Shown in pieces: positions 1 to 64,000 of a stretch of DNA of 64,000 nt. Source of the DNA: Streptomyces viridochromogenes DSM 40736 (GTDB lineage: Bacteria; Actinomycetota; Actinomycetes; Streptomycetales; Streptomycetaceae); contig NZ_GG657757.1 of the NCBI RefSeq assembly GCF_000158955.1, positions 1 to 64,000 of the forward strand. Direction: 5' to 3'. Made by a program: the position numbers and the translations under genes. The stretch's first letter is position 1. Each line of letters starts with the position of its first letter. Under the pieces are notes generated by a model. That model saw only the letters and a list, made by a program, of their open reading frames with translations, did no database searches and was not told the DNA's origin.

Positions 1-74
1 CCGCGTCACGGTGGTATCGCTGCGTCTTGGACGCTGCGATCCCCTTAAGCCGGGCCCCGAACTTAGCTTGTTCT

Positions 75-1559
75 TTAACTCTTCAACCATTGTAGGGCGA
101 TAAGAGTCTTCTTGCGGCGGACGGTTTTGCCCACGTCGTAGCGGGGTGCCCGGTGTCTGTTCTTCGTGCCGGGTGGCCGTCCGGGGCCGGGCCGGTAGGG
201 TTTCGGCGCTCTGGCGGGGCAGGGCATGTGCTGGCGGAGGTTCCGAAAGGTCCGGCGGACCCGGGCGGGGGTGATCCGATTCGGTGCGGCTGGCTTCTCC
301 CACGGGTGCCGCAAATCCTGGGTCAGTGGGCGGGCGAGCCGGAGCTGGGTGTAGGCGGCGATGATCAACCAGGTCCACCGGTCGGCGGCTTCCGGTTCTC
401 GCAGCTGGGGCTTCGTCCAGCCGAGGGTCTGCTTGAACAGGCGGAACGTGTGCTCCAGGTCGAACCGGCGGAGGAAGGCCTGCCAGGCCCGGTCGACGTC
501 CGCGTCGGTGGCACCGGTCTTGGAGGACCACAACCACACCGCTGGAGCCGCCCGGCCTTTCGACAGGTGCTCGACCTCCAGGCGGACCAACGTGCCTTCG
601 ATCAGTGGGAGTTCGCCTTCGTGGTCGAGCCAGGCGGCCCGGTGGGTCAGCCGCGGGTGCACGCGGTCCCATGCCTGGGTGACGGCCTTGCCGTAGTTCG
701 CCGTGGCGGTGCGTGTGGTGACCGCTGGTTCGGGCCAGGTCTCCGGCCTGGCGAAGCGGAACTCCGGACCGTGCTTCGGTGGCCGGCCGCCCTTGGGGTC
801 GTAGATCCGGGGCGGCTTCGGTAGCCGCATCACGCGGTCGCCGCGGACCCGCCCGACCAGCTCAACGGGCAGGTCTTGCAGGACCCAGGCCAGGCGGGTG
901 ACGTCGTATCCGGCGTCCGTGACGATGACGATGTCCGGCTCGCCGGGTTGCCACTGGCCTGCGGCGATGAGCCGTTCGACGACATCGCGGAGCTGGGCGG
1001 CCGTGACCGCAGTGGCGTCATCGGCCGGGCCGAGGCGGACCGCGTCCAGGACCTGAGTCCAGGAGGTGGCGCCCATCTCCAGCACCGCGACGAAGGAGTA
1101 CGGCCAGCCGGGGATGAACTGCGAGGCGGTCTTCGCCCGGCCGTAGACATGGCAGAACAGCCGCTCGGGAGAGCAGGGCGCGTCCGAACGCAGCCATGGA
1201 GAGACGTCCACGGCCAGGACCAGCCGCCCGTCCGGAAACCGGGGCAGCGGAAGCCCGGCCAGCAGCGAGCGCAGTCGGCCGGTGTCGATCCCGCCCTGAT
1301 TGAGGCCGTCGTACATCGCGCCGTGCCCACGGCGGTGCTCGGGCAGCAGCGTCAGCTCCACCGCCGAGTGCACGGCACCCGGCGCACACAACACCGCGTC
1401 CACCAGCTCGAACAGCTCATCGCCCCGGACGGTCAGACACTCGTACAACTCGGCCCGGAAGCGTGACGCTTCCGCGAACGCTTCTCCTGGAACAGCTTCA
1501 GGCAGCAGACTCACCCTCACGGCCTTCGTTCTGATTAGTGCACCTTGGTCGGAGCACAT
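75..1559 (-). CDS. IS transposase, DDE type (apparently intact)
   Basis: A 494-residue transposase of a family common in Streptomyces (I recognise it as the NF041680-type group). The catalytic core is visible as LAVDVSPWLR near residue 114 (first Asp), VTDAGYD near 214 (second Asp) and DLEHTFRLFKQTLGW near 370 (Glu in a helix). The C-terminus is a basic PGRPPGTKN tail. The start is an ATG at 1559. The reading frame is complete, so this is the only transposase here that looks functional. The element probably begins left of or near base 1; I could not define terminal repeats. A decayed relative of the same family lies at about 51.9-52.1 kb. Confidence 0.9.
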   Translation of the reverse strand: MCSDQGALIRTKAVRVSLLPEAVPGEAFAEASRFRAELYECLTVRGDELFELVDAVLCAPGAVHSAVELTLLPEHRRGHGAMYDGLNQGGIDTGRLRSLLAGLPLPRFPDGRLVLAVDVSPWLRSDAPCSPERLFCHVYGRAKTASQFIPGWPYSFVAVLEMGATSWTQVLDAVRLGPADDATAVTAAQLRDVVERLIAAGQWQPGEPDIVIVTDAGYDVTRLAWVLQDLPVELVGRVRGDRVMRLPKPPRIYDPKGGRPPKHGPEFRFARPETWPEPAVTTRTATANYGKAVTQAWDRVHPRLTHRAAWLDHEGELPLIEGTLVRLEVEHLSKGRAAPAVWLWSSKTGATDADVDRAWQAFLRRFDLEHTFRLFKQTLGWTKPQLREPEAADRWTWLIIAAYTQLRLARPLTQDLRHPWEKPAAPNRITPARVRRTFRNLRQHMPCPARAPKPYRPGPGRPPGTKNRHRAPRYDVGKTVRRKKTLIALQWLKS

Positions 1560-1670
1560 GATCAGGCGAAGGCCGCCTCAGCGTCCGGAGAATACCCAGG
1601 TGAGCGACCCAGTTCGAGATGCCGTTCGGCGCCGGAGCTACGGATCGAGCTGAGCAGCCATGCGGAGTCC

Positions 1671-1874
1671 TCACGGGGACTGGCGCTGCGAGCGCCGCGA
1701 CGCGCGGAAAGTGACACCAAGGACTCCGCCTGCACCACCGCCGAGCACCAAGCCCATCGCCATGCTGTCGAAAACAGCCAGCCCGAGCACGAGCCCAACT
1801 GGAATGCCGATCAGCATGCCTGCAACAAGCCCTGTGCTGATGGACGGTACTCGGGCTTCCTCGTTGTTCGTCAC
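1671..1874 (-). CDS. small glycine-rich membrane protein
   Basis: About 67 residues starting at a GTG (VTNNEEARVPSIS). Two hydrophobic segments follow (about residues 14-30 and 33-50), the second rich in glycine (VLGGGAGGVLG), then a basic end. I do not recognise the family; glycine-rich two-helix proteins of this kind are common and usually uncharacterised. A TTG start 51 bases upstream is also open, so the start is uncertain. A GGAGGG run lies about 20 bases before the GTG, too far for a clean ribosome-binding site. The intact transposase ends nearby on the same strand. Confidence 0.5.
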   Translation of the reverse strand: MTNNEEARVPSISTGLVAGMLIGIPVGLVLGLAVFDSMAMGLVLGGGAGGVLGVTFRASRRSQRQSP

Positions 1875-2161
1875 ACGATCATGGTGCCGAAGCAGCCCTC
1901 CGGGGACGAGCTTCAATACGGCCAACCTTCAAGGTCGGCCGTACCTTAAGAACAAGCTCAGGGCGAGGGGGCGCTGTGCCGGATCGCATTCTCATGATGT
2001 TGGCTGCGTTCTCGAACCGGCGCTGGTCGGCCTTGCTGGGGAAGATCAGCAGGAGTCCGACCAGGAACAAGAACGCCTCCCCGCCTCAAGGCGCGATTAG
2101 TTTCGCGAACCAGCCGGCAGGGGCGGCGGGGCGGGCAGGGCCGTCCCGCTAGTCTCTGACC

Positions 2162-2617
2162 ATGGCTGATCCACATCCCGCCGTCTACGAGGCGTACTTC
2201 ACCCGCACGCCCTTCCAACTCCTCGCCGGCGTGGGCTGGAAGCGCCTGGTCGCGTTCTGCGTCGACAGCACGGGCATTCTGCTCGGCGGTGCGCCAGCCC
2301 GCTATAAAGCTCAGACGGCGTTCGTGCCGTGGGAGGACATCACATCGGTAGTCGTGTGGCAGCAGCGCATGGCTGGTCCCTCAATGGACTACGTCGGCGT
2401 CCACCGCCGGGCGGGAGCCCCGGAACTGCCGGGGGCGAACCGCAAGATGACTCCCGCACAGGCAGCTCGCACCGTGCCCCACGTCGAGTACGAGCTTCTC
2501 CGCGCGAGCCGGCCCATCAACTTCTGGCGTCTCGACCCCCACCGCCTCCAAGCCGCAGTCGATTCCTTTGCTCCCCACGTTCCAGTCTTGGTGTATCAAC
2601 AACCACACCTCCGTTGA
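2162..2617 (+). CDS. conserved hypothetical protein
   Basis: A 151-residue soluble protein beginning MADPHPAVYEAYFTRTPFQL. The N-terminal half looks like a small beta-rich domain (FCVDSTGILLGG, then VPWEDITSVVVW) reminiscent of PH-like folds, in which a strand is followed by the W-x-D-I pattern. I do not know a function. It faces two small membrane-protein genes that end just downstream on the opposite strand, leaving about 35 bases between the converging stops. Base composition and codon use match a real Streptomyces gene. Confidence 0.7.
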   Translation: MADPHPAVYEAYFTRTPFQLLAGVGWKRLVAFCVDSTGILLGGAPARYKAQTAFVPWEDITSVVVWQQRMAGPSMDYVGVHRRAGAPELPGANRKMTPAQAARTVPHVEYELLRASRPINFWRLDPHRLQAAVDSFAPHVPVLVYQQPHLR

Positions 2618-2652
2618 AACGCGGGAGGTTAAAGAAAAAGCTCAGTGCTTCT

Positions 2653-2832
2653 TCAACGGCCGTCGCACGGGTCATCGCCCACAGGCATCGGCTTGGTGTC
2701 GGCCGCCAGGCAGGAGGAGTACACCCGCGGCGGAGGGGGCTGTGGATCCCTCTCGGCGCTCACGGCGATGAACGCCACCGCACCGGCACAGATCAGCCCC
2801 GCCATCGCGACGAGCCCTGTACGGCGGCTCAC
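2653..2832 (-). CDS. small single-pass membrane or secreted protein (59 aa)
   Basis: A short gene that starts with GTG overlapping the stop of the upstream gene as GTGA (2829-2832), so the two are translationally coupled. It begins VSRRTGLVAMAGLICAGAVA, an N-terminal basic stretch plus one hydrophobic helix, followed by a proline-rich tail with two cysteines. Its neighbour has the same design (short anchor, then a small exported domain with two cysteines), so the pair may act together at the cell surface. Function unknown. Confidence 0.6.
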   Translation of the reverse strand: MSRRTGLVAMAGLICAGAVAFIAVSAERDPQPPPPRVYSSCLAADTKPMPVGDDPCDGR

Positions 2833-3119
2833 CGGTCGCCGCTGAAGTGGTCGAGAACTTCATCGCTGCAGTCGTCCGCGCCGACCCGGGATCGAGTGAA
2901 GGCCAGCACGCCGTCCTCGTTGCCTTCCCTCTTGGCCTTGGCCAACTGCGCCTCGATGTCCGCGATGTACTCGGCGCACTCGGCACTGACGGGCTTCTCG
3001 GGCTGCGGGTCAGGCGCCGGAAAGGCGTTCAGTGCGGCGGTGGCAGCGATACCGGCCACGCACAGCACCGCCCACACGGCAACCCACAGGCGGCGGCTCA
3101 TCCGTAACGGCTTGGGCAT
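2829..3119 (-). CDS. small membrane-anchored or secreted protein
   Basis: A 96-residue protein with a basic N-terminus (MPKPLRMSRR), one hydrophobic segment (about residues 11-32) and an exported helical domain containing SAECAEYIADIEAQLAKAKR and a second Cys in GADDCSDEV. A disulfide between the two cysteines would be plausible outside the cell. It is the first gene of a coupled pair, its stop overlapping the GTG of the next gene. The family is not recognised; similar short secreted proteins are frequent in actinomycete accessory DNA. Confidence 0.65.
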   Translation of the reverse strand: MPKPLRMSRRLWVAVWAVLCVAGIAATAALNAFPAPDPQPEKPVSAECAEYIADIEAQLAKAKREGNEDGVLAFTRSRVGADDCSDEVLDHFSGDR

Positions 3120-3281
3120 TTAGGCATCCTACGAGCGTCGCAGCGGGCTGTCGCCGAAACGATCAATAGGCCCGCGCGACCTGTACGTCACAGCGAAGAT
3201 CACCCACCGGCGTCTGGCGCGCCGGGGGCGTCGACCACCCCCGCACCAGCCGGGGGCCTGCCGGACCCGGTGGCCGGTCAA

Positions 3282-3887
3282 TCAGGGGCAGGCGGTGTTG
3301 AAAAGGGGGTCGAGCGGATCGCCCTCGTACCCGACGACGAGGCAAGCCGCTGCTACCGGTCCCCGGGAGCGCTCCACGAGCCGGGCCAGGACCGTCGCCT
3401 CGGATGGCAGTTCATCCAGGTCGATACCGAGCGCCCGGGCCGCACGGTCCCGTCGCCGTGCGAAGTCGGGCAGGTCCTCCCGATACTCGTCGGCGACCAC
3501 CTGGAGTTCTTCGGGCGTCCGGCCTGGAGCGTCTCGCCACCACGGCGCCACGAGACACAGCTGCACCAACTCCGGCAGTCCGAGCGCGAGCAGGCCGGCC
3601 TCGCCGTCAAGGCCCACGTACACCACGGGGCGTTCCTCACCGCCCTCGCCGACGAAACAGAACGCGTCCCCCGACCCGGCACGCGCGAACTGCTCCAGCC
3701 GGGCCCCGGAGGCGAGCCGGACCCCCTCTTCCAACTCGTGAGAGTCCGGGTCCGTCGCGTCGAGATCCGCGACGCCGGCAAAAAACGCGACGGCCCTCTC
3801 ATCGGTTCCCAGAAGGGACAGCAAGGCACCCGGCACGTCGGGCCGCCAGGTGGGCGCTGAGTCGGCCGGTGCGTTCGATCCGTTCAC
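3282..3887 (-). CDS. SUKH-like (SMI1/KNR4-type) protein, tentative
   Basis: About 201 residues from a GTG at 3887 (VNGSNAPADSAPTW). An upstream extension of the frame is low-complexity and unlikely to be translated. The central part, with GDAFCFVGEGG, then VVYVGLDGEAG, then LALGLPELVQL, has the layout of SUKH-superfamily domains, which often act as immunity proteins against secreted or contact-dependent toxins. This assignment is by pattern only. No toxin gene is adjacent. It could also be an unrelated hypothetical protein. About 330 bases without a gene separate it from the next gene. Confidence 0.5.
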   Translation of the reverse strand: MNGSNAPADSAPTWRPDVPGALLSLLGTDERAVAFFAGVADLDATDPDSHELEEGVRLASGARLEQFARAGSGDAFCFVGEGGEERPVVYVGLDGEAGLLALGLPELVQLCLVAPWWRDAPGRTPEELQVVADEYREDLPDFARRRDRAARALGIDLDELPSEATVLARLVERSRGPVAAACLVVGYEGDPLDPLFNTACP

Positions 3888-4219
3888 CCGGCCACCGTAT
3901 CCCTGGCTTGACAGCGGTGAGTTGGTGGTGCGGTCGGGAGCCGATCTGACTGCATCTCGGCTGTGGGCGGCGATGGCAATCACGGCGGGCACAGCTCTGG
4001 GCGGTGAGGCGCAGCGAGCGGCGGGGCGGGGTCCTTGGGACAGCTCATGGGCCGGACCGGGCCGTCCCCTCTGTGAAACGTGGGCACCCCCACCGGGTCG
4101 AGTCGGTCGTGGGGAGAGACTGGACCCGCCCGGCGGGAGCCGCGCCGTCCTCATCCGGTGTATCGCCGTCCCGGAACGAGGGGATGCTGTCCTTCTCGGG
4201 CCACGCGGGAGGGGGCTGA
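3888..4219. other. intergenic region, no gene recognised
   Basis: Some 330 bases between divergent genes. It must contain the promoters of the SUKH-like gene on the left and the CoiA-like gene on the right, but I see no clear -35/-10 pair. A purine-rich GGGAGGGGG run at about 4206-4215 can serve as ribosome-binding site for the TTG start at 4220. Open frames here are short and biased. Confidence 0.4.
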
Positions 4220-5533
4220 TTGGGGTACACCGCTGTGCATGCGGGCTGGGGCCGGCTGGATGCGTCGCTGGACGATCTTGGGTGTGGCCGGTCCTGGGCG
4301 GACGTCCACCGCGTGAAAGGGCTGGAGCTTGCGTGTCCGGAGTGCCGGGGAAGGGTGTTCGCGCGCGTCTCCCCGCACCGTGCCAGGCACTTCTACCACC
4401 AGGTGCGGCCGCGCGACTGCGCGCTGGCGAACGAGTCGCCGGAGCATCACCTGCTGAAGCTGGAGCTGGCCACCGCCGCCCGGGCGGCGGGTTTCAGAGC
4501 TGAGCTGGAGGTCGGCAATCAGGCCCGGACCTGGCGTGCCGACGTGCTGGTCTTCGATGAGCAGGACCGGCCGTTCATGGCGCTGGAGGCGCAGTTGTCG
4601 CCCATGACGCCGCAGGACGCGCGGATGCGGACGGACCGCTACGCGGTGGACGGTGTGGCGGTGTGCTGGATCTCGTTGGAGAAGCGGCCGTGGGAGCGCG
4701 GCGTGCCCTCCCTGCGGTTAGCGCCTCCCAGGAACCGCGGGGACGCATGGACGGTGCGCTATGGCATGGCGCGCTACACCTGGGCCGCGCCACGCACGGT
4801 GAAGACGAAAGCAGCGTGGACCCACATCAGCTGCTCCCTGGACGATGCGATCCGGTGGATTCTCCAGGGACGGGTCCATGCCCATACCGGCCCGGACGGG
4901 ACGGTGTGGTGGACCGCCCGCTCCTACGTCCACCTGGCCATCGCCCGGGCCCGGCTGGAGGCCGATGCCGAAGCTGTCCATCAGGCGGCTGCCACCGCGC
5001 AACGCCGACAGGCCGCACAGGAGCAGGCTGCTGCCACCGAGCGAGCCCGACTGGCCGCGGAGCAGCGCAGACTGGCTGCCGAGGACCGTCGGCTGGCCGC
5101 CGAGGAACAGGCGCACGAGGAGCAGCAGGCGGAGCAGGAGCGGTTGGCGGCCTTCTTCGAGCACGCGGGCATCAAGGCTGCACTGTGGCCCGCGTTCATG
5201 CAGTTGGTCTGCTCCGCCTCCGGCAAGTCCGTGGCATGCGGTGAGCAGAGCCCCGCCCATGGCAACGGGCTGCTCCTCTACAGCCGGCCGCGCGAAGGGT
5301 CAGCGTTCCAGCTGGCCGGTGTGGCGTGCCCGGACCCCTCAGCGCTCGCCCAGTGGCCTGCGGACCTGACCATCCTGGTCCCCGGCCAGGCCTGGCTCTT
5401 GCCTATCGAGGAGGCCGCTCAGAGCCCGCTGAAAGTCGCCGTCCTGAACCCGGTCACCAAGCACTGCGCCTACGAACGGGTCGGCCCCCGGACCACGACG
5501 CTGACGCGAAACCCATCAGGTTCGGGCGGGTGA
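4220..5533 (+). CDS. CoiA-like family nuclease
   Basis: A 437-residue protein resembling competence protein CoiA, predicted to act on DNA in the cytoplasm. Near residue 35 is a cysteine pair (CPECRGRVFA) followed by HRARHFYHQ, the typical N-terminal zinc-finger-like region. The nuclease core is visible as WRADVLVFDE and MALEAQLSP, matching the D...E-x-Q pattern of the restriction-endonuclease fold. Residues about 240-300 form a long Ala/Glu/Arg coiled coil, followed by a C-terminal domain. The start is a TTG with a G-rich ribosome-binding site. Codon 167 is TTA (4718-4720), so expression may depend on the bldA leucyl-tRNA. Standalone CoiA-like genes in Streptomyces are of unknown role. Confidence 0.8.
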   Translation: MGYTAVHAGWGRLDASLDDLGCGRSWADVHRVKGLELACPECRGRVFARVSPHRARHFYHQVRPRDCALANESPEHHLLKLELATAARAAGFRAELEVGNQARTWRADVLVFDEQDRPFMALEAQLSPMTPQDARMRTDRYAVDGVAVCWISLEKRPWERGVPSLRLAPPRNRGDAWTVRYGMARYTWAAPRTVKTKAAWTHISCSLDDAIRWILQGRVHAHTGPDGTVWWTARSYVHLAIARARLEADAEAVHQAAATAQRRQAAQEQAAATERARLAAEQRRLAAEDRRLAAEEQAHEEQQAEQERLAAFFEHAGIKAALWPAFMQLVCSASGKSVACGEQSPAHGNGLLLYSRPREGSAFQLAGVACPDPSALAQWPADLTILVPGQAWLLPIEEAAQSPLKVAVLNPVTKHCAYERVGPRTTTLTRNPSGSGG

Positions 5534-5652
5534 GCTCCTATCGACCGCAGAGGCGGGGTGCGGCGGGCTCGGTGCCGGTGATGGCCTACTCGGTCGAGTG
5601 AACGTGCCAGCGGGCGGGAACTTGCAGGAGCACGGCCGCGTCGTGCCGGGCA

Positions 5653-5866
5653 TGAAGCCGATCAGCGAAGCGCACGTGGCGCAGCCGGGCCTGGCCGTCG
5701 TCGACGTCGCAGCGTGTGACCACCAGACCGCGTTCACCGTTCAGGCGCTGCTTGCCGGGCGCTGGCCGACCGCGTCGGCGGACCGGCGATTCGAGTGCCA
5801 GGCGAGCCGGGTCTACGGCTGCGCTGCTACCTCGATGTCCGCCAGGAGCTCGGATCACAGCTGTGA
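5653..5866 (+). pseudogene. DUF6207 family gene, frameshifted
   Basis: The frame from ATG 5653 reads MKPISEAHVAQPGLAVVDVA, then TAFTVQALLAGRWPTAS, the N-terminal half of the short streptomycete DUF6207 family. The C-terminal half, VPGEPGLRLRCYLDVRQELG, is present but in another frame, ending at TGA 5864-5866. A single indel near 5785-5790 (around GACCGGCGATTC) separates them. Function of the family is unknown. A second, truncated copy of its first 60 bases occurs at 48673-48732. A sequencing error cannot be excluded. Confidence 0.7.
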
Positions 5867-5973
5867 GGCCCGAAGCCGGCTGCGAGAACCTGAGCTGGCC
5901 GAGCTCACCCGGTACAGCGCCTCCAACTCACCGTCGGCTGACCCGTGGCGAAGACGCACTGTCTTCCGGCAGG

Positions 5974-6750
5974 TCAGCCCCTCCAACTCGCATCGCCCAC
6001 GGCGCTGTCGGCCCAGTCCGAGATGGAGGCGTCCAAGTCGCGCTGGTGGTGCTTGCCGAGCTTCGCGTACAGCGCGTCGAACACGTCGCTGTCCATGTCT
6101 TCCCGGTGCTCGGCCAGCCAGTTGCCCAGCTCGTACTGCTCACCGTCGTCCAAGTCCCCGCTCATCAGCGCCAGCTCTGGAGTCCACAGCCCCGAGCACC
6201 GCGCCACCTGTACGACGTCCATGGCCAGCTGGAGCGGCGACGGCTTCCACCCGGACGCCTCCTGGACGAAGCCGCCGACGTCCTCCCGGTCCTCGCGCCA
6301 CGCCCGGTCCAGCACGGGCAGCCGCAGCCAGTTCAGGCGCTCCCCGGAAACGGCGTGCGTCGGGAACGAGTAGTGGGCCAGGAAGTCGTCCTGCTCCTCG
6401 TCCACCTGGGACTGGCGCGGCAGATGACGCGGGTCGCGGGTGTAGGGCGCCCCCTCGAACACCCCACTGTCGGGCGTCGGCGAGACCACCCGCCAGGAGA
6501 TGTGCACCTCGCCCGGCCGGAACGCCTCCGGCCACCGCTCGTGATAGTGGTTGGCGTCCTTTGCCCAGTAGCGCCACAGGACGTCCGCCGGCTGCCCTTC
6601 CGCCGAGGGGTCCTCACAGATCGGCCCGGCGCGCCCGACGAGCCAGGACAGCGCCAGCTCCTCGGTGTGGACGTACCCGTTCTTGGATCGGAAGATCCAC
6701 CGCGTGCCTGGAGGGTACGGCTGCACGCCCGCAGTAGTCGTGTTGCTCAT
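5974..6750 (-). CDS. conserved hypothetical protein
   Basis: A 258-residue soluble, acidic protein starting MSNTTTAGVQPYPPGTRWIF at ATG 6750. The frame continues upstream but that part is low-complexity. It has many Trp/Asp residues and no membrane segment or signal peptide. The first third (RWIFRSKNGYVHTEELALSW) looks beta-rich, the rest helical. I do not recognise the family. Its neighbours (DUF6207 relic, hypothetical gene upstream) give no functional hint. Confidence 0.7.
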   Translation of the reverse strand: MSNTTTAGVQPYPPGTRWIFRSKNGYVHTEELALSWLVGRAGPICEDPSAEGQPADVLWRYWAKDANHYHERWPEAFRPGEVHISWRVVSPTPDSGVFEGAPYTRDPRHLPRQSQVDEEQDDFLAHYSFPTHAVSGERLNWLRLPVLDRAWREDREDVGGFVQEASGWKPSPLQLAMDVVQVARCSGLWTPELALMSGDLDDGEQYELGNWLAEHREDMDSDVFDALYAKLGKHHQRDLDASISDWADSAVGDASWRG

Positions 6751-7124
6751 AACCAAGAGTCTTCCAACCGCGGCCCGTCCGCATAGGAGTTCCGCCAACC
6801 TCACCCGGCGGGCACCAGCTCCTCGGGCACGCCCTGCACGGAGGCCCACATGCGATGCGCGGCTCGACGTCCGCGAGATCGCCGCCCCCCTCCTTCCTGG
6901 CCGGGACGTCCGGCGCCGGTCCCGGGCCGTGCCACCGGGCCGACGTATGCACCGCGTGCCCCCGACCGGAGCATGGGTACGCAGCCGCCCGTCGGCCGTG
7001 TCCGGAACGGACCCGCCCAGGCATCCCCCGGCAGCGTCCCGACCCGCACGTCCTCACAGGCACCGGTCGAGCTGGACGGTCCGGGCGCAGAAGGCGGTGG
7101 CACAACGCGGTAGGGGGTGCGTTG
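6751..7124. other. intergenic region, no convincing gene
   Basis: About 370 bases between two minus-strand genes. Both minus-strand frames contain short pieces with gene-like composition (for example DAWAGPFRTRPTGG and RMWASVQGVPEELV), but no frame is continuous with a good start, so this may be a decayed gene. No hairpin or promoter stands out. Confidence 0.35.
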
Positions 7125-8048
7125 TCAGACAGTGCCGGCCAGGGTCTGCTGGACCAGTAGCGCAAGATGCTGGGGATGAGGGCACGTCTGTGTCATGGAC
7201 AGTTCCCTTCCGGTGAGAGGGTGGCCGCTGGGTGTGGCGTCGGCCAGGGGCATGACGTACCAGGTGCCGTCCGAGCGGTGGAAGTCCCACACGATGCCGT
7301 CGTGGTCGGTCAGTTCGATGTGGCAGCCGCAGCCGTCTTCGTAGTCCTGGGCTGCACAGACCTCTTCGGCGGGCGGTCGACATGCGGGGATGAGTTCGGC
7401 GTCGTCCAGCAGGGCTGCCAGCTGGATGTACGTCTCGTGAGTGCTGCCGGGCAACGCTCCGGTGTAGGAAGTGGTGGCCAGGATGTCAACGGCCCCGTCG
7501 CAGTCGCGCGCGTCGATGGCGCCAAAGGCTTCCTGTCCTGCCGCGCCGAGGACGCTCTGGGCGGTGCACAGGCGCTCGGCTTCCCCTGCCCCGTCGTAGT
7601 CGGGGACGGTGATCTCCCCGCGCTCGGCCATGGCGTCCAGGTGGTCGCTCAGCTCCTCCAGCGCCGCGCCCGCCGCAGCGATCTGGGCGAAGAGAGCGGA
7701 GGCCGTCACGGCGGCCTGCTGCGGCGTGTACAGGGCCCATTCGTCGTCCAGGGCGGCAGCAAGTCCTTCGGCCGTTTCGGCTCCCACGATCGCCAGAGCG
7801 ATGGTCTGCCCCGGATCATCGGGCCCGGGATCGGTGATCAGGCGTACTCCGTCGCACACGTGATCAAGCCCCGGTCGTCCGGCTCCTGGTAGCGCCGCCA
7901 CAACGGTTGCCGGTGCGGTGCCGGCTGTGTCACGTCGCCACCCGCCCTTCTGTCTTCGGCCCTTGCTGTCCCCTTCTTCAACGAGGAGGGGCGGGCTGGG
8001 TGACCACCTGGACCTGCTGTCTGGCCGCACAGCTCCGGACAGCGGCAA
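7125..8048 (-). CDS. conserved hypothetical protein, start uncertain
   Basis: Up to 307 residues. The well-behaved part begins around LDHVCDGVRLITDPGPDDPG and is a small alpha/beta protein ending in a compact C-terminal domain with a Cys cluster (EDGCGCHIELTDHDG) and a hydrophobic/aromatic strand (VWDFHRSDGTWYVMPLAD). The C-terminal third looks like a separate binding module. Family not recognised. The TTG at 8048 and a GTG at 7901 are both possible starts; neither has a clear ribosome-binding site, and the first 45 residues are basic and low-complexity, so the shorter form is more likely. Confidence 0.55.
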   Translation of the reverse strand: MPLSGAVRPDSRSRWSPSPPLLVEEGDSKGRRQKGGWRRDTAGTAPATVVAALPGAGRPGLDHVCDGVRLITDPGPDDPGQTIALAIVGAETAEGLAAALDDEWALYTPQQAAVTASALFAQIAAAGAALEELSDHLDAMAERGEITVPDYDGAGEAERLCTAQSVLGAAGQEAFGAIDARDCDGAVDILATTSYTGALPGSTHETYIQLAALLDDAELIPACRPPAEEVCAAQDYEDGCGCHIELTDHDGIVWDFHRSDGTWYVMPLADATPSGHPLTGRELSMTQTCPHPQHLALLVQQTLAGTV

Positions 8049-8059
8049 TGGCTGCGTGC

Positions 8060-8245
8060 CTACAGAGGGCGGGGAGGCTGCTTCGGTTCGAAGACGCTTG
8101 GCGGGGTGCTCGACCAGGGAGTGGACGTCTGGCGCAGGACCTGGGCCAGGTCGCGGTGGATCCGGTCGGCTTCCCCGCGGACCTGGACGGGGATGTCGCC
8201 GCGTTCGGCGACGAGGCGGTCATAGACGGGGGTCTGCTGGAACAC
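8060..8245 (-). CDS. small hypothetical protein (61 aa)
   Basis: GTG-started ORF reading VFQQTPVYDRLVAERGDIPV and continuing with a helical, charged segment. The N-terminal part looks like a genuine small conserved protein, while the last 15 residues are proline-rich. It sits directly downstream of the helicase relic on the same strand and may belong to that decayed unit. No function proposed. Confidence 0.45.
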   Translation of the reverse strand: MFQQTPVYDRLVAERGDIPVQVRGEADRIHRDLAQVLRQTSTPWSSTPPSVFEPKQPPRPL

Positions 8246-8328
8246 GGTGGGGCGGTTTCCCTTCAGCGTGCGGTACGCCGGACCGGCGCAGCTTACGGGC
8301 CCCGGTCACGGCGCGTGGGAGGCGGTGG

Positions 8329-10741
8329 TCAGGTCAGGACGGCGGGGGGGGCGGCTTCGGTGGTCCAGTCGCCGTCGAAGAGTGTGGCGATCAGGTGTGC
8401 GTGAGCTTCGGGGAGCTGGCCGGAGCGGTGCTTGGTGCGGGCTTTGGCGAGCCAGGCGCCGAGGTTGACGGTGTCGCCGTCGACGCGGATGGTCTCGCGG
8501 GCTGTGGGGGCGCGGCCTTCGCGGTGGAGGAAGAGTTCCAGGAGCTGGACGGTCTGTTCGAAGGTGCGGCGGGCGCGGCGGGCCGGGGCGAGTGGGTTGG
8601 TGTCGGGGGTGAGGCCGAGAGCCGTCATCAGGTGCTGCTGGCCGGGGTGGAGGGAGGGCCAGGTGGTCAGTTGGCGGTGGAGCCAGGAGCCGATCTTCAC
8701 CCCTGCCAGGAGGGTCTCGCGGGTGAGGGCGGCCGGGTCGGCGCCGGAGGCGAGGTGGGCGCGCAGCAGGTGGTATTTGCGTTGCCAGTCCGCGCCGTGG
8801 GGAAGGCGCCAGTCGGGGGGCAAGGGCGGTGAGGGCGTCGGCACGGGCGGCATCGAGGGTGTTCTTGGTGGCGAGGTGGCGTTGTTCGGCGAGCCAGGCG
8901 CCGACGGGAGTGGTGGCGGGGGCGGCGAGGCGGGCGCGCCAGACGGCGTCGTGCTTGTCCCAGATCATGCCGAGAGCGTCGAGTTCGGCGGTCCAGTCGG
9001 CTTCGAGGCGGCCGGCGGTCCGGGCGTCGCGCATGGTGGTGATGAAGGTGCCGAGCCGGTAGCCGGTGGGGTCGGTGTAGTCGGCGGGGACGTCGAGGTG
9101 GCCGTGTTCGTCGCGGTAGGACTGGGCGGCTGCCAGCCCCAGGCGGCGGGAGCGGGAGACGGCCGGGTCGCGGGGGTCGAAGGACGCCAGATCCATCGCT
9201 TGGGCGATGCGTTCGGGGTGGACGGTGAAGTCGAAGTACCAGCGGCGCTGGATGACGTCGTTGGTCTCCTTCGGCAGGCGGTTGGCTTTGTCCGGGAGGC
9301 GTTCGATGATGCGGTGGTCGTGGCTGGCCAGTGCGCAGGCGATCGCCCAGACCGGTTCGTAGGCGGTGCCGAGGATGTTCTCGCCGTCGGCGCCGGGCGG
9401 GACGTAGACGGGCACGATCAGGCTCGCGGTCTTGCCGGATACGTCCTTGCGCAGCGCGCGGCCCAGGGCCTGGGCGCAGCGGATGGCGCTGCGGGTGGGG
9501 TCGGCCAAGCCAACGCCGTCGACGCTGGGGATGTCGACGCCTTCCGCGATCACGCGGGCGTTGGCGAGGATCGCGCAGTCGGCGGCGGCGAAGCGGGCGA
9601 AGGTGTCGGCGCGCTGGGCGGAGGTGTGCTCGCCGTGGACGAAGAACACGTCCGGAGTGATGCCGGGGAACTGGTCGGGGTCCGTCTGGCGCAGCAGGCG
9701 CAGGGTGTGGGGGAGTTCGCGGGCGAAGCGGCGGGCGTCGGAGACCAGGTTGAAAAAGACCAGCACCTTCTTCAGGCCGTGTTCGCTCATCGCGCGCAGG
9801 ACGGACAGGTGCAGGGCGGTGGTGCGCAGCGCGCTGTCCTGCTCCTGGTCACCGGTGCTGTCGCCGGGCCGGAAGGCAGCGGGGGCGCTGCTCGAGGAGG
9901 GCAGGTTGAGGCGGCGGCGCAGGTCGGCGTCGGTGAGGGTGGGCACCACGATGCGGTAGTCCGCCGCGCGGCCGTCGGCCACTGCCTACGCGAGGGGGCA
10001 CTCGAAGATCTTCTTGCCGTAGACGGCCTCGTTGTCCATGCTGTTGGCGAAGGCGTCCCCGTCCGCGGCGCCGCGGTGGTGGCGGCGGGGGCGGGTGAGG
10101 TCGGCGGAGTCCGCCAGCTCCGGCGCGGCGAAGATCCTGGGGGTGGCGGTCATGTAGAGGCGGCGGTCCGCGCGGATCCGCTGCGCGTCGTTGACGATCG
10201 CCCACTTCTTGTCGGCCCGGCCCCCGATTCGGTGCGCCTCGTCCATGATGGCCAGGTCGAACGGTGGCACGGTGTACTTCGTGCTGCGGGTCTGCTCGAT
10301 TTTGTCCAGGGAGTCGTAGGTGCAGATCACCGTCAACGCCGGGATCTGGTCCTGCTCCTCCCCCACGACCGACATCAGGGCGGCCAGTGTGTGCGGGTTG
10401 GTGGTCGAGCCGACGCGTGCGGCCGCGAGATCCTCGTGGCCGGCGGTGTCCATCGAGGAGGCGATCACCATGTGCTCGCCGTGACCGTCTCGGCGCCACG
10501 CCAGAGCGGTCTGGGCTGCCAAGTCCAGCGTGGGCACGACGAACAGCACGAGTTTGGCGTCGAGTTCGTCCGCCACCCGGATCGACACTACCGTCTTACC
10601 GGTGCCCGTCGCTGCCACGAGAAGCCCTCGCGTCCCGGGGCGCCGCAGGTGCCCGGCCAGCCGCTTGACCGCTTCGGCCTGGTCGGGAAAGAGCCGCGCG
10701 GGCTCGGGGCGGCCGGGGCGCGGCAGTTCCACCACAGTCAT
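8329..10741 (-). pseudogene. superfamily II DEAD/DEAH-type helicase with helicase-associated repeats, two lesions
   Basis: The intact gene would be a helicase of about 800 residues. Domain 1 has Walker A AATGTGKT at residues 43-50, DEAH at 167-170 and TATPR near 199. An in-frame TAG (9986-9988) then stops translation after residue 251. The same frame resumes with VADGRAADYRIVVPTL and the second RecA domain (VLVFFNLVSDARRFA, then QALGRALRKD, an arginine-finger motif). The C-terminus, with helicase-associated repeats (KIGSWLHRQLTTWPSLHPGQ and VNLGAWLAKARTKHRSGQLP), is in another frame after a C6 run on the coding strand (8815-8820). Removing one C restores ALAPDW. Such helicases occur in mobile and defence islands. 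Here it is either dead or makes only the first domain. Confidence 0.85.
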
Positions 10742-10759
10742 GTCAGCTCTTCTTTCGAG

Positions 10760-11754
10760 TCAGTGACTCCAGTAGTCGCGGCGGGGCAGTTCGACCCACA
10801 CATCGGGCGGTCCGGTCACGGCGCGCCTGTCGGTCGGGCGCAGGCCTGCGAAGGCGCAGGCGTAGGCGACGGCGTCGTGCTGGTAGAGGTACGAGGCCAG
10901 CACCTGCGCGGAGGTGTCGTTCTCGTCCGGTCCTCCGCCGGGGTGCAGGTCTGAGCCCTCGACCGTTCCATGCCGGGCGATGCTGCCCTGGTTGCCGCTC
11001 TTGGGATTGGCGTAGAGGCCGTAGCAGGCGGTGCCGGCGGACAACCGGGCCAGCACGCCCGGCATCTGCGGCGCGTATCCCCAGGGCTGGGTGACCACAC
11101 AGCCGCCCGGCACGGACGTCACGCCCACGATGTGCAGGCTTTCGTCCATGTCGTAGGCGTAAGGGTCTTCCAGCAGTTCGTTCAGCACGTCGAGGAGGCC
11201 GTCGTCCACCACCGGCGTCGCTTGAAGACGGCGCACTGCCTCGGCCGCGTCGATGCCGGACACGCAGGCCAGGCCCGTGCCGTCGTAGTAGAACTCGCCC
11301 AATGACGCGGTGAGCCGGTGGGCCTCCTGCGCCGCCGCCCGCTCGGTGTCACTCAGGGACACCCCTTCCGGCACCGGGAACAGCTCGGGCGTCGGTCCGG
11401 CCAGGCTCAGCCGCCCCGGCGACCAGCCGCCGAGCGACAGCCGCCAGGGATCGGCCCCGGCGGCGGCGAGCGCCCGTGCGTTGGCCGGCTTGCGGGACAG
11501 GACGGCTTCCCACAGTGCCGTCACCCCGTTCTCCAGGTGGTCACATTCCGCTACGCGGCGGGGCAAGTTCCGTTACAGCCTTCCGGGGAGCCGAACCACC
11601 CGTTGCCCCGATGCATGGGGCCTGGCTTCCCGTTCCAGTTCTTCGGATCAGCTCCCTGCTCCAGGCGCCGACGGATGTCGTCGGCATCCGTCCAGTCCCA
11701 GCCCAGGCCCGCCCAGCCGTCACTTGCTGCCGCCACCCGCTCCCCCTCGAACAC
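10760..11754 (-). pseudogene. ankyrin-repeat domain protein, frameshifted
   Basis: A GTG at 11754 with a strong AGGGGGAGG ribosome-binding site starts VFEGERVAAASDGWAGLGW and an ankyrin-like unit (DIRRRLEQGADP). This frame stops at a TAG near 11553. The remaining 260 residues, from RRVAECDHLENGVTALWEAV onward with a second unit (ARALAAAGADP), continue in another frame to 10760. The indel lies between about 11555 and 11660. The C-terminal part (ECDHLEN..., then LHIVGVTSVPGGCVVTQPWG) matches a Streptomyces ankyrin protein type of unknown role. It sits next to the helicase relic, so this whole stretch appears to be decaying. Confidence 0.75.
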
Positions 11755-11831
11755 GTCCCTTACCCTCCCCCTGAAACGCACCTATCGCGTACTAACAGCG
11801 TATGGGCCGCGTACATTGAGACATCGCCCGG

Positions 11832-12410
11832 GTGACCGGCGATCTCGAGACCAACCTCAAGGAGCAGGAACGTATCGGTGCGGAAATCGCCTCCCTGCAG
11901 GAGCAGCTTGCTTCCCTCAAGGATGACCACGCCGTGCTGGTGAACATGCGGCAGGTCCTCGGCATCCCGACGGCCCCGGTGGAGCCTGCAGTCGAGCCTC
12001 AGACCACGGTTCCCTCTCCCCGGCGAAGGAAGGCCGACGCCGCGCCCGGCGGGAAGCAGAAGGCGCGCACGTCCACCGCAGCGCCGGCAAAGAAGACGGC
12101 GAAGAAGCCCGCAGCCAAGGCGGCGAGTTCTGCGAACACGGCTCAGCCCACGCTGGTGGAGCTCCTTCGCCACCACCTTGCCGAGCAGAATGAACCGCGC
12201 TCCGCAGCAGAGATTTCCACAGCGCTCGGCCAGGCCCACCCCGACCGTGACATCGCGGCCAAGGTCGTGCGCGTCACGCTTGAGGGGCTGGTGGCCAAGA
12301 GCCAGGCGGAGCGCTCCAAGCAGGGCAGGTCCGTCTTCTACGCCGCTCCTGCCTCGGATCCGGCCGCTGCGCCCGAAGCCGAGGTTCAGCCTGAGGCCGC
12401 CGATCGCTGA
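11832..12410 (+). CDS. coiled-coil, histone H1-like linker and winged-helix protein
   Basis: A 192-residue protein with three parts: an N-terminal coiled coil (about residues 5-40, KEQERIGAEIASLQEQLASL), a Lys/Ala/Pro-rich linker (about 65-105, with KKTAKKPAAKAA) like a histone H1 tail, and a C-terminal winged-helix-like domain (LVELLRHHLAEQNEPRSAAE to SVFYAAP). The layout suggests a dimeric DNA-binding or nucleoid-associated protein. It starts at GTG 11832, divergent from the ankyrin relic. It is intact while both flanks are broken. Target and role are not known. Confidence 0.75.
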   Translation: MTGDLETNLKEQERIGAEIASLQEQLASLKDDHAVLVNMRQVLGIPTAPVEPAVEPQTTVPSPRRRKADAAPGGKQKARTSTAAPAKKTAKKPAAKAASSANTAQPTLVELLRHHLAEQNEPRSAAEISTALGQAHPDRDIAAKVVRVTLEGLVAKSQAERSKQGRSVFYAAPASDPAAAPEAEVQPEAADR

Positions 12411-12440
12411 AGTGCGCCGGGGTGGACTGTGCGGGCCTCG

Positions 12441-13031
12441 TCAGCGGGGGCCCCAGGTGCGGATCTCCAGGTGGGTGATGTGGGCGTCTGGGCGGATGCG
12501 CCCGGTCTCGACCAGCCACTGGTGCACGGCTGCGGTGACGTCGCCGGCCGCGGCGTCGACGCGGCGGGCGACGTCGGTGGCGTCGAAGCCGCCGGTCTGG
12601 GCGGATCCGTAGGAGCGTTCCTCGGTGTGGTCGGCGCGCTGGGTGACGTCGCGGCGGATGCCGGGTGAGTCGGTGCGGCTGCCGGAGGGGTGCAGGTAGC
12701 CGGTTTTGGCGAGGCGGACGGTGAAGGCCAGGCGCAGACCGCGGCGGGCGGCTTCGGCGATCAGGGGGCGCAGGCGGGCGGAGCCGGAGGCGATGGCCTG
12801 GGCACCGGCGCGACCGGTTCCGGTGCCGGTGGGGGTGATGAGGACGGCCTTGGTGCGTACGCGGGCGCGGGCGCCGGAGGCGGTGGTGCGCCGCCTGGTG
12901 TGTCGGGCTGCGATGGCGGCGAGTTCGGGCAGGTCGGTGATGCCGCCGGTCTCGAGGGCGGCCAGGACCTGGGGAAGGGCGGGGACGAAGGCCGCCCCTC
13001 CAGAGGGGATGCCACGCGCAGGGTGCTGGTG
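12441..13031 (-). pseudogene. ORF remnant without start codon (mobile-element type protein)
   Basis: An open frame of 197 codons with good codon bias, containing VLAALETGGITDLPELAAIA and ending THLEIRTWGPR. It has no plausible start: an in-frame TGA at 13032-13034 precedes it directly, and the first usable codons are deep inside. Upstream, in the same frame, is the primase-polymerase fragment. I infer a deletion that joined the 3' part of one gene to the 5' part of another. The protein family is not recognised. Confidence 0.5.
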
Positions 13032-13313
13032 TCATCGGGTGCGGTCCTGTACGGGAAGTTCAGAGCCGTGAGCGCCGATGTCGATGACCACCAGGCCAGC
13101 CGGGCCGCAGGAGACTCCAATGCCGTACTCGGGGTGCTGTCCCCACCACCGCTGTATGCAGCCCTCATTGAGAGTCGCCGCGTGGAAGCTGTGGCACCAG
13201 CGGCCCGCGCGGGGCAGGGGCAGTCGGCCGGTGCGTGGGCATGCCGACTGAAGGCCTACGGGGGGGGGCGGCTCTGTTGAGTCGCTGCGAGGAAGCTGCA
13301 GCTCAGCAGGCAT
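13032..13313 (-). pseudogene. bifunctional DNA primase/polymerase N-terminal fragment
   Basis: Contains CHSFHAATLNEGCIQRWWGQ followed by PEYGIGVSCGPAGLVVIDIG, the signature of actinobacterial Prim-Pol replication proteins found on integrative elements (usual form VVIDIDAHG; here the second Asp is Gly, IDIGAHG). It breaks off at a TGA after VQDRTR, far short of the usual length, and the N-terminus is also odd, with a run of eight G at about 13260-13267 that may mark a frameshift. It is a relic of an integrated plasmid or AICE-like element. Confidence 0.65.
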
Positions 13314-13486
13314 CTTCTACCCTCAATCAGCGACCGACGCGGCTCAACGACGGACACAGACTAAAGGGCGTAGAGAAGGCGGCCAACGAGCAGACATCAC
13401 GTTCGAGTGCCCGACGGCGAGAACGGATAACCCGGGCTCGGCCGGCCTTAGCTGGTGGACGAGGCGCGCAGTTGCGCGCTTCGGGA

Positions 13487-13858
13487 TCAGGGCTTCCAGG
13501 TGCGCAGGAAGGAGGCGATCCGGTCGGCGGTGCAGCGCGGGTTGTTCAGCTCGTGGGCGAGTGCTGTGAGTTGTTCGCGGGTGGGGTTAACGGGGATGTT
13601 GCTGGCTTCGAGGTACATGACGGCGACGGCGCAGGCGACGGTGAGGTTGGAGCGTTCCAGCCAGCGGCAGCGGCCCAGGGTGTGCACTAGGGCGGCGGCG
13701 CGGGCATAGGGGCCGTCGTAGACGGGGGTGTCGAGGAGTTCGCCGCGGTGGCGGGCGACCGCGGCGATGGGCACGCCGTAGTCGTCGGCGGCTGGGTCGC
13801 GTTGCCCGGCACGCTCCGCTGTTTCGAGGATCCAGGATTCGTCGACGTGCAGGATCAC
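13487..13858 (-). CDS. Fic/Doc-like toxin of a toxin-antitoxin pair
   Basis: A 123-residue protein of the streptomycete 'Fic family toxin component' type: MILHVDESWILETAERAG, then DTPVYDGPYARAAALVHTLG, then LERSNLTVACAVAVMYLEAS. Classic Fic/Doc enzymes transfer AMP or phosphate to target proteins using an HPFxxGN(K/R) motif; here the position reads RCRWLERSN, so the usual catalytic His is not evident, as I recall for this subgroup. The GTG start overlaps the antitoxin stop (GTGA, 13855-13858), the normal arrangement for a co-translated pair. Confidence 0.75.
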   Translation of the reverse strand: MILHVDESWILETAERAGQRDPAADDYGVPIAAVARHRGELLDTPVYDGPYARAAALVHTLGRCRWLERSNLTVACAVAVMYLEASNIPVNPTREQLTALAHELNNPRCTADRIASFLRTWKP

Positions 13859-14112
13859 GCGGCGGCGCCGGGCTGCGGGTCGGCGTACGGGGCGTCGAGC
13901 TGCTGTTCGAGGTCGTCGAGGAAGGCGCCGTGCTGATCGATGAGCCGCTGGGCGGCCGCCATGCCGGCAGCGCGGGCGCCGGTGGTGTCCTCGATGATGA
14001 GCCGCTCCACGTACTTGTTGAAGTCCAGATGGCGGGCGGCCGCAGCGGCCTTTCCGGCTGCCAGCACATCCTCCTTCAGCCGGACCTGGGTCTGTTTGTT
14101 GGTGGAAGTCAC
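13855..14112 (-). CDS. antitoxin of the Fic-like pair
   Basis: About 85 residues from GTG 14112 (VTSTNKQTQVRLKEDVLAAG). The N-terminus has a ribbon-helix-helix look (TQVRLKEDVLAAGKAAA, then LDFNKYVERLI), suitable for DNA binding and autoregulation, and the helical C-terminus would neutralise the toxin. It precedes and overlaps the toxin gene. A longer frame starts at 14139, but that would translate through the repeat that is probably the operator. Confidence 0.7.
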   Translation of the reverse strand: MTSTNKQTQVRLKEDVLAAGKAAAAARHLDFNKYVERLIIEDTTGARAAGMAAAQRLIDQHGAFLDDLEQQLDAPYADPQPGAAA

Positions 14113-14119
14113 CCCTTGA

Positions 14120-14138
14120 TGGTAGCAGGGTGGTAGCA
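14120..14138. promoter_or_regulatory. direct-repeat operator candidate of the toxin-antitoxin pair
   Basis: Two copies of TGGTAGCA at 14120-14127 and 14131-14138, spaced 11 bases start to start, one helical turn. They lie 8 bases upstream of the antitoxin start. Same-face direct repeats suit binding of a ribbon-helix-helix antitoxin. Function is inferred from position. Confidence 0.4.
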
Positions 14139-14205
14139 CGGGTTCGAGAGGCGATTTTCAGCGGTGGCGCCAGCCCTGGCGGACGCTCCCCGTGCTCGCT
14201 GCCAG

Positions 14206-15072
14206 CTACCCGTGAGGCAACAGGGAGGCGGTGCCATGGCCACGTGACATGAGGCGGGTGATCTTGCCAGCGGCCGACGTCGTCAGCGCGACCGGAGCCG
14301 CCAGGTCCCGCGGCATCAAAGGAGCGGGCACCAGTACGGCGACGGCCCCGTAAACGACGTCACCCCACATGACCGGTGCTGCGACCTCGGGCCAGCCGGG
14401 CATCTCCTCACGGCCCACGGCATAGCCGGCCTGACGGACATCCTCCAGAGCCGAACGGAAGTCGCGTGGCGCCCGGAGAACACCCGGGCCTGCGGAGGGG
14501 GGCAGCGGCTCCGCCGCGATGGCGTCGACCATGTGAGACGGCAGATGCGCCGCGATCGCGCGCCCGGATGCACCAGTACGCAGCGTGCTGCCCAGCCGGA
14601 TGAAGTCGCCGATACTCAGGCCCAGGGCGTCGAAGCCGTAACGCCCTGCGGCCTCGGCAACCACACGTCCAGGCCCATGCGCGGAAAGAACCCATAGCAG
14701 TGAGAGCCCGTTGAGGGCGCGGCTGAGGCGGTCGAGGATCGGACGGGCCGCGCCGGGTTCGAGTGCGGCCGCCGCCATCGCGCGCATCCCGACTTGTGCC
14801 GCTCCGGGCCCGAGCCAGTATCGGCCGGCCGGCCCGCGGACGAACAGGCCTACGGGGATGCCCGACTGCACGATGCGGTAGACCACCGTGGGAGAAAGGC
14901 CCGTAGCCGCTGCGATCTCGCTCGGGCCGTGATCGGGGCCAGGCAGGTACGTGAAGGCCTCCACCACTCGTGCGTGAGCGGTTCCGCCCTGTCGAGCGGC
15001 TCCTCCTCGGCTCTCCATTTCGTGGGCCTTCTCTGCTGCGGTGCCGGCCACCTGACCCCCTCGTTGTGCCAT
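14206..15072 (-). CDS. IclR-family transcriptional regulator
   Basis: A 288-residue regulator. The HTH is at about residues 30-85 (ARVVEAFTYLPGPDHGPSEI then GLSPTVVYRIVQSG), followed by an effector-binding domain (LDRLSRALNGLSLLWVLSAH, then GASGRAIAAHLP, then YAVGREEMPGW, then VAAPVMWGD), as in IclR proteins. It is the last gene of a run of seven minus-strand genes that starts with the ATP-grasp ligase and TrpA-like genes, so it may control them. The first 25 residues are low-complexity and the true start could be internal. Confidence 0.85.
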   Translation of the reverse strand: MAQRGGQVAGTAAEKAHEMESRGGAARQGGTAHARVVEAFTYLPGPDHGPSEIAAATGLSPTVVYRIVQSGIPVGLFVRGPAGRYWLGPGAAQVGMRAMAAAALEPGAARPILDRLSRALNGLSLLWVLSAHGPGRVVAEAAGRYGFDALGLSIGDFIRLGSTLRTGASGRAIAAHLPSHMVDAIAAEPLPPSAGPGVLRAPRDFRSALEDVRQAGYAVGREEMPGWPEVAAPVMWGDVVYGAVAVLVPAPLMPRDLAAPVALTTSAAGKITRLMSRGHGTASLLPHG

Positions 15073-15146
15073 CGGCTACGCCCCGCGGTGATGCCGGGAG
15101 TGTTCGCGGCGGGCCGGGCGGCGGGCCGCCCGGCCGCCTGCCTGAG

Positions 15147-15767
15147 TCAGGCGCTCTTGGCGTTGAACTTCCAGACGTACGGCTCGCCGTCGGCTTCGCC
15201 CTCGGACCAGTGGACTTCGATGCTCTTGGCAGTGGCGGGGACGAGGTACGTCTCGCAGAAAACGTGGCTGTCGCGTGGCTTCCAGTCGTCGACGTCGTAG
15301 CGGTCCTCGCAGCCCGGAGCGTCCTCGGGCGCGAACGAAAACACTGTGCCGCGCACGCCGTCGGCCCAGATCGTGGTCGCGTCGTCAGCGTCGCTGCCGT
15401 CGGTGAGCGCGGGGCCGCCCTTGTGGGTGTACCGCACGTGGGCCGTGGCCATCACCAGTCCCTTCGCCCGCCCCTTGTCCTCGGGGCTGACGAGCTTCTG
15501 AACCTCGGCCTCGGTGCTCACGTCGACCTTCATGGGCAGGATGTCGTAGGTGACCGTGCCGGGGTCTTCGTCGACCTTGCCCATGGCGCTCTCGTCCTTC
15601 TCCATCTCGCCGCCGGACGCAGGTGAGGGCGAGGGCGTGTCCCTCACCTTCTCGCCAGCCGGGGCCGGGCTCTTCGCGGCGGTGTCTCCGCCGCCGCAGG
15701 CGGTGAGGGTCAATGCCAGGGCGGCGACGGCCGCAGCGAGAGCCGGGCGAGTTGTGCGAACGAACAT
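15147..15767 (-). CDS. lipoprotein
   Basis: A 206-residue lipoprotein starting MFVRTTRPALAAAVAALALT, with lipobox LTAC-G at about residues 21-25, a Ser/Pro-rich linker and a globular domain with a DUF4352/immunoglobulin-like pattern (YDILPMKVDV, then VMATAHVRYTHKGG, then SIEVHWSEGEADG). Two cysteines (GCEDRYD and FCETYL) may form a disulfide. It is predicted to sit on the outer face of the membrane. It lies 17 bases downstream of the preceding membrane-protein gene and is probably co-transcribed. Its specific role is unknown. Confidence 0.85.
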   Translation of the reverse strand: MFVRTTRPALAAAVAALALTLTACGGGDTAAKSPAPAGEKVRDTPSPSPASGGEMEKDESAMGKVDEDPGTVTYDILPMKVDVSTEAEVQKLVSPEDKGRAKGLVMATAHVRYTHKGGPALTDGSDADDATTIWADGVRGTVFSFAPEDAPGCEDRYDVDDWKPRDSHVFCETYLVPATAKSIEVHWSEGEADGEPYVWKFNAKSA

Positions 15768-15784
15768 GTGCGTGTGTGCCTTTC

Positions 15785-16225
15785 TTAGTGGGTTACGGCG
15801 CTGGTGATGAGCCAGGTGGCCGTGATGAGGGGCAGGAGTGCGACGTAGGCCTGTGGGCGCCGGAGGACAGGTCGGCCCAGGGAGGTCTGTTGGCGGCCCG
15901 GTACTGGGACCGGTGGGGGCAGGCGTCGCAGTTGTCGGTAGGACGACCAGTTCTGGCACAGCGTCAAGGGCGCGCCGAGTACGAGGGACAGGGGATTCCA
16001 CCAGCCCTGCCAGAGCGTCCGGGTCGTCATCGCGCGTATGCGTGCGTTGCCGCAGGTGGCGCAGTACGGGCCGTCCAGGGTCTGATCCCGCATGACCAGC
16101 AGCAGACCGGCGTGCGCGCGCACCCGGATCTGCGCCGTCGGGAGGGCTCCGCAGTCTCGGCATGCATCGGACGGCTCCGGTGCCGCAGGCGCTACCGAGT
16201 ACCAGGCTGTACTGTCCGGATCCAC
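15785..16225 (-). CDS. hypothetical membrane protein with two CxxC motifs
   Basis: A 146-residue protein. The N-terminal half has CRDCGALP and CATCGNAR, a likely zinc-binding four-cysteine site. The C-terminal half has one or two hydrophobic segments (NPLSLVLGAPLTLC; AYVALLPLITATWLITSAV). This Zn-ribbon plus membrane-anchor layout is common in Streptomyces hypothetical proteins that accompany lipoproteins. A GTG at 16225 is the assigned start; no clear ribosome-binding site is visible. Confidence 0.65.
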   Translation of the reverse strand: MDPDSTAWYSVAPAAPEPSDACRDCGALPTAQIRVRAHAGLLLVMRDQTLDGPYCATCGNARIRAMTTRTLWQGWWNPLSLVLGAPLTLCQNWSSYRQLRRLPPPVPVPGRQQTSLGRPVLRRPQAYVALLPLITATWLITSAVTH

Positions 16226-16299
16226 GTACTAGGGAGGTGGCGTGTACTCCGGCACCAGGCGCGATCCCGGGCCGGGCTGGCCCGGGTCGGACGGCGCCG

Positions 16300-16671
16300 T
16301 CATGACAGCAGCACCTCCCACGAGGCCGGGCCGGTCGCTTCCGGGTGGAACGATGGATCCCATCCCGGCGCCCCCCTCCACGCCGCACAGGCCAGGCAGC
16401 GAAGGCTCCATCCGAGGAGACTGATCTCTGTCGCGGACAGGTCGCTGCCCGTCTCGGGGGTCTCGCGGAGTCGGTTCCAGCGGTCGAAGATTTTCTGGAT
16501 GCCGGCGGCAGTCTTCTTCTCTTCGGTGCAGCCGGTGGCGCTGACGTGTGTCAGTCGCTGTGCGATGAAGGAGGCGAGGTGCGCGTCACGCGTCTGCACC
16601 CAGGTTCTGCTGGGTGAGGCGAGGTGCCCCCGCTCGCCAGTTGGATCGAAGGGGTTGTCCTGGGGACTCAC
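16300..16671 (-). CDS. hypothetical protein coupled to upstream lipoprotein
   Basis: A 123-residue protein starting VSPQDNPFDPTGERGHLASP at a GTG that overlaps the stop of the upstream lipoprotein (GTGA, 16668-16671), which fixes the start. It is helical (TWVQTRDAHLASFIAQRLTH) with two cysteines near the C-terminus (RCLACAAW). No signal peptide. The tight coupling suggests that the two products work together. Family not recognised. Confidence 0.65.
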   Translation of the reverse strand: MSPQDNPFDPTGERGHLASPSRTWVQTRDAHLASFIAQRLTHVSATGCTEEKKTAAGIQKIFDRWNRLRETPETGSDLSATEISLLGWSLRCLACAAWRGAPGWDPSFHPEATGPASWEVLLS

Positions 16672-17687
16672 TTGGAGTCCACCATCTCGTCCTCGGCGCC
16701 CAAGACCCGCCATTTGCTACCCGGGCTCAGCGCCGCGGCGGCCTGAACCTGATACATGTCGATCATGACCGCGCGCTTCTTCGGGTTGTAGATCCTCGAC
16801 ACGTCACCCGGGATGATCACGCCGCCGCTCGCGAACTGCCTGTGCAGGAATTCAGCCTTGAAAGCGGCGGGGAAGAGGGCGAACTGGCCGCCGTCGGCCG
16901 TCTTCAGCGCATAGACCTTCGGATGCGCCGGATCGGCTTCGAAGTAGTTCATGGTCCGCCAGCTCAGGTCCTCCTTCGGCGTGCTGCGGTTCCGCTCGCG
17001 GTAGCTGTCGACGTAGTCCTTGGTGGTGGTCGTCGAAGCCAGCTTCGCGCCGGACTTCTTGCCACCGGTCTCCAGCAGATCCGCCAGGGCAACCCCGAGC
17101 TGGTTGGGGGCGAGCGCCCCGACATGCCGGGTCGGATCGGCGGCTTCGGCATTTCCGTTGCGGTCGACGGCGATCTCCGGGACCGCTGCGCCTTTAGCCA
17201 TCCAGACGGCAGCGACGGCCTTGTAGGTGCCCCCTACCTTGTCGAAGACCATCAGCCCCTTCGCCCCTTCGTTGGTGGACGTCCCCTGCATCGCAAACCA
17301 GCTAGCTGATCCGGCCGCTGGGATGTAGTACTTCCGGTTCGTGTAGAAAAATGGCTTTTGGTACCGCTTCTGCGCCGCTTCCGTCCAGGTGTGCATCTGC
17401 TCGTACTCTGCCGAGGACTGCTCGTTGACCTGGCCGGCCTCGACAGTGGCCAGCAACTTGCTGTTCTTCGTGACGTTGGCCTTGTTGTTGACCTGCTCGT
17501 AGCGGTCGACGATCTTCTTGGCGGCCGCCTGCGTCACCACGCCCTTGGGGGCGGAACTCGTGCGCGCACCGGTCGAGTCGGTGTCCGTGCCTGCGCCGCA
17601 GGCGGTGAGGGGTATCGCGGTCGTCACGCCGATGGCGATCACTGTCATTCGACGCAGACGCGTGGGCTGCCTGGCGGGTCGATGCAT
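16668..17687 (-). CDS. lipoprotein
   Basis: A 339-residue lipoprotein with a twin-basic N-terminus (MHRPARQPTRLRR), hydrophobic h-region and lipobox LTAC-G near residue 28. The mature part has two repeated-looking halves with KKIVDRYEQVNNKANVTKNS near the start, and is the type of large, uncharacterised Streptomyces surface lipoprotein. It lies 48 bases downstream of the TrpA-like gene on the same strand, and overlaps the next gene. Confidence 0.85.
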   Translation of the reverse strand: MHRPARQPTRLRRMTVIAIGVTTAIPLTACGAGTDTDSTGARTSSAPKGVVTQAAAKKIVDRYEQVNNKANVTKNSKLLATVEAGQVNEQSSAEYEQMHTWTEAAQKRYQKPFFYTNRKYYIPAAGSASWFAMQGTSTNEGAKGLMVFDKVGGTYKAVAAVWMAKGAAVPEIAVDRNGNAEAADPTRHVGALAPNQLGVALADLLETGGKKSGAKLASTTTTKDYVDSYRERNRSTPKEDLSWRTMNYFEADPAHPKVYALKTADGGQFALFPAAFKAEFLHRQFASGGVIIPGDVSRIYNPKKRAVMIDMYQVQAAAALSPGSKWRVLGAEDEMVDSK

Positions 17688-17735
17688 GGGGTTCCTCCTC
17701 CTGGAACGGTGATGTGGGGGGATGGGGCAGGTGGG

Positions 17736-18572
17736 TCAGCTCAGGGGATTCGAGGCTCGGCGCACACCGCCGGCGAAGGCGCGGGCCGTATCTGCGGCGG
17801 CTTCGGCGGGTGCGTCGGGCCGGGCCTGCATGTGGCGGATGACCGCTGAGCCGACCACCACGGCGTCCGCGTAGGCGGAGGCCTGGGCGGCGTGCTCTGG
17901 AGTGCTGATCCCGATGCCGACTGCTACGGGCAGTCTGGTGGCTGTTCGAAGACGGCGTACCAGGCGGGGCAGGTACGGGCTGAGCGGCCGCTGGGCACCG
18001 GTACGGCCGGGGGTTGCGGGCGCGTAGACCATGCCGCTGGACGTGGCCCCGATCGCGGCCAGGCGGGCGTTGGACGCATGGGCCGGGACCAGGGGGATCG
18101 CGTGCAGGCCCGCTTCCCGGGCTGCGCTTTGCCATGTGGCGGTCGCATGCTCGGGAAGGTCAGGGATCAAAACGGCGCCGACGCCTGCCACGCACAACCG
18201 GTCCGCGAAGAGTTCGGGGCCGAAGCGCGCGATCGGGTCCCAGTACGACATCACCACCAGGGCGGTCGTGCTCGACGCGGTGAGCTCCGTTGCCGCCTCA
18301 AAAAGATGGATCATCTCGAAGCCGCGGTCCAGCGCCTGAGCACTGGACTGCTGGATCACCGGGCCGTCCATGTGGGGGTCGCTGTGCGGTAGGCCGAGTT
18401 CCAGCACGTCGGCGTGCTGCGCCATCCGGTGCAGCGCGTCCAGGCTCGCGGTGCGGGAGGGGTAGCCGACTGGCAGGTACAGACCCAGCGCGGCCCGCTG
18501 CTCGGAGCGGCTGGTCGCGAGGGCGTAGTCAAGACGGGCGGCAGCCCAGGACGGGGGCATGGACGTGATCAC
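17736..18572 (-). CDS. tryptophan synthase alpha-like lyase (TrpA homologue, no TrpB)
   Basis: A 278-residue TIM-barrel protein. TrpA cleaves indole-3-glycerol phosphate to indole and glyceraldehyde-3-phosphate. Here LELGLPHSD and MDGPVIQ hold the equivalents of the two catalytic acids (Glu57 and Asp68, 11 apart as in classical TrpA), and the phosphate-binding loops are seen as GIGIS and VGSAVI. The GTG start overlaps the ATP-grasp stop (GTGA). There is no trpB or other trp gene nearby, so this is probably a stand-alone lyase of a specialised pathway rather than primary tryptophan synthesis. Whether it keeps the indole-glycerol-phosphate specificity is not known. Confidence 0.85.
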   Translation of the reverse strand: MITSMPPSWAAARLDYALATSRSEQRAALGLYLPVGYPSRTASLDALHRMAQHADVLELGLPHSDPHMDGPVIQQSSAQALDRGFEMIHLFEAATELTASSTTALVVMSYWDPIARFGPELFADRLCVAGVGAVLIPDLPEHATATWQSAAREAGLHAIPLVPAHASNARLAAIGATSSGMVYAPATPGRTGAQRPLSPYLPRLVRRLRTATRLPVAVGIGISTPEHAAQASAYADAVVVGSAVIRHMQARPDAPAEAAADTARAFAGGVRRASNPLS

Positions 18573-19867
18573 GTGGGCCTCTCGAACCGGTGGGGGGCGT
18601 CGGCGGCCGCAAGGTAGAGGCATTCGCGCTCCAGGGCGCGGATGATGCGGTAGTCGCCTTCGATGGCGTCCGGTTCGCTGCTGCTGAGCACGACCTCTGT
18701 CCTGGCCGGTGGGGCGGCGGGCGCGGTCGCCTGGAGGTCGGGGCTCACGGCGGCCACAGTGGGCAGTCCCCGCAGGATGCGTGCGGTCCACGGGTCGATC
18801 CGGCCGCTGAGGCGGGGGTGAAGATGCACGCGGGTGACTCGGTGGCCGGTCGGCGCGGAAATGAGCTGGCCGGGAGCGGGTGGGATTACCACGTCGAGTG
18901 CCGCGGCGAGACGGTCGTGGCCGGTGGCCTCACGCAGCGCTCTGTCCGCCGGTGAGGTGTCCGGGAGGGCCACAGCGGACAGGAGTACCGGTCCCCTGTC
19001 GGCGGCGTAGGCGATCCGGCTGGTGACCGGCCCGCAGACCACTCCGAGGGCATCGAGTACGCGAAGTACATACATGTGCAGCGCGCGGGTGAGCAGCTGA
19101 TGCCGGCTCAGCAGATCGGTGCGGGCCAGCCGTCCGCTGGACGCGCGCGTCTCGGCCCAGACGTCAGTGACGACGTGGTCGGCCTGGCCGTCAACCACCC
19201 GGGTCACACTGTTCACCAGGTAGCGGCGTCCGGACAGATACTCGGCCACGACCAGGTGCTCGTCGCCGGAGTGGTGGGCGGCTTCGCGCCTCATGCTGGG
19301 CCAGGTGGCACTGATCTGGACCTCGTGCTCGCACACCACAGGCTCCACGGGTACTCCGGCCGCGGCCGGAGCCAGCATGTATGCGGGCAGGCGGTGGTTC
19401 TCGGCCCAGGTGAGCGCCTCGGCCAGGCTCGTGGTCCGCACGCTGCGCAGGGCCGGGAGGCCTGTCTGCTCCAGGGTCGCGGCCTGTGCACCGCGGTCAT
19501 GGCGCAGCAGTGAAGCGTCGGGGTCGGCTCCCGTGAGGCGCAGCGTCCTTGCTACCCGTTCGGCCAGGGGGATGCCTGCCGCGCTGCCTGCAACCACGGC
19601 GGACACTTCCAGTTCGCGCAGGGACTTCACCGTGTGCTTGAGAGAGCCGGTGTGTTCCAGCCGATGTGCGTAACCGGGGGCGTCTGGCGTTGTGGACGCG
19701 GCGGGCGGCCGAAGTCTGGGGGCCAGGTCGACGGCGACGGGCTGCCAGCCCTGGCAGACGAGGGCCGCTGCGTAGCGGCATTCGTTGTCTGGTGCGACCA
19801 CTGCCACCGTGCCGGCGGCAGCGGCGGAGCCAGTTCCGGCCTCGAGCGCCGCTGAGGGGATGGCCAT
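18569..19867 (-). CDS. ATP-grasp domain ligase
   Basis: A 432-residue protein. The N-terminal third resembles the pre-ATP-grasp Rossmann-like domain (VAVVAPDNECRYAAALVCQG). The ATP-grasp part is visible as VVAEYLSGRRYLVNSVTRVV, then LDALGVVCGPVTSRIAYA. Such enzymes use ATP to form a carboxylate-amine bond between an acid and an amine or amino acid. It is the first gene of the minus-strand run and is translationally coupled to the TrpA-like gene, so its substrate may be related to an indole compound; this is inference only. The N-terminal 15 residues are Ala-rich and the start is uncertain. Confidence 0.75.
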   Translation of the reverse strand: MAIPSAALEAGTGSAAAAGTVAVVAPDNECRYAAALVCQGWQPVAVDLAPRLRPPAASTTPDAPGYAHRLEHTGSLKHTVKSLRELEVSAVVAGSAAGIPLAERVARTLRLTGADPDASLLRHDRGAQAATLEQTGLPALRSVRTTSLAEALTWAENHRLPAYMLAPAAAGVPVEPVVCEHEVQISATWPSMRREAAHHSGDEHLVVAEYLSGRRYLVNSVTRVVDGQADHVVTDVWAETRASSGRLARTDLLSRHQLLTRALHMYVLRVLDALGVVCGPVTSRIAYAADRGPVLLSAVALPDTSPADRALREATGHDRLAAALDVVIPPAPGQLISAPTGHRVTRVHLHPRLSGRIDPWTARILRGLPTVAAVSPDLQATAPAAPPARTEVVLSSSEPDAIEGDYRIIRALERECLYLAAADAPHRFERPT

Positions 19868-20967
19868 GGGGACAGGGCTCCAGGTCGAAGGAGTCGCGGC
19901 AGACCGGACGCGACGTGAGTCGGGTGAGGGAGATGCGCGGGGCGCCGCAGGGGGGAAGCGGCACCCCGCTCAGGCCGAGACCGCAGGCGTGGAGGAAACG
20001 CGGCGGCTGGAGCCGGAGCTCAGCACTCGGCCGACCTTGGGCGTCAAAGGGCGGCAGGTCAAGGCCTGTGGGAGTCCGTAGCTCCTGGCAGCCGCCGGAT
20101 CGACAACTTTTCGCGTGCTCGTCGAGGACGCTCTCGCGTTCTACCCGGCGCTGGCCGCGGGTGATGTGAGGGCGTATCGAATTCGATGCGGCCGGCGCGC
20201 GGTTCGCTCCGGCACGGGCCGGTCGCGGAGGGATGGACGAATCATGCGCATGCGGGATCCCCTTGGGTGGGGGGAGCTCCATCCAGTACCTGCGGTGGTT
20301 GGGGAAACGATCCCTCAGCTCGTGCAGGCAGGTCTACTCTGGTCTTGGCGGCGTGGTCGCAACACGCTGCCGGAGCGCCCCAGGGTTGCGGGTTTGAATT
20401 CGGTCTCTGGTGCGATGACTCTGGCTGAGTCAGGTGTAGTGGCCGTCTCCTGCGCCAACAGGGGGCGGCCACGCTCGTGTCACAGGGCGTACGGGACGAT
20501 CAGCCCAAGAGCAGGATGGCTCGGCCTACTTTCGCGGCCCTGGTCTTGCTCCGGTCGCGGCAGCGGTAAGCACGGGCAACAGCTCCTGAGTCGCGCAGGG
20601 TGCTCCCCCGCGGTCCAGCCAGCCGCAGCGTCCGAGAAGCTCTCGGTAGCCGCCGCTGCCAACCTGGTTCCCGGCGCGGTCGCTCGCGCCAGTGAGCACC
20701 CCAATGCGTTGGTCTGGGTCTGGTGGTGGAGTTGTGGAAGCCGTCCTTGTGGAAGCAACAGCCAACGTCATTGCGGCCACGGCATGTGAACCGCAGCTAG
20801 CTCGATCTTTCTGTACCCGCAGCCCCGCTGTCAACATTTGTAAACGACTGTGGCGTGAGGAGGTGCGTCGCCCGTACGATCAAGGAGCAGCCGATTCTGC
20901 GGACCACGTGCGCGGTACTCTCGTGGCACCCCCACTGAAACGCCGGGCCACCGATGGAGAGCTACAG
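19868..20967. other. 1.1 kb region without a convincing gene
   Basis: Several overlapping short frames exist on both strands but none has a good start plus coherent protein. It must carry the promoters of the ATP-grasp operon (leftward) and the HTH regulator (rightward). A 17-base motif at 20829-20845 is repeated at 28586-28602 and contains, on the minus strand, a TTGACA. A stretch near 20385-20400 (GGTTGCGGGTTTGAATTC) resembles a tRNA T-arm but the rest of a tRNA does not fold. It may be a long leader or eroded DNA. Confidence 0.4.
20829..20845. promoter_or_regulatory. 17-base motif upstream of HTH gene, copy 1
   Basis: TGTCAACATTTGTAAAC, 16 of 17 identical to the motif at 28586-28602. Read on the minus strand it ends in TTGACA with AAAGAT 18 bases further on, so it could overlap a leftward -35/-10. 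Read rightward it lies about 120 bases before a regulator gene. I infer an operator shared by two regulator loci. Confidence 0.4.
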
Positions 20968-21621
20968 GTGACAGATGCCGCCCCAGAGCCGGCCGCCGTG
21001 GTGGAGGACCAGTTCACACCCTGGCTGAAAGAGGGCAACCAGCTCCTTGCGCAGCTCGGCCTGTCCTGGGGCGACGTCCTCTCAGACCTCGATCAGGTGA
21101 GCTATGCGACAGGAGTTACCCCTGAGCGCATCAAGGCTCGGCTCGAGGGCGCTCCTCCCCGAACTGCCCCGGCGACCTTCGCCGAGCGGCTGACTTTCCT
21201 GCATGAGACCCGCCGGGACGCAAACGGCAAGAAGCACGTGCTGCGGGTCATCGCGGAGACCATCGCAAGCGAGCAGAAGGTCAAGCTCACCGCCTCGGCT
21301 GTGCATCATCTCCTCCACGGCCGCAATGAGCCCACCCGGCAGACTGCGGCCTGGCTGGAGAAGTACTTCAAGGTGCCCGTCGGGTGGTGTTCCCTGAGCG
21401 AGGGCGAGGCCCTCGCCGCCTATGTCGGGGCCCGCCTGACGTCCCTCCGGGCTGCCCAGGACACACTGCAGGCACTTCAGAATCGAGGTGTCACCTCCGT
21501 TTCGGCACGCAGCACCGGCGACCTCGCAAAGCAGCCCGGGCTGCTCGCAGACCTGCTGCCCACGCTGCTGGCCGTGGTCGACAACCCCTGGGAGTCCCGG
21601 ACCCCTCGCGACGGGAAGTGA
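20968..21621 (+). CDS. helix-turn-helix (XRE/EspR-like) regulator
   Basis: About 217 residues from GTG 20968, with GGAG 8 bases upstream; the longer frame upstream is not supported. The HTH-like region lies at about 70-130 (FAERLTFLHETRRDANGKKH, then KLTASAVHHLLHGRNEPTRQ, then WLEKYFKVPVGW), similar to EspR-like regulators of actinobacteria. The C-terminal helices may dimerise. It points away from the ATP-grasp operon and towards the P450/IrrE block, and could control either. Confidence 0.75.
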   Translation: MTDAAPEPAAVVEDQFTPWLKEGNQLLAQLGLSWGDVLSDLDQVSYATGVTPERIKARLEGAPPRTAPATFAERLTFLHETRRDANGKKHVLRVIAETIASEQKVKLTASAVHHLLHGRNEPTRQTAAWLEKYFKVPVGWCSLSEGEALAAYVGARLTSLRAAQDTLQALQNRGVTSVSARSTGDLAKQPGLLADLLPTLLAVVDNPWESRTPRDGK

Positions 21622-21897
21622 GCGTGCCACGCCGGCACGCAGGCTGGACAGGGATGCCGCCGTCCCTCATCGTGCGGCGGCATCCGCGATGGCCCTAGCG
21701 GCGCCTCAACGGCCGCCTCAGCCTGTCCAGTACGCGGCCGACAGCGGCAGCCCGCAGGGCCCACCGAGGGAGTAACGCGAGATGTGGGAACATCAGCGTC
21801 CTTTCTGATCAACGGGTTCGGGGAGGTCCTCCCCCGCCAACGTGGCCAGAACACCGAACAGCCAGCGCTCTGGCTGGAACGTGCTGGTTGCGAGGTG

Positions 21898-23268
21898 TCA
21901 GGCCCGGCCGGGCGCCTCTCGCGCCTGGACGGTCATCACCATCTTCCCCGGCCGCACCGTCGCCCCTCCTACCGGCCGGACCGTCTGGCCGGGGGCCAGA
22001 TCGAAGCGCCTGCGCCGCAGGATCGTGGCGACGGCGGTGGTCAGCTCGGCGCGTGCGTAGAAGTCACCGATGCACTTGTGCTTGCCGTGCCCGAACGGCA
22101 GGTAGGCACCGGAGGGCGGCGGCTGCTTCGTGTCCAGCCAGCGGTCGGGGTTGAAGGACAGCGGGTCGGGGAAGAGGTCCGGATCGCGGTGCAGGGCGTG
22201 TTGGCAGTAGGCGAGTTCGGTGCCTGCGGGTAGCGTCCATTCCCCCAGGCGGGTCTCGGTGAGGGTGCGCCGAGTCACCAGGAGACCGGTGTGGTGAAGT
22301 CGCAGCACTTCGTCGAGGACGCGCTGCAGGTACGGCAGGCGGGCCTCGCCCTTGACCCTGACGACGTCTTCGAAGGTGACCGGGCGGCCGGCCAGGACCT
22401 CGTCGAGCTCGGCCAGGACGCGGGCCTCGATGTCGGGGTGGCGGGTGAGCTCGTAGAGGGTCCAGGAGAGCACGGAAGCGGTGGTTTCGGTGCCGGCCAC
22501 CGCCAGGGTGAGGATCTCGGAGCAGATCTGATGCCTGGTCATGTTCGCGCGCAGGAGCATGGACAGCATGTCGTCGGCGCCGTGGTCGCCGGTGGCGCCT
22601 CGTTCGGCCTGCAACTTGTCGACGGCGTCCTCGATGGTGGCGCGTACGGCGTCCCGGGCCCTGTTGAAGCGGCGGTTGGCGGGCAGAGGCAGTTTCTCGA
22701 CCCAGTCGGGCATCATGACGCGGGCACCGACGCCGGCCATAACGACCGACAGGTCCTGGCGCACGCGGCGAAAGGCGCCGTCGTCGAGACTGTCGGACAG
22801 CACGGTCTTCGCGAGCATGTCGAGGGAGAGCTTGACCATTGCCTCCCGCACGTCGAAGGCCTGGCCTGGCTTCCAGCTCTCGACGGCCGCGGTGACCTCG
22901 TCGCGCATCTTGTCGACGTAGCGGGCGATCTCGTCGCGGGCGAAGGCGGGCTGCAGTTGATGGCGTTTGTCGCGGTGTACTTTCCCGGCGGCCGTGACCA
23001 CGGAGTCGCCGAGGAGCTGGCCCATCTTCTCGAAGAACCGGCCCTTGTCGAGGTGGGGGCTGAGGTCTTTGAGCATGACCTGGATGAGTTCCGGGTCCTG
23101 GACGATGACGGTTCTGTGCCTTGGCTGGAGGATGATCTCGACGACAGGTCCGTAGTCGCGGCGGAGGGAGGCGATGAAACCGAGGTTGTCGCGGATGAGC
23201 GGAATCATGTGACCCAGGAACGGCAGGGAGCCCGCGGCCCTGGGTATGGGGGGAGACTCAGCGGTCAC
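21898..23268 (-). CDS. cytochrome P450
   Basis: A 456-residue P450 from GTG 23268 with AAGGA 7-8 bases upstream. All hallmarks are present: proline-rich N-terminus then LPFLGHMIPL, I-helix AGTETTAS, K-helix EVLR (ExxR), and heme loop FGHGKHKCIG with Cys as thiolate ligand. The length and the FGHGKHKCIG loop resemble P450s of terpenoid or fatty-acid oxidising groups (CYP102/CYP183-like layout). No terpene cyclase is in the window. Redox partners (ferredoxin) are also absent here. The substrate is unknown. Confidence 0.9.
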   Translation of the reverse strand: MTAESPPIPRAAGSLPFLGHMIPLIRDNLGFIASLRRDYGPVVEIILQPRHRTVIVQDPELIQVMLKDLSPHLDKGRFFEKMGQLLGDSVVTAAGKVHRDKRHQLQPAFARDEIARYVDKMRDEVTAAVESWKPGQAFDVREAMVKLSLDMLAKTVLSDSLDDGAFRRVRQDLSVVMAGVGARVMMPDWVEKLPLPANRRFNRARDAVRATIEDAVDKLQAERGATGDHGADDMLSMLLRANMTRHQICSEILTLAVAGTETTASVLSWTLYELTRHPDIEARVLAELDEVLAGRPVTFEDVVRVKGEARLPYLQRVLDEVLRLHHTGLLVTRRTLTETRLGEWTLPAGTELAYCQHALHRDPDLFPDPLSFNPDRWLDTKQPPPSGAYLPFGHGKHKCIGDFYARAELTTAVATILRRRRFDLAPGQTVRPVGGATVRPGKMVMTVQAREAPGRA

Positions 23269-23528
23269 GACAGTCCTTCCACGAGGATGACCCCTGATCA
23301 CTGCCCATGAGGTGACCGGCGGCATGCCCGCCGCAGCCGTGGTGTCGGCCACGCTGAGGCAATCTGTGCACCCGGTCAGGACGCTCGCTCGCCGCTCACC
23401 CGGGGTTGACGACGTTGAACGGCGGCGGCCAGTCCGGCGTCGACGGCTCTGTTGATCTGATGAGCGACACGTCGTTGAAGGAGCCGAGGTCGAAGGGCCG
23501 TTGCTCCTGCTTCGACCTCGCTATGCAG

Positions 23529-24767
23529 CTACAGGGACTCTGTGGGGGTGGGGGCCGACGGCGGGGGTGCGAGACGGTCCACGACCGCGGTGACGACAGG
23601 ATCATCCACACAAGCCGCTACCCGCAGCAGGTAGCCCCGCTCGTCGGTGGGAAGGCCATGGGCGGCCTCCGCCGAGGCCCGCCTCAGTGCCGCCTCACCG
23701 CCGCGGGGTGCGTCCGGAGCACTCCGCAGACGGCGCTCGTACTGCAGGGCGGCAGCGGTCTCGAGCGCCCTGAGGTGTTCGAGATCGTCGGCGGTGGTCT
23801 CGGTGATCATCCTGTACTCGGCTTTGACGAGGTCGTGGATCGCGTGGTGGGTCCACGGGCGAAGCAGTCTGATGTTGTCGAGGATTCTGATCACGATGTG
23901 GGTCAGCGCGAACTGGCTGTTGAGCCAGCTCGGGGGCAGAGGGTCGGCCTGCCCGGGAAGGGCCACGGCCTCCCACAGGGGGATCAGTGCCTGGTGGTCG
24001 CGGCGGTCGGCAGCACGGGCGGCCAGCGCTGGCTTGGCCAGTCCGTAGCTGGCGACGAGAGCGCTGCCTCCGGCGAACACCCAGGCTGCCGCGGCGAGCA
24101 CGTCGAAACGGTGATCTTCTCGGGAGGCTGCGATGACGGCGATCGCCGTTCCCGCGACATAGGCGAGGTCCAGGGCAACGGCGGCGGCAAAGAGTTTGAG
24201 GCTGTGCGCGAGGTCGGGGCGCTCGGGCAGCGCGATCACGCCGTCCGGTCCGCGGCACTGGCGTACCGTCGCGATGATCCCCACGACCAGTGCGGTGAGA
24301 AAGACCAGCTCAAAGGCAAGCACCCACGGCAGGTGTGCAAATGCCACCGCGAACGTGAGCGGACGGGCTGGCCCGATCGGGCCGGCGGCCACGAACAAGA
24401 TGACCATGGCGGCCACCGCGACCGCGTACATCGGGGCCCACGTGGCTATCGACCGCCGCAGGGCATCCGCAGTACGGCGCCGAGGGTGCCACAGCATCGT
24501 CAACAGGTGGGCGTGCCCCATGCACAGCAGAATGAAGACACTGACCGGCAGCGAGGCCACGTTCGGCCAGCTGACTGCCTCCCCCACCGCCCGGTACACA
24601 GCCGGGGCCGACAGCAGATAGACCGCCGAGGCGAACAGCAGGACCGAGGCAGTGATCTTCAAAGGCAGGCCCGGCCTGCTGCGCGCGTTCACGGCCTTCC
24701 CGATGCCCGCACCCGCGCACACGACCGCGACGAACAAGTTCACGCCGGTGAGCACGGCGTCCAGCAT
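23529..24767 (-). CDS. MAB_1171c-type multi-pass membrane protein
   Basis: A 412-residue membrane protein with about seven hydrophobic segments in the first 260 residues (from VNLFVAVVCAGAGIGKAV to VFAGGSALVASYGLA) and a soluble C-terminal domain (LLRPWTHHAIHDLVKAEYRM). This matches the actinobacterial 'MAB_1171c family putative transporter' type. The ATG overlaps the stop of the IrrE-like gene (TGATG, 24765-24769), so the two are coupled. This pair recurs next to P450s and HTH regulators in Streptomyces, from memory. The transported molecule is unknown. Confidence 0.75.
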   Translation of the reverse strand: MLDAVLTGVNLFVAVVCAGAGIGKAVNARSRPGLPLKITASVLLFASAVYLLSAPAVYRAVGEAVSWPNVASLPVSVFILLCMGHAHLLTMLWHPRRRTADALRRSIATWAPMYAVAVAAMVILFVAAGPIGPARPLTFAVAFAHLPWVLAFELVFLTALVVGIIATVRQCRGPDGVIALPERPDLAHSLKLFAAAVALDLAYVAGTAIAVIAASREDHRFDVLAAAAWVFAGGSALVASYGLAKPALAARAADRRDHQALIPLWEAVALPGQADPLPPSWLNSQFALTHIVIRILDNIRLLRPWTHHAIHDLVKAEYRMITETTADDLEHLRALETAAALQYERRLRSAPDAPRGGEAALRRASAEAAHGLPTDERGYLLRVAACVDDPVVTAVVDRLAPPPSAPTPTESL

Positions 24768-25414
24768 CAGATTCCGGTCCCCCGCTCCAGAGAGGAGATG
24801 ATGGCGCCGGATCCGGTATCCGCGTTCAGCGGCAGGAGCCCCAGCAACTCCGTTCCGAAGGTCTCCGCCGCATCGAGATCCTCGTGTTCCCCGGCGCGCA
24901 TGTGCACTCTGACGCGTCGTTCCTGAACATCCAGCACGACGCTGTCCGGCAGTGCCGGCAGCAGGCCGGCGAGCATCTGCGGGGAGAGCAGCGAATGGTT
25001 GGGGTCTTGGTCATCGCCCACCGTAGGACGGGGCGTTCGCAGGTGGCAGCGTTCCAGCAGCCGGACGAGTCGGCGCCGTAGCCGTTGGGCACGGTTCCCG
25101 CAGTCCTTGAGCAGGTGCCGCACCTCGTGGCCCAGGATCTGCAGTCCAAGCAGGGGGGTAGCCGCCGTGTCGATCAGGATGATGTCCGCTGTCTTCGTCT
25201 CGATACACAGCCCGGACACATCATCGAGCAGCGCCTCATAGCGGACGATCAAGGGCTTGCCGCGCATACGGGCGACGGCCTCGACGAGGGTTTGCAGTCC
25301 CTCGTGCGGCTTCAGGCGGCCTTGCCGCAGGAGACGTCTGGCGCTGGCGCGGGCCCAGGTAACGGTGAGCTCGGCGCGCAGAATCTGTATGAATCCTCGT
25401 CGGCGCTTACTCAT
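24767..25414 (-). CDS. ImmA/IrrE-like metallopeptidase-type protein
   Basis: About 215 residues from ATG 25414 (MSKRRRGFIQILRAELTVTW); an 83-residue upstream extension of the frame has poor coding character. The zinc motif is GHEVRHLLKD (HExxH), preceded by KTADIILIDTAATPLLGLQI, as in ImmA/IrrE-type proteins often annotated as 'toxin component'. Family members cleave HTH repressors after a signal. The HTH protein at 20968 is a possible partner. Coupled to the downstream membrane protein gene. Confidence 0.75.
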   Translation of the reverse strand: MSKRRRGFIQILRAELTVTWARASARRLLRQGRLKPHEGLQTLVEAVARMRGKPLIVRYEALLDDVSGLCIETKTADIILIDTAATPLLGLQILGHEVRHLLKDCGNRAQRLRRRLVRLLERCHLRTPRPTVGDDQDPNHSLLSPQMLAGLLPALPDSVVLDVQERRVRVHMRAGEHEDLDAAETFGTELLGLLPLNADTGSGAIISSLERGTGI

Positions 25415-25750
25415 GATCGAAGGAGCACTGCATCGGCAGAATGGAGGTACTGATCGTCGTACCCACGCTCCCTTGCCTCCCCTACCGCATGGTCTGTTTT
25501 GCGTGGTCACCGTGAGGCTATCAGCGACAGCGGTTCGCTGGCGGAGCGGAGGGGCACGCGATGCGCGATCACGCAAGGAGACCTGGCCGGAAGGCCTGGT
25601 GGCACTCTTTCCGTTAGGTGCGAAAGAAGCGAAACCGGCCTGCACGGCCCGTTTAATACCCAACCAAGTGGTCTGTTTCGATGGTCATGGCTCCAGCAAG
25701 CAGTCTGAGGCGGGCCAGGCTCTCGACCGATTGCACTGCCACGACGAAGA
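25415..25750. other. promoter region of the IrrE-like gene
   Basis: Some 335 bases between the P450 terminator and the IrrE-like start. It must contain the promoter of the IrrE/membrane-protein operon. A slightly AT-rich stretch (CCGTTTAATACCCAACC, about 25649-25665) is the best place for it, but I see no consensus pair. Confidence 0.35.
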
Positions 25751-25788
25751 TGCCGGCGGACGACCCCTGGATTGGTCGTCCGCCGGCA
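25751..25788 (-). terminator. strong hairpin after the P450 operon
   Basis: A perfect 15-base-pair stem, TGCCGGCGGACGACC at 25751-25765 and its complement at 25774-25788, with an 8-base loop. It lies 18 bases after the stop of the minus-strand P450 gene, the expected place for an intrinsic (U-tract-poor, actinomycete-type) terminator. Confidence 0.75.
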
Positions 25789-25806
25789 CGCTTTACGGAG
25801 CCGCCG

Positions 25807-27132
25807 CTAAGCGGCGAGCCAGTCAGCCAGTTGTACGGGCAGACACGCCGCGCTCTGCGACGAAAGGGACGCCATCCGCGGTAGAGAAGCCCGGCTCTCC
25901 TGCGTGGTCACCGTCCGCTGGGTGAACAGCACCCGCAAGGCGATTTCGGCTTCCATCTGCGCGAGCTGCGCCCCCAGGCAGTAGTGCGGGCCGTAGCTGA
26001 AGGACAGGTGCCGCATCTGCGCCGGTGGGCGGTCAAGCCGGAAGACGTCCGGGTCGGGTGCGGTATGCGGATCCCGGCCGATCGCCGTCAGGCAGAACAG
26101 GACCGCCTCCCCCTTGCAGACGGTCACTTCACCGATCGTCACGTCGCGCACGGCGAAGTAGAACATCAGCGTGTTCAGCGGACTGTCATAGCGCAGCGTC
26201 TCGCTGACCGCCGTTGCGTAGCTGGCAACGCCGGCGAGCAACAGGCTGAGCTCCGCGGGGTGGTCCAGCAGGGCCAGGGCACCGTTGACGATGAGGTTCT
26301 GCGTCGTCTCCATACCGGCGATGAGCAGCAGGAACAGCATCTCGTGCAGTTCCTGGTGACTCAGGCGGTCCTCGTCATCTCGAGCCCTGATCAGCGCGCT
26401 GGTGAGGTCGTCGCCCTGCTGGTGCCGCTTTCGCTCGATCAGTCCGCTGATCACTTCGTGAATCACCGTGTGGGCAGTTCCGGCCTGCTCCTTGGTGACG
26501 TGGCTGTCGAGCAGGGCGTCGCAGGCGTCAGCCAGCCGCTCCCGGTCACCGAGGTCCTTGAGGCCGAAAAGCTCACTGATGACGCGGATGGGCAGCGGGC
26601 GCGCGTAGTGCCGGCGCAGGTCCACCCTCTCGCTGGTGGGGATATCGACGAGCAGTTCCTGCGCGATCTCCTCCACGCGGCCGCGCAGCGCGTCCACACG
26701 ACGTGCGGTGAAGGCCTTGCTGATCAGGCTGCGCAGCCGCCGGTGGTCGGATCCGTCGTTGCTGAGCAGCGGCGCTGTGATCACCTGCAGCAAGGGGAAG
26801 GGCTCGGGAAGCTGTTCGGGGTAGGCCTCCCACGCTTCAGGGCTCTTGGCGAAGTCCTTGCTGTCCAGGATCGCTTTGGCGACGTCGTGGTCGGTCACTG
26901 CCCAGGCCCGGACCGTCGGCTGTCCGGGTGCGCCTGGCAGCGCGACCGGCACGAGACCATGTCCGAGCCTTCGCAGCGCCTCGCCCTCGGCGGGAACGTC
27001 GAGGGCATTGGGATCGAGTGTGGCGACGGGGCGTGCGAGGCTCAGCGCCGTCTCCGGCGCGGGAGTCACCTCGTGAATGGGCACTGCAACTCGTCCAGCA
27101 TCTGCCGTGGGAACAGGGAGCGAGAGTTCCAT
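25807..27132 (-). CDS. cytochrome P450 (partner of the CYP157-like gene)
   Basis: A P450 of up to 441 residues with I-helix IAGMETTQN, K-helix ETLR and heme loop FSYGPHYCLG. All canonical motifs are present, in contrast to its upstream neighbour. The ATG at 27132 would give a 67-base overlap with the upstream P450; a GTG at 27084 (VPIHEVTPAPETAL) would leave 19 bases and is an alternative. In S. coelicolor, CYP157 and CYP154 genes occur as tandem pairs; this gene holds the position of the second member. Terminated by the hairpin at 25751. Confidence 0.9.
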   Translation of the reverse strand: MELSLPVPTADAGRVAVPIHEVTPAPETALSLARPVATLDPNALDVPAEGEALRRLGHGLVPVALPGAPGQPTVRAWAVTDHDVAKAILDSKDFAKSPEAWEAYPEQLPEPFPLLQVITAPLLSNDGSDHRRLRSLISKAFTARRVDALRGRVEEIAQELLVDIPTSERVDLRRHYARPLPIRVISELFGLKDLGDRERLADACDALLDSHVTKEQAGTAHTVIHEVISGLIERKRHQQGDDLTSALIRARDDEDRLSHQELHEMLFLLLIAGMETTQNLIVNGALALLDHPAELSLLLAGVASYATAVSETLRYDSPLNTLMFYFAVRDVTIGEVTVCKGEAVLFCLTAIGRDPHTAPDPDVFRLDRPPAQMRHLSFSYGPHYCLGAQLAQMEAEIALRVLFTQRTVTTQESRASLPRMASLSSQSAACLPVQLADWLAA

Positions 27133-28442
27133 CCAGCGTCTCCAAGAGCCGTTTGATCAGGGGTGGGGCGGGCCAGTACGGGCACGCTCGGTGCGAAAGA
27201 GACCGGCAGTTCGTCGAGCGCTCGCACGATGAACGAGGAGCGTTTCGGGGGCTTTTCCGGGTTCTCCAGCACAGGAGCCCAACACCGGGCCAGGAAGGCC
27301 TTGACCGCCGTCCTGACGATGATCTTGGCGGTGCGCTGGGCCGGGCACTCGTGAGGGCCCGCGCCCCACCCGTTGTGGGACTCGTTGCCGAGGGTCCACG
27401 CGTGACGGTCGCCGCTGAGTGTCGGGTCGGTGTTGGAGGCGGCGATGCCGCGGATCAGCATGGCGCCGCGAGGGATCAGCCGGCCGCCCAGTACGGAGTC
27501 GGTCAGAGCGAAGGGGCCCATAACGTTCGCCACCGGTGGGTTGTCCCAGCAGGTTTCGACCATGATCTCGTCGACCGTTGCCTCTCCGGCGGCCAGGAGT
27601 GCCTGGAAGCGGGTCTTGCGGACCAGTTGCTCCATGACGTTGGAGATCCAGTTCGCGCACCCGCCGAAGCCGGCCAAGACCGTCGTCCAGACGAGGTTGC
27701 GTACCTTCGCGTCACTGAGCTGCTGAGCATCGGCGCTGCTGGAGTGGTGGATCAGCCAGGACGTGTAGTCGTTCGCCGGCTGGTCTCGGCGGGCGGCAAC
27801 CAGCTCGTCGAGGATGCTGTTGATCTCATCGTTGGCGGCCTGGGCACCTTCTCCTCCTTCCAGCAGGCGCGGCATCAGCATGAGGAGTCTCTGGCCGGCG
27901 TCATGAGGAAGTCCCACCAGGCGGAGCATGACCAACAGGGGCAGCGGGATGGCGTAGTCGGCAACGAGGTCGGCCTTGCCCGACTGGCAGAAACGGTCGA
28001 TGAGCCGGTCCGCCTCCCGAACCGTGAATGCGCGGAGTTGGGCGGTGGAGACCTTCTCAAGTCCCGAGGAGAGTAGATTGCGCAGTTGCCAGTGCTCGTC
28101 GCCGGTGGCGAACCGGGCGCTGCCTTGCAGGTAGGCGACCTGCGGCTTCCAGGGCCAACCGGGCTTCACCTGGCCCCACTCACTCCAGGCACGGGAGTCG
28201 GGAGTGAACCTGTCAGTTCTGCGGCATGCCTCCCGGAACTCCTCACTTCCGATGACGAGGTACGCGGGGACGTGGTCCTCCAACTCGACTTCCACGACAT
28301 TGCCCTGGGCCTCCCTCATCCGGTCGTAGACCGTGGGCTCCAGGCTGAGGCCCGACAGTTGGACGCGGCCGGGATGCTCCGGGCACGTGGGCAGCGGTAA
28401 GGCAACGGACTGATAGCCGACGCTGTGAGGGGAGTAGGTCAT
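27066..28442 (-). CDS. atypical CYP157-like cytochrome P450
   Basis: A 458-residue P450-family protein. The heme loop is GWGAGPHECPAQ, keeping the Cys ligand. The K-helix ExxR is missing: the site reads VETCWDNPPV, with Trp in place of Arg, as in the known CYP157 exception to ExxR. The I-helix acid-alcohol pair is also absent (VLAGFGGCANW instead of AGxETT). The C-terminus SFIVRALDELPVSF fits CYP157. CYP157 genes in S. coelicolor sit in conservons beside CYP154, but no conservon sensor or G-protein genes are seen here. Activity may be unusual or structural. It overlaps the next P450. Confidence 0.85.
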   Translation of the reverse strand: MTYSPHSVGYQSVALPLPTCPEHPGRVQLSGLSLEPTVYDRMREAQGNVVEVELEDHVPAYLVIGSEEFREACRRTDRFTPDSRAWSEWGQVKPGWPWKPQVAYLQGSARFATGDEHWQLRNLLSSGLEKVSTAQLRAFTVREADRLIDRFCQSGKADLVADYAIPLPLLVMLRLVGLPHDAGQRLLMLMPRLLEGGEGAQAANDEINSILDELVAARRDQPANDYTSWLIHHSSSADAQQLSDAKVRNLVWTTVLAGFGGCANWISNVMEQLVRKTRFQALLAAGEATVDEIMVETCWDNPPVANVMGPFALTDSVLGGRLIPRGAMLIRGIAASNTDPTLSGDRHAWTLGNESHNGWGAGPHECPAQRTAKIIVRTAVKAFLARCWAPVLENPEKPPKRSSFIVRALDELPVSFAPSVPVLARPTPDQTALGDAGWNSRSLFPRQMLDELQCPFTR

Positions 28443-28585
28443 CGCACCGATTCCTAGTCGTCACGGGACCCGCGGACGGTAGGCGTAGCCATGCCCGCGA
28501 TCATTCGCGGCCGGAAGCCGTGGGGCGACGGGCACCTCTTCTGCGGCCTCGGATGACTTCAGATCTTGATGGAGTGCGATCCACT

Positions 28586-28602
28586 TGTCAACATCTGTAA
28601 AC
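28586..28602. promoter_or_regulatory. 17-base motif, copy 2
   Basis: TGTCAACATCTGTAAAC, one mismatch from the copy at 20829-20845. It lies between the P450 start (28442, leftward) and the XRE/TPR regulator fragment (rightward). Minus strand gives TTGACA with CAAGAT 17 bases downstream, so it may overlap the P450 promoter. Confidence 0.4.
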
Positions 28603-28627
28603 AGTTCGTACCCTCCCACTCGGCATC

Positions 28628-29581
28628 CTGATCAGGCCCATCCGGGAGGCCCTGGACGTCTATGACCTCGGACCCCACCCGGACGTACAACCGCGGCGGC
28701 TCGAAGAGCTCCAGGAAGACGCCGAGGCGCTCCTGGTGGCCGTCCGTGCGGGGGAGATCAAGAAGGCCGCCAGCGACGTCGCGGGGCTCATTGAGGAGGG
28801 CACCACTGCGGCCCACTCGTTGAACCGCACGGAGGGGTGGCTGACGCTTGCGTCGTTCTACCGCACGGCATACGACGTCTCAGCCAAGCTCGGGTTTTCG
28901 GATCTCGCCCAGCTCTGCCTTGCCCGCATGGACTGGGCCGCGCAGCGCGGCTCCGATGCCGTCCTCGGCGGCATGTACCAGTACCTCCGTGCGCTCACCT
29001 ACCTGCGCGAGGGCAAGTTCGAGATTGGGCAACGACTCGTCACCAGGGGACTGTCCACCCTTCAGCAGGCGGACGGGACCCGGGAACGCGAGGTCGTCAC
29101 CGGGCAGCTCCACCTCGGTGGTGCGGTGATGGCCGGCCGAGCTCACGACGCGAACCAGGCCCTGTCTCACCTAGAAGAAGCCGAACGGATCGCCGGGGAG
29201 ACCGGGGAAGCGGTCAGAGTGCACTACCTCACCTTCGGCCCGACCAACGTCAAGGTGCATCGAGTCTCTGTGCTGGCCGAGCTCGACCAGTACGGCGAGG
29301 CGGTTGAGGCAACAAGCGGCCTGACCATCCCCCAGGACTGGCCGAAGTCCCGGACCAGCCACCTCTTCGCCGAGGTCGCTCGGGCGCAGATGTGGACCGG
29401 GAAGCTCGAAGCGTCCTTCGAGAACCTCCGCAAGGCCCGCAAGGCGGCTCCGCAGCAAGCCAAGTACCACCCGACGGTGCGGGAGACGTACGCAGGCCTT
29501 GAGGCGGCCCACCGCCGTCTCCCGGAGAGCTTCCTGTCGTTCGGGTCCTGGCTAAGTGCCGCATCTGGGCAGGTCACCTGA
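28628..29581 (+). pseudogene. XRE-type regulator lacking its HTH domain (TPR part only)
   Basis: The frame begins with LIRPIREALDVYDLGPHPDV and continues with the helical repeat region typical of long streptomycete XRE regulators (AGEIKKAASDVAGLIEEGTT, then KLGFSDLAQLCLARMDWAAQ, then REGKFEIGQRLVTRG, then TFGPTNVKVHRVSVLAELDQ). Full-length relatives carry about 100 more N-terminal residues with the HTH, here absent: an in-frame TAA sits at 28598-28600 inside the 17-base motif. A GTG at about 28736 could start a shorter protein. I infer a deletion that removed the DNA-binding part. It lies upstream of the lanthipeptide-type operon. Confidence 0.7.
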
Positions 29582-29609
29582 TCTTTCATCACTCTTCGCG
29601 AATCTATGG

Positions 29610-29641
29610 CCCCAACTATCATCAACTCCTGATAGTTGGGG
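29610..29641 (+). terminator. hairpin after the regulator fragment
   Basis: CCCCAACTATC (29610-29620) and its exact complement (29631-29641) with a 10-base loop, followed by TCTAGTTGT. It is 29 bases after the regulator stop. The AT content is unusual for this DNA. It can act as terminator, or as a regulatory stem for the next operon. Confidence 0.55.
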
Positions 29642-29844
29642 TCTAGTTGTGGGGCCACCATGTCGTCACTGGCCATTCGACATGGAGCCGACCGGATGAA
29701 GACGCACTTCGTGGCCCAGGCGCACCCGTCAAGGCGCCGCTCCCGCGCCACAGGGTCAAACCCCAGCCCTGTGCCGTCGTACGCCCACGCCGCTAACGCG
29801 GCTCACGCTGCTCAGCCAGCTCCACGTTCCCTCAAGAGGACGTG

Positions 29845-30321
29845 ATGACGACGACAACCGTACGAACGCCTCGCGCCGTTCCCCTCAGTGGCGAACTAAT
29901 GACCGAAACCATCAAGGTCGCTCACCCCGGTGGTGATGAAGCTCCCCGGGCCGAAGACGCGCGCCGAGTAGGAACATTGCGTCGGATCACTGCCGCTCGG
30001 CTCCGCCACTGCGGGCTTCAGGCGCTGATCGAAGACGTGGGAACCATTGTGTCGGAGCTCCTCACCAACGCCTTACTGCACAGCGGCGCCACGAAAATCA
30101 CTCTGCACCTCGGCGTCAGAGACGGCTTCCTGCGCGTCGCCGTCATCGACGGCATGTCCGGTCACGCCACGCTCAAGCACGCCGACGACGACAACACATC
30201 AAGGCGCGGGCTGGCATTCGTCGAGGCCTTGGCCAAGGAGCATCACGGCACCTGGGGCACTAGCGACGACGGCACCCTGACGTGGTGCAACCTCGCCGTG
30301 CCAACGGAGGAGCGGTCGTGA
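29845..30321 (+). CDS. RsbW-like ATP-binding protein (anti-sigma factor type)
   Basis: About 158 residues with a GHKL/HATPase fold: AARLRHCGLQALIEDVGTIV, then SELLTNALLHSG (N-box), LRVAVIDGM (G1-like) and RRGLAFVEALAKEHHG (G2). The ATG at 29845 has GAGGA upstream; a GTG directly before it is also possible. Codon 77 is TTA (30073-30075), suggesting bldA control. In Streptomyces such small ATPases accompany XRE/TPR regulators and DUF6415 genes in natural-product loci. Its stop overlaps the next ATG (TGATG). Confidence 0.85.
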   Translation: MTTTTVRTPRAVPLSGELMTETIKVAHPGGDEAPRAEDARRVGTLRRITAARLRHCGLQALIEDVGTIVSELLTNALLHSGATKITLHLGVRDGFLRVAVIDGMSGHATLKHADDDNTSRRGLAFVEALAKEHHGTWGTSDDGTLTWCNLAVPTEERS

Positions 30322-30752
30322 TGCCACCAGCCACGATCCGCCGCTGGACGGGGCCCACCCCGCAGAAGGCAGAACCACCCCTTGACGTTGACGCCCTGTT
30401 GGATGTGATTGCGAAGTTCCGACGGTGGACCCCGTTCGACGGTGAGGCCTTACTCGACGATGTCTGCGCCGTCCCGGACGACGTCGTACCGAGTGCGGAC
30501 GAATTCGAGGGGCACGCTGAGCGGCTCGGCGGTCACTTGATGCGGCTCGTGGACATTGCATTGGCCGCCGAGGCGCATCAGATGGACGACGAAGCTACTC
30601 GACTGATCCGACAGGCGCGAGAGGTGCGTGCGCAGAGGTCATGCCATGCGAGCTCCGGGCCGCCTTAGGGCACCTGCGGCGGATGGCCTGGTCCGTCAAC
30701 GAGCCACTGGAGCTCCTGGTGGCGGGTCCAGTGCCTGAAGGAGGAGCTGTGA
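30321..30752 (+). pseudogene. DUF6415 family protein, two frameshifts
   Basis: Starts MPPATIRRWTGPTPQKAEPP, then LDVIAKFRRWTPFDGEALLD, as in DUF6415 'natural product biosynthesis' proteins. After QAREVR the expected ALGHLRRMAWSVNE continues in another frame (shift near 30630-30638). A second shift near 30722-30730 (an extra G in GGG) restores the first frame for the ending QCLKEEL with TGA at 30750-30752, which overlaps the next GTG. The uncorrected frame stops at 30668. Codon 44 is TTA (30450-30452). Function of the family is unknown. Confidence 0.75.
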
Positions 30753-31471
30753 CCGGTCTACTGCTCCCCCCAACCTGCACCGTCCCTACGAGAGAGAAGA
30801 ACCGCTCCGTGCGCACCTCGACCGACCCCGCACTGGTCCCTTTCATCATCCAGCGGAAGGGAGAGGAAGCCGCACCAGACAACCTCGTCATCCACGTGCA
30901 CCCCTCCGGGCCGCGGTTGTACTACCTCGACGAGGACCCTAGGGACCGGCCCCTTCGAGGCCAGCTGTGGGCACGGTGTGGGTTCAATCCCGTGGACGAG
31001 CGGCAGATGCCGACCGGGGAGCCGCAGTGGAAGTTTATGCACCCCTACCGGCAAATGATCACGATGCGGACCCTTCATTGCCAGGTGTGTGCGAGGCCCG
31101 CCCGGACGCCGCTGGGCTTCGTCTTCCTCGCCGGTCCAAAAGACGAGGACCCCACACAGCCGACGATCTACACCAAACAGCCTCCGGTGTGCCGCAGGCA
31201 CATTCGTGCCGTCGCGGAGCTGTGCCCGCACATGGAGAAGAACCCGATGGTCTTCTTGGCCCGGAGCGCACCCATGTACGGAGTCCACGGCACCCTTTAC
31301 GGGCTTAACGCACGAAGCGAAGTGCACGTCGTCGCAAGCCCCGACTACCCACTGCCCTTCGGTCATCCGAACATCCCCACCTTTCTCGCCTCGCAGCTCA
31401 TCCGCCGGCTCAGTTCCTTCCGCATCGTCGATATAGAGGAACTTCTGCACGAGCTGGCGTTGGTCGCGTAG
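30749..31471 (+). CDS. hypothetical protein with zinc-ribbon-like cysteines
   Basis: A 240-residue protein from GTG 30749 with a strong AAGGAGGAG ribosome-binding site. It contains HCQVCARPARTPLG and, 40 residues later, PPVCRRHI, a likely C-x2-C...C-x2-H zinc site, flanked by aromatic-rich strands (LYYLDEDPRDRP, WKFMHPYRQM). It follows ATPase and DUF6415 genes in the same operon and precedes the lanthipeptide precursor. No known enzyme family is recognised; it may be a regulator or maturation accessory. Confidence 0.7.
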   Translation: MTGLLLPPTCTVPTREKNRSVRTSTDPALVPFIIQRKGEEAAPDNLVIHVHPSGPRLYYLDEDPRDRPLRGQLWARCGFNPVDERQMPTGEPQWKFMHPYRQMITMRTLHCQVCARPARTPLGFVFLAGPKDEDPTQPTIYTKQPPVCRRHIRAVAELCPHMEKNPMVFLARSAPMYGVHGTLYGLNARSEVHVVASPDYPLPFGHPNIPTFLASQLIRRLSSFRIVDIEELLHELALVA

Positions 31472-31500
31472 ACCCTGCCCGGTGACCCGGCCAGCACCAT

Positions 31501-31550
31501 GCCCCCGTTGTGAGCTGCACTCACCCATCACGACAGGTCACAACGGGGGC
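31501..31550 (+). terminator. inverted repeat before the lanthipeptide precursor
   Basis: GCCCCCGTTGTGA (31501-31513) and its exact complement (31538-31550) flank a 24-base loop. It lies between the zinc-ribbon gene and the precursor gene. It may partially terminate the upstream message, attenuate, or bind a regulator; a ribosome-binding site (AAGGAG) for the precursor follows at about 31594. Confidence 0.5.
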
Positions 31551-31606
31551 CCTGCGGACTCCCCCGCCCCGTCCCACGGGCGGTCGACTCCTCAAGGAGC
31601 ACAACT

Positions 31607-31775
31607 ATGCCTACTGGCACCATGCCGCTCGCGCCGAAGACAGCCGAGGTTCCGATCACCGACGAGTGGGAGCTCGACACCACCATCACCTACACACCGA
31701 CGCCTATCGTCCAGGCCTGCGACACCAACGACGGGGTGCAAGCCGAGCTGCGCCTCCTCCTGCACATCGAGCTGA
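31607..31775 (+). pseudogene. FxLD-like class I lanthipeptide precursor, core out of frame by one G
   Basis: From ATG 31607 the leader reads MPTGTMPLAPKTAEVPITDE then WELDTTITYTPTPIVQACDT. WELD stands where FxLD-type leaders have FxLD. At NDG the frame goes on to VQAELRLLL with no Cys. In the neighbouring frame the same DNA encodes NDG-CKPSCASSCTSS and a TGA at 31773-31775, a Cys/Ser/Thr-rich core typical of this family. One extra G in the run 31733-31736 (GGGG for GGG) explains the shift; the restored product has 55 residues. It precedes a LanB gene fragment. It is either a real lesion, a sequencing error, or unusually a programmed shift. Confidence 0.7.
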
Positions 31776-31844
31776 CCTCAGTTGCCGGCGCGGGCGGGCG
31801 AGCCAACACCCGCCCGCGCCGGCCACACGGCAGAAGGGACACCC

Positions 31845-32405
31845 GTGACTCGACCGATCTACCGACGACGTGGGGACGCGCTCGTCCTGCGCGCCGCTGC
31901 TATGCCCATGGATGCCCTCCCCGCTGACTGGCCGACCACAAGCTCCGTCGAGGCTTGCCGCCAATGGCTCGGTCGCGTGTGGGCCGAGGAAACCTTCGTC
32001 ACGCCGCTATGCGCTGCATCCCCGGGACTGACCTGGTATGTCGAGCGGATCCTCAGAGGCGATGACGTCCAACCAAAGAGGATTCGTAAGGTCACTAATT
32101 CCGTCGCCGCATACCTGCTGCGGGCTACCGGGCGCTCAACACCGTTCGGCCTGTTCGCAGGGGTTGCCCTAGCCGGCGTCGGACCCACCGCAGCCACGCT
32201 CGGTACCGCCCATCAGCCTGTTGCGCGCCCCGACACGCTGTGGGTCGACCACGTACGCAGAGACCTGCAAGTCCGTGCCGACGTACTGCTGCGCCAGAGC
32301 CTCCACCACACGGGCGTCGTGCGCCGGGAAAACCGGCTCTGCCCGCCCAGCGTTCTTCACGGCGATTCCCCACACACGGTGACCACCGAAGAGCGGTCCG
32401 TGTGA
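31845..32405 (+). pseudogene. lantibiotic dehydratase (LanB) N-terminal fragment
   Basis: From GTG 31845 with GAAGGG upstream: VTRPIYRRRGDALVLRAAAM, then SVEACRQWLGRVWAEETFVT, then VTNSVAAYLLRATGRSTPFG with the LanB signature STPFGLFAGVAL. LanB enzymes glutamylate and eliminate Ser/Thr of lanthipeptide precursors. Full-length LanB is around 800-1000 residues; this ends after 186, followed within 18 bases by the converging carboxylase gene. The C-terminal elimination domain and a LanC cyclase are missing, so the locus is cut off. Confidence 0.8.
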
Positions 32406-32422
32406 CGGGCGTCTGCGGGCCT

Positions 32423-35400
32423 TCACCAGGTGTCGACGCAGCGCCGCGAGCCGCGCTGTCCGGGTTCAGGGTAAGGATCGGGGTCATGCAGCAGCGTGCT
32501 GATCCAGCGTCGGGACTCGGCCGGGTCAATGACGTCGTCGATCTCGAAGACCGATGCGACGTTGAGGGCCTTGCCGTGCTCATAGGCGGCCGCGACCCTG
32601 CGGGCGAACTCCCGCTCACGCTCGTCCGCGTCCTCGATGGCCGCCAGCTCCCGGCGGTAGCCCAGCCGCACCGCGCCCTCGATACCCATCGGCCCGAACT
32701 CGCCCGTGGGCCACGCCACCGTGAACCGGGGGATGCGGAAGCCGCCGCCGGCCATGGCCTGTGCGCCCAGCCCGTAGCCCTTGCGCAGCACGATCACGCC
32801 GAAGGGCACCGTGAGGGCCGAGGCGTGTACGAACATGCGGCTGACATGCCGGACGGTCGCGGTCTTCTCCGCCTCGGGGCCGACCATGAACCCGGGTGTG
32901 TCGCACAGGGAGACCAACGGCAGTCCGAACGCGTCGCACAGTTGCAGGAAGCGGCTCGCCTTGTCGGCCGCGTCGGAGTCGATGGCGCCGCCCAGATGCC
33001 GTGGATCGTTGGCGAGGATGCCGCACGGGCGGCCCTCCACCCGGGCCAGAGCGGTGATGACACCGCGTCCGAAGTGCGGTCGCAGCTCCAGGACGGACCC
33101 GGCGTCGGCGAGAGTGGCGATGACCGCACGCACGTCGTACGCCCGCCGCCGGTTCTCGGGAATGAGGTGACGCAGTCGGCGCTGGTCGGGGCACTCCCAT
33201 TCCGGCACCGGGCCCTGGAAGTACGACAGATACGTGCGCGCCAGCCGGACGGCGTCCGCGTCGTCCTCGGCCTCGAGGTCGATGACGCCGTTCGCCCGCT
33301 GGACCTCGGCCGGCCCGATGTCCTCCGGGGCGAAGCTGCCCAGTCCCCCGCCCTCGATCATCGCCGGGCCGCCCATGCCGATGGTGGCCTCGGGCGTGGC
33401 GATGATGACGTCGCAGCAGCCGAGCAGCGCGGCGTTGCCGGCGAAGCAGCGCCCCGAGCCGATGCCGACCAGCGGCACCTTCCCGCTCAGGGACGCGAAC
33501 AGCGCGAAGGCCATGCAGTCCAGGCCGGAGACCACCGTGCCGTCCACATCGCCCGGCCGGCCTCCGCCCCCTTCGGCGAACAGGACGACGGGCAGGTGCG
33601 CCTGTTCGGCCAGCGCGAAGAGCCGGTCCTTCTTGCGGTGGCCCGTCATGCCCTGGGTGCCGGCCATCACGCTGTAGTCGTACGACATCGCCACCACGCG
33701 GGCGGACCGGGGGCCGAACCGGTCGGCCCCCACCGTGCCCACGCCGCCGACCAGACCGTCGGCGGGGGTGCGGCGGATGAGGTCGTCCAGGGAGCGGCGG
33801 CTGCGCTGGGCGGCGATGGCCAGGCCGCCGTACTCGACGAAACTGCCCGGGTCACACAGGTCGGCGATGTTCTCGCGGGCGGTGCGCCGCCCCTCGGCGT
33901 GCCGCCGGGCGACCATCTCGGGGCGGCTGGCGTCGTCGCCGAACCGCTTGCGCGCCCGCACCTCCTCCAGATCGGCGCGTGGGGTGTCCGGGTCCGGCCG
34001 CTCCTCGGGACGCGGCTCATCGTCCGCCGCGCCGGTGGCCTCCATCACCACCAGCGGCTGACCGTGCTCGGTCAGTTCACCCAGCTCCGCCCGTACGGCC
34101 AGGACCACGCCGTCGCCCGGCGCCTGGAGCAGGTGCTCCATCTTCATGGACTCCAGGACCACCAGGGTGCTTCCGGCCCGTACGCGCTCGCCTTCGGTGA
34201 CGGCGACGTCGACGACGGTGGCCGTCATGGGGGCGGTGACGGTGAGCGTGCCCTGCGGCTCGAAAGCGTCGGGGGTCCCCGCGTCCTTCTCCGGGTCTGT
34301 CTCCTGCGGGACCAGTGTGGGCAGGAGTTCGTCGAGGAGCGCCGTGTGCAGCCGCCCCGCGACCACCTCGGGTGCCTCCAACAGCCGCCGCAGCACCTCG
34401 GCATTGGTGGCGACTCCCTCGATCCTCAGCTCCGCCAGGGCGCGGCGGGCGCGCGCGAGCGTGTCGGGCAGGCTGCCGCAGCCGTCGTGGGCGACGAGCT
34501 TGGCCAGCAGCGAGTCGAAGCGCGGGCTGACCCGGCCGCCGGGGAACGCGGCGGTGTCGACGCGCACACCCGGCCCGGCCGGTGGCCAGAACACGTCCAG
34601 CGTGCCGGCGGAGGGCAGCACCGTCCCGTCGGGGCGGACCGCCTCGGCGTTGACCCGCACCTGTACCGCGCAGCCGCGGGGAGCGGGAGCCTGCCCCGCC
34701 CCGATGCGGTCGAGGCTCTCGCCGGAGGCCACCCGCAGCTGGGCCTTGACCAGGTCGACGCCGGTGACCTCCTCGGTGATGGTGTGTTCGACCTGGATGC
34801 GCGGGTTGGCCTCGAGGAAGTAGAAGCCCGGGGAGCCATCGCCGGTGTCCACGAGGAACTCGAACGTGCCCAGGCCTGTATAGGCGACCTCCCGGGCCAT
34901 GCGCAGCGCCGCATCGTGCAGCCCGGCCCGCACCGCCTCGTCGAGGCCGGGCGCCGGCGCGATCTCCACGATCTTCTGCCGGTGCCGCTGCAGGCTGCAG
35001 TCGCGGTCGCCGTAGCCGACGACGGCGCCCGTGCCGTCGCCGAGCACCTGCACCTCGACATGGCGGGCACGCCGCAGCAACTGCTCGACGTAGACCGCGC
35101 CGTCGCCGAAGGCGTGCGAGGCCTCGGAACGGCAGCGCCGGACGGCCTCCTCCAACTGCCCTGCCTCGTACACCGTGCGCATGCCGCGCCCGCCGCCGCC
35201 GGCGATCGCCTTGACCATCACCGCGGCACCCTCGCCGAGGCCGGCCATGAACGCACGCGCCTCCTCGGCACCGGTGTCGCCGTACGTCGCCGGCAGCACC
35301 GGCACGCCGAGGCGCGTGGCGAGTTCACGGGCCGTGGTCTTGTCGCCGAGCGTCCGCAGCACCTCGGGGCGCGGACCGACCCAGGTGAGTCCGGCGTCGG

Positions 35401-35692
35401 TGCACCGCTGTGCGAAGTCGGCGTTCTCGGCCAGCAGCCCATAGCCGGGGTGGACCGCGTCGCAGCCCGTGCGCGCCGCCGCGTCGACCAGGGCCGCCGC
35501 GTCCAGGAAGGCCCCCGGCCCCTCGCCGTCGAGCACAAGGACCTCGTCCGCCATGCGGGCATGCAGCGCGTCCGCCTCGTCACGGGAGCGCAGCGCCACC
35601 GTCAGCAGGTCCAGTTCGCGGGCGGCGCGGATCACCCGTACCGCGATCTCGCCGCGGTTGGCGACCAGAAGCTTGGCCAGCCCCATCGTCAC
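32423..35692 (-). CDS. single-chain biotin-dependent acyl-CoA carboxylase
   Basis: A 1089-residue fusion of three parts: biotin carboxylase (1 to about 450; AKLLVANRGEIAVRVIRAAR, ATP loop AGGGGRGM, then EANPRIQVEHTITEEVTG), biotin carrier domain (about 500-575; LESMKMEHLL with the biotinylated Lys) and carboxyltransferase (about 620-1085; AEGGGGRPGDVDG, SLCDTPGFMVGPEAEKTA, AMAGGG). It fixes bicarbonate onto an acyl-CoA. Streptomyces normally use separate AccA and AccB chains, so this all-in-one form suggests a special role. It ends coupled to the upstream acyl-CoA ligase (ATGA, 35689-35692), so the ligase product is the likely substrate source. Confidence 0.93.
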   Translation of the reverse strand: MTMGLAKLLVANRGEIAVRVIRAARELDLLTVALRSRDEADALHARMADEVLVLDGEGPGAFLDAAALVDAAARTGCDAVHPGYGLLAENADFAQRCTDAGLTWVGPRPEVLRTLGDKTTARELATRLGVPVLPATYGDTGAEEARAFMAGLGEGAAVMVKAIAGGGGRGMRTVYEAGQLEEAVRRCRSEASHAFGDGAVYVEQLLRRARHVEVQVLGDGTGAVVGYGDRDCSLQRHRQKIVEIAPAPGLDEAVRAGLHDAALRMAREVAYTGLGTFEFLVDTGDGSPGFYFLEANPRIQVEHTITEEVTGVDLVKAQLRVASGESLDRIGAGQAPAPRGCAVQVRVNAEAVRPDGTVLPSAGTLDVFWPPAGPGVRVDTAAFPGGRVSPRFDSLLAKLVAHDGCGSLPDTLARARRALAELRIEGVATNAEVLRRLLEAPEVVAGRLHTALLDELLPTLVPQETDPEKDAGTPDAFEPQGTLTVTAPMTATVVDVAVTEGERVRAGSTLVVLESMKMEHLLQAPGDGVVLAVRAELGELTEHGQPLVVMEATGAADDEPRPEERPDPDTPRADLEEVRARKRFGDDASRPEMVARRHAEGRRTARENIADLCDPGSFVEYGGLAIAAQRSRRSLDDLIRRTPADGLVGGVGTVGADRFGPRSARVVAMSYDYSVMAGTQGMTGHRKKDRLFALAEQAHLPVVLFAEGGGGRPGDVDGTVVSGLDCMAFALFASLSGKVPLVGIGSGRCFAGNAALLGCCDVIIATPEATIGMGGPAMIEGGGLGSFAPEDIGPAEVQRANGVIDLEAEDDADAVRLARTYLSYFQGPVPEWECPDQRRLRHLIPENRRRAYDVRAVIATLADAGSVLELRPHFGRGVITALARVEGRPCGILANDPRHLGGAIDSDAADKASRFLQLCDAFGLPLVSLCDTPGFMVGPEAEKTATVRHVSRMFVHASALTVPFGVIVLRKGYGLGAQAMAGGGFRIPRFTVAWPTGEFGPMGIEGAVRLGYRRELAAIEDADEREREFARRVAAAYEHGKALNVASVFEIDDVIDPAESRRWISTLLHDPDPYPEPGQRGSRRCVDTW

Positions 35693-37473
35693 CGGTTCTT
35701 TCCGTAAGCGCCGTCAGCGGCAGGGGACACGGCGATGCGCGCGGCCTGTTCCAGCAGCTCGCCCTTCTTCACCTTGCCGGTCGTGGTCATGGGCAGGACG
35801 TCGACGCACCTCACCACGGGCACCTTGTACGGGGCCATGTTCGCCCGCGCCCACGCGCGCACGCCCTCGACGTCGAGCGCGGCACCGGGGCGGGGCTGGA
35901 CGAACGCCATTGGCACCTGGCCCCGATGGGGATCGTCCATCGGTACCACCGCCGCGGTCAGCACATCCGGGTGCCGGGCCAGCAGCGCCTCCAGTTCCGA
36001 CGGGAAGACGCTCATACCCGAGACCTTGATCATCTCCTTGTTGCGGCCGAGGTAGTGCAGGCACCCGTCCTCGTCGATCATTCCGATGTCGCCGGTGTGC
36101 AGCCAGCCGTCGCGCAGGACTTTGCCGGTGGCCTCCGGCTGCCGCCAGTATCCGGTGAGCAGGGAGGGTGAGCGTACGAGGATCTCGCCGCGCTCGCCCA
36201 GCGGCAGCGGCTCGGCGCTCTCCCCGTCGGCCACCATGAACTCGGTTCCCGGCATGGGCAGTCCGCAGAAGACCGGCTCGGTCAGCAGGTCGTGGTCCCC
36301 GTCCTGGAACCCGGTGGTGAAGGAGTCCGCGGTGTGTGTCTCGGTCATGCCGTACGCCGCCTCCTGCAGCACGCTGTGCTCGCCGGCCAGGGAGCTCCAC
36401 CGGGACCGGATCGCCGGCGTCAGCTTGCGCACGAACGACATGGCCCGCGGCTGCGCCAGACTGGACAGGTCGGTGCCGGGCAGGCCGGGGTGCTCCATCA
36501 GCTCGACGTAGTTGTCGACCGTGCCCAGCATCAGCGTCACGTGGTACCGCTCGATCGCCTGCAGCACGGCCTCGGGGTCCCACCGGGTGAGCAGCACGAC
36601 GCCGCTGCCGGTGAGCAGCGGCAGCAGGATGCCGAAGTCCTCGCCGGCGATCCAGAAGACCGGCACGTAGATCAGCAGCACGTCGGGGTTGTCGCCGGAG
36701 AGGTCCATGCCGCCGGTGGCCGCCGCCGTCGCCGCGGTGTAGAGCATGTGCCGTTGGGAGTGTTCGCACCCCTTGGGCAGGCCGGTGGTCCCGCCGGTGT
36801 AGTTCAGCGCGGCGAGCGCGTCCAGGTCGGCCGGCTGGTCCTGGCCGCGGGCGCCGCCGACGGCCCGCTCCCACTCGCTGCCGGCCGGGTCGGCATCCGC
36901 CAGGCCGGGCGGCAGCGGCAGCACCGGGTCGGAGGGGAGCATGTCGGCGAGGCTGGTGACGAGTACGCTCCGTACGGCGGTGTCGGGCCGCACCGTCTCG
37001 ACCAGCGGTCGCAGGGTGTCAAGAGTGATCAGGACTTCCACGCCGGCGTCGGTCAGCTCGTGCCGCAGCTCGTGCTCCCGGAACATCGGGTTCACCGGGA
37101 CGTGCACGGCTCCGGCGCGCAGGATGCCGAGCATGGCGACGACGAACTGCGGGCAGTTGGGCAGGAACACCCCGACGCGGTCTCCGGGGCGTACGCCGCC
37201 GCGCTGCAGCCAGCCGCACAGCCGCGCCGTCAGGTCCTCCAGCGCCGCGTAGGTGATCTGTTCGCCGTAGAAGGTGATCGCGACGCGGTCGGGATGGCGC
37301 CGGGCCCAGTGGCGCAGGTGGTCGGTGAGCGGCCGCTGCCCGAGCGGGTACACCACCTCCCTCGGCACCGAGGCCGGCCATACGCGTTGCTGGCGGGCTC
37401 GTACATCGGCCAAGTACTCTTCCACGCGCGCGTTGTCCGCCACGACGGCCTCCACCTGTCTCTGGCATACCAA
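35689..37473 (-). CDS. AMP-dependent acyl-CoA synthetase
   Basis: A class I adenylate-forming enzyme of about 585-594 residues. Motifs: P-loop NYTGGTTGLPKGCE, AYGMTETHT, YWRQPEATGKVLRDGWLHTG with D-I-G, and C-terminal TTTGKVKKGEL with the catalytic Lys. It activates a carboxylic acid to the acyl-adenylate and CoA thioester. The stop overlaps the carboxylase start, so both proteins are probably made in fixed ratio and act in sequence. The TTG at 37473 is doubtful; GTG codons at 37455 or 37443 (the latter with GGTGGAGG upstream) are likely starts. Substrate unknown. Confidence 0.9.
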   Translation of the reverse strand: MVCQRQVEAVVADNARVEEYLADVRARQQRVWPASVPREVVYPLGQRPLTDHLRHWARRHPDRVAITFYGEQITYAALEDLTARLCGWLQRGGVRPGDRVGVFLPNCPQFVVAMLGILRAGAVHVPVNPMFREHELRHELTDAGVEVLITLDTLRPLVETVRPDTAVRSVLVTSLADMLPSDPVLPLPPGLADADPAGSEWERAVGGARGQDQPADLDALAALNYTGGTTGLPKGCEHSQRHMLYTAATAAATGGMDLSGDNPDVLLIYVPVFWIAGEDFGILLPLLTGSGVVLLTRWDPEAVLQAIERYHVTLMLGTVDNYVELMEHPGLPGTDLSSLAQPRAMSFVRKLTPAIRSRWSSLAGEHSVLQEAAYGMTETHTADSFTTGFQDGDHDLLTEPVFCGLPMPGTEFMVADGESAEPLPLGERGEILVRSPSLLTGYWRQPEATGKVLRDGWLHTGDIGMIDEDGCLHYLGRNKEMIKVSGMSVFPSELEALLARHPDVLTAAVVPMDDPHRGQVPMAFVQPRPGAALDVEGVRAWARANMAPYKVPVVRCVDVLPMTTTGKVKKGELLEQAARIAVSPAADGAYGKNR

Positions 37474-37640
37474 CCGGTCGGCATGTGCGCATCACGGTAA
37501 GGGAGCCCGCGGGCCGGGACAAGGGTGCGGACACGGTGGGGCAGGCCCGGGGCTTCGGTCTCGTCGAGCTGCGCGAGGCCGGGCCGGTGACCGTCGGCGA
37601 GTGGCCGACGGTAGGTCTCCCTCCAGCGGTCGTGCCCGGT

Positions 37641-37669
37641 CCGCCCGGCCCAGCCGCTGGGGCGGGCGG
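37641..37669 (-). terminator. hairpin between the ligase and isochorismatase genes
   Basis: CCGCCCGGCCCAG, loop CCG, then CTGGGGCGGGCGG: 13 pairs with one mismatch. It lies 8 bases past the stop of the isochorismatase-like gene on the minus strand, so that gene ends before the ligase/carboxylase unit, which must have its own promoter in the remaining 170 bases. Confidence 0.6.
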
Positions 37670-37677
37670 CGGTGGGA

Positions 37678-38292
37678 CTACAGAGCGGCGATGACGTCGG
37701 CAGAGGTCATCGGGAGCGAGAACATCGGGAAGTCGTAGGAGAGGGCGTTGTCGTGCTCCTCCTGCGAGGTGGCGGCGACGCAGTCGGTCAGGGTGATCAC
37801 CCGGAAACCGTGCTCGTATCCCGTGCGCATGGTGGATTCCACACAGCAGTTGGTGAGGAAGCCGCCCAGGATGATCGTGTCGATGCCCTTGCTGCGCAGG
37901 ATGAAGTCGAGGTTCGTGCTGGCGAAGGTGTCGAGCCCGCGCTTGCCCTCGATGACGATGTCCCCGGTAGCCGGAGTCAGCTCGTCGACGATGGCCGCGC
38001 CCCAGGTGCCCTTCACGAAGGCCTTCCCGTCCACGACGCCCTTGAGGATGCCGTAGGGGTGCCGGGTCAGCTCGGCGTAGCCTTCCGCGAACGTGATCGG
38101 CGCGTGCATGATCGTCACGCCGGCCCGCCTGGCCGCGTCGACCACGGCGATGGTATTGGCAAGCATGCCGGTCCGCTGCATGACGTCAGCGACCGCCCCG
38201 TGCAGCACGCCGCCGTCGCTGGTGAACTCGTTCTGGTACTCGATGAGCACCATCGCGGTCTTGGCCGGGTCGAACTGGAGCTGTTCGGTCAT
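37678..38292 (-). CDS. isochorismatase-like cysteine hydrolase
   Basis: A 204-residue alpha/beta hydrolase of the isochorismatase superfamily from ATG 38292. Catalytic residues: acidic site in LIEYQNEF (Glu in place of the more common Asp), Lys in EGKRGLDTF, and nucleophile Cys in GGFLTNCCVESTMR. Members hydrolyse amides such as nicotinamide, carbamoyl or ureido acids, or vinyl ethers. Here it may release an acid for the downstream CoA ligase. Divergent from the GntR regulator and sharing an operator region with it. Confidence 0.88.
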   Translation of the reverse strand: MTEQLQFDPAKTAMVLIEYQNEFTSDGGVLHGAVADVMQRTGMLANTIAVVDAARRAGVTIMHAPITFAEGYAELTRHPYGILKGVVDGKAFVKGTWGAAIVDELTPATGDIVIEGKRGLDTFASTNLDFILRSKGIDTIILGGFLTNCCVESTMRTGYEHGFRVITLTDCVAATSQEEHDNALSYDFPMFSLPMTSADVIAAL

Positions 38293-38365
38293 GGCGACAC
38301 CTGATTTCCGCGTCTTCGAGGGAGGGCCTTCTGTGTCCTGGCCCACAGCGAGCAGCACTTTAACA

Positions 38366-38380
38366 GCTTGTCTGACAAGC
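38366..38380. promoter_or_regulatory. GntR/FCD-type operator
   Basis: Perfect palindrome GCTTGTC-T-GACAAGC. TTGTCTGACAA is a typical core for FadR/FCD-type GntR proteins. It lies in the 111-base divergent region, 23 bases before the regulator start and 74 before the hydrolase start, so the regulator probably controls both directions. Confidence 0.7.
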
Positions 38381-38403
38381 AGCCAGGAGGCTAGCGTGGG
38401 TGC

Positions 38404-39105
38404 ATGACCATCTCGCCGGTATCGCGCATGCCCCTGAGCCTCGACGTGGCCCAGCGCCTGCGCACGGCCATCCTCGACGGTACGTTCGCCGCCGACGCCG
38501 AGCTGCCCACGGAGACCGAACTGGCCCAGTCTTTCGGGGTCGGGCGCTCCACCATCCGTGAGGCGCTCCGGGTGCTGCAGGCACACGGCCTGATCAGCGG
38601 TGCCGACACCGTCTCCACCGCGCGCCCGCGCGTCACCCACGAGCGCACCGCGGGGGCGGCGGGCCTGGCGCTGAGCACCGCGTTGCAGGTCGGCGCGATC
38701 CCGCTGGCCGACCTGGTGGCCCTGCGCGTGCTGCTGGAGGCAGAGGCGATACGGCAGAACACTTCGGTACCCGCTACGGCGCGGTCCTGCCTGGCCACCA
38801 TGGCCGCAGCGGTGGAGAACGCCGACATCCACACCTTCCACGCCGCCGACGTCGACTTCCACGTCCAACTCGCTTACGCCGGCGGCAATCGGGCGCTGGG
38901 GTTCGTCATCGGCGTGCTGCGTGACTGCATCGCCGGCTACCTGCTCGACGCGCTCGCCGCAGTGGCCGATCCGGGCGCGGTGCTCGCGCGTCTGCTGGCC
39001 GAACACCAGGGGATCGTCGACGCGCTGGACGCGGGCGAGACCGACCACGCCGCCGAACTGGCCGTGCATCACATCAGCGGCTTCTACACGCCCGAGACGC
39101 CATGA
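38404..39105 (+). CDS. GntR-family (FCD domain) regulator
   Basis: A 233-residue regulator. N-terminal winged helix (AQRLRTAILDGTFAADAELP, then TELAQSFGVGRSTIREALRV), C-terminal all-helical FCD domain with metal/ligand residues (DVDFHVQLAYAGGNR, then LAEHQGIVDALDAGETDHAA, then AVHHISG). FCD regulators sense organic acids or their derivatives. It is coupled to the GlcD-like gene (ATGA, 39102-39105) and divergent to the hydrolase; the operator palindrome lies just upstream. It probably represses the pathway in the absence of its acid inducer. Confidence 0.9.
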   Translation: MTISPVSRMPLSLDVAQRLRTAILDGTFAADAELPTETELAQSFGVGRSTIREALRVLQAHGLISGADTVSTARPRVTHERTAGAAGLALSTALQVGAIPLADLVALRVLLEAEAIRQNTSVPATARSCLATMAAAVENADIHTFHAADVDFHVQLAYAGGNRALGFVIGVLRDCIAGYLLDALAAVADPGAVLARLLAEHQGIVDALDAGETDHAAELAVHHISGFYTPETP

Positions 39106-40472
39106 CCGGCGTGGCCGCGGACGTCGGCGCAGCCCTCGCCGCCGCGCTGCCCGGCCGGGTGGTCACCGACCCGGCCGCGATGGAGGCCTACCGCCGTGAC
39201 CAGTGCCTGCTGGCGCCCGCGGGACGCCCGGCCGCGGTGGTGCGGGCCCGCTCGACCGACGACGTGATCACCACGCTGCGCACCGCGGGCGACCATCACG
39301 CCCCGGTCGTGACCCGAGGCGCCGGCACCGGGTTGGCCGGAGGTGCCAACGCGCTCGACGGCTGCGTCGTCCTCTCGCTCGCCGCGATGGACCGCGTCCT
39401 CGATCTCGACGTGCCCGGCCGGACGGCGACCGTCGAGCCGGGCGTGCTCACCGGCGAGCTCGACACCCGCGCCCGCGAGCACGGCCTGTGGTATCCACCG
39501 GACCCGGGCAGTAAGGCGATCTCCACCATCGGCGGCAACCTGGCGACCAACGCCGGCGGCATGTGCTGCGCCAAATACGGCGTCACCGGCGACCATGTCG
39601 CCGCGCTGACAGCCGTCCTCGCCGACGGCCGGCTGATCCGCACCGGTCCGTCGACCCGCAAGAACGTCACCGGCCTCGACCTCACCCGGCTCCTCGTCGG
39701 CTCCGAAGGCACCCTGGCGGTGATCGTGGAAGCCACCGTGCGACTGCGACCGCTCCCGGCGGCCACCGCGACGGCAGTGGCCGCGTTCCCGACGCCCCAG
39801 CACGCAGTCGACACCGTGCTGCAGATCGCAGCCGTCGCCGACCCGGCGGCGGTGGAGCTCATGGACCGCACCTGCATACGCGCCGTCAACAGCCTGACCC
39901 GGATGAGCTTGGACGAGTCGGCGGGAGCACTCCTTGTCGTCCAGTGCGACGGGCCGTCCGCCGACGGGGAAGCCGCCACCTGCGCCAGGCTGGCCGAAGC
40001 CGGCGGGGCCACCGAGGTGCTGCACACCGCCGATCCGGCGGAAGGCGAGATGTTCATGCAGGCCAGACGCACGGTGTACCCGGCGTTGGAGAGGCTGGGC
40101 ACCACGCTGCTCGACGACGTGGGTGTCGCGGTCCGGGACCTTCCCCAGTTGCTCGCCGTGATCGAGCGATCGGCCGCCGACCACGGCATGGTGGTCGGCA
40201 CGTTCGGCCACGCTGCCGACGGCAACCTGCACCCGACCGTCGTCTACGACGCCACCGACCGTGACGCGACGGACCGCGCGCGGGCCGTCTTCGACGACAT
40301 CGTGGCCGCCACACTCGCGCTGGGCGGCACGATCACCGGCGAGCACGGCGTCGGCACGCTCAAGACGCCTTACCTCGACGCACAACTCGGCCCCACCGAG
40401 CGTGAGCTGATGACCGGCGTGAAGGCCGTCTTCGACCCGAACGGGATCCTCAACCCGGACCGCGCGTACTGA
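39102..40472 (+). CDS. GlcD-like FAD-linked oxidase
   Basis: A 456-residue enzyme of the glycolate oxidase subunit D / D-lactate dehydrogenase family. The FAD-binding PCMH-type domain is seen in APVVTRGAGTGLAGGANALD, then GLWYPPDPGSKAISTIGGNL with ATNAGG, and NVTGLDLTRLLVGSEGTLAV. The C-terminal cap has FGHAADGNLHP and TGEHGVGTLKTPYLD. It oxidises a 2-hydroxy acid to the keto acid, passing electrons to quinone or another acceptor. Co-transcribed and coupled with the regulator; the 2-hydroxy acid may be part of the same pathway. Confidence 0.92.
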   Translation: MTGVAADVGAALAAALPGRVVTDPAAMEAYRRDQCLLAPAGRPAAVVRARSTDDVITTLRTAGDHHAPVVTRGAGTGLAGGANALDGCVVLSLAAMDRVLDLDVPGRTATVEPGVLTGELDTRAREHGLWYPPDPGSKAISTIGGNLATNAGGMCCAKYGVTGDHVAALTAVLADGRLIRTGPSTRKNVTGLDLTRLLVGSEGTLAVIVEATVRLRPLPAATATAVAAFPTPQHAVDTVLQIAAVADPAAVELMDRTCIRAVNSLTRMSLDESAGALLVVQCDGPSADGEAATCARLAEAGGATEVLHTADPAEGEMFMQARRTVYPALERLGTTLLDDVGVAVRDLPQLLAVIERSAADHGMVVGTFGHAADGNLHPTVVYDATDRDATDRARAVFDDIVAATLALGGTITGEHGVGTLKTPYLDAQLGPTERELMTGVKAVFDPNGILNPDRAY

Positions 40473-40641
40473 GCGCTCCGCTGGAAGGGCCGCACTGTGC
40501 CGTGGTTCATCTGCGGCGCCATCGTGGCTGGTCGCGCGCGGCGGAGCCGTGCCTGACGATCGTCGCGATGGCAGCGATCAGCTCAGTGAGGGCGAGTTTG
40601 TCCCCGATGCACCGACCTCACCCGCCTGCCCCTGGGCGTGT

Positions 40642-40659
40642 TTCGTCCGCGCGGACGAA
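40642..40659. repeat. 18-base perfect palindrome
   Basis: TTCGTCCGCGCGGACGAA, in the 212-base gap between the GlcD-like gene and the converging arsC. No loop, so it suits a dimeric protein better than a terminator, although it could cap transcripts from either side. Confidence 0.35.
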
Positions 40660-40684
40660 TGCATCTGGTCGGTGTGCTCGGGCG

Positions 40685-41107
40685 TCATGCGGCTGCTGGG
40701 ACGCCGAGTTCGGCGAGCAGACCGCGCACGCGCTGCTCGATCTGATCCCGGATGGGCCGCACGGCGTCCACGCCCTGGCCCGCCGGGTCGTCCAGCTGCC
40801 AGTCCAGGTACCGCTTGCCGGGGAAGACCGGGCAGGTGTCCCCGCAGCCCATGGTGATCACCACGTCCGAGGACCGCACGGCCTCGGTGGAGAGGATCTT
40901 CGGCTTCTGGGCGGAGATGTCGATGCCGACCTCGTTCATGGCTTCGACCACGGCCGGGTTGACGGTGTTCGCGGGCGCGGAGCCTGCCGAGCGCACCTCG
41001 ACCTGCCTGCCGGCGAGGTGGGTGAGGAAGGCGGCGCCCATCTGGGAGCGGCCGGCGTTGTGGACGCAGACGAACAGCACCGACGCACGCGGGGCGGGAG
41101 CGCTCAT
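40685..41107 (-). CDS. arsC: arsenate reductase (LMW phosphatase type)
   Basis: A 140-residue protein from ATG 41107. The active-site loop is VLFVCVHNAGRSQMG (C-x5-R), with further Cys in GCGDTCPVFPG and the catalytic Asp region DWQLDDPAGQG, as in ArsC of the low-molecular-weight tyrosine phosphatase fold that uses thioredoxin or mycothiol/mycoredoxin. It reduces arsenate to arsenite. It is the last gene of the arsR-aquaporin-arsC transcript. Confidence 0.9.
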   Translation of the reverse strand: MSAPAPRASVLFVCVHNAGRSQMGAAFLTHLAGRQVEVRSAGSAPANTVNPAVVEAMNEVGIDISAQKPKILSTEAVRSSDVVITMGCGDTCPVFPGKRYLDWQLDDPAGQGVDAVRPIRDQIEQRVRGLLAELGVPAAA

Positions 41108-41138
41108 GGCAGGAGTCTTTCTTGAGAGAGGGGGCGGG

Positions 41139-41870
41139 TCAGGAGGAGGCGAGTTCAGGTTCGCCATGCGGGACGACGACCTCGTCCCCGGCGGGAACGG
41201 GACGGCCGTAGACCACGGCGACGGCGCTCAGTCCGAGTGCGGTTCCGAGTAGTTGGGCTGCGATAAAGGGGACGACGGAGGCGGGGGCGATGCCGGCGAA
41301 GGTGTCGGTGAAGGCGCGGCCGATGGTCACCGCCGGGTTCGCGAACGAGGTGGAGGAGGTGAACCAGTAGGCGGCTCCGATGTAGGAGGCCACCGCCGCG
41401 GGGGCGATCGCGGCGCGGCCGATCCTGCCCAGGCCGAAGATCAGCAGGATCAGCCCGGCCGTGGCGACGACCTCGCCCAGCCACAGGTGGCCGGCGGACC
41501 GGTCGTGGGTGGAGAGCTTCACCAGCGGCCTCGCGAACATTGCGTCGGCCAGGATCGCCCCACCGATCGCCCCCGCTATCTGGGCGGGCACGTACGCGGC
41601 GACGTCCCGCAGGGTGAGGCCGTCCCGGTCACGGCCGGTGAACCAGGCCGCGAGGGTCACGGCGGGGTTGAAGTGAGCCCCGGAGACCGGTCCGAGCAGG
41701 GCGATCAGCACGCCCAGGCCGAAGACGGTGGCGAGGGAGTTGGCGAGCAGCTGTACGCCCACGTCCCGCGTGAGTTCGGTGGCCTGGATGCCGGAGCCGA
41801 CGACGACCGCGACCAGCAGCCCGGTCCCCAGGGCTTCGGCAGCGACGCGGCGGCCGAGGGATGCGCTCAA
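41139..41870 (-). CDS. aquaporin (MIP family) of the ars operon
   Basis: A 243-residue channel with six hydrophobic segments and two NPA boxes (HFNPAVTLAAW near residue 70 and FANPAVTIGRAF near 190). The TTG start overlaps the arsR stop (TTGA, 41867-41870), so a longer frame upstream is excluded. In an ars operon it should let arsenite leave the cell down its gradient, as AqpS does in Sinorhizobium meliloti. No ArsB or Acr3 pump is present here. Confidence 0.85.
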   Translation of the reverse strand: MSASLGRRVAAEALGTGLLVAVVVGSGIQATELTRDVGVQLLANSLATVFGLGVLIALLGPVSGAHFNPAVTLAAWFTGRDRDGLTLRDVAAYVPAQIAGAIGGAILADAMFARPLVKLSTHDRSAGHLWLGEVVATAGLILLIFGLGRIGRAAIAPAAVASYIGAAYWFTSSTSFANPAVTIGRAFTDTFAGIAPASVVPFIAAQLLGTALGLSAVAVVYGRPVPAGDEVVVPHGEPELASS

Positions 41871-42241
41871 GCGGTGGCTCCTGCGGTCTGCGGCATGGTC
41901 AGGAATGCGGCCAGCTGGTCCAGGGCGCCGGGGAGCACCCAGTAGTACACCCACGTGCCGCGGCGTTCGCAGTCGATGAGGCCGGCCTGGCGCAGCAGCT
42001 TGAGGTGGTGGGAGATCGTCGGCTGGGACAGGTCGAAGGCGGGCGTCATCTCGCACACGCAGACCTCGCCGCCTTCCCGCGAGGCGATCATCGACAGCAG
42101 CCGCAGCCGGACCGGGTCCCCGAGGGCCTTGAACACCTTCGCCAGCTGAGCCACGCGCTCATCGTCCAGCGGTGCGGACGCGAGACCGTCGCAGCAGCCG
42201 TCGGCGCCCTGGCCGATCACCTCAAGCTCTTGTTTCGACAT
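41867..42241 (-). CDS. arsR: arsenite-responsive repressor ArsR
   Basis: A 124-residue ArsR/SmtB winged-helix repressor: KVFKALGDPVRLRLLSMIAS, then EVCVCEMTPAFDLSQPTISH with HLKLLRQAGLI. The CVC pair in the recognition-helix region corresponds to the ELCVCDL arsenite site of classical ArsR, and CC near residue 17 adds possible ligands. Starts at ATG 42241, first gene of the leftward operon. The operator dyad lies directly upstream. Confidence 0.93.
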   Translation of the reverse strand: MSKQELEVIGQGADGCCDGLASAPLDDERVAQLAKVFKALGDPVRLRLLSMIASREGGEVCVCEMTPAFDLSQPTISHHLKLLRQAGLIDCERRGTWVYYWVLPGALDQLAAFLTMPQTAGATA

Positions 42242-42250
42242 GACTCTATG

Positions 42251-42297
42251 TTGACGTTTTTCGATTCAAGGCGCAAGGTTGCATCAACGAACGTCAA
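42251..42297. promoter_or_regulatory. ArsR operator dyad / divergent promoters
   Basis: TTGACGTTTTTCGAT (42251-42265) and ATCAACGAACGTCAA (42283-42297) are inverted copies of one half-site (13 of 15 match). They sit centrally in the 107-base region between arsR and arsM. The TTGACG in each arm may also serve as -35 element for transcription in each direction. Confidence 0.7.
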
Positions 42298-42348
42298 TAC
42301 AAGCCGTTCCGGGGCACCGCCACATGCCCCGTCACCCAGGAGTGAGTC

Positions 42349-43242
42349 ATGAGCGAGCAGTCCACCGACCTGCGGGAAACCGTCCGCGAGCGCTACGCCG
42401 CGGCGGCCGTGAAGGTCACCGAGGGCCACGCCGCCTGTTGCGGGCCGCAGCCCGTCGAGGTCGACGAGAACTTCGGCTCCACCCTCTACGCCGCCGACGA
42501 ACGCGACGCCCTGCCCGCCGAAGCCGTCGCCGCCTCCCTCGGCTGCGGCAACCCCACCGCCGTCGCCGAACTCCGCGACGGCGAGCGCGTCCTGGACCTC
42601 GGCTCCGGCGGCGGCATCGACGTCCTGCTCTCCGACCGCCGCGTCGGACCCACCGGGAAGGCGTACGGGCTGGATATGACGGACGAGATGCTCGCGCTGG
42701 CCCTGGCCAACGCGGAGAAGGCGGGCGCGACGAATGTGGAGTTCCTCAAAGGCACCATCGAAGCCATCCCGCTGCCCGCGAACACCATCGACGTCGTGAT
42801 CTCCAACTGCGTGATCAACCTGTCCGTCGACAAGCCCGCCGTCTTCGCCGAAACCTTCCGCGTCCTCAAGCCCGGCGGCCGCATCGGCGTCACCGACGTC
42901 GTCGGCGACGACACCCTCACCACCGACCAGCGCGCCGAACGCGGCGACTACGTCGGCTGCATCGCCGGCGCCCTCTCCTTCGCCGAATACCGCCAGGGCC
43001 TGGAAGCCGCCGGCTTCACGAGCATCGAGATCGCCCCCACCCACCAGGTCGCCGACGGCATGCACTCCGCCATCGTCCGAGCCACCAAGCCGACGGCCGC
43101 CACCACGCCCACCGAGGCCACCGAGTCGGCCGACGCGTGCTGCGGCGTCAACGCCTGCTGCACCTCCGGCGAGACCTCCGCCGACCCCTCCCTGACCGTC
43201 ACCGAGGCCAAGACGGCATCCGGCTGCGGCTGCCAGAACTGA
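42349..43242 (+). CDS. arsM: arsenite methyltransferase ArsM
   Basis: A 297-residue SAM-dependent methyltransferase: LDLGSGGGIDVLLSDRRVGP (motif I), then AYGLDMTDEML, NTIDVVISNCVINLSVDKPA with its conserved Cys, LKPGGRIGVTDVV, and GCIAGAL. Arsenite ligands include AACCGPQ near residue 30, Cys in SNCVIN and in GCIAGA. The C-terminal tail is Cys-rich (DACCGVNACCTSG, GCGCQN), as in many ArsM. It methylates As(III) to volatile or less bound species. Divergent from arsR and under the same dyad. Confidence 0.93.
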   Translation: MSEQSTDLRETVRERYAAAAVKVTEGHAACCGPQPVEVDENFGSTLYAADERDALPAEAVAASLGCGNPTAVAELRDGERVLDLGSGGGIDVLLSDRRVGPTGKAYGLDMTDEMLALALANAEKAGATNVEFLKGTIEAIPLPANTIDVVISNCVINLSVDKPAVFAETFRVLKPGGRIGVTDVVGDDTLTTDQRAERGDYVGCIAGALSFAEYRQGLEAAGFTSIEIAPTHQVADGMHSAIVRATKPTAATTPTEATESADACCGVNACCTSGETSADPSLTVTEAKTASGCGCQN

Positions 43243-43327
43243 GGCCCCGCGGAGCAGGGCCCGCACACCACGAGCCCCGCCCATCGCGGCCCCGCACGCC
43301 GACCAGCGGGGCGCCAGTCACCCGAAC

Positions 43328-43373
43328 CGACAGCGAGACCCCGGGCCCCTCGATGCCCGGGGTCTCGCTGTCG
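43328..43373. terminator. bidirectional terminator after arsM
   Basis: A perfect 19-base-pair stem (43328-43346 with 43355-43373; arms begin CGACAGCGAGACCCC) with an 8-base loop. It lies between arsM and a converging small gene and can end both messages. Confidence 0.85.
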
Positions 43374-43377
43374 GCGG

Positions 43378-43563
43378 CTACCGGCGACGCGGTGCGGTGG
43401 CTCGGATCTCCGCCAGGACGACACCCGTCACGACATCGCAATGCACTGGGACGTACAGGTCCCCGTCGGCGTCACCGGCCGTGAGCCAGCCTCCGGCCCA
43501 CGGGGCGTCGATGGTCGTGAATATGCGACCGGCGAGCGGGCCACCCAGGAGTCGGACGATCAC
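43378..43563 (-). CDS. small hypothetical protein (61 aa)
   Basis: MIVRLLGGPLAGRIFTTIDA then PWAGGWLTAGDADGDLYVPV, a compact beta-rich protein that looks like a real conserved gene. It ends 5 bases before the terminator, as expected for a convergent gene. Function unknown. Confidence 0.6.
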   Translation of the reverse strand: MIVRLLGGPLAGRIFTTIDAPWAGGWLTAGDADGDLYVPVHCDVVTGVVLAEIRATAPRRR

Positions 43564-43966
43564 AGCGGTACCTCCATCCGGCAGGACTCTCCCGCCTCAC
43601 CCCTTGGTGGGGCTCGGCACCGGAAGGACAGCACCGGGGCGCCGGCGACTTCCGTCCCGGCTCCGCCGCCGGGCTGACGGCGGCGAGGCGCGGCGGCCCC
43701 GGCCGACGCGCAACCGGCTGAGTGCGCCCCGATCCCCGGTCGCGGCCGCGCCGCCCATCCCGCCCGTCCCGCCGTGGTCGGGGGTCGCGACCGCCATGGT
43801 CGGCCTCATGGTCGGACCTGTGGTCGGCCCCCACCGCGGCGGTCCGCCCCGGTCTGGAGCGGCACCCGGGCGGGTGATTTTCCTTCGCGTACGCGGGCGC
43901 AGTCCTAGGGCGTGTATCGAAAGTATTTCCGGAGCGGTCGTCGAGCCGCTCCGCTACGGTGCGGCC
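43564..43966. other. intergenic region, no gene recognised
   Basis: 400 bases between divergent genes. The plus-strand frame is open across it but its composition (Arg/Pro/Gly-rich) is that of non-coding GC-rich DNA. The 3' end (CGTGTATCGAAAGTATTTCC, about 43911-43930) is the most AT-rich part and the likely promoter of the hydrolase gene. Confidence 0.4.
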
Positions 43967-44665
43967 ATGGCGAACTTTGTGCTAATTGCGGGTGCGCGAC
44001 TCGGATCGTGGGCGTGGGACGATGTGGTGCCGCATCTGCGTGCGGCCGGCCATGGCGTCCACCCGCTGACGCTGTCCGGTCTCGCTGAGAAGCAAGGTGT
44101 GCCAGCTGGTCAGCAGACCCACGTGCAGGACATCGTTGATGAGGTCGAGCGCCAGGACCTGCGTGAAGTCATTCTGGTAGGTCACAGCTACTCGGGTGTC
44201 CCGAGCGGTCAGGCCGCCGAGCGGATCGGCGACCGGCTAGCGCACCTGGTCTTCCTTGACTCCAGTGTTCCGGCCGATGGTGAACCGTTCGTCTCCGCCT
44301 GGCCGGACGGCGGGGCGATGGTGAGGGCATCGATCGCCGAGAACGCAGGGTTCTGGCCGGTCGCGCCCGCGGCCCACTTCGAGGGCCACGGTCTCACCGA
44401 TGAGCAGATCGCACGGATCGTGGGCGGTGCGACGCCGCACCCGGGTGCCACGCTGACCGAACCCGCCGTGCTGGAAAGGCCGCTCGGCGACCTCCCGGCG
44501 ACTTACATCAAGTGCACGCTCGGTGACCCCGAGCCGAGCGACGACGTAGCCAAGCTGCTGACCAGCGGGCACTGGCGGCTGATCGAAATGGACACCGGCC
44601 ACTGGCCGATGTTCTCCCAGCCACGCGAACTGACGCGGGTCCTCCTCGACATAGCCGGGGCATGA
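43967..44665 (+). CDS. alpha/beta hydrolase
   Basis: A 232-residue hydrolase starting MANFVLIAGARLGSWAWDDV. Oxyanion/lid start like the MES or EstC-type family (LIAGARLGSWAWDDVVPHLR), nucleophile elbow GHSYSG, and C-terminal His in TGHWPMFSQP. Members act on esters of small acids. The start ATG is fixed by homology of the first strand; the long frame upstream is spurious. Alone in its transcript, followed by IS debris. Confidence 0.88.
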   Translation: MANFVLIAGARLGSWAWDDVVPHLRAAGHGVHPLTLSGLAEKQGVPAGQQTHVQDIVDEVERQDLREVILVGHSYSGVPSGQAAERIGDRLAHLVFLDSSVPADGEPFVSAWPDGGAMVRASIAENAGFWPVAPAAHFEGHGLTDEQIARIVGGATPHPGATLTEPAVLERPLGDLPATYIKCTLGDPEPSDDVAKLLTSGHWRLIEMDTGHWPMFSQPRELTRVLLDIAGA

Positions 44666-44717
44666 CCGCAGATTCATGCTTGCGGACTCCTTGCCAGCGT
44701 TGTATCAACTGCCCTGA

Positions 44718-45055
44718 TCACAGCCACTCGTTGATGGCCGCGACGAGGACGGTCGCCTCATAGCGGACCGCGAGTTTGTCGTACCGCGTGGCCACGGCCC
44801 GGTGCCTTTTGAGGCGATTGATGCCGCACTCGACGGCGTGCCGAGACTTGTAGTCCTGCGGGTCGAACTGCGGCGCCGCCCGCCGCGCGAGCCGTGTTTC
44901 TTGCGGTTGCGGGCCTGGTCGGCCTGCCCGGGATGGTGCAGCGGATCCCGCGCCGCCGCAGGTAAGCGCGGTTCTTCCGGGAGGCGTACGCCTTGTCGGC
45001 GCGCACGCGATCTGGCCGGATGCGCGGCCTGCCCGGCCCAAGACGCGGGACACGA
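44718..45055 (-). mobile_element. IS5-family transposase C-terminal fragment, frameshifted
   Basis: In one minus frame [20 protein letters not shown] and in the next [20 protein letters not shown] with [19 protein letters not shown], together the C-terminal third of an IS5-family transposase with the D...E part. A frameshift separates them near 44890, and the N-terminal two thirds are missing. The fragment abuts another IS piece on the opposite strand at about 45056. Confidence 0.8.
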
Positions 45056-45062
45056 ACCTTGT

Positions 45063-45234
45063 TATCGAGACCTCGCAACGACTCGGCCGCCACCGCTGGA
45101 CCATCGAACGCACCATGGCCTGGCTCGCCCGATGCCTACGCCTGCACCGCCGCTACGAACGGAAAGCCGACCACTTCCTCACCTTCACCAGCATCGCCTG
45201 CACCCTGATCTGCTACCGCAGACTCACCAAATGA
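45063..45234 (+). mobile_element. second IS5-type transposase C-terminal fragment
   Basis: The frame reads [20 protein letters not shown] then [20 protein letters not shown] and ends at TGA 45232-45234. This is the C-terminus (catalytic Glu in IERTMAWL) of a different IS5-group transposase. It is fused tail to tail with the previous fragment, which indicates IS-into-IS insertion and deletion. Confidence 0.75.
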
Positions 45235-45242
45235 GATGAGTT

Positions 45243-45914
45243 CTAATTCGAGTTGCCGAATCCGCACGACTCCACTGTCTTGACCTGCCATCGCTGCGGG
45301 AGAACAGCACGGTCGTAAGGTGGATCGCCCGAATCAGTGCGCCTCGGGCCGCCCTTGGCCCGCTTCCAGCGAAGACCGTCGTTGTCGGTGAATCTCATCT
45401 CCAAGATTCGGAAGAAGTCCAGCTCTCGATCTGGGCCGTCTGCAATCCCAATGGACTTCCTTGGAACGATGAGTTCAGTGCACGGCGCAAGGCTCACCAC
45501 CCCCAGGTACACCCGATACTTGGTCCTCGCCTTGCCTTCGGCATCCAGGTCTTCCAAGACAACGTCGACATCTGTTACCGGATCAGGTGACCCGTTGATC
45601 AAGTGCAGACGCTGATCGCTTGGGGTGGTGTCGAACCAGAAAGATAGACGTGTTGCCTGGGCACGGGCGGCACGCTGGGCGTCCTCCTGCGACTGTTCAA
45701 GCTGATTCCGCGAGACCATCGCCTGGTAGAAGGTCGCTACGCCCGTGAAGAGCAGCGAGCCGATGGCAACGGGCACTGCGACGATTGTGCCGATCTTGGT
45801 CCAGTCGACTTGAAACCGATCTCGCCTCGTGTCTCTGCGCCCGGCCGAAACCCGGTCCCGCCTGGCTCGAAGTCGCGCCAACCGAGCCTGTCCCCGCGGA
45901 TCAAGTGCGCTCAT
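45243..45914 (-). CDS. hypothetical single-pass membrane protein
   Basis: A 223-residue protein with a very basic N-terminus (ARLARLRARRDRVSAGRRDT), one transmembrane helix (about residues 41-62, TIVAVPVAIGSLLFTGVATF), a short coiled coil (NQLEQSQEDAQRAARAQA) and a beta-sandwich-like domain (RLSFWFDTTP, then LINGSPDPVTDVDVVLEDL) that recurs in Streptomyces hypothetical proteins. Role unknown. Confidence 0.75.
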   Translation of the reverse strand: MSALDPRGQARLARLRARRDRVSAGRRDTRRDRFQVDWTKIGTIVAVPVAIGSLLFTGVATFYQAMVSRNQLEQSQEDAQRAARAQATRLSFWFDTTPSDQRLHLINGSPDPVTDVDVVLEDLDAEGKARTKYRVYLGVVSLAPCTELIVPRKSIGIADGPDRELDFFRILEMRFTDNDGLRWKRAKGGPRRTDSGDPPYDRAVLPQRWQVKTVESCGFGNSN

Positions 45915-46148
45915 TTCGGCCTCCCCCGCCGTGATTGATGCCCGTGGGAAGACGACCGCAAGCAGCAGGGCGGAGGGTGGCCGGAATCGGGCGTACGACC
46001 CGGGGTCTTGCAGGTGCCTGAAGTGATCCGGCCACCGTAGCCAGACTGAGAGGGACGAAGATTTCAGGGCGGCTGTACGAGTACCGAACCAAGGGGCCGC
46101 GCTAGAACTACAGGGGCCAGTGGCCCGATACTAGGCCAGGCAACAGGC

Positions 46149-46553
46149 TCAGCAGGGCCACACGATGCCCTCAAGCCTCACGTTCCCCGAGTAGATCCAG
46201 CCGCGGGTCCAGTTCGGGTAGGCACTGACGTAGTACCAGGTCTTGTCGTAGTCGTTCTTGTAGTAGCAGTAGATGACCATAGTCCAGCCCTGCTGCAGGG
46301 TCTCCCTCGTACCGCAGTCGGCATAGGGACCTGGCCGCAGTGGGGCGGTCGGCTCTTTGACCGAGCCCGAGGTCGGGTCGTACCAGTCGGGGTTCGGAGA
46401 CCATGTCGTGGGACAAGCCAGAGCCGTTGCATCGCCCGACACGTCCGACGCGTCTGCCGACGCAGCAGAAGCCGCAGAGGCTGGCATGGTCAGCGCCAAA
46501 GCGGCCGTGCCTGCGGTCATCGCCATGCTTGCTCTCCTGGATAACAGGCGCAT
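46149..46553 (-). CDS. small secreted protein
   Basis: A 134-residue protein with a signal peptide (MRLLSRRASMAMTAGTAALA, cleavage expected after the Ala-rich SAASA region) and a mature part rich in Trp, Tyr and four Cys (LACPTTW, YADCGTR, VIYCYYKND, VWPC). The pattern PTWNTRGWIYSGNVR-like strands at the end suggests an SH3-type beta barrel. Function unknown. Confidence 0.8.
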   Translation of the reverse strand: MRLLSRRASMAMTAGTAALALTMPASAASAASADASDVSGDATALACPTTWSPNPDWYDPTSGSVKEPTAPLRPGPYADCGTRETLQQGWTMVIYCYYKNDYDKTWYYVSAYPNWTRGWIYSGNVRLEGIVWPC

Positions 46554-47328
46554 TGTTCCTCCCTCTGTCTCAGCGGACGCTTCCGCTCTCAGATGCGGTT
46601 CGGCCTCGCCGTCGACTGACCGACCGCCGAAACCGGTCTAATCCTGACCGACTGCCGAGCAGGGTGAATAGAGCATGAATCGGTCTCCCTGCCTCATCCC
46701 GTTCACCAGCAATCTCCAGGAAGCCGTTGCAGAATCTGAGGGAGCTCGTCGGATGACAAGACCCTCTCCGCCTCAGATTCCGTTAGCGCACGATCTTCCT
46801 GCGCCTGGGACAGCCGGGTGCGCTCGTGGAGTTCCGCAGCACCTTCCCGAACCCGAACCGCTCGCCATCGCCGATGGGACCTGGCGGCTGCAACGGCCAC
46901 CAAACGGCGCACCGGTCCCCCGGTGGCGTTACCGGCCGTCCCGTGCCCGGCACCTCGTCGTGACAGGGACCGTGCATGAGACAGCCGCATCGTCGGGACC
47001 GCTGTCTGTTTCTCGTTCTTGCCGCTCGTGCGTGCGGCGAGGCGTTCACACGCGCCCGTTTGAATCCAGCGGTGCGCTGCAGCGCCGTTGCGCCGCGTGC
47101 GCGACCTGTGAGTGACGCTCCGTCAAGGGGGGCCAAGCAGGGCCGGTTACGCGTTCGAGGCCTCCCGGACAGGCTCTGGCCTGGTAAAACGATCGGTTCG
47201 GCATGCGGTGGAGCAACAGCCGGCTGGCTACGCTGGGTTTCAGGAGCGCCCTCTCCTGTGAAGGACTCTCGAGGCTGGGGAGCACTGACTTGACCGACCT
47301 CGTACTGCTCGCGGGCGGATCGGTGATC
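46554..47328. other. 775-base region without a convincing gene
   Basis: Frames on both strands are open (for example plus 46675-47115 and minus 46783-47595), but none has a clear start, ribosome-binding site or recognisable domain. A piece on the plus strand (ADGTWRLQRPPNGAPVPRWR) has protein-like character and may be part of a decayed gene. Confidence 0.35.
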
Positions 47329-47768
47329 ATGACTCACCACGTCACTGGCACCTACTTCATGTGCAACGACTGGCACGACGGTGTCGGCAACCACACCTAG
47401 ACCTGGGCCCAGGACCCGTTCGCCAAGGACAACAACTCGCACCGGTGCTTCCTGCGGCAGAACGCCGACGGCACCGTGCGGATCGAGTCCTACGCCAACC
47501 AGCGCTGCCTGACCGCAGGGGCCAACCCGCCCGACACCGTGACCCTGCAAGAGCGCACCGACAACCTCAACCAGCACTGGCGGCTGGTCGCCCACGCAGA
47601 GCGAGGCAACGACTTCTACCTGGTCTCAGTCGTGCACCCGCGCTACACCCTGGCATCGCCGACCACCTCCAAGGCAACGACCGGCTGGTGGGCCTGACCC
47701 GTATGTGGGGCGGACCGAACCTCTCCCAGCTGTGGCGGATCTACCCATCGTCACAGGACCAGGGATGA
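47329..47768 (+). pseudogene. ricin-like beta-trefoil protein with internal stop and frameshift
   Basis: MTHHVTGTYFMCNDWHDGVG is followed by an in-frame TAG (47398-47400), after which the same frame continues TWAQDPFAKDNNSHRCFLRQ and NQHWRLVAHAERGNDFYLVS, with QxW-type motifs of ricin B lectin domains. Near 47665 the frame changes, and RLVGLTRMWGGPNLSQLWRI completes the fold in the other frame to 47768. Two independent lesions mean it is dead. No signal peptide is evident. Its end overlaps the next gene (ATGA). Confidence 0.65.
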
Positions 47769-48184
47769 TCCCGCACCAGCACGCGCGCTGCCGCGTGATC
47801 AAGAACCTGATGCGGGCCGCGGCGATCGCCACCTTGGCCCTCGCTCCGATGGCCGTTCCCGCCTCCGCCTCCAGCACCCCTAGCGCGGTCAGGGCCGCCA
47901 TCGACTGCCCCTACGGCTACGTGCGCATCTACCCCGAGATCAACTTTGGAGGCCAGCCCGGTGCCGTGGACGGCAGCGTCAAGGACCTGCCCTCGGCGAT
48001 CCGTGACCGCGGCAGCTCCATCCGCAACAACTCCGACCGCACCGCCCGCGTGTACGAGAAGCGCAACCACAGCGGCCGGCACGTGTGCGTCACCCGCAGC
48101 GGCGGCTCCATCCACGACCTGCGCGGCTACAACCTCAACGACCAGACCCGCTCCTTGAAAAACAATCGCAACGACTGCGGCTAA
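47765..48184 (+). CDS. secreted peptidase-inhibitor I36 / crystallin-like protein
   Basis: A 139-residue protein with signal peptide (NLMRAAAIATLALAPMAVPA, cut near ASASS) and one beta/gamma-crystallin-like domain: CPYGYVRIYPEINFGGQPGA, then VKDLPSAIRDRGSSIRNNSD, then VCVTRSGGSIHDLRGYNL. This is the pattern of Streptomyces inhibitor family I36 proteins. The ATG overlaps the previous pseudogene's stop, so it was its co-transcribed partner. Confidence 0.8.
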   Translation: MIPHQHARCRVIKNLMRAAAIATLALAPMAVPASASSTPSAVRAAIDCPYGYVRIYPEINFGGQPGAVDGSVKDLPSAIRDRGSSIRNNSDRTARVYEKRNHSGRHVCVTRSGGSIHDLRGYNLNDQTRSLKNNRNDCG

Positions 48185-48672
48185 CCCCGCCCCCACCCAC
48201 CGACCCAGGCGCCCAGTTCGTGCGCAGCAGTCAGCCCCGCCCGGCAAGCATCACCGAAGCGGGGCTGATCAGCATGCGCGGTCGTAAAGGGCGGTCGCCT
48301 ACGCGGCGAAGGCTCTGCAGGGCTTCAGCCGAACGATCTTCCCAGCAGGCAATAGATGAGGCCCGGGGACACGGTCCCCTCCACAACCACATTCCTGCCA
48401 ACACAGCCGACCAGACCCGTATTCCGACGCTGCGCCACGGTGTTCGGCACGACAGATCATGGCCCGGACCGCAGCCCCAAGGGCCGCCGGCGGGCCTCCC
48501 GCTGACCCGAGCGAGAGGCTGGTGAACCGGACTTCTGCTCATGCGCTCACTGCGCAGCTCCCTCACGACCGACGCGGCCTCGGTGGCCGCCGCGACCTCC
48601 GACATCTACTCAGCCGCGTGAAGGACGCCGAGATCGGAGAACTTCCGCGGGCCCTTGGGCGTAGTGCCCCTG
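48185..48672. other. intergenic region, no gene recognised
   Basis: Nearly 490 bases. A short frame (48541-48621, MRSLRSSLTTDAASVAAATS) has a start and stop but no supporting features. GAACTTCCGCGGGC at about 48640-48653 recurs inverted at about 48745-48759 flanking the DUF6207 fragment. Confidence 0.35.
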
Positions 48673-48732
48673 CATGAAGCCGATCAACGAAGCGCATGTG
48701 GCACAGCCAGGTCTGGCCGTGATCGACGTCGC
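48673..48732 (+). pseudogene. DUF6207 gene 5' fragment
   Basis: Encodes MKPINEAHVAQPGLAVIDVA from ATG 48674. The 60 bases match 5651-5710 (53 of 60 identical), the start of the other DUF6207 gene. The similarity stops exactly where the IS5-type transposase sequence begins, so the rest was lost at the IS junction. Confidence 0.7.
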
Positions 48733-48734
48733 CA

Positions 48735-49520
48735 TTCACTGGGCTGAGCCCGCGGAAGTTCGCCAGGCTGATCACCGCGTTGCGGCGTGAGGGTGCCGAC
48801 CCGGTCCGCAAGGACCGGCCCCGGGGACTACCGCTGGAGGACCGTGCCCTGTTGGTTGCCGCCTACTGGCGCACGAATCTGCCCCTGCGACAGCTCGCAC
48901 CGCTGTTCGGCATCTCGAAGTCTGCGGCCGACCGCATCATCCGCTGCCTCGGGCCGTCGTTCGCGCTGCAGACTCGCAGGCGGTTCCGCAGGGGTACCGT
49001 GCTGATCGTGGACGGCACTTTGGTCCCTACCCGAGACCACGAGGTCGCCGAGCAGTCGAAGAACTACCGGTACTCCACCAACCATCAGGTCGTCATTGAC
49101 GCTGACACTCGTCTCGTAGGGGCCGTCGGCCGGCCTGTGCCCGGCAACCGCAACGACTGCAAGGCGTGGGAGCTGTCGGGCGCGAAGGCCGCCGTTGGCA
49201 ACACGATGGTGATCGCGGACGGCGGCTATAGGGCACGGGCCCGGTCATCCCTCACCGCCGCAGTCACGGCCAGGTCGAGCTCCAGGCATGGAAGGAGGAA
49301 CACAACGCCTCCCACCGCAAGGTCCAGGCCCGCGTAAAGCACACCTTCGCCAGTATGAAGACCGGGAAGATCCTCCGCGACTGCCGCCCCAGAGGCGAAG
49401 GCGTCCACCACGCGATGCTTGACGTTGCCCGCCTGCACAATCTCGCCCTCGCCGGATAGGTGAACCGCAAAGCACTGATGAGCGTCTGAACCGGCTTGCC
49501 GATCACTTACGGGACAGCCC
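48735..49520 (+). mobile_element. IS5-family element relic, transposase N-truncated and frameshifted
   Basis: The frame reads TGLSPRKFARLITALRREGA, then RGLPLEDRALLVAAYWRTNL, VLIVDGTLVPTRDHEVAEQS (first catalytic Asp) and MVIADGGYRA (second). At about 49228 a one-base loss (GGG for GGGG) throws the frame; the true end, VQARVKHTFASMKTGKILRD with ARLHNLALAG, is in another frame to TAG 49457-49459. The upstream part of the transposase is missing. The right end looks like CTTACGGGACAGCCC at 49506-49520; the left end is deleted. Confidence 0.8.
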
Positions 49521-49617
49521 TTAGCCACTAATCTCTGTTCCGGATTTCGCCTCATCCTCCAGCGAGTTGACAACGGTCAGGTGTACTCGTTCATCATTTC
49601 CCCAACGAAAAGGTTCC

Positions 49618-50139
49618 TCAATGGCGAACATAGCTCCATATCGTGACACCCTCTCTTACTTCGGCGACCCACGCGGGGGGCATGCGGAATTTCGCCTCAA
49701 GCCGCTTCAGTGCGGCGATCGGGCTAAGTGCCCTCAGCGCAGATCGCGTGGTCGATGAGCAGTACCTCGACCAAAACGCCTCCTGTTCGGCCACTGAAGT
49801 CACTTGGTCTGCGCGAGCTGGAGACAGAAGCGGAACCAAATCTTCCACCCTGGGGTTCCTCAAAGAAGGCAACAGATACACCATACCGCCACCAGCCCCG
49901 CTTGTCTGGGGCGACGGTCGAGCGTTCGATCTTGCGCCATTGCAGAGGAGTTGCACACCCCAAGGTGCGAGTTCGCTTCTCACTAGTTGAAGTGCATGGA
50001 ACAGATCAGTACTGGTGGCCTCGAATGAACGCCCGTCAGGAGCCACAGCCCGGATCTCCCAGGGCTCCTCGTCGGCGGCATGCACGATCCATTCCTCAGC
50101 ACCACTCGGTGTCTGCGCCAGCACTGCAGTTTTGCTCAT
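49618..50139 (-). CDS. hypothetical protein
   Basis: A 173-residue protein starting MSKTAVLAQTPSGAEEWIVH at ATG 50139. Acidic, with a likely small alpha/beta N-terminal domain (EEPWEIRAVAPDGRSFEATS) and a helical end (WSRYCSSTTRSALRALSPIA). No signal peptide. Codon use is less extreme than its neighbours. Not recognised. Confidence 0.65.
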   Translation of the reverse strand: MSKTAVLAQTPSGAEEWIVHAADEEPWEIRAVAPDGRSFEATSTDLFHALQLVRSELAPWGVQLLCNGARSNARPSPQTSGAGGGMVYLLPSLRNPRVEDLVPLLSPARADQVTSVAEQEAFWSRYCSSTTRSALRALSPIAALKRLEAKFRMPPAWVAEVREGVTIWSYVRH

Positions 50140-50312
50140 CGGCCACCGTACTGCGGATTCTCGATGGTTTCGCCAGTGGGCCGCGCCCACTCCCAGCGCC
50201 TGGCGCGCAGACTTCGGTAGTCGGCGGCGGTCGGCTGGCTGGTGCTGGCGCGGTTCGTGAGTCGGTTGAGGCCCATTGCAACCAGGAGCTCCGGTGGGTA
50301 GTCCTGTCAGTC

Positions 50313-51509
50313 ATGATCCCACGCCTGCTCCAGCGCCATGCTGAAAGGCGCAGTCTGCGCCTTTGGCACATCAGTGTCGTTCTGGTCCTGGCCTTCACCG
50401 CAGCGGTTCTGGTGGCCTCCGCGGTCTTCTACACCGGATGGGACCTCCTTGGCGCCCGCGAGTTGAAGCCTGAGCGACGCCTCGACTCCAAGACCCTCTT
50501 CGACCTGGTCAAGCTCTCCTTTGGTGTCGTGGCTGGCGCGGGTGCCCTGGTCGCCCTAGTGGTGGCCTATCGCCGCCAGCGGATCGACGAGGACGGTGCC
50601 TTGCGCGAGGCCACCCGCCTGCACACCGAACGCTTCACCACCGCTGTCTCCCAACTCGGAAACGAGTCCGCCGCGGTTCGCCTCGGTGGCGTGCATGCTC
50701 TGGCCGGGCTCGCTGACGACGCCCCCACCCGCGCGCTGCGCCAGACCTGCATCGATGTTCTGTGCTCGTATCTTCGGCTGCCCTACACCGCCGAAACTGA
50801 CCTTCCGGTGGGCGACGCGGACGGCCGGCACACCTACCTGGCCCTGCGGGAAGTCCGGCACACTGTCATCCGGCTGATCCGTGACCACCTCCGCCTGCCG
50901 CTTGAGCATAAGCACTCCTGGCAAGGCCACAACTTCGACCTCACCGGGGTCACGTTCGACGGCGGAGACTTCTCGCAGGCAGCGTTTTCGGGGGGCTCGG
51001 TCGATTTCAGGGGGGCGACCTTCTGCGCTGGCAGGGTCAGCTTCCGCCAGGCGACGTTCTCCGGCGGCACGGTCTACTTCAGTGGAGTATCATTTTCCGG
51101 CGGCACGGTGAGCTTCCGTCAGGCGACGTTCTCCGGCGGCGAGGTCGACTTCAGCGGGGCTGACTTCTCCGCTGGAACGGTTAGCTTCCTCCAGTCAACG
51201 GCCCCCGGCGGGGTGATCAACTTCCGCCAGGCGACGTTTTCCGGCGGCACGGTCGACTTCCGCCAGATGACAGTCAGCGGCGGGAGGCTCGGCTTTGTGC
51301 AGGTGGAGTTCTCCAGCGGTGAAGTCATCTTCTACTCGGCGGAACTCTCAGACGGTGCCATCATTTTCCGCGAAGCAACGTTCTCGGGCGGCACGGTCGA
51401 CTTCAGCAACGCAAGTGGCCCTGCCCCGTCTGACCTGGTCCCGGCGACAGGTTCTGGCTCGCCGACCGGGTTGACCCTGTCGGCAGCCTGGGTCGCCGGT
51501 GGAACATAG
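50313..51509 (+). CDS. membrane protein with twelve 12-residue repeats (pentapeptide-repeat-like)
   Basis: A 398-residue protein. Residues about 19-40 and 65-87 are transmembrane (LWHISVVLVLAFTAAVLVAS; VVAGAGALVALVVAYRR). Next is a helical region (REATRLHTERFTTAVSQLGN, AVRLGGVHALAGLADDAPTR) common to Streptomyces pentapeptide-type membrane proteins. Residues 223-366 are twelve tandem units of the type ATFSGGTVxFRQ, 12 residues each, which should form a right-handed beta-solenoid on the cytoplasmic side. Classical pentapeptide repeats have a 5-residue period, so this is a variant. Ends in a flexible Ser/Thr/Gly tail. Confidence 0.85.
   Translation: MIPRLLQRHAERRSLRLWHISVVLVLAFTAAVLVASAVFYTGWDLLGARELKPERRLDSKTLFDLVKLSFGVVAGAGALVALVVAYRRQRIDEDGALREATRLHTERFTTAVSQLGNESAAVRLGGVHALAGLADDAPTRALRQTCIDVLCSYLRLPYTAETDLPVGDADGRHTYLALREVRHTVIRLIRDHLRLPLEHKHSWQGHNFDLTGVTFDGGDFSQAAFSGGSVDFRGATFCAGRVSFRQATFSGGTVYFSGVSFSGGTVSFRQATFSGGEVDFSGADFSAGTVSFLQSTAPGGVINFRQATFSGGTVDFRQMTVSGGRLGFVQVEFSSGEVIFYSAELSDGAIIFREATFSGGTVDFSNASGPAPSDLVPATGSGSPTGLTLSAAWVAGGT
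50979..51410 (+). repeat. 12 tandem 36-base coding repeats
   Basis: Each unit encodes about A-T-F-S-G-G-T-V-x-F-R-Q. Several units share near-identical DNA (for example CAGGCGACGTTCTCCGGCGG), which suggests recent unit duplication or gene conversion. It is coding sequence and not a CRISPR. Confidence 0.8.
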
Positions 51510-51593
51510 TCACCTCGTGACGCCTGCTGACGGCGTAACGGCGGCCCGCCAGTGCACAGGAGCAGTAGTCAAAAGCTGTGGATCAGTAGCTGT

Positions 51594-51890
51594 TCACACG
51601 GTCTCGTGGTTCAGGTGGATGAGCCCTTCGATGGAGCCCAGGCGGGCTTGTAGCGCCGGGTCCGCGGCCGGAGTGGTGGTGAACAACAGCACCTGGGCCG
51701 CTGGGTGTTCCGGAGTGTAGAGGTCGTCTTCGCCGTCGTCGCCGGGGATCGAATCGGGCTGGATCTCGATTCGTCCGTTGGGGCTGCTGGCGAGGTGGTA
51801 GACGCCTCGGTAATCGCTGTCGCGCTCGGTGAAGACCTGCCCGAGGCAGTCACTGACGAGCCGGACCAGCTCGCCGGCGGTGTGGGACAT
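51594..51890 (-). CDS. small hypothetical protein (98 aa)
   Basis: Starts MSHTAGELVRLVSDCLGQVF, with a strand-rich centre (YRGVYHLASSPNGRIEIQPD) and a C-terminal alpha/beta part (QVLLFTTTPAADPALQARLG). It is acidic and intact. Not recognised. The transposase relic just upstream may have removed its original promoter. Confidence 0.65.
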   Translation of the reverse strand: MSHTAGELVRLVSDCLGQVFTERDSDYRGVYHLASSPNGRIEIQPDSIPGDDGEDDLYTPEHPAAQVLLFTTTPAADPALQARLGSIEGLIHLNHETV

Positions 51891-51895
51891 GGGAA

Positions 51896-52130
51896 TCAGC
51901 GTCCGCAGCGACCCGCGGATCGACGTGCCCAGGATCTGGCATCACGAGGTCCGGTCTGACTCCAGCGCGGCGACGATGCGTCGGGCCAGCCCGACACGAA
52001 CTGGTCCGACGAGCGCCGGCTATGGCCGTCCGCATAACAGAACAAACCGCCCGCGCTGGTCGGCGGATCCGGCTGGAGCCAGTGGGTGACGTCCACCGCC
52101 AGGATCAAGACTTCGTCTCATTTGGAGTGC
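51896..52130 (-). mobile_element. transposase relic, same family as the 75-1559 element
   Basis: LAVDVTHWLQPDPPTSAGGL then FCYADGHSRRSSDQFVSGWP aligns with LAVDVSPWLRSDAPCSPERL and FCHVYGRAKTASQFIPGWP of the intact transposase. The frame then breaks. Only the region around the first catalytic Asp remains. Confidence 0.7.
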
Positions 52131-52300
52131 TGGACAGGCTGCACTCGAACCGAGGCTCGATAATTGCCACACCGGCATGCTCCTGTCACCGAAGCATGCG
52201 CCGGGGGTCGAGAGGGAGACGGGCGGAGTGCCGGTCGCGACACCGGCAGCTGATATCGCCTGTTCGTCGCCGTGGGTGAGGACTATGATCACCAACAAGG

Positions 52301-52375
52301 CGGGGTCGTAGCACAGAGGTAGTGCGCCGCGACATCATCTCGGAGGACGTCGGTTCGAATCCGACCGCCCCGCCC
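52301..52375 (+). tRNA. tRNA-like gene, possibly a pseudo-tRNA
   Basis: Folds as a cloverleaf: D-stem GCAC/GTGC with loop AGAGGTA, anticodon stem CCGCG/CTCGG (one mismatch), variable AGGAC, T-stem GTCGG/CCGAC with loop TTCGAAT, acceptor CGGGG(T)CG with CGCCCCG, where one T is bulged. The anticodon loop is ACATCAT; position 33 is C, not the usual U, and the anticodon position reads ATC. CCA is not encoded. TATGAT at 52284-52289 is a good -10. The bulge and C33 suggest a divergent or decayed tRNA, possibly brought by a plasmid or phage. Confidence 0.6.
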
Positions 52376-52451
52376 CTAGTCACCCTGAAGCCGCAGGTCA
52401 ACGGCCGCCGGTAGTGACGACCATCGGGCTTCGGCTCAGCACCATGGGGTG

Positions 52452-52501
52452 ATGGTCGAGCGCATGGTGCCGGATGAGTTGTGGGAGCTGTTTCAACGCA
52501 T
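52452..52501 (+). mobile_element. IS5-type transposase N-terminal scrap
   Basis: MVERMVPDELWELFQR is the standard N-terminus of a streptomycete IS5-family transposase. The similarity stops at about 52500 and unrelated sequence follows. Confidence 0.6.
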
Positions 52502-52790
52502 GCAGCCCCTCAACGAAGTACTGCTGCGATACCGCCTGCTCGCCTGGCGCGCGGACTGCCTACCTGCTCACGGTCGTCTATGTGTTGTCACCATGACCCG
52601 AGTGGGACTACTGCGGTAGTGAAGCCGCACCGGATACGGCGATACCTGCCTGGTGGAAGTCGTCCATGGCCGCGGCCGTCGTGTCCGGGGCGACTCCGAT
52701 AGTCCACGCGTACCCGTGCGCGGAAGCCGGCCTTCACAGCGTCCAGCGCGGTGGCACGCACGCAGTGGTCCGTGGCGATGCCCGCCGGAG

Positions 52791-53292
52791 CCGGACCCCA
52801 CCGAGGATGCCTTCAAGGCCGTCTCGGTCGGGGACTGCCTGGACGTCGTCGACACCGGGTACGGCGGCGAGGAAAAGTACGACTGGAGCGAAGAGGAGCC
52901 GAACACGGCGCCTTGCAGCACCGCGCGCGTGCGGGTCTACCGCACCACCAGCGACTGCGCCAGCGCCCGGGACCAGGCGACCTGGTCGTACTACTCCAGC
53001 AGCAGCGGCGAGCGCACCGCGCTTTGCCGCGAAGGCCAGTACCACAACGGCGACTGCCTGCTCGCCAACAACGACGGCGACTCTGCCAGCATCGCGCTGC
53101 TGTCGTCCGTGAACTGCACCGACAGACAGGTCCCCAGCGCGTACAACGGCATCTTCGTCATCACAGCCATCTACCGGGCAACGGCGAGCGCCACCACCGG
53201 ACTGCCGTGCCGGGCAGTACGATACGAACACATACTGGTCCCAGAAGGTGGACGACGACGCCACACTGCTGTGCCTTAAGGCATACGACTGA
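52791..53292 (+). pseudogene. secreted LppU/SCO3897-like domain, truncated and frameshifted
   Basis: The frame reads AFKAVSVGDCLDVVDTGYGG, then APCSTARVRVYRTTSDCASA, then TALCREGQYHNGDCLLANND, with regularly spaced Cys as in the extracellular domain of LppU/SCO3897-type proteins. Near 53210 the frame changes, and GQYDTNTYWSQKVDDDATLL with CLKAYD completes it to TGA 53290-53292. No signal peptide or start codon precedes the domain, so the 5' part is missing. Assignment to the family is tentative. Confidence 0.55.
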
Positions 53293-53403
53293 GCCCGCTG
53301 CGGCGCTAGGACGTTTCCTCCGGATCAGTGACGGGAGTATAGGCGGTTGGCGAGCCGATACCCGGTGGGGACGGGGGCCGCACGTGTTCGAGCGAGGCGT
53401 ACG

Positions 53404-53721
53404 ATGCCTGCCGTGCATGCCTCACACGACAACTTGCGGTGCGGGCTCTGTGGGCAGGTTATGGATGCCCAGCACGAGCAGAACCACGAGGAACCGGTGG
53501 TCAGCGCTGGCAGGAGCATGGAGTACGTCGTTATCGAACTGCGTGGAGCAACTGCTCATTGTCAAGCCGTCGATGAGCCGTCTCGAATGTTCAAGACCGG
53601 GGCCGACGTGCTGGCGGAGCAATTGGGGATTGCCCTGCCCAATCTTCTTGGCTGCCACTACACGTGCTGGGAGACGCCTGGGGAATACGGTGTCTTCCGG
53701 CGTGCCTTCGAACTGGTCTGA
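53404..53721 (+). CDS. hypothetical protein with CxxC (105 aa)
   Basis: Starts MPAVHASHDNLRCGLCGQVM, a likely half zinc site, with two further Cys (HCQAVDE, CHYTCWE). The C-terminus (EYGVFRRAFELV) is compact. Not recognised; intact among relics. The ATG at 53404 has a weak GAGG upstream. Confidence 0.5.
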   Translation: MPAVHASHDNLRCGLCGQVMDAQHEQNHEEPVVSAGRSMEYVVIELRGATAHCQAVDEPSRMFKTGADVLAEQLGIALPNLLGCHYTCWETPGEYGVFRRAFELV

Positions 53722-53738
53722 CCTGTGACAGTGCGCCG

Positions 53739-54636
53739 GACCGTTTCAATTGGGTCATCTGATCGTTGACCGATGCGTGTCGTTGAGTGACGCCCAGTGG
53801 GCAAGGATCGAGCCGTTGCTGCCGGACCGGACTCCGAGGCGGGGTGGGCGGTGGCGGGATCACCGGCAGTCGATCGACGCGATCGCGTTCAAGTACCGCA
53901 CCGGCACACCCTGGATGGACCTGCCCAAGCACTTCGGGTCGTGGAAGGGGTCCACAATCGGCTGCGGAAGTGGGCCGCCGACGGCACCTGGGAGCGCGTG
54001 TTCACCGCTCTGCTGGCCGAGGCCGACGCCGAAGGCGATCTCGCCTGGGTCGTCGCGGTCGACTCCACCATCGTCCGGGCTCATCAGCCCGCCGCCGGGG
54101 CCCGTCAAAAGGGGCCCCAGCCGGCGAGCCGGACCATCATGCCCTCGGACGGTCCCGCGGCGGTCTGACCACGAAGATCCACCTCACCGCGGACAGCCGC
54201 TGCCGTCCGCTCGCTTTCGTCCTCACGCCCGGGCAGGCAGGGGATGCCCCCGCCTTCGACCAGGTCATGGCCCGCCTGCGAGTGCCGCGGCCGGTCGGCC
54301 GACCCAGGACCACTCCGGAAATGGTCCTGGCCGATAAGGCGTACTCGTCCCGGGCGATCCGCGGTCATCTGCGGCGGCGTGGGATCCGGGCAGTGATCCC
54401 GCAGCCCGCCGACCAGGCCGCGAACCGCAAACGGCTCGGCCGCCTCGGCGGCCGTCCGCCGGCCTTCGACCGCGAGGCATACAAGCAACGCAACACAGTC
54501 GAGCGGTGCATCAACAGGCTCAAGCAGTGGCGCGGTCTGGCCACCCGCTACGACAAGACCGCCACGATCTACCTCGCCGGACTCCACATCGCCGCCATCT
54601 TCATCTGGTCCGCGCGGTGATCCGAAAGAAACTGCC
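53739..54636 (+). mobile_element. IS5-family (IS427-like) element, transposase in three frames
   Basis: Part 1 (from 53750) MGHLIVDRCVSLSDAQWARI to MDLPKHFGSWKG; part 2 VHNRLRKWAADGTWERVFTA to VVAVDSTIVRAHQPAAGARQ; part 3 RSRGGLTTKIHLTADSRCRP to NTVERCINRLKQWRGLATRY, stop near 54620. Each change is a -1 shift. The second is at CAAAAGGGGC (54105-54114), the place of the programmed frameshift in IS427-group elements. The first (AAGGGGTCC, about 53947) looks like loss of one G. Imperfect ends: GGACCGTTTCAATTGGGTC at 53739-53757, and GATCCGAAAGAAACTGCC at 54619-54636 (inverted). Confidence 0.85.
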
Positions 54637-54659
54637 TAGACGAGTAGTTCCGATGTGGC

Positions 54660-54755
54660 TCAGTGGTCGTAGGCGATGAGGGACCTGGTGACGGGTGCGC
54701 CGGTGTTGCGGTAGTGCCAGATCGCGCAGGTCCTTGCCAGGATCCGCTGGCCGGC
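54660..54755 (-). mobile_element. transposase C-terminal scrap
   Basis: Minus strand reads ILARTCAIWHYRNTGAPVTR then SLIAYDH and stop, the usual end of a group of streptomycete transposases (…IWHN…G.PVTRSLIAYDH). It interrupts the phage tape-measure fragment on the other strand. Confidence 0.65.
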
Positions 54756-55410
54756 CTGTCTCCGGCGCTGCTTCAGCAGATCGCGGAGGCCGGCATCGAG
54801 GGCGGCGGGCTGGAGACGGCGGGGGCGCTGCTTCAGGCGTCGTCGTCGGAGATCAAGTCGATGAACGGCCTTCAGTCGCAGAGCACGTCGGCGGCGGACA
54901 AGACCACGTCGGACGCCGTGTACAAGAACGCGATCGCGTACCAGGACAAGCTCGTGAAGTCCCTGACGACGCAGCGGACGAAGCTGGGGACGGCGATGGA
55001 CAAGCTCGCCGCAGCGATGGAGTAGGCCATCGAGCGCGGCTTCGGCATGCGCGCGGCGGGCGGGATCGTGGGCGCCGCGTCGGGTGGTGCGCGCGGCTCG
55101 TGGACGCTCGTCGGCGAGCATGCCCCGGAGCTCGTCCGCCTGCCGTTCGGCAGCCGCGTGTACTCGGGGCCGGACACCCGCCGCATGATGCAGCAGGGCG
55201 CCTGGGCGTCCATGCTCAACGCCCCCCGCTCCGGGCGGCGCCCGGTACACGCCGACGCCGGCCGGGAGCAGGGTGCAGAAGGTCGAGCTGGTGATTCGCT
55301 CCGGCGGCAGCAGACTCGATGACGTCCTCGCCGACATCATCCGGGTCCGTGGCGAGAGGCGGTGGCAACGTGCAGCACTACCTCGGGCAAGGCAACGGTT
55401 GATGTCGTAG
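54756..55410 (+). pseudogene. phage tail tape-measure protein C-terminal fragment
   Basis: GLSPALLQQIAEAGIEGGGL, then ETAGALLQASSSEIKSMNGL, and KLVKSLTTQRTKLGTAMDKL are typical of tape-measure proteins of actinophages. An in-frame TAG (55023-55025) follows AAME; the same frame goes on AIERGFGMRAAGGIVGAASG and ELVRLPFGSRVYSGPDTRRM. A frameshift near 55265 leads to VELVIRSGGSRLDDVLADII in another frame, ending TAG 55408-55410. This is a prophage relic. Confidence 0.75.
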
Positions 55411-55573
55411 CGGCACACGGGGAGGGGCGGGAGTCAGCGCCCGCACCCACCCGTGCGACGACCCGCCCGCCCTCTCGCCAACGAGGGCGGGGGTGCAGAG
55501 GACGGGCGGGCGACTGTGCGGCCCGGGTCGGCGTCGGGGGAGGCGTCGGCCGGGGCCGCGGCGCGTGGGCCTT

Positions 55574-56650
55574 TCAGTTTTGCGGTTCGCTGGCTGCTGC
55601 TGGCGTGGCGTGTAGGCGGGTCAGCCGGGCCGCCTCGTCGTCGCGGAAGGTCGCTACCTCGCGGCAGCGCTGGCTCATCACGAACCCGCCGAGTGACAGG
55701 CACAGGTCCATGCGCTGGATGCACACACCGACCATGAACGGGCCGCCCGCAGCGCGGTACAGCCGGACCCCGTAATACCCCTCCTGGCAGTCGTCGGGGT
55801 TGTTGAACCGGCAGTCGGCGCACGTTTCTGGTAGGCGCACGGGCCGGATGCTCTTCGCGTACAGCGTGCGCCCGTCCGGCAGGCGGTACGGCACCCGCTG
55901 GTCGGATGCTCCAGCTGTGATGATGCGCCGGACGGGCACGGCGCCCAGGTGGTCGACGACGTTCTGCATGGCGGCCACGGAGGCGCCCCCGTCCTCCAGG
56001 GACACGAGCATCCGTACTACGACGGAGCGGCCGTGTCGCTCGATGATGTGGAGCACGCGGTCGACGTGACCACGGTCGGGGATCACGATGTTGGCGGAGA
56101 CCTTGATGCCGTGCGCGGTCGCGGCCTCGATCGTCGCGTCGAGGGCGGCCAACTTGCGCTCGGCAAGCTTCGGAGAGGCAAGGCGCGGCGCCTGGACGGC
56201 GGCGAGCTCGGCCGGGGTGGTGCCGAACACCGACAGGTTGATGCGGTCGAGGCCGGCTGCCGCGGCGGCGGGCAGGACCGCGGCGCCGTTCTCGCCGTTC
56301 GAGGTGAGTCCGACAGTGAGCCCGAGGCGCCGGGCGATGGTGATCAACCCGGGCAGGTCGGGGTGCAGCGTCGGCTCGCCACCGGTGAAGTGCACTTCGT
56401 TCGTGGGCAGGCTGCCGCGAACAGCTGCGAGAGCCGTAGCGAAGTCGGCGTCGGCGGCGATCCGGGCGGGCAGGAAGTCGGCGCCGTTGGTGCGGAGGTA
56501 GATGGAGACGCGCCCGGTGCGGCCCGGCGCGGCGACGGGTGTTCCCTCGTTGTGGCAGAACGAGCAGGCGAAGCCGCACGCGTCGATGATCTTCACTCGC
56601 AGGGTGCGGTCCGGTTTCACTTCCACCGGCACGTCGCTCAAGTCGTGCAT
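55574..56650 (-). CDS. radical SAM protein
   Basis: A 358-residue enzyme from ATG 56650 (AAGGGGG upstream). The [4Fe-4S] loop is CGFACSFC (residues 25-32, CxxxCxxC). Then come VHFTGGEPTLHPDLPGLITI (GGE SAM motif) and a MoaA-like barrel. The C-terminal part has CADCRFNNPDDCQEGYYGVR and VGVCIQRMDLC, which probably bind an auxiliary cluster. Reaction unknown. The CYTH gene lies 60 bases upstream on the same strand, followed by small ORFs, suggesting one operon. A peptide-modifying role is possible but there is no recognised precursor. Confidence 0.88.
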   Translation of the reverse strand: MHDLSDVPVEVKPDRTLRVKIIDACGFACSFCHNEGTPVAAPGRTGRVSIYLRTNGADFLPARIAADADFATALAAVRGSLPTNEVHFTGGEPTLHPDLPGLITIARRLGLTVGLTSNGENGAAVLPAAAAAGLDRINLSVFGTTPAELAAVQAPRLASPKLAERKLAALDATIEAATAHGIKVSANIVIPDRGHVDRVLHIIERHGRSVVVRMLVSLEDGGASVAAMQNVVDHLGAVPVRRIITAGASDQRVPYRLPDGRTLYAKSIRPVRLPETCADCRFNNPDDCQEGYYGVRLYRAAGGPFMVGVCIQRMDLCLSLGGFVMSQRCREVATFRDDEAARLTRLHATPAAASEPQN

Positions 56651-56710
56651 GGAGCCCCCTTCTCCGGGTGGCCGGGGTACGGTGCCCCCGCCCCTGTCGC
56701 AGGCGCCGGC

Positions 56711-57250
56711 CTACCCGAAGCGCAGGTCGGCGATGGAGTCCAGGTCGATGCCGTACAGGCCGTAGACCTTCGTGGTGTTGATCGATGTGAGCTGGTCGTG
56801 GCCGATGCCCAGCGCGGCGGCGGCCTCCCACACCTGTGCTTCGTCGTCGGCCTCGATCTCCAGGTATGGCGGGATGCGCGGCCACTCGTCGACCTCAAGG
56901 CGGGCAGCGCCGAGGGTGTACGAGGTGCGCCGGTTCTCCTGGTAGCTGCGCGGCGTCAAGCCGGTGAGCCGCAGCAGCGCGGCGGCTTCCTCGAAGCTGT
57001 CGACGGTCACCTCGGTCTCGTGGGTCCCGTCGACGGCGTCCGTGGCGATCTGCTTCACGCACAGGGTGACCTCGGTCCCCGTGTCGCGTAGCCGCACCCA
57101 GCGGCCGGGGACGGCCGGGAGGGTGTCGTACACGTACCGCCGCATGAGGCGCGTCCCGGTCGTGCGGACGCCTCCGGCCTCGGTGATGAGCCGCGCGACC
57201 TTCGCGGGGTCCACATCGAGGGCCTTCACTTCGAACTCAATGCCTGCCAT
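56711..57250 (-). CDS. CYTH-domain protein (class IV adenylate cyclase type)
   Basis: A 179-residue protein starting MAGIEFEVKALDVDPAKVAR with the EFExK motif of CYTH enzymes, followed by GTRLMRRYVYDTLP, WVRLRDTGTEVTLCVKQ, THETEVTVDSFEEAAALLRL and RLEVDEWPRIPPYLEIEAD. CYTH proteins bind triphosphates in a tunnel with a divalent metal (adenylate cyclase, thiamine or inorganic triphosphatase). The substrate here is not predictable. Between the radical SAM gene and small ORFs on one strand. Confidence 0.85.
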   Translation of the reverse strand: MAGIEFEVKALDVDPAKVARLITEAGGVRTTGTRLMRRYVYDTLPAVPGRWVRLRDTGTEVTLCVKQIATDAVDGTHETEVTVDSFEEAAALLRLTGLTPRSYQENRRTSYTLGAARLEVDEWPRIPPYLEIEADDEAQVWEAAAALGIGHDQLTSINTTKVYGLYGIDLDSIADLRFG

Positions 57251-57339
57251 GGATCTCCGATCGCTGGTCGCTGCTGGTGTCTCAACGACCATGCAGCGTA
57301 AGGCCCGCAGCGTTGCGGGGTGCTCGATGGGTGGCAGGG

Positions 57340-57582
57340 CTACAGGCGAGTGCCGACGGCGATCGTGTCGTTCCCCGCGAGCCGCAAAATCGCCCGGAGG
57401 ACGATCGGCAGACGACGGTCGTCGAGGTCCTCCACGGAGGCGAGGGTGGTGATCCCGATACCGACCATGGACAGAACCAGGCTGAGGAACACGCGCTGCT
57501 GCTCGTCGAGGCCGAGCCCGTACTGCAGCCCGGACAGCCCCTGGAAGTCAGCTTTCTGGCCGCGGCTGGTGTCGACGATCAG
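57340..57582 (-). CDS. small ORF with one membrane helix (80 aa), start unclear
   Basis: Reads IVDTSRGQKADFQGLSGLQY, then LDEQQRVFLSLVLSMVGIGI with a hydrophobic helix, then DDRRLPIVLRAILRLAGNDT. No ATG or GTG start precedes it; a CTG at 57582 overlaps the stop of the upstream 53-residue ORF as CTGA. Either CTG is used, or the two are one gene broken by an indel (combined about 133 residues). Function unknown. Confidence 0.45.
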   Translation of the reverse strand: MIVDTSRGQKADFQGLSGLQYGLGLDEQQRVFLSLVLSMVGIGITTLASVEDLDDRRLPIVLRAILRLAGNDTIAVGTRL

Positions 57583-57740
57583 AGCGTGGCGGTGGCCGGC
57601 ACCGACAGGATCGTCTGCTCCTCGACCAGCGCCTGCACGGCAGCCCGGACGCGTGACGACTTCGCGGTGCGCACCAGCTGCTTGCCCAGCCTCGGCAGCT
57701 CGTCGGTGACCTCGGGCGTCTCGGTCTCGGTGATGGTCAT
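57579..57740 (-). CDS. small protein (53 aa)
   Basis: MTITETETPEVTDELPRLGK then QLVRTAKSSRVRAAVQALVE and EQTILSVPATATL. The ATG overlaps the stop of the upstream gene (ATGA, 57737-57740). It is short, helical, with an acidic start and basic middle. Its place three genes before a radical SAM gene invites comparison with precursor peptides, but it has no Cys and no Gly-rich leader end. It could also be the N-terminal half of the next ORF. Confidence 0.55.
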   Translation of the reverse strand: MTITETETPEVTDELPRLGKQLVRTAKSSRVRAAVQALVEEQTILSVPATATL

Positions 57741-58198
57741 GCCGATGCCTCCGCTGGGCGTCGGTACCCGCCAGGGCCAAAGGTGGCGGCGAGTACGGCA
57801 GGGTCAGTGAGTTGGCCCGATCCGTCCGGGCGGGTGAGCCAGAACCGGCCGCATGCCGGCCAGCCCGTCGGCGGGCAGTGCAGAGGCCAGCCGACCGGCT
57901 GCACGGTCACCATGCGCAGGTCGGCCAGCTCGTCGACGGCGTCGAGCGGAACGAGCCACCAGGCCGTGTCGAGCGTCGGGTCGGCCACGACCGGGCCCCG
58001 GTGCTCGGGGTGGATCCGGGTGTGGGCCTGCATGCTCGCGACAAGCGGGGCCTCAACCACCAGCCACGCCTTGCCGGACCGGATCGGTGCCAGTGCCTCA
58101 AGGTTCCAGGCCTCACGAACGAGGGCGGGGTATGCGGAGCAGCCAGCCAGCAACGCGTCTCCCGCCTCGCACCGCTCAGTGCACTTCGGTAGGGCCAC
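57737..58198 (-). CDS. conserved hypothetical protein
   Basis: About 153 residues from GTG 58198 (VALPKCTERCEAGDALLAGC). Six Cys, three close together at the N-terminus, and many Trp (DTAWWLVPLDAVDELADLRM, TGWPACGRFWLTRPDGSG). It begins a run of overlapping small genes that leads to the CYTH and radical SAM genes. Not recognised. Confidence 0.65.
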   Translation of the reverse strand: MALPKCTERCEAGDALLAGCSAYPALVREAWNLEALAPIRSGKAWLVVEAPLVASMQAHTRIHPEHRGPVVADPTLDTAWWLVPLDAVDELADLRMVTVQPVGWPLHCPPTGWPACGRFWLTRPDGSGQLTDPAVLAATFGPGGYRRPAEASA

Positions 58199-58285
58199 GA
58201 GCGAGACGCTACGTAGGGCGATTGCTCCTCTGGGTGACGATTGCGCGCGATTGCACACACGGTAGGGAGCCTTGCGGCCGGTTGC

Positions 58286-59134
58286 TCAGGTGAGGTCGAG
58301 AGACGCCCTCGCGCGGCCGATCAGGCGCCGTGCCGGGGGCCCGTACTCGGCGGACTCGGCGAGCCAGTCCCACGCACGCTCGTACAGCTGGACGTCGTCG
58401 TCGCCAGCCAGCCACAGCTCCTCGCTTATGGTCTCCACGATGACGAGCCGCCGGTCATAGATCCAGAAAGCGTGCGGCGCGGTGCGGCGCAGCTGGGTGC
58501 CGAAGGGCAGGATGCCGAGTTCGATACGACGCTGGCCGACGAGGTTGTACAGCCGGTCCAGTTGCTCGGCCATCACCTCGACCGGGCACGAGCGGTGATA
58601 CAGGGCCGCTTCGCAGACGAGGAACCGGAACGTCTTCTCGGGGTCATACAGCGCTTCCTGACGGCGCATGCGCGTCTCGACGGCCGCCTCGGTGGTGGGC
58701 GGGATCCCGCGGAACTCGGCGTTGCTGTCGAAGATGACCCGCGCGTACTCGGGAGTCTGGAACAGGCCCGGGACGCGGGAGACCTCAAGGCCCCGGATCA
58801 GCGTCGTGTTCTCGGTCTGCCGGACGGCGATCTCCTGCCGGCCGCGATGCCCGCCCGCGAGCTGCCGGCGCCACGAGCGGTGCCACTGCTTCATCTCCAG
58901 GCCGGCGAGCAGGCCGTGCAGTTCCGGCTCGGCGTCGGGGCGGCCCACGGCATTGGCCCAGGCGGTCAGATCCGCCCGGGTCGGAGTCTGCTTGCCGTTC
59001 TGCAGACGGGAGACCTTCGACGTCTGCCAGCCCACCTTGCTGGCGATGTCCTTGCCTTCCAGACCGGCCTCGGCGCGCAGCTCCCGCAGGCGCGCGCCGA
59101 GGGCCTCGCGTGCCGTCTGGAAGTCGGTGGTCAC
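58286..59134 (-). CDS. XRE-family regulator with DUF5753
   Basis: A 282-residue protein. The HTH is at residues about 11-65 (ARLRELRAEAGLEGKDIASK, then VGWQTSKVSRLQNGKQTPTR), followed by DUF5753 (IRGLEVSRVPGLFQTPEYAR, then ETRMRRQEALYDPEKTFRFL, then YNLVGQRRIELGILPFGTQL). This is the large streptomycete SCO4441-like group, usually paired with DUF397 or DUF6879 genes. The GTG overlaps the DUF6879 stop (GTGA). The regulated genes are not known. Confidence 0.92.
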   Translation of the reverse strand: MTTDFQTAREALGARLRELRAEAGLEGKDIASKVGWQTSKVSRLQNGKQTPTRADLTAWANAVGRPDAEPELHGLLAGLEMKQWHRSWRRQLAGGHRGRQEIAVRQTENTTLIRGLEVSRVPGLFQTPEYARVIFDSNAEFRGIPPTTEAAVETRMRRQEALYDPEKTFRFLVCEAALYHRSCPVEVMAEQLDRLYNLVGQRRIELGILPFGTQLRRTAPHAFWIYDRRLVIVETISEELWLAGDDDVQLYERAWDWLAESAEYGPPARRLIGRARASLDLT

Positions 59135-59751
59135 ACGGTCGAAGCTACCCGCTTCGCGAACTCGGCTGTAGGCACCGCGTGATGCCAGGCAGCGTCCCAG
59201 GCCTGGCAGGCGGCAAGCACCTCGGCGGGGTCCTCGGTGACGTACACGCCGAGGGTGGTGTCGTCCTCGTCGAACGCGAACCGGGCGAGGATCTTGGAGT
59301 CGAACAGCCAGAAGTCGTATCCCGGGAGCCGCAGCCGCTCGGCGTCAGCGCGGGTGAGGTTGCGGATGTCCTCGCCGACGGCGACGTTGGCGGGGGCGGT
59401 GGCCAGCAGGTACTGCTGCCCTTGCATGAGCGGCTCGTCGGCCAGGCGAACGCGTCTGAACCGCTTGCCCTGCGCGGTCTGCTCCCGCACGTTCGCCCGC
59501 CAGGCGTTGTCCGGGTCGTGGCCGACATCCTCGCCGGCGAGGAAGCGCTGCCACTTCGGACTGTGCCGGTCGGTGGAGTAGCCACGGCGGGTCTCGAGCC
59601 GCCAGGCGGTAGACCGGAACTCCCGGAACAGGTGGGAGACAGCCGCGAACGGCTGGAGCTCGGGCGCCGGGGCGCTGGGCGCGTAGCGGATGAGCAGCTC
59701 GCGCGGCACCCGGACGAACGTCTCGGACGGCTTGACGTCGCGCAGCTGCAC
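59131..59751 (-). CDS. DUF6879 family protein, apparently fused to an upstream gene remnant
   Basis: The DUF6879 part starts around VSHLFREFRSTAWRLETRRG and continues DNAWRANVREQTAQGKRFRR, then LRLPGYDFWLFDSKILARFA, then WDAAWHHAVPTAEF. The first 45 residues (VQLRDVKPSETFVRVPRELL) belong to another small gene type that normally precedes it, so two genes have become one frame. A GTG at 59751 can start it. Coupled to the XRE-DUF5753 regulator. Function unknown. Confidence 0.8.
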   Translation of the reverse strand: MQLRDVKPSETFVRVPRELLIRYAPSAPAPELQPFAAVSHLFREFRSTAWRLETRRGYSTDRHSPKWQRFLAGEDVGHDPDNAWRANVREQTAQGKRFRRVRLADEPLMQGQQYLLATAPANVAVGEDIRNLTRADAERLRLPGYDFWLFDSKILARFAFDEDDTTLGVYVTEDPAEVLAACQAWDAAWHHAVPTAEFAKRVASTV

Positions 59752-59871
59752 GAGGTGCTGCGGGTCGGTCTCGCGGTCGCCCTGGACGAGGATCTCGTCC
59801 GTGCCGTCGATCTCGTACAGGGTGGGTCAGTCGCCGTCTTCGCTGGTGGTGCCGAGGAACCTGAGCGCCAT
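59752..59871 (-). pseudogene. 5' part of the small gene before DUF6879, broken by a TGA
   Basis: ATG 59871 gives MALRFLGTTSEDGD, then TGA (59827-59829), and the same frame continues PTLYEIDGTDEILVQGDRET into the DUF6879 ORF. MALRF(L/I)G...PT(L/V)... is the start of a short conserved streptomycete protein encoded upstream of DUF6879. One point mutation to TGA explains the break. Confidence 0.6.
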
Positions 59872-60036
59872 GTCGCCTCCGAGTCCTGGTGGGTTGGGGG
59901 TCCAGGATGCGGGATGGTTGCGCGGCGCCGCTCTCGGATTGCAGCAGATTGCTGGCCAAGGGCGTCGGCTGCGGATTGTGCGCAACACGGAGAAGCCCCC
60001 AGGCGGCCCGCTACGGGCGCGCAGGGGGCCTTCTGC

Positions 60037-60590
60037 CTACGCCTTCGGGACGGTCCACTCCGCAGGTGTCTCCAGCCCCTCCGGCGTGTACAGCACCTGC
60101 TCGGGCCGATCCTTGGCCGGCACGGCGAAGACGGTCTTCCCGCGCACGCAGTCGCCAGCCTTCATCTTCGCTTCGTACGGGTACTCCGGCTTGGGGAAGT
60201 CCCCGTAGGTCACACTGCTCGGCTCGATCCGTGCCCCGTCCGCGTACGCCAGGGCCCACGGGTAGCGGGTCACCCCGCTCGTGCCCTTCTTCAGGCAGGC
60301 CTTGATCTCCACCGCTGCCCACGTGTAGCCGTCGGTGCCGACTCCTCGTCGGCCGAGGTCTGCGGGTGGAAGGTGTCCTGCTCGTGGCCGAGCACCGTGA
60401 TGCCCATCGTCATGCCGTCGTCGGTGAACGCGAGCTCCTGCCCGAAAGCCCGAGGCTTATCGGGGCTGGGCTTCGGCTCCGCCGTGCTCGTTTGTGCCGC
60501 AGGCTCGCTTGCCCTCGACGTGGCGTCGCTGCTGCAGGCGGTCAGAGCGAGCAGCAGGACAGCAGTCGTGGTGATGATGCGGGTGCGCAT
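60037..60590 (-). pseudogene. lipoprotein with DUF4352-like domain, frameshifted
   Basis: MRTRIITTTAVLLLALTACS with lipobox LTAC starts at 60590; the domain begins FGQELAFTDDGMTMGITVLG. Near 60335 the frame shifts: TDGYTWAAVEIKACLKKGTS, then DGARIEPSSVTYGDFPKPEY and CVRGKTVFAVPAKDRPEQVL are in another frame, ending at 60037. Without the indel it would be a lipoprotein of about 183 residues. Confidence 0.7.
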
Positions 60591-60944
60591 GGACCCCCAA
60601 GGTGCTGTGTGTCGACAGGGCATCATGCGTCCCGTGAAGGTCGCACATAGGTGATGTGGCCGTGTTGTGACCGAATCAGCCGGTCAGAGCAGGGGGGGAA
60701 GTCCACGGCTCACGGCGCCCGAGGCTGCCCCGCCACGTGATGACCACGCCGATGTCGTTAGGGGAGCCTGCGGTGTCTCGTTCCTATTGGGACTTCGTCC
60801 TGGCAATGGCGTACGGGACGAGCACGATGGGTCCAGCGATCGGCGTTTTTCAGACCGTGCGGGGGCAGCCGCCCCAACGCCTCGTCGCGGCGCACACATC
60901 GCTCTCTGAGTTGGCGGGGGAAACGGGAGGTCTGACACTGGCTG
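60591..60944. other. region between lipoprotein relic and IS110 fragment
   Basis: About 350 bases with no recognised gene. The plus strand reads SRSYWDFVLAMAYGTSTMGP (about 60776-60835), which looks like a membrane-protein scrap but has no context. Confidence 0.3.
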
Positions 60945-61329
60945 GTCTTGGTTTTGCCGTAACGGCCTGCTTGGCCAGCACCGCGTGCACCTGGGCTTTC
61001 AGGCCGGAGCGCAGGGCCACCAGCGTGGCCCGGTAACGGACCAGGTCGCGCAGCTCGCGAACCTCCTTCGGGGCGATCCAGGACTTCGGCAGCCGGCCCA
61101 TGCGCAGCAGCTCCGCCAGGTCCACGGCATCACGGACGTCGCTCTTCACGCGCCGATAGCCAAAGCCTTTCACCCCCAGAGGGTGTACCAGATGGACCTC
61201 TGCTCCGGCCACCTGAAGCATGTCGACCGCCCAGTACCAGCCGCAGGTGGCCTCCAGCACCACGTCCGGGTGGCTCCCGGCCTGCTCGATCTGCATGCCC
61301 AGCGCGACGGGATCGTTGAGGATGCGCAC
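60945..61329 (-). mobile_element. IS110-family transposase N-terminal-domain fragment
   Basis: DPVALGMQIEQAGSHPDVVL, then GWYWAVDMLQVAGAEVHLVH, then KSDVRDAVDLAELLRMGRLP and RDLVRYRATLVALRSGLKAQ are the RuvC-like DEDD domain of IS110 transposases. The true start and the C-terminal serine domain are missing. Confidence 0.85.
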
Positions 61330-61369
61330 AGCATCTCTTCGCCTCCTGCAGGTGTGTTATCTGGATCCC

Positions 61370-61400
61370 TTGACGGTGCTGGTACGAAGACCGGTATATA
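61370..61400 (+). promoter_or_regulatory. promoter candidate of the large membrane-protein gene
   Basis: TTGACG at 61370-61375 and TATATA at 61395-61400, 19 bases apart, about 95 bases before the ATG at 61495. The AT-rich -10 stands out in this DNA. Confidence 0.45.
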
Positions 61401-61494
61401 TCTCTGGGGAATGCTGGCCGCCAACGGCGGCGCTAGCGGCAGCCAAGAGCTGCTGCAGGGGCGTGGGGCCGCAGCCTGAGGGGGGGGCGCACCA

Positions 61495-64000
61495 ATGGGC
61501 TGTCTACGGCAGTACTTACTGCTGGTGCTCGTATCAGCATCGCTTCTTCTCGAAGGTGCGATAAATACCGCGCACGCTGCGCAGGACGATGCCGGAGAAT
61601 GTGCGACGGCTGACTTGAGAACGGCGCGGGTCATGGCACGCGTGGACTTCACCCATGACGGCGAGGACTACACGCGGGCAGACAGTCGCTTCACGGTTAA
61701 GGTGCCTACCACCTGGAAACGGGCCTATGATCTGCTTCTGAACGGGGACACCGAGCGCTATCGGAAAGCCATGCGATGTCTTCTGCGTGAACCGGATGCA
61801 CCTTTTGTACTCCGCGACTCTGAACACCGCGCGCACCCGCCCAAAGTAAAGGCCGAAGCGCGCTGGGTTACGATTGAGCAGAGGGCCAGCACCGTGGTCT
61901 CCAGCAAAGGAGCGTGGGACTTCGGCCCTTGGCACCTGACTGTCGGCACCCGACTCTGGACCTTGGAACTCCAAGTCCCTCCAGCGCTGAAGGGCGCCCG
62001 ATGGGAACGGATCGAAGCTGGACTGGACGGCCGGGCAGCCCAGCTTATTTTGCCGCCACCGACCGAGGGCACCGACACGGAACTGGTTTGGCTGCAGAAG
62101 AAGGCTGGGGAAGCGCCGCCCCACGTCCAGATGACACTTCAGCCGCCCGCAGCAAAAGCTCTCACTGCACGCTGGGTTGGGCTCCCAGCACGGTTCGCCA
62201 CTGAAATAGGCATAGCGAGTTTCGACGCTGGTATCTATGTACTCCTGTGGGCCGCTATACGGCGGTTGCGTCAGGTACCAGTCACCTCCCCGAGCACGCC
62301 GGGGCCATCGGTGGCGCCGACGCCGGGACCAGCAGAGAGCGCAGCGCTACGAGGTCTATGGCTCCTGGTGCTGCTCTTACCATGCATGATGCTCGTGCAC
62401 GGCTCCGACGACCTGCTCTTGGATCTGTTGGATGAGCGCGACGCCACGCCATGGCTGACCAACCACAGAGTCGCAGTACACCTGATCGTTTCAACCTTCA
62501 TGGGTCTCGCGTGGTGCGTGTTCGGTCGCCCGCGTCGTCTTGCCTTTGCAGCGGCGGCCCTTGCTGCGGCAGGCGTCACCACAGTAGTTGCATTTCCTGG
62601 CGTGTTCGGTCTGCCCGCTTCGATGGTGCTGGACAGCAATACCGACCCGGACGGCGTCCAGCGCTTTCTAGCCTGCGGCGGCATGTACTGGTTCGGCGCT
62701 GCCTGCGCCTGCGCGATCTTCATTATCCTCGTGGGAGCCACCGCATCCGGGCTCAGGATATGGCGCTCACTGTCCCGATCGCCCTCCGCATTCTTGTCCC
62801 CCGGTCACTTTCCGTTGTCCGTGCTCGGGGTCCTAGTCTTGCTTGCATCGGCGCTGTCCGCTGCCGCGGCTTGGGCTGCTCAGGTAGGTTGGGATCGATC
62901 TAGCTGGCTTAGCGCTCGTACTGTCTATTCGGAGTACGGGAACTGGCACCTGTCCACAGTCTTCAACGACTTTTCATCCTTTCCCTCCGAAATAACTGCG
63001 TGGGCCTACAACACGGTGTGGTGGTGGTTCCTGGGCCTGGCGGTTCTGTCCGTATTGCGGGCACGAGTTTCGGCGGCTTGTTCACCGCCTGTTCTTCCGT
63101 CTCGCCCAGACCAAGCGGTGCTCTTGCTCTTCTATCTCGTAGTGGTGGTCCCGTTTCTGGGATGGTATGCGGAAGTTCAGTTGCCGCTACTGGGGATGGC
63201 AGCCGGCTGGCTGGCCTTGTCCGGGCTGCTCGCCCTCGGGAGGCGGCACGCCGTCCTGCAACGTGATCTGCTGCCCGGCGTGCCGCTGTACTTGGCGGTG
63301 CACGAGTCGGATCGGCAGCATCTAATGGAGGCTGCCCGGCGCCATCGCGACCTGCACACGCAGCTGCGGAATCTGGATCAAGGGCAGCAGGACGGCGAAC
63401 GCCGTCGGCTAGAGCGTACGTTGGACCGCTTGCAGCGGTGGCGTCCTCCACATGCTGTGGCACCACACCGACGGGTGCCGCTGCCAGATGGAATGGACCC
63501 AGTAGACGTAGCTCTGGCCTGGGGCCCGAGGGCGAGCTGGTGGGATAACGGTTGCCGTGCAGCCCAATTCGCATCCGCACTCGCTGTTCCGATGACTGCC
63601 ATGACGACCTGGGCGGACAACATCCGGGGTCCGTTGTGGGGCGATACATTCGCCATGAAGTTCGGCTTTGCCAATCTGGTGACTAGTGCCGCCGCATCAG
63701 TGATCATCTGGACGGGGGCTGGATTCGTTCTTGGGGCCTTCTGGCGGCAACTCCCAGGGCGGCGCGGCCCCGTGAAGGCCCTAGGGCTCTCCATGGCGTA
63801 CGCCGCTCCATGGCTGCTGGACTCAATAGGTGTCGCAGCGCTCAGGCAGTCCTACGGGACACGTGCACTGGACATGGCGCTCACCCTGCTCATCCTGACG
63901 CTGACGGGCCTGGCGATGGACATTGACACCTTCCGACGTGAGCAGCATTACTGGCCCACCCGCGCCAGCTTGCTCCTGTCGCTCTATCAGCTACGGACCG
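61495..64000 (+). CDS. large multi-pass membrane protein (DUF6185-like), incomplete at window end
   Basis: Open from ATG 61495 with no stop to base 64000, so at least 835 residues. It starts with a signal peptide (LRQYLLLVLVSASLLLEGAI, cut near AHAAQ), then an extracellular domain of about 210 residues (FTHDGEDYTRADSRFTVKVP; VGTRLWTLELQVPPALKG), then about ten hydrophobic segments separated by loops, one basic cytosolic loop having RRHRDLHTQLRNLDQGQQDG. This matches a Streptomyces family I know as DUF6185. Codons 8 and 295 are TTA, and codon use is clearly less GC-biased than elsewhere, which suggests transfer and bldA control. Function unknown. Confidence 0.75.
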   Translation, partial: MGCLRQYLLLVLVSASLLLEGAINTAHAAQDDAGECATADLRTARVMARVDFTHDGEDYTRADSRFTVKVPTTWKRAYDLLLNGDTERYRKAMRCLLREPDAPFVLRDSEHRAHPPKVKAEARWVTIEQRASTVVSSKGAWDFGPWHLTVGTRLWTLELQVPPALKGARWERIEAGLDGRAAQLILPPPTEGTDTELVWLQKKAGEAPPHVQMTLQPPAAKALTARWVGLPARFATEIGIASFDAGIYVLLWAAIRRLRQVPVTSPSTPGPSVAPTPGPAESAALRGLWLLVLLLPCMMLVHGSDDLLLDLLDERDATPWLTNHRVAVHLIVSTFMGLAWCVFGRPRRLAFAAAALAAAGVTTVVAFPGVFGLPASMVLDSNTDPDGVQRFLACGGMYWFGAACACAIFIILVGATASGLRIWRSLSRSPSAFLSPGHFPLSVLGVLVLLASALSAAAAWAAQVGWDRSSWLSARTVYSEYGNWHLSTVFNDFSSFPSEITAWAYNTVWWWFLGLAVLSVLRARVSAACSPPVLPSRPDQAVLLLFYLVVVVPFLGWYAEVQLPLLGMAAGWLALSGLLALGRRHAVLQRDLLPGVPLYLAVHESDRQHLMEAARRHRDLHTQLRNLDQGQQDGERRRLERTLDRLQRWRPPHAVAPHRRVPLPDGMDPVDVALAWGPRASWWDNGCRAAQFASALAVPMTAMTTWADNIRGPLWGDTFAMKFGFANLVTSAAASVIIWTGAGFVLGAFWRQLPGRRGPVKALGLSMAYAAPWLLDSIGVAALRQSYGTRALDMALTLLILTLTGLAMDIDTFRREQHYWPTRASLLLSLYQLRT

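Follow-up and report, generated by a model that had tools for sequence, protein, structure and literature searches.

A decayed FxLD-type lanthipeptide locus in a Streptomyces chromosome arm and a conserved hairpin upstream of its precursor gene

In Streptomyces viridochromogenes DSM 40736 the leader of an FxLD-type lanthipeptide precursor and the cysteine-rich core expected to follow it lie in different reading frames. Is this a dead cluster, a misread living one, a gene read by frameshifting, or another protein altogether? We examined a window of 64,000 bases (bases 1–64000 of a single 8.65-Mb contig, in a genome rated 99.99% complete). Very probably it holds what remains of a class I lanthipeptide cluster of FxLD type, likely productless and likely left by an illegitimate rejoining, with a likely leader RNA that is itself decaying (Table 1). 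As a pseudogene remnant the cluster is ordinary and of a kind already known. New here are the frameshift in its DUF6415 gene, the junction of LanB with a scrap of a helicase gene, a copy of the frameshifted precursor ORF on a second contig, and a conserved hairpin.

Table 1. Features of the remnant and its junction, in window coordinates
Feature	Position	Strand	Evidence or remark
ATP-binding (histidine-kinase-like ATPase) gene, open	29845..30321	+	PF13581, 2e-08
DUF6415 gene, frameshifted	30321..30752	+	PF19979, 6.8e-08; compared with L005, L149, L113
Cys-pair protein of the cluster, open	30749..31471	+	no Pfam or NCBIfam family; start codon by eye
Conserved structured leader: 22-pair hairpin, then short hairpin CCGCCC/GGGCGG	31494..31583	+	model R1, 72.6 bits
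FxLD-type precursor, leader part with WELD, first frame	31607..31735	+	ORF continues to 31927, unlike any relative
G run, point where the frame leaves the relatives' frame	31733..31736	+	comparison with relatives
Precursor core CKPSCASSCTSS and stop, next frame	31737..31775	+	translation
LanB fragment, 186 aa	31845..32405	+	relatives' LanB homology to about residue 148 (32288); remainder is junction sequence
40-bp helicase-gene scrap, antisense	32286..32325	-	100% identical in G026 (L110); 95% at 8653019-8653058
66 unassigned bases between scrap and chromosome backbone	32326..32391		no second copy found when sought in own genome
Unrelated chromosome backbone	32392..37551		93.7% identical to G001; carboxyltransferase gene from 32423 on - strand

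The split precursor gene and its intact relatives

The ATG at 31607 opens a leader with DEWELD that reads through to ...ACDTNDG and on, in the same frame, into VQAELRLLL... and a stop at 31927; the next frame reads ...GCKPSCASSCTSS and closes with TGA at 31773–31775. A preliminary description of this DNA had noted the WELD leader and, in the overlapping frame, CKPSCASSCTSS with its stop, and both are there in translation. It had also called the leader frame Cys-free; that frame in fact runs for 106 codons and has three Cys, two of them 3′ of the G run. The break falls at the conserved DG|C, where the window DNA is GACGGGGTGC, while nine relatives (L005–L009, L149–L152) cross the site in frame with GACGGN followed by TGC or TGT, in agreement with the frame break that had been proposed at the G run. 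The window has TNDG and C in two successive frames, dividing TxDGC, the core motif of the lanthimiditides. Its FxLD-like leader and Cys/Ser/Thr core do not share a frame; in the relatives they share a single one.

The precursor of Streptomyces griseomycini (L005), upstream of LanB, is MASVAAPLATETVEVPLSDEWELTTTITRAPTPIVEACGTNDGCAASCASSCASS. It is encoded in one frame, and its 55 residues equal the summed length of the window's two pieces, bearing out the 55-residue precursor that had been restored on paper. With it as query, 5.8 billion proteins yielded 23 homologues (counting the query's own record), and all 23 carry a DGC-xx(x)-CAS(S/A)C core in frame, in a search that an in-frame query biases towards in-frame proteins. 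TxDGC is present in 22 of them, the remaining one (P0012) having SSDGC, and P0010 carries CKPSCASSC, the same stretch as in the window core. VQAELRLLL was looked for as the conserved end; judged from these sequences, the conserved precursor end is the Cys core instead. The two frames of the window jointly match the relatives' in-frame precursors, so the split is not chance. The window ORF has no match to the FxLD precursor model TIGR04363, whose curated cut-off is 30 bits; the intact relatives P0003, P0007, P0010 and L149 score 23.4–27.7 bits and L152 scores 31.3.

With the LanB fragment as query, a scan of genome contigs confirmed at least 474 loci, of which the best 80 were kept. A regular expression picked out a candidate precursor in 70 of these 80, that of L072 being spurious by eye, and none in the other 10. 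The closest LanBs among the matches listed were those of S. griseomycini (76% identity), L006 (62%) and L007–L009 (49–53%). An intact parent cluster had been sought in Streptomyces, and such clusters were found in S. griseomycini and on plasmids. Synteny between the window and the S. griseomycini locus spans 30375–32298; farther along, that locus encodes a 996-aa LanB (with both Pfam domains; thiopep_ocin), a LanC 74% identical to that of plasmid cluster L149, and a TIGR04364 FxLD methyltransferase (383 bits). Searching plasmids by tblastn with its precursor gave four records, all from Streptomyces and three of them typed conjugative. The plasmid clusters, as annotated, have a divergently oriented regulator upstream (in L149 assigned by NCBIfam to the NsdA family), ATP-binding, DUF6415 and hypothetical or DUF6302 proteins, then fxlA, LanB, LanC and fxlM. 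The order of the three upstream genes varies among them; that of L149 (ATP-binding, DUF6415, hypothetical, fxlA, LanB, LanC, fxlM) is the window order. In five further genomes with hairpin and in-frame precursor (G059, G117, G152, G228, G356) a TIGR04364 match over the cut-off lies 4–6 kb from the precursor.

One other locus, L091 (G295:C50:27388-27650), has the first residues of its precursor and the core in different frames, on a contig with no TIGR04364 match, and is likely a second orphan precursor. A stretch resembling a tRNA 3′ end follows it by eye; ARAGORN calls no tRNA there.

The neighbouring genes and the end of LanB

The decay extends beyond the precursor. Nine L149 proteins compared with the 64-kb window by tblastn matched five genes: the ATP-binding gene, DUF6415 with matches in two frames, the gene for the Cys-pair protein, fxlA in its leader part, and LanB over residues 2–137. 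LanC, fxlM, the NsdA-family regulator and the gene beyond it had no match in that search. The ATP-binding gene, whose family assignment as an ATPase was upheld by Pfam, is 55% identical over 116 aa to its L149 counterpart, and the Cys-pair protein 59% identical over 224 aa to the L149 gene at 5992–6708. The latter had been described as a zinc-ribbon protein; its Cys pairs are visible by eye, and the family assignment found no match in Pfam or NCBIfam. NCBIfam likewise gave no match for the window precursor or the LanB fragment. The DUF6415 gene had been assigned to the right family, and its frameshift overlooked: relative to L005, L149 and L113 it has two extra bases at about 30624–30625 and one at about 30724, and its starting frame meets a stop at 30666–30668, between the indels.

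The LanB fragment starts at a GTG and contains STPFGLFAG, as had been seen; it matches Lant_dehydr_N (PF04738, E 1.3e-23) over profile positions 5–120 of 649. Of some 980 LanB residues about 148 have a homologous counterpart here. A full LanB (PF04738 plus PF14028) is not in the window; the LanBs of L149 and L005 carry both domains. The N-terminus is 76% identical to that of S. griseomycini and 68% to that of plasmid L149 as far as 32288, the homology ending at 32284–32305 depending on the relative and the program. Further pieces of this LanB were sought in its own genome, where the search gave only another LanB, at 5.11 Mb, 38% identical to that of S. griseomycini. A TIGR04364 methyltransferase over the cut-off was likewise found in this genome only at 5.11 Mb, with none beside the window locus. 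The dN/dS of the fragment is 0.16–0.29 against L005, L006 and L113, and 0.11–0.28 among those intact copies; no decay is visible by this measure, so either the loss is recent or the test is too weak. Short LanB proteins (219–267 aa) occur in other Streptomyces records (P0028, P0029, P0030), and truncation of LanB may be recurrent among these bacteria.

Past the end of LanB, the junction can be followed one base at a time. The helicase gene of G026 (L110) that matches the scrap has DEAD, Helicase_C and HA domains, and the 95% copy of the scrap is at the far end of the window's own chromosome. At the seam, CTGC is common by eye to the L113 LanB and the helicase gene. In the window's genome, the G001 sequence lying left of the breakpoint is matched only distantly, at 72–76%, and for that reason the ancestral order of the arm was not recovered. 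Excerpts of PMC8627663 describe repair of double-strand breaks in Streptomyces arms by end joining. The junction itself looks like a break rejoined by end joining with filler DNA. Elsewhere in the window, ARAGORN places a tRNA-Asp, anticodon ATC, at 52300–52376. This anticodon is unusual for bacteria.

The extra G might nonetheless be a sequencing error, the precursor then being alive and processed in trans by another FxLD system that this genome carries near 5.11 Mb (G000:C1:5104000-5120000, L140). Miscalled G runs do happen in high-GC assemblies. The second system has a LanB, a LanC-like gene and, as its fxlM-like gene, a TIGR04364 methyltransferase (450 bits); its FDLD precursor is in frame and is separated from the LanB by a run of N. 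Against this, the low similarity of its LanB to that of S. griseomycini speaks against processing in trans, and the same frameshifted ORF, identical over the 101 aa from its second Met, is found on another contig of 1,042 bases. That contig is likely independent of the 8.65-Mb one, and the repetition makes an assembly error less likely. The DUF6415 gene adds two further indels, whereas in about 5 kb of adjoining coding sequence (32423–37473) the only indels relative to G001 are of 12, 3, 15 and 9 bases, all in frame, a control that is 6% divergent and so not matched to the roughly 30% of the cluster's relatives. With three frameshifting indels within about 1.1 kb and a truncated LanB next to them, a dying cluster is a better explanation than errors in base calling, and we regard the error as quite improbable.

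A programmed +1 ribosomal frameshift joining leader and core would explain why the core still reads perfectly in the +1 frame. We reject it as hardly credible: the relatives' precursors that were compared need no shift, the DUF6415 gene is broken too, and with LanB cut and LanC and fxlM absent from the window there is little to maintain such a shift. That the 106-aa ORF, open over 31607–31927, encodes a separate new protein has next to no probability, as of 11 candidates from 5.8 billion proteins the identical copy alone reached E 0.01 and its tail overlaps the start of LanB in another frame.

The locus is then best read as a decayed FxLD-type lanthipeptide cluster, as had been proposed, with common descent from intact clusters supported by sequence and synteny. 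With two genes out of frame, one cut short and two missing, it likely makes nothing. A double-strand break in the chromosome arm would have been rejoined illegitimately, fusing LanB to the helicase scrap and to unrelated chromosome, and the frameshifts would have come with or after the loss of function. It offers a clean snapshot of the death of a peptide cluster in a Streptomyces chromosome arm, in a group whose members are also carried on plasmids.

A conserved hairpin upstream of the precursor gene

A hairpin is found directly 5′ of the precursor in 14 loci: the window, L005, L006, L008, L085, L086, L089, L090, L091 and L149–L153. Comparison of upstream regions showed its shape kept while its letters change in L005, L006, L008 and further genome loci. 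In an alignment of eight sequences (A3), 91.5% of cells in the 22-pair stem are paired, compared with 79.3% in shuffles, none of 500 of which reached 91.5%, and 11 of the 22 pairs have changes on both sides among the eight loci. Sliding the stem along gave 35–47% paired, a control that leans towards the structure because the structure was derived from the same sequences; the better test is given by six loci outside the training of model R1 (G295, G653 and all four plasmid loci). Of these, L149–L152 and L091 form 18–21 of the 22 pairs as standard pairs, and G653 has two non-standard pairs marked. Against the RNA reading, folding gave weak z-scores (-1.4 to -1.7) in three of the seven loci folded. 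In the window, five of the 22 pairs are non-standard, the most among the 13 sense rows counted, and three of these are in the outer five pairs.

At E 0.01, R1 matched seven of 392 Streptomyces genomes, the window's own among them, and two of 394 genomes drawn from the class, namely its own and G653, with none in the other 136 genera sampled. All sense matches in these eight genomes are directly upstream of a W-x-L precursor; G356 has an additional antisense echo. The hairpin is not universal upstream of W-x-L precursors: seven of 15 genomes with a precursor match have it and eight have no match, and L007 (WDLD) and L009 (WQFD) gave none at E 0.1. No F-x-L locus with the hairpin was found among the 45 sources scanned. 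Rfam (4227 families) gave no match at the window hairpin at E 10, nor in five loci at E 1, and our literature searches, in the excerpts they returned, brought up no described RNA leader of lanthipeptide precursors.

We considered a DNA operator as the reason for the hairpin. The arms change together and stay complementary, and in the 12 other sense leaders, aligned in A5 by fitting to the structure, G-U cells outnumber A-C cells 20 to 8, which favours RNA; in the window hairpin the counts are 0 and 3. The hairpin is likely a cis-acting RNA, with a predicted role in controlling precursor expression in intact clusters. We also think there is a good chance that FxLD clusters of the W-x-L branch have a cis-regulatory RNA not described before, formed by a long covarying hairpin and a short one close upstream of the ribosome-binding site, that would gate expression of the precursor and that is decaying with the cluster in the window. 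If so, it is a candidate switch for FxLD clusters, whose products are mostly unknown. R1 would also give a mining probe that needs no match to the short precursor; it was by this RNA model alone that the G653 locus turned up. This leader is the interesting part of the locus and raises its interest moderately, the remnant itself being ordinary.

Comparison with known systems

The segment W-x-L-D corresponds to the FxLD recognition sequence described in excerpts of PMC12710340, and in the intact relatives the modifying enzymes would bind this part of the precursor leader. LanB and LanC are predicted from their families to install (methyl)lanthionine rings in the Cys-rich core, and fxlM to methylate the Asp of TxDGC, giving an aspartimide. 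For OlvA/OlvSA and the lanthimiditides, a PIMT-like enzyme acting on this Asp is described in excerpts of PMC13001092; by analogy, rings and aspartimide are predicted for the intact relatives of this branch. OlvA/OlvSA of Streptomyces olivaceus, as excerpted from PMC13001092 and PMC7268733, is likewise a class I lanthipeptide system in which a neighbouring O-methyltransferase acts on a conserved Asp. It differs in being characterised; our literature searches, in the excerpts they returned, gave no characterised member of the W-x-L branch described here.

Nearer are the FxLD clusters with a PIMT-like methyltransferase (fxlM, TIGR04364; the lanthimiditides), which share with the window the W-x-L leader and have a TxDG|C core that in the window is split between two frames; there, by contrast, the precursor and DUF6415 genes both have frameshifts, LanB is truncated, and neither LanC nor fxlM is present. 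The plasmid-borne FxLD cluster of Streptomyces hirsutus (NZ_CP109265.1, L149) has the same gene order, a W-x-L precursor and the leader hairpin. It is intact and on a plasmid typed conjugative, with a divergent NsdA-family regulator, whereas the window locus has no such regulator and is part of a chromosome arm.
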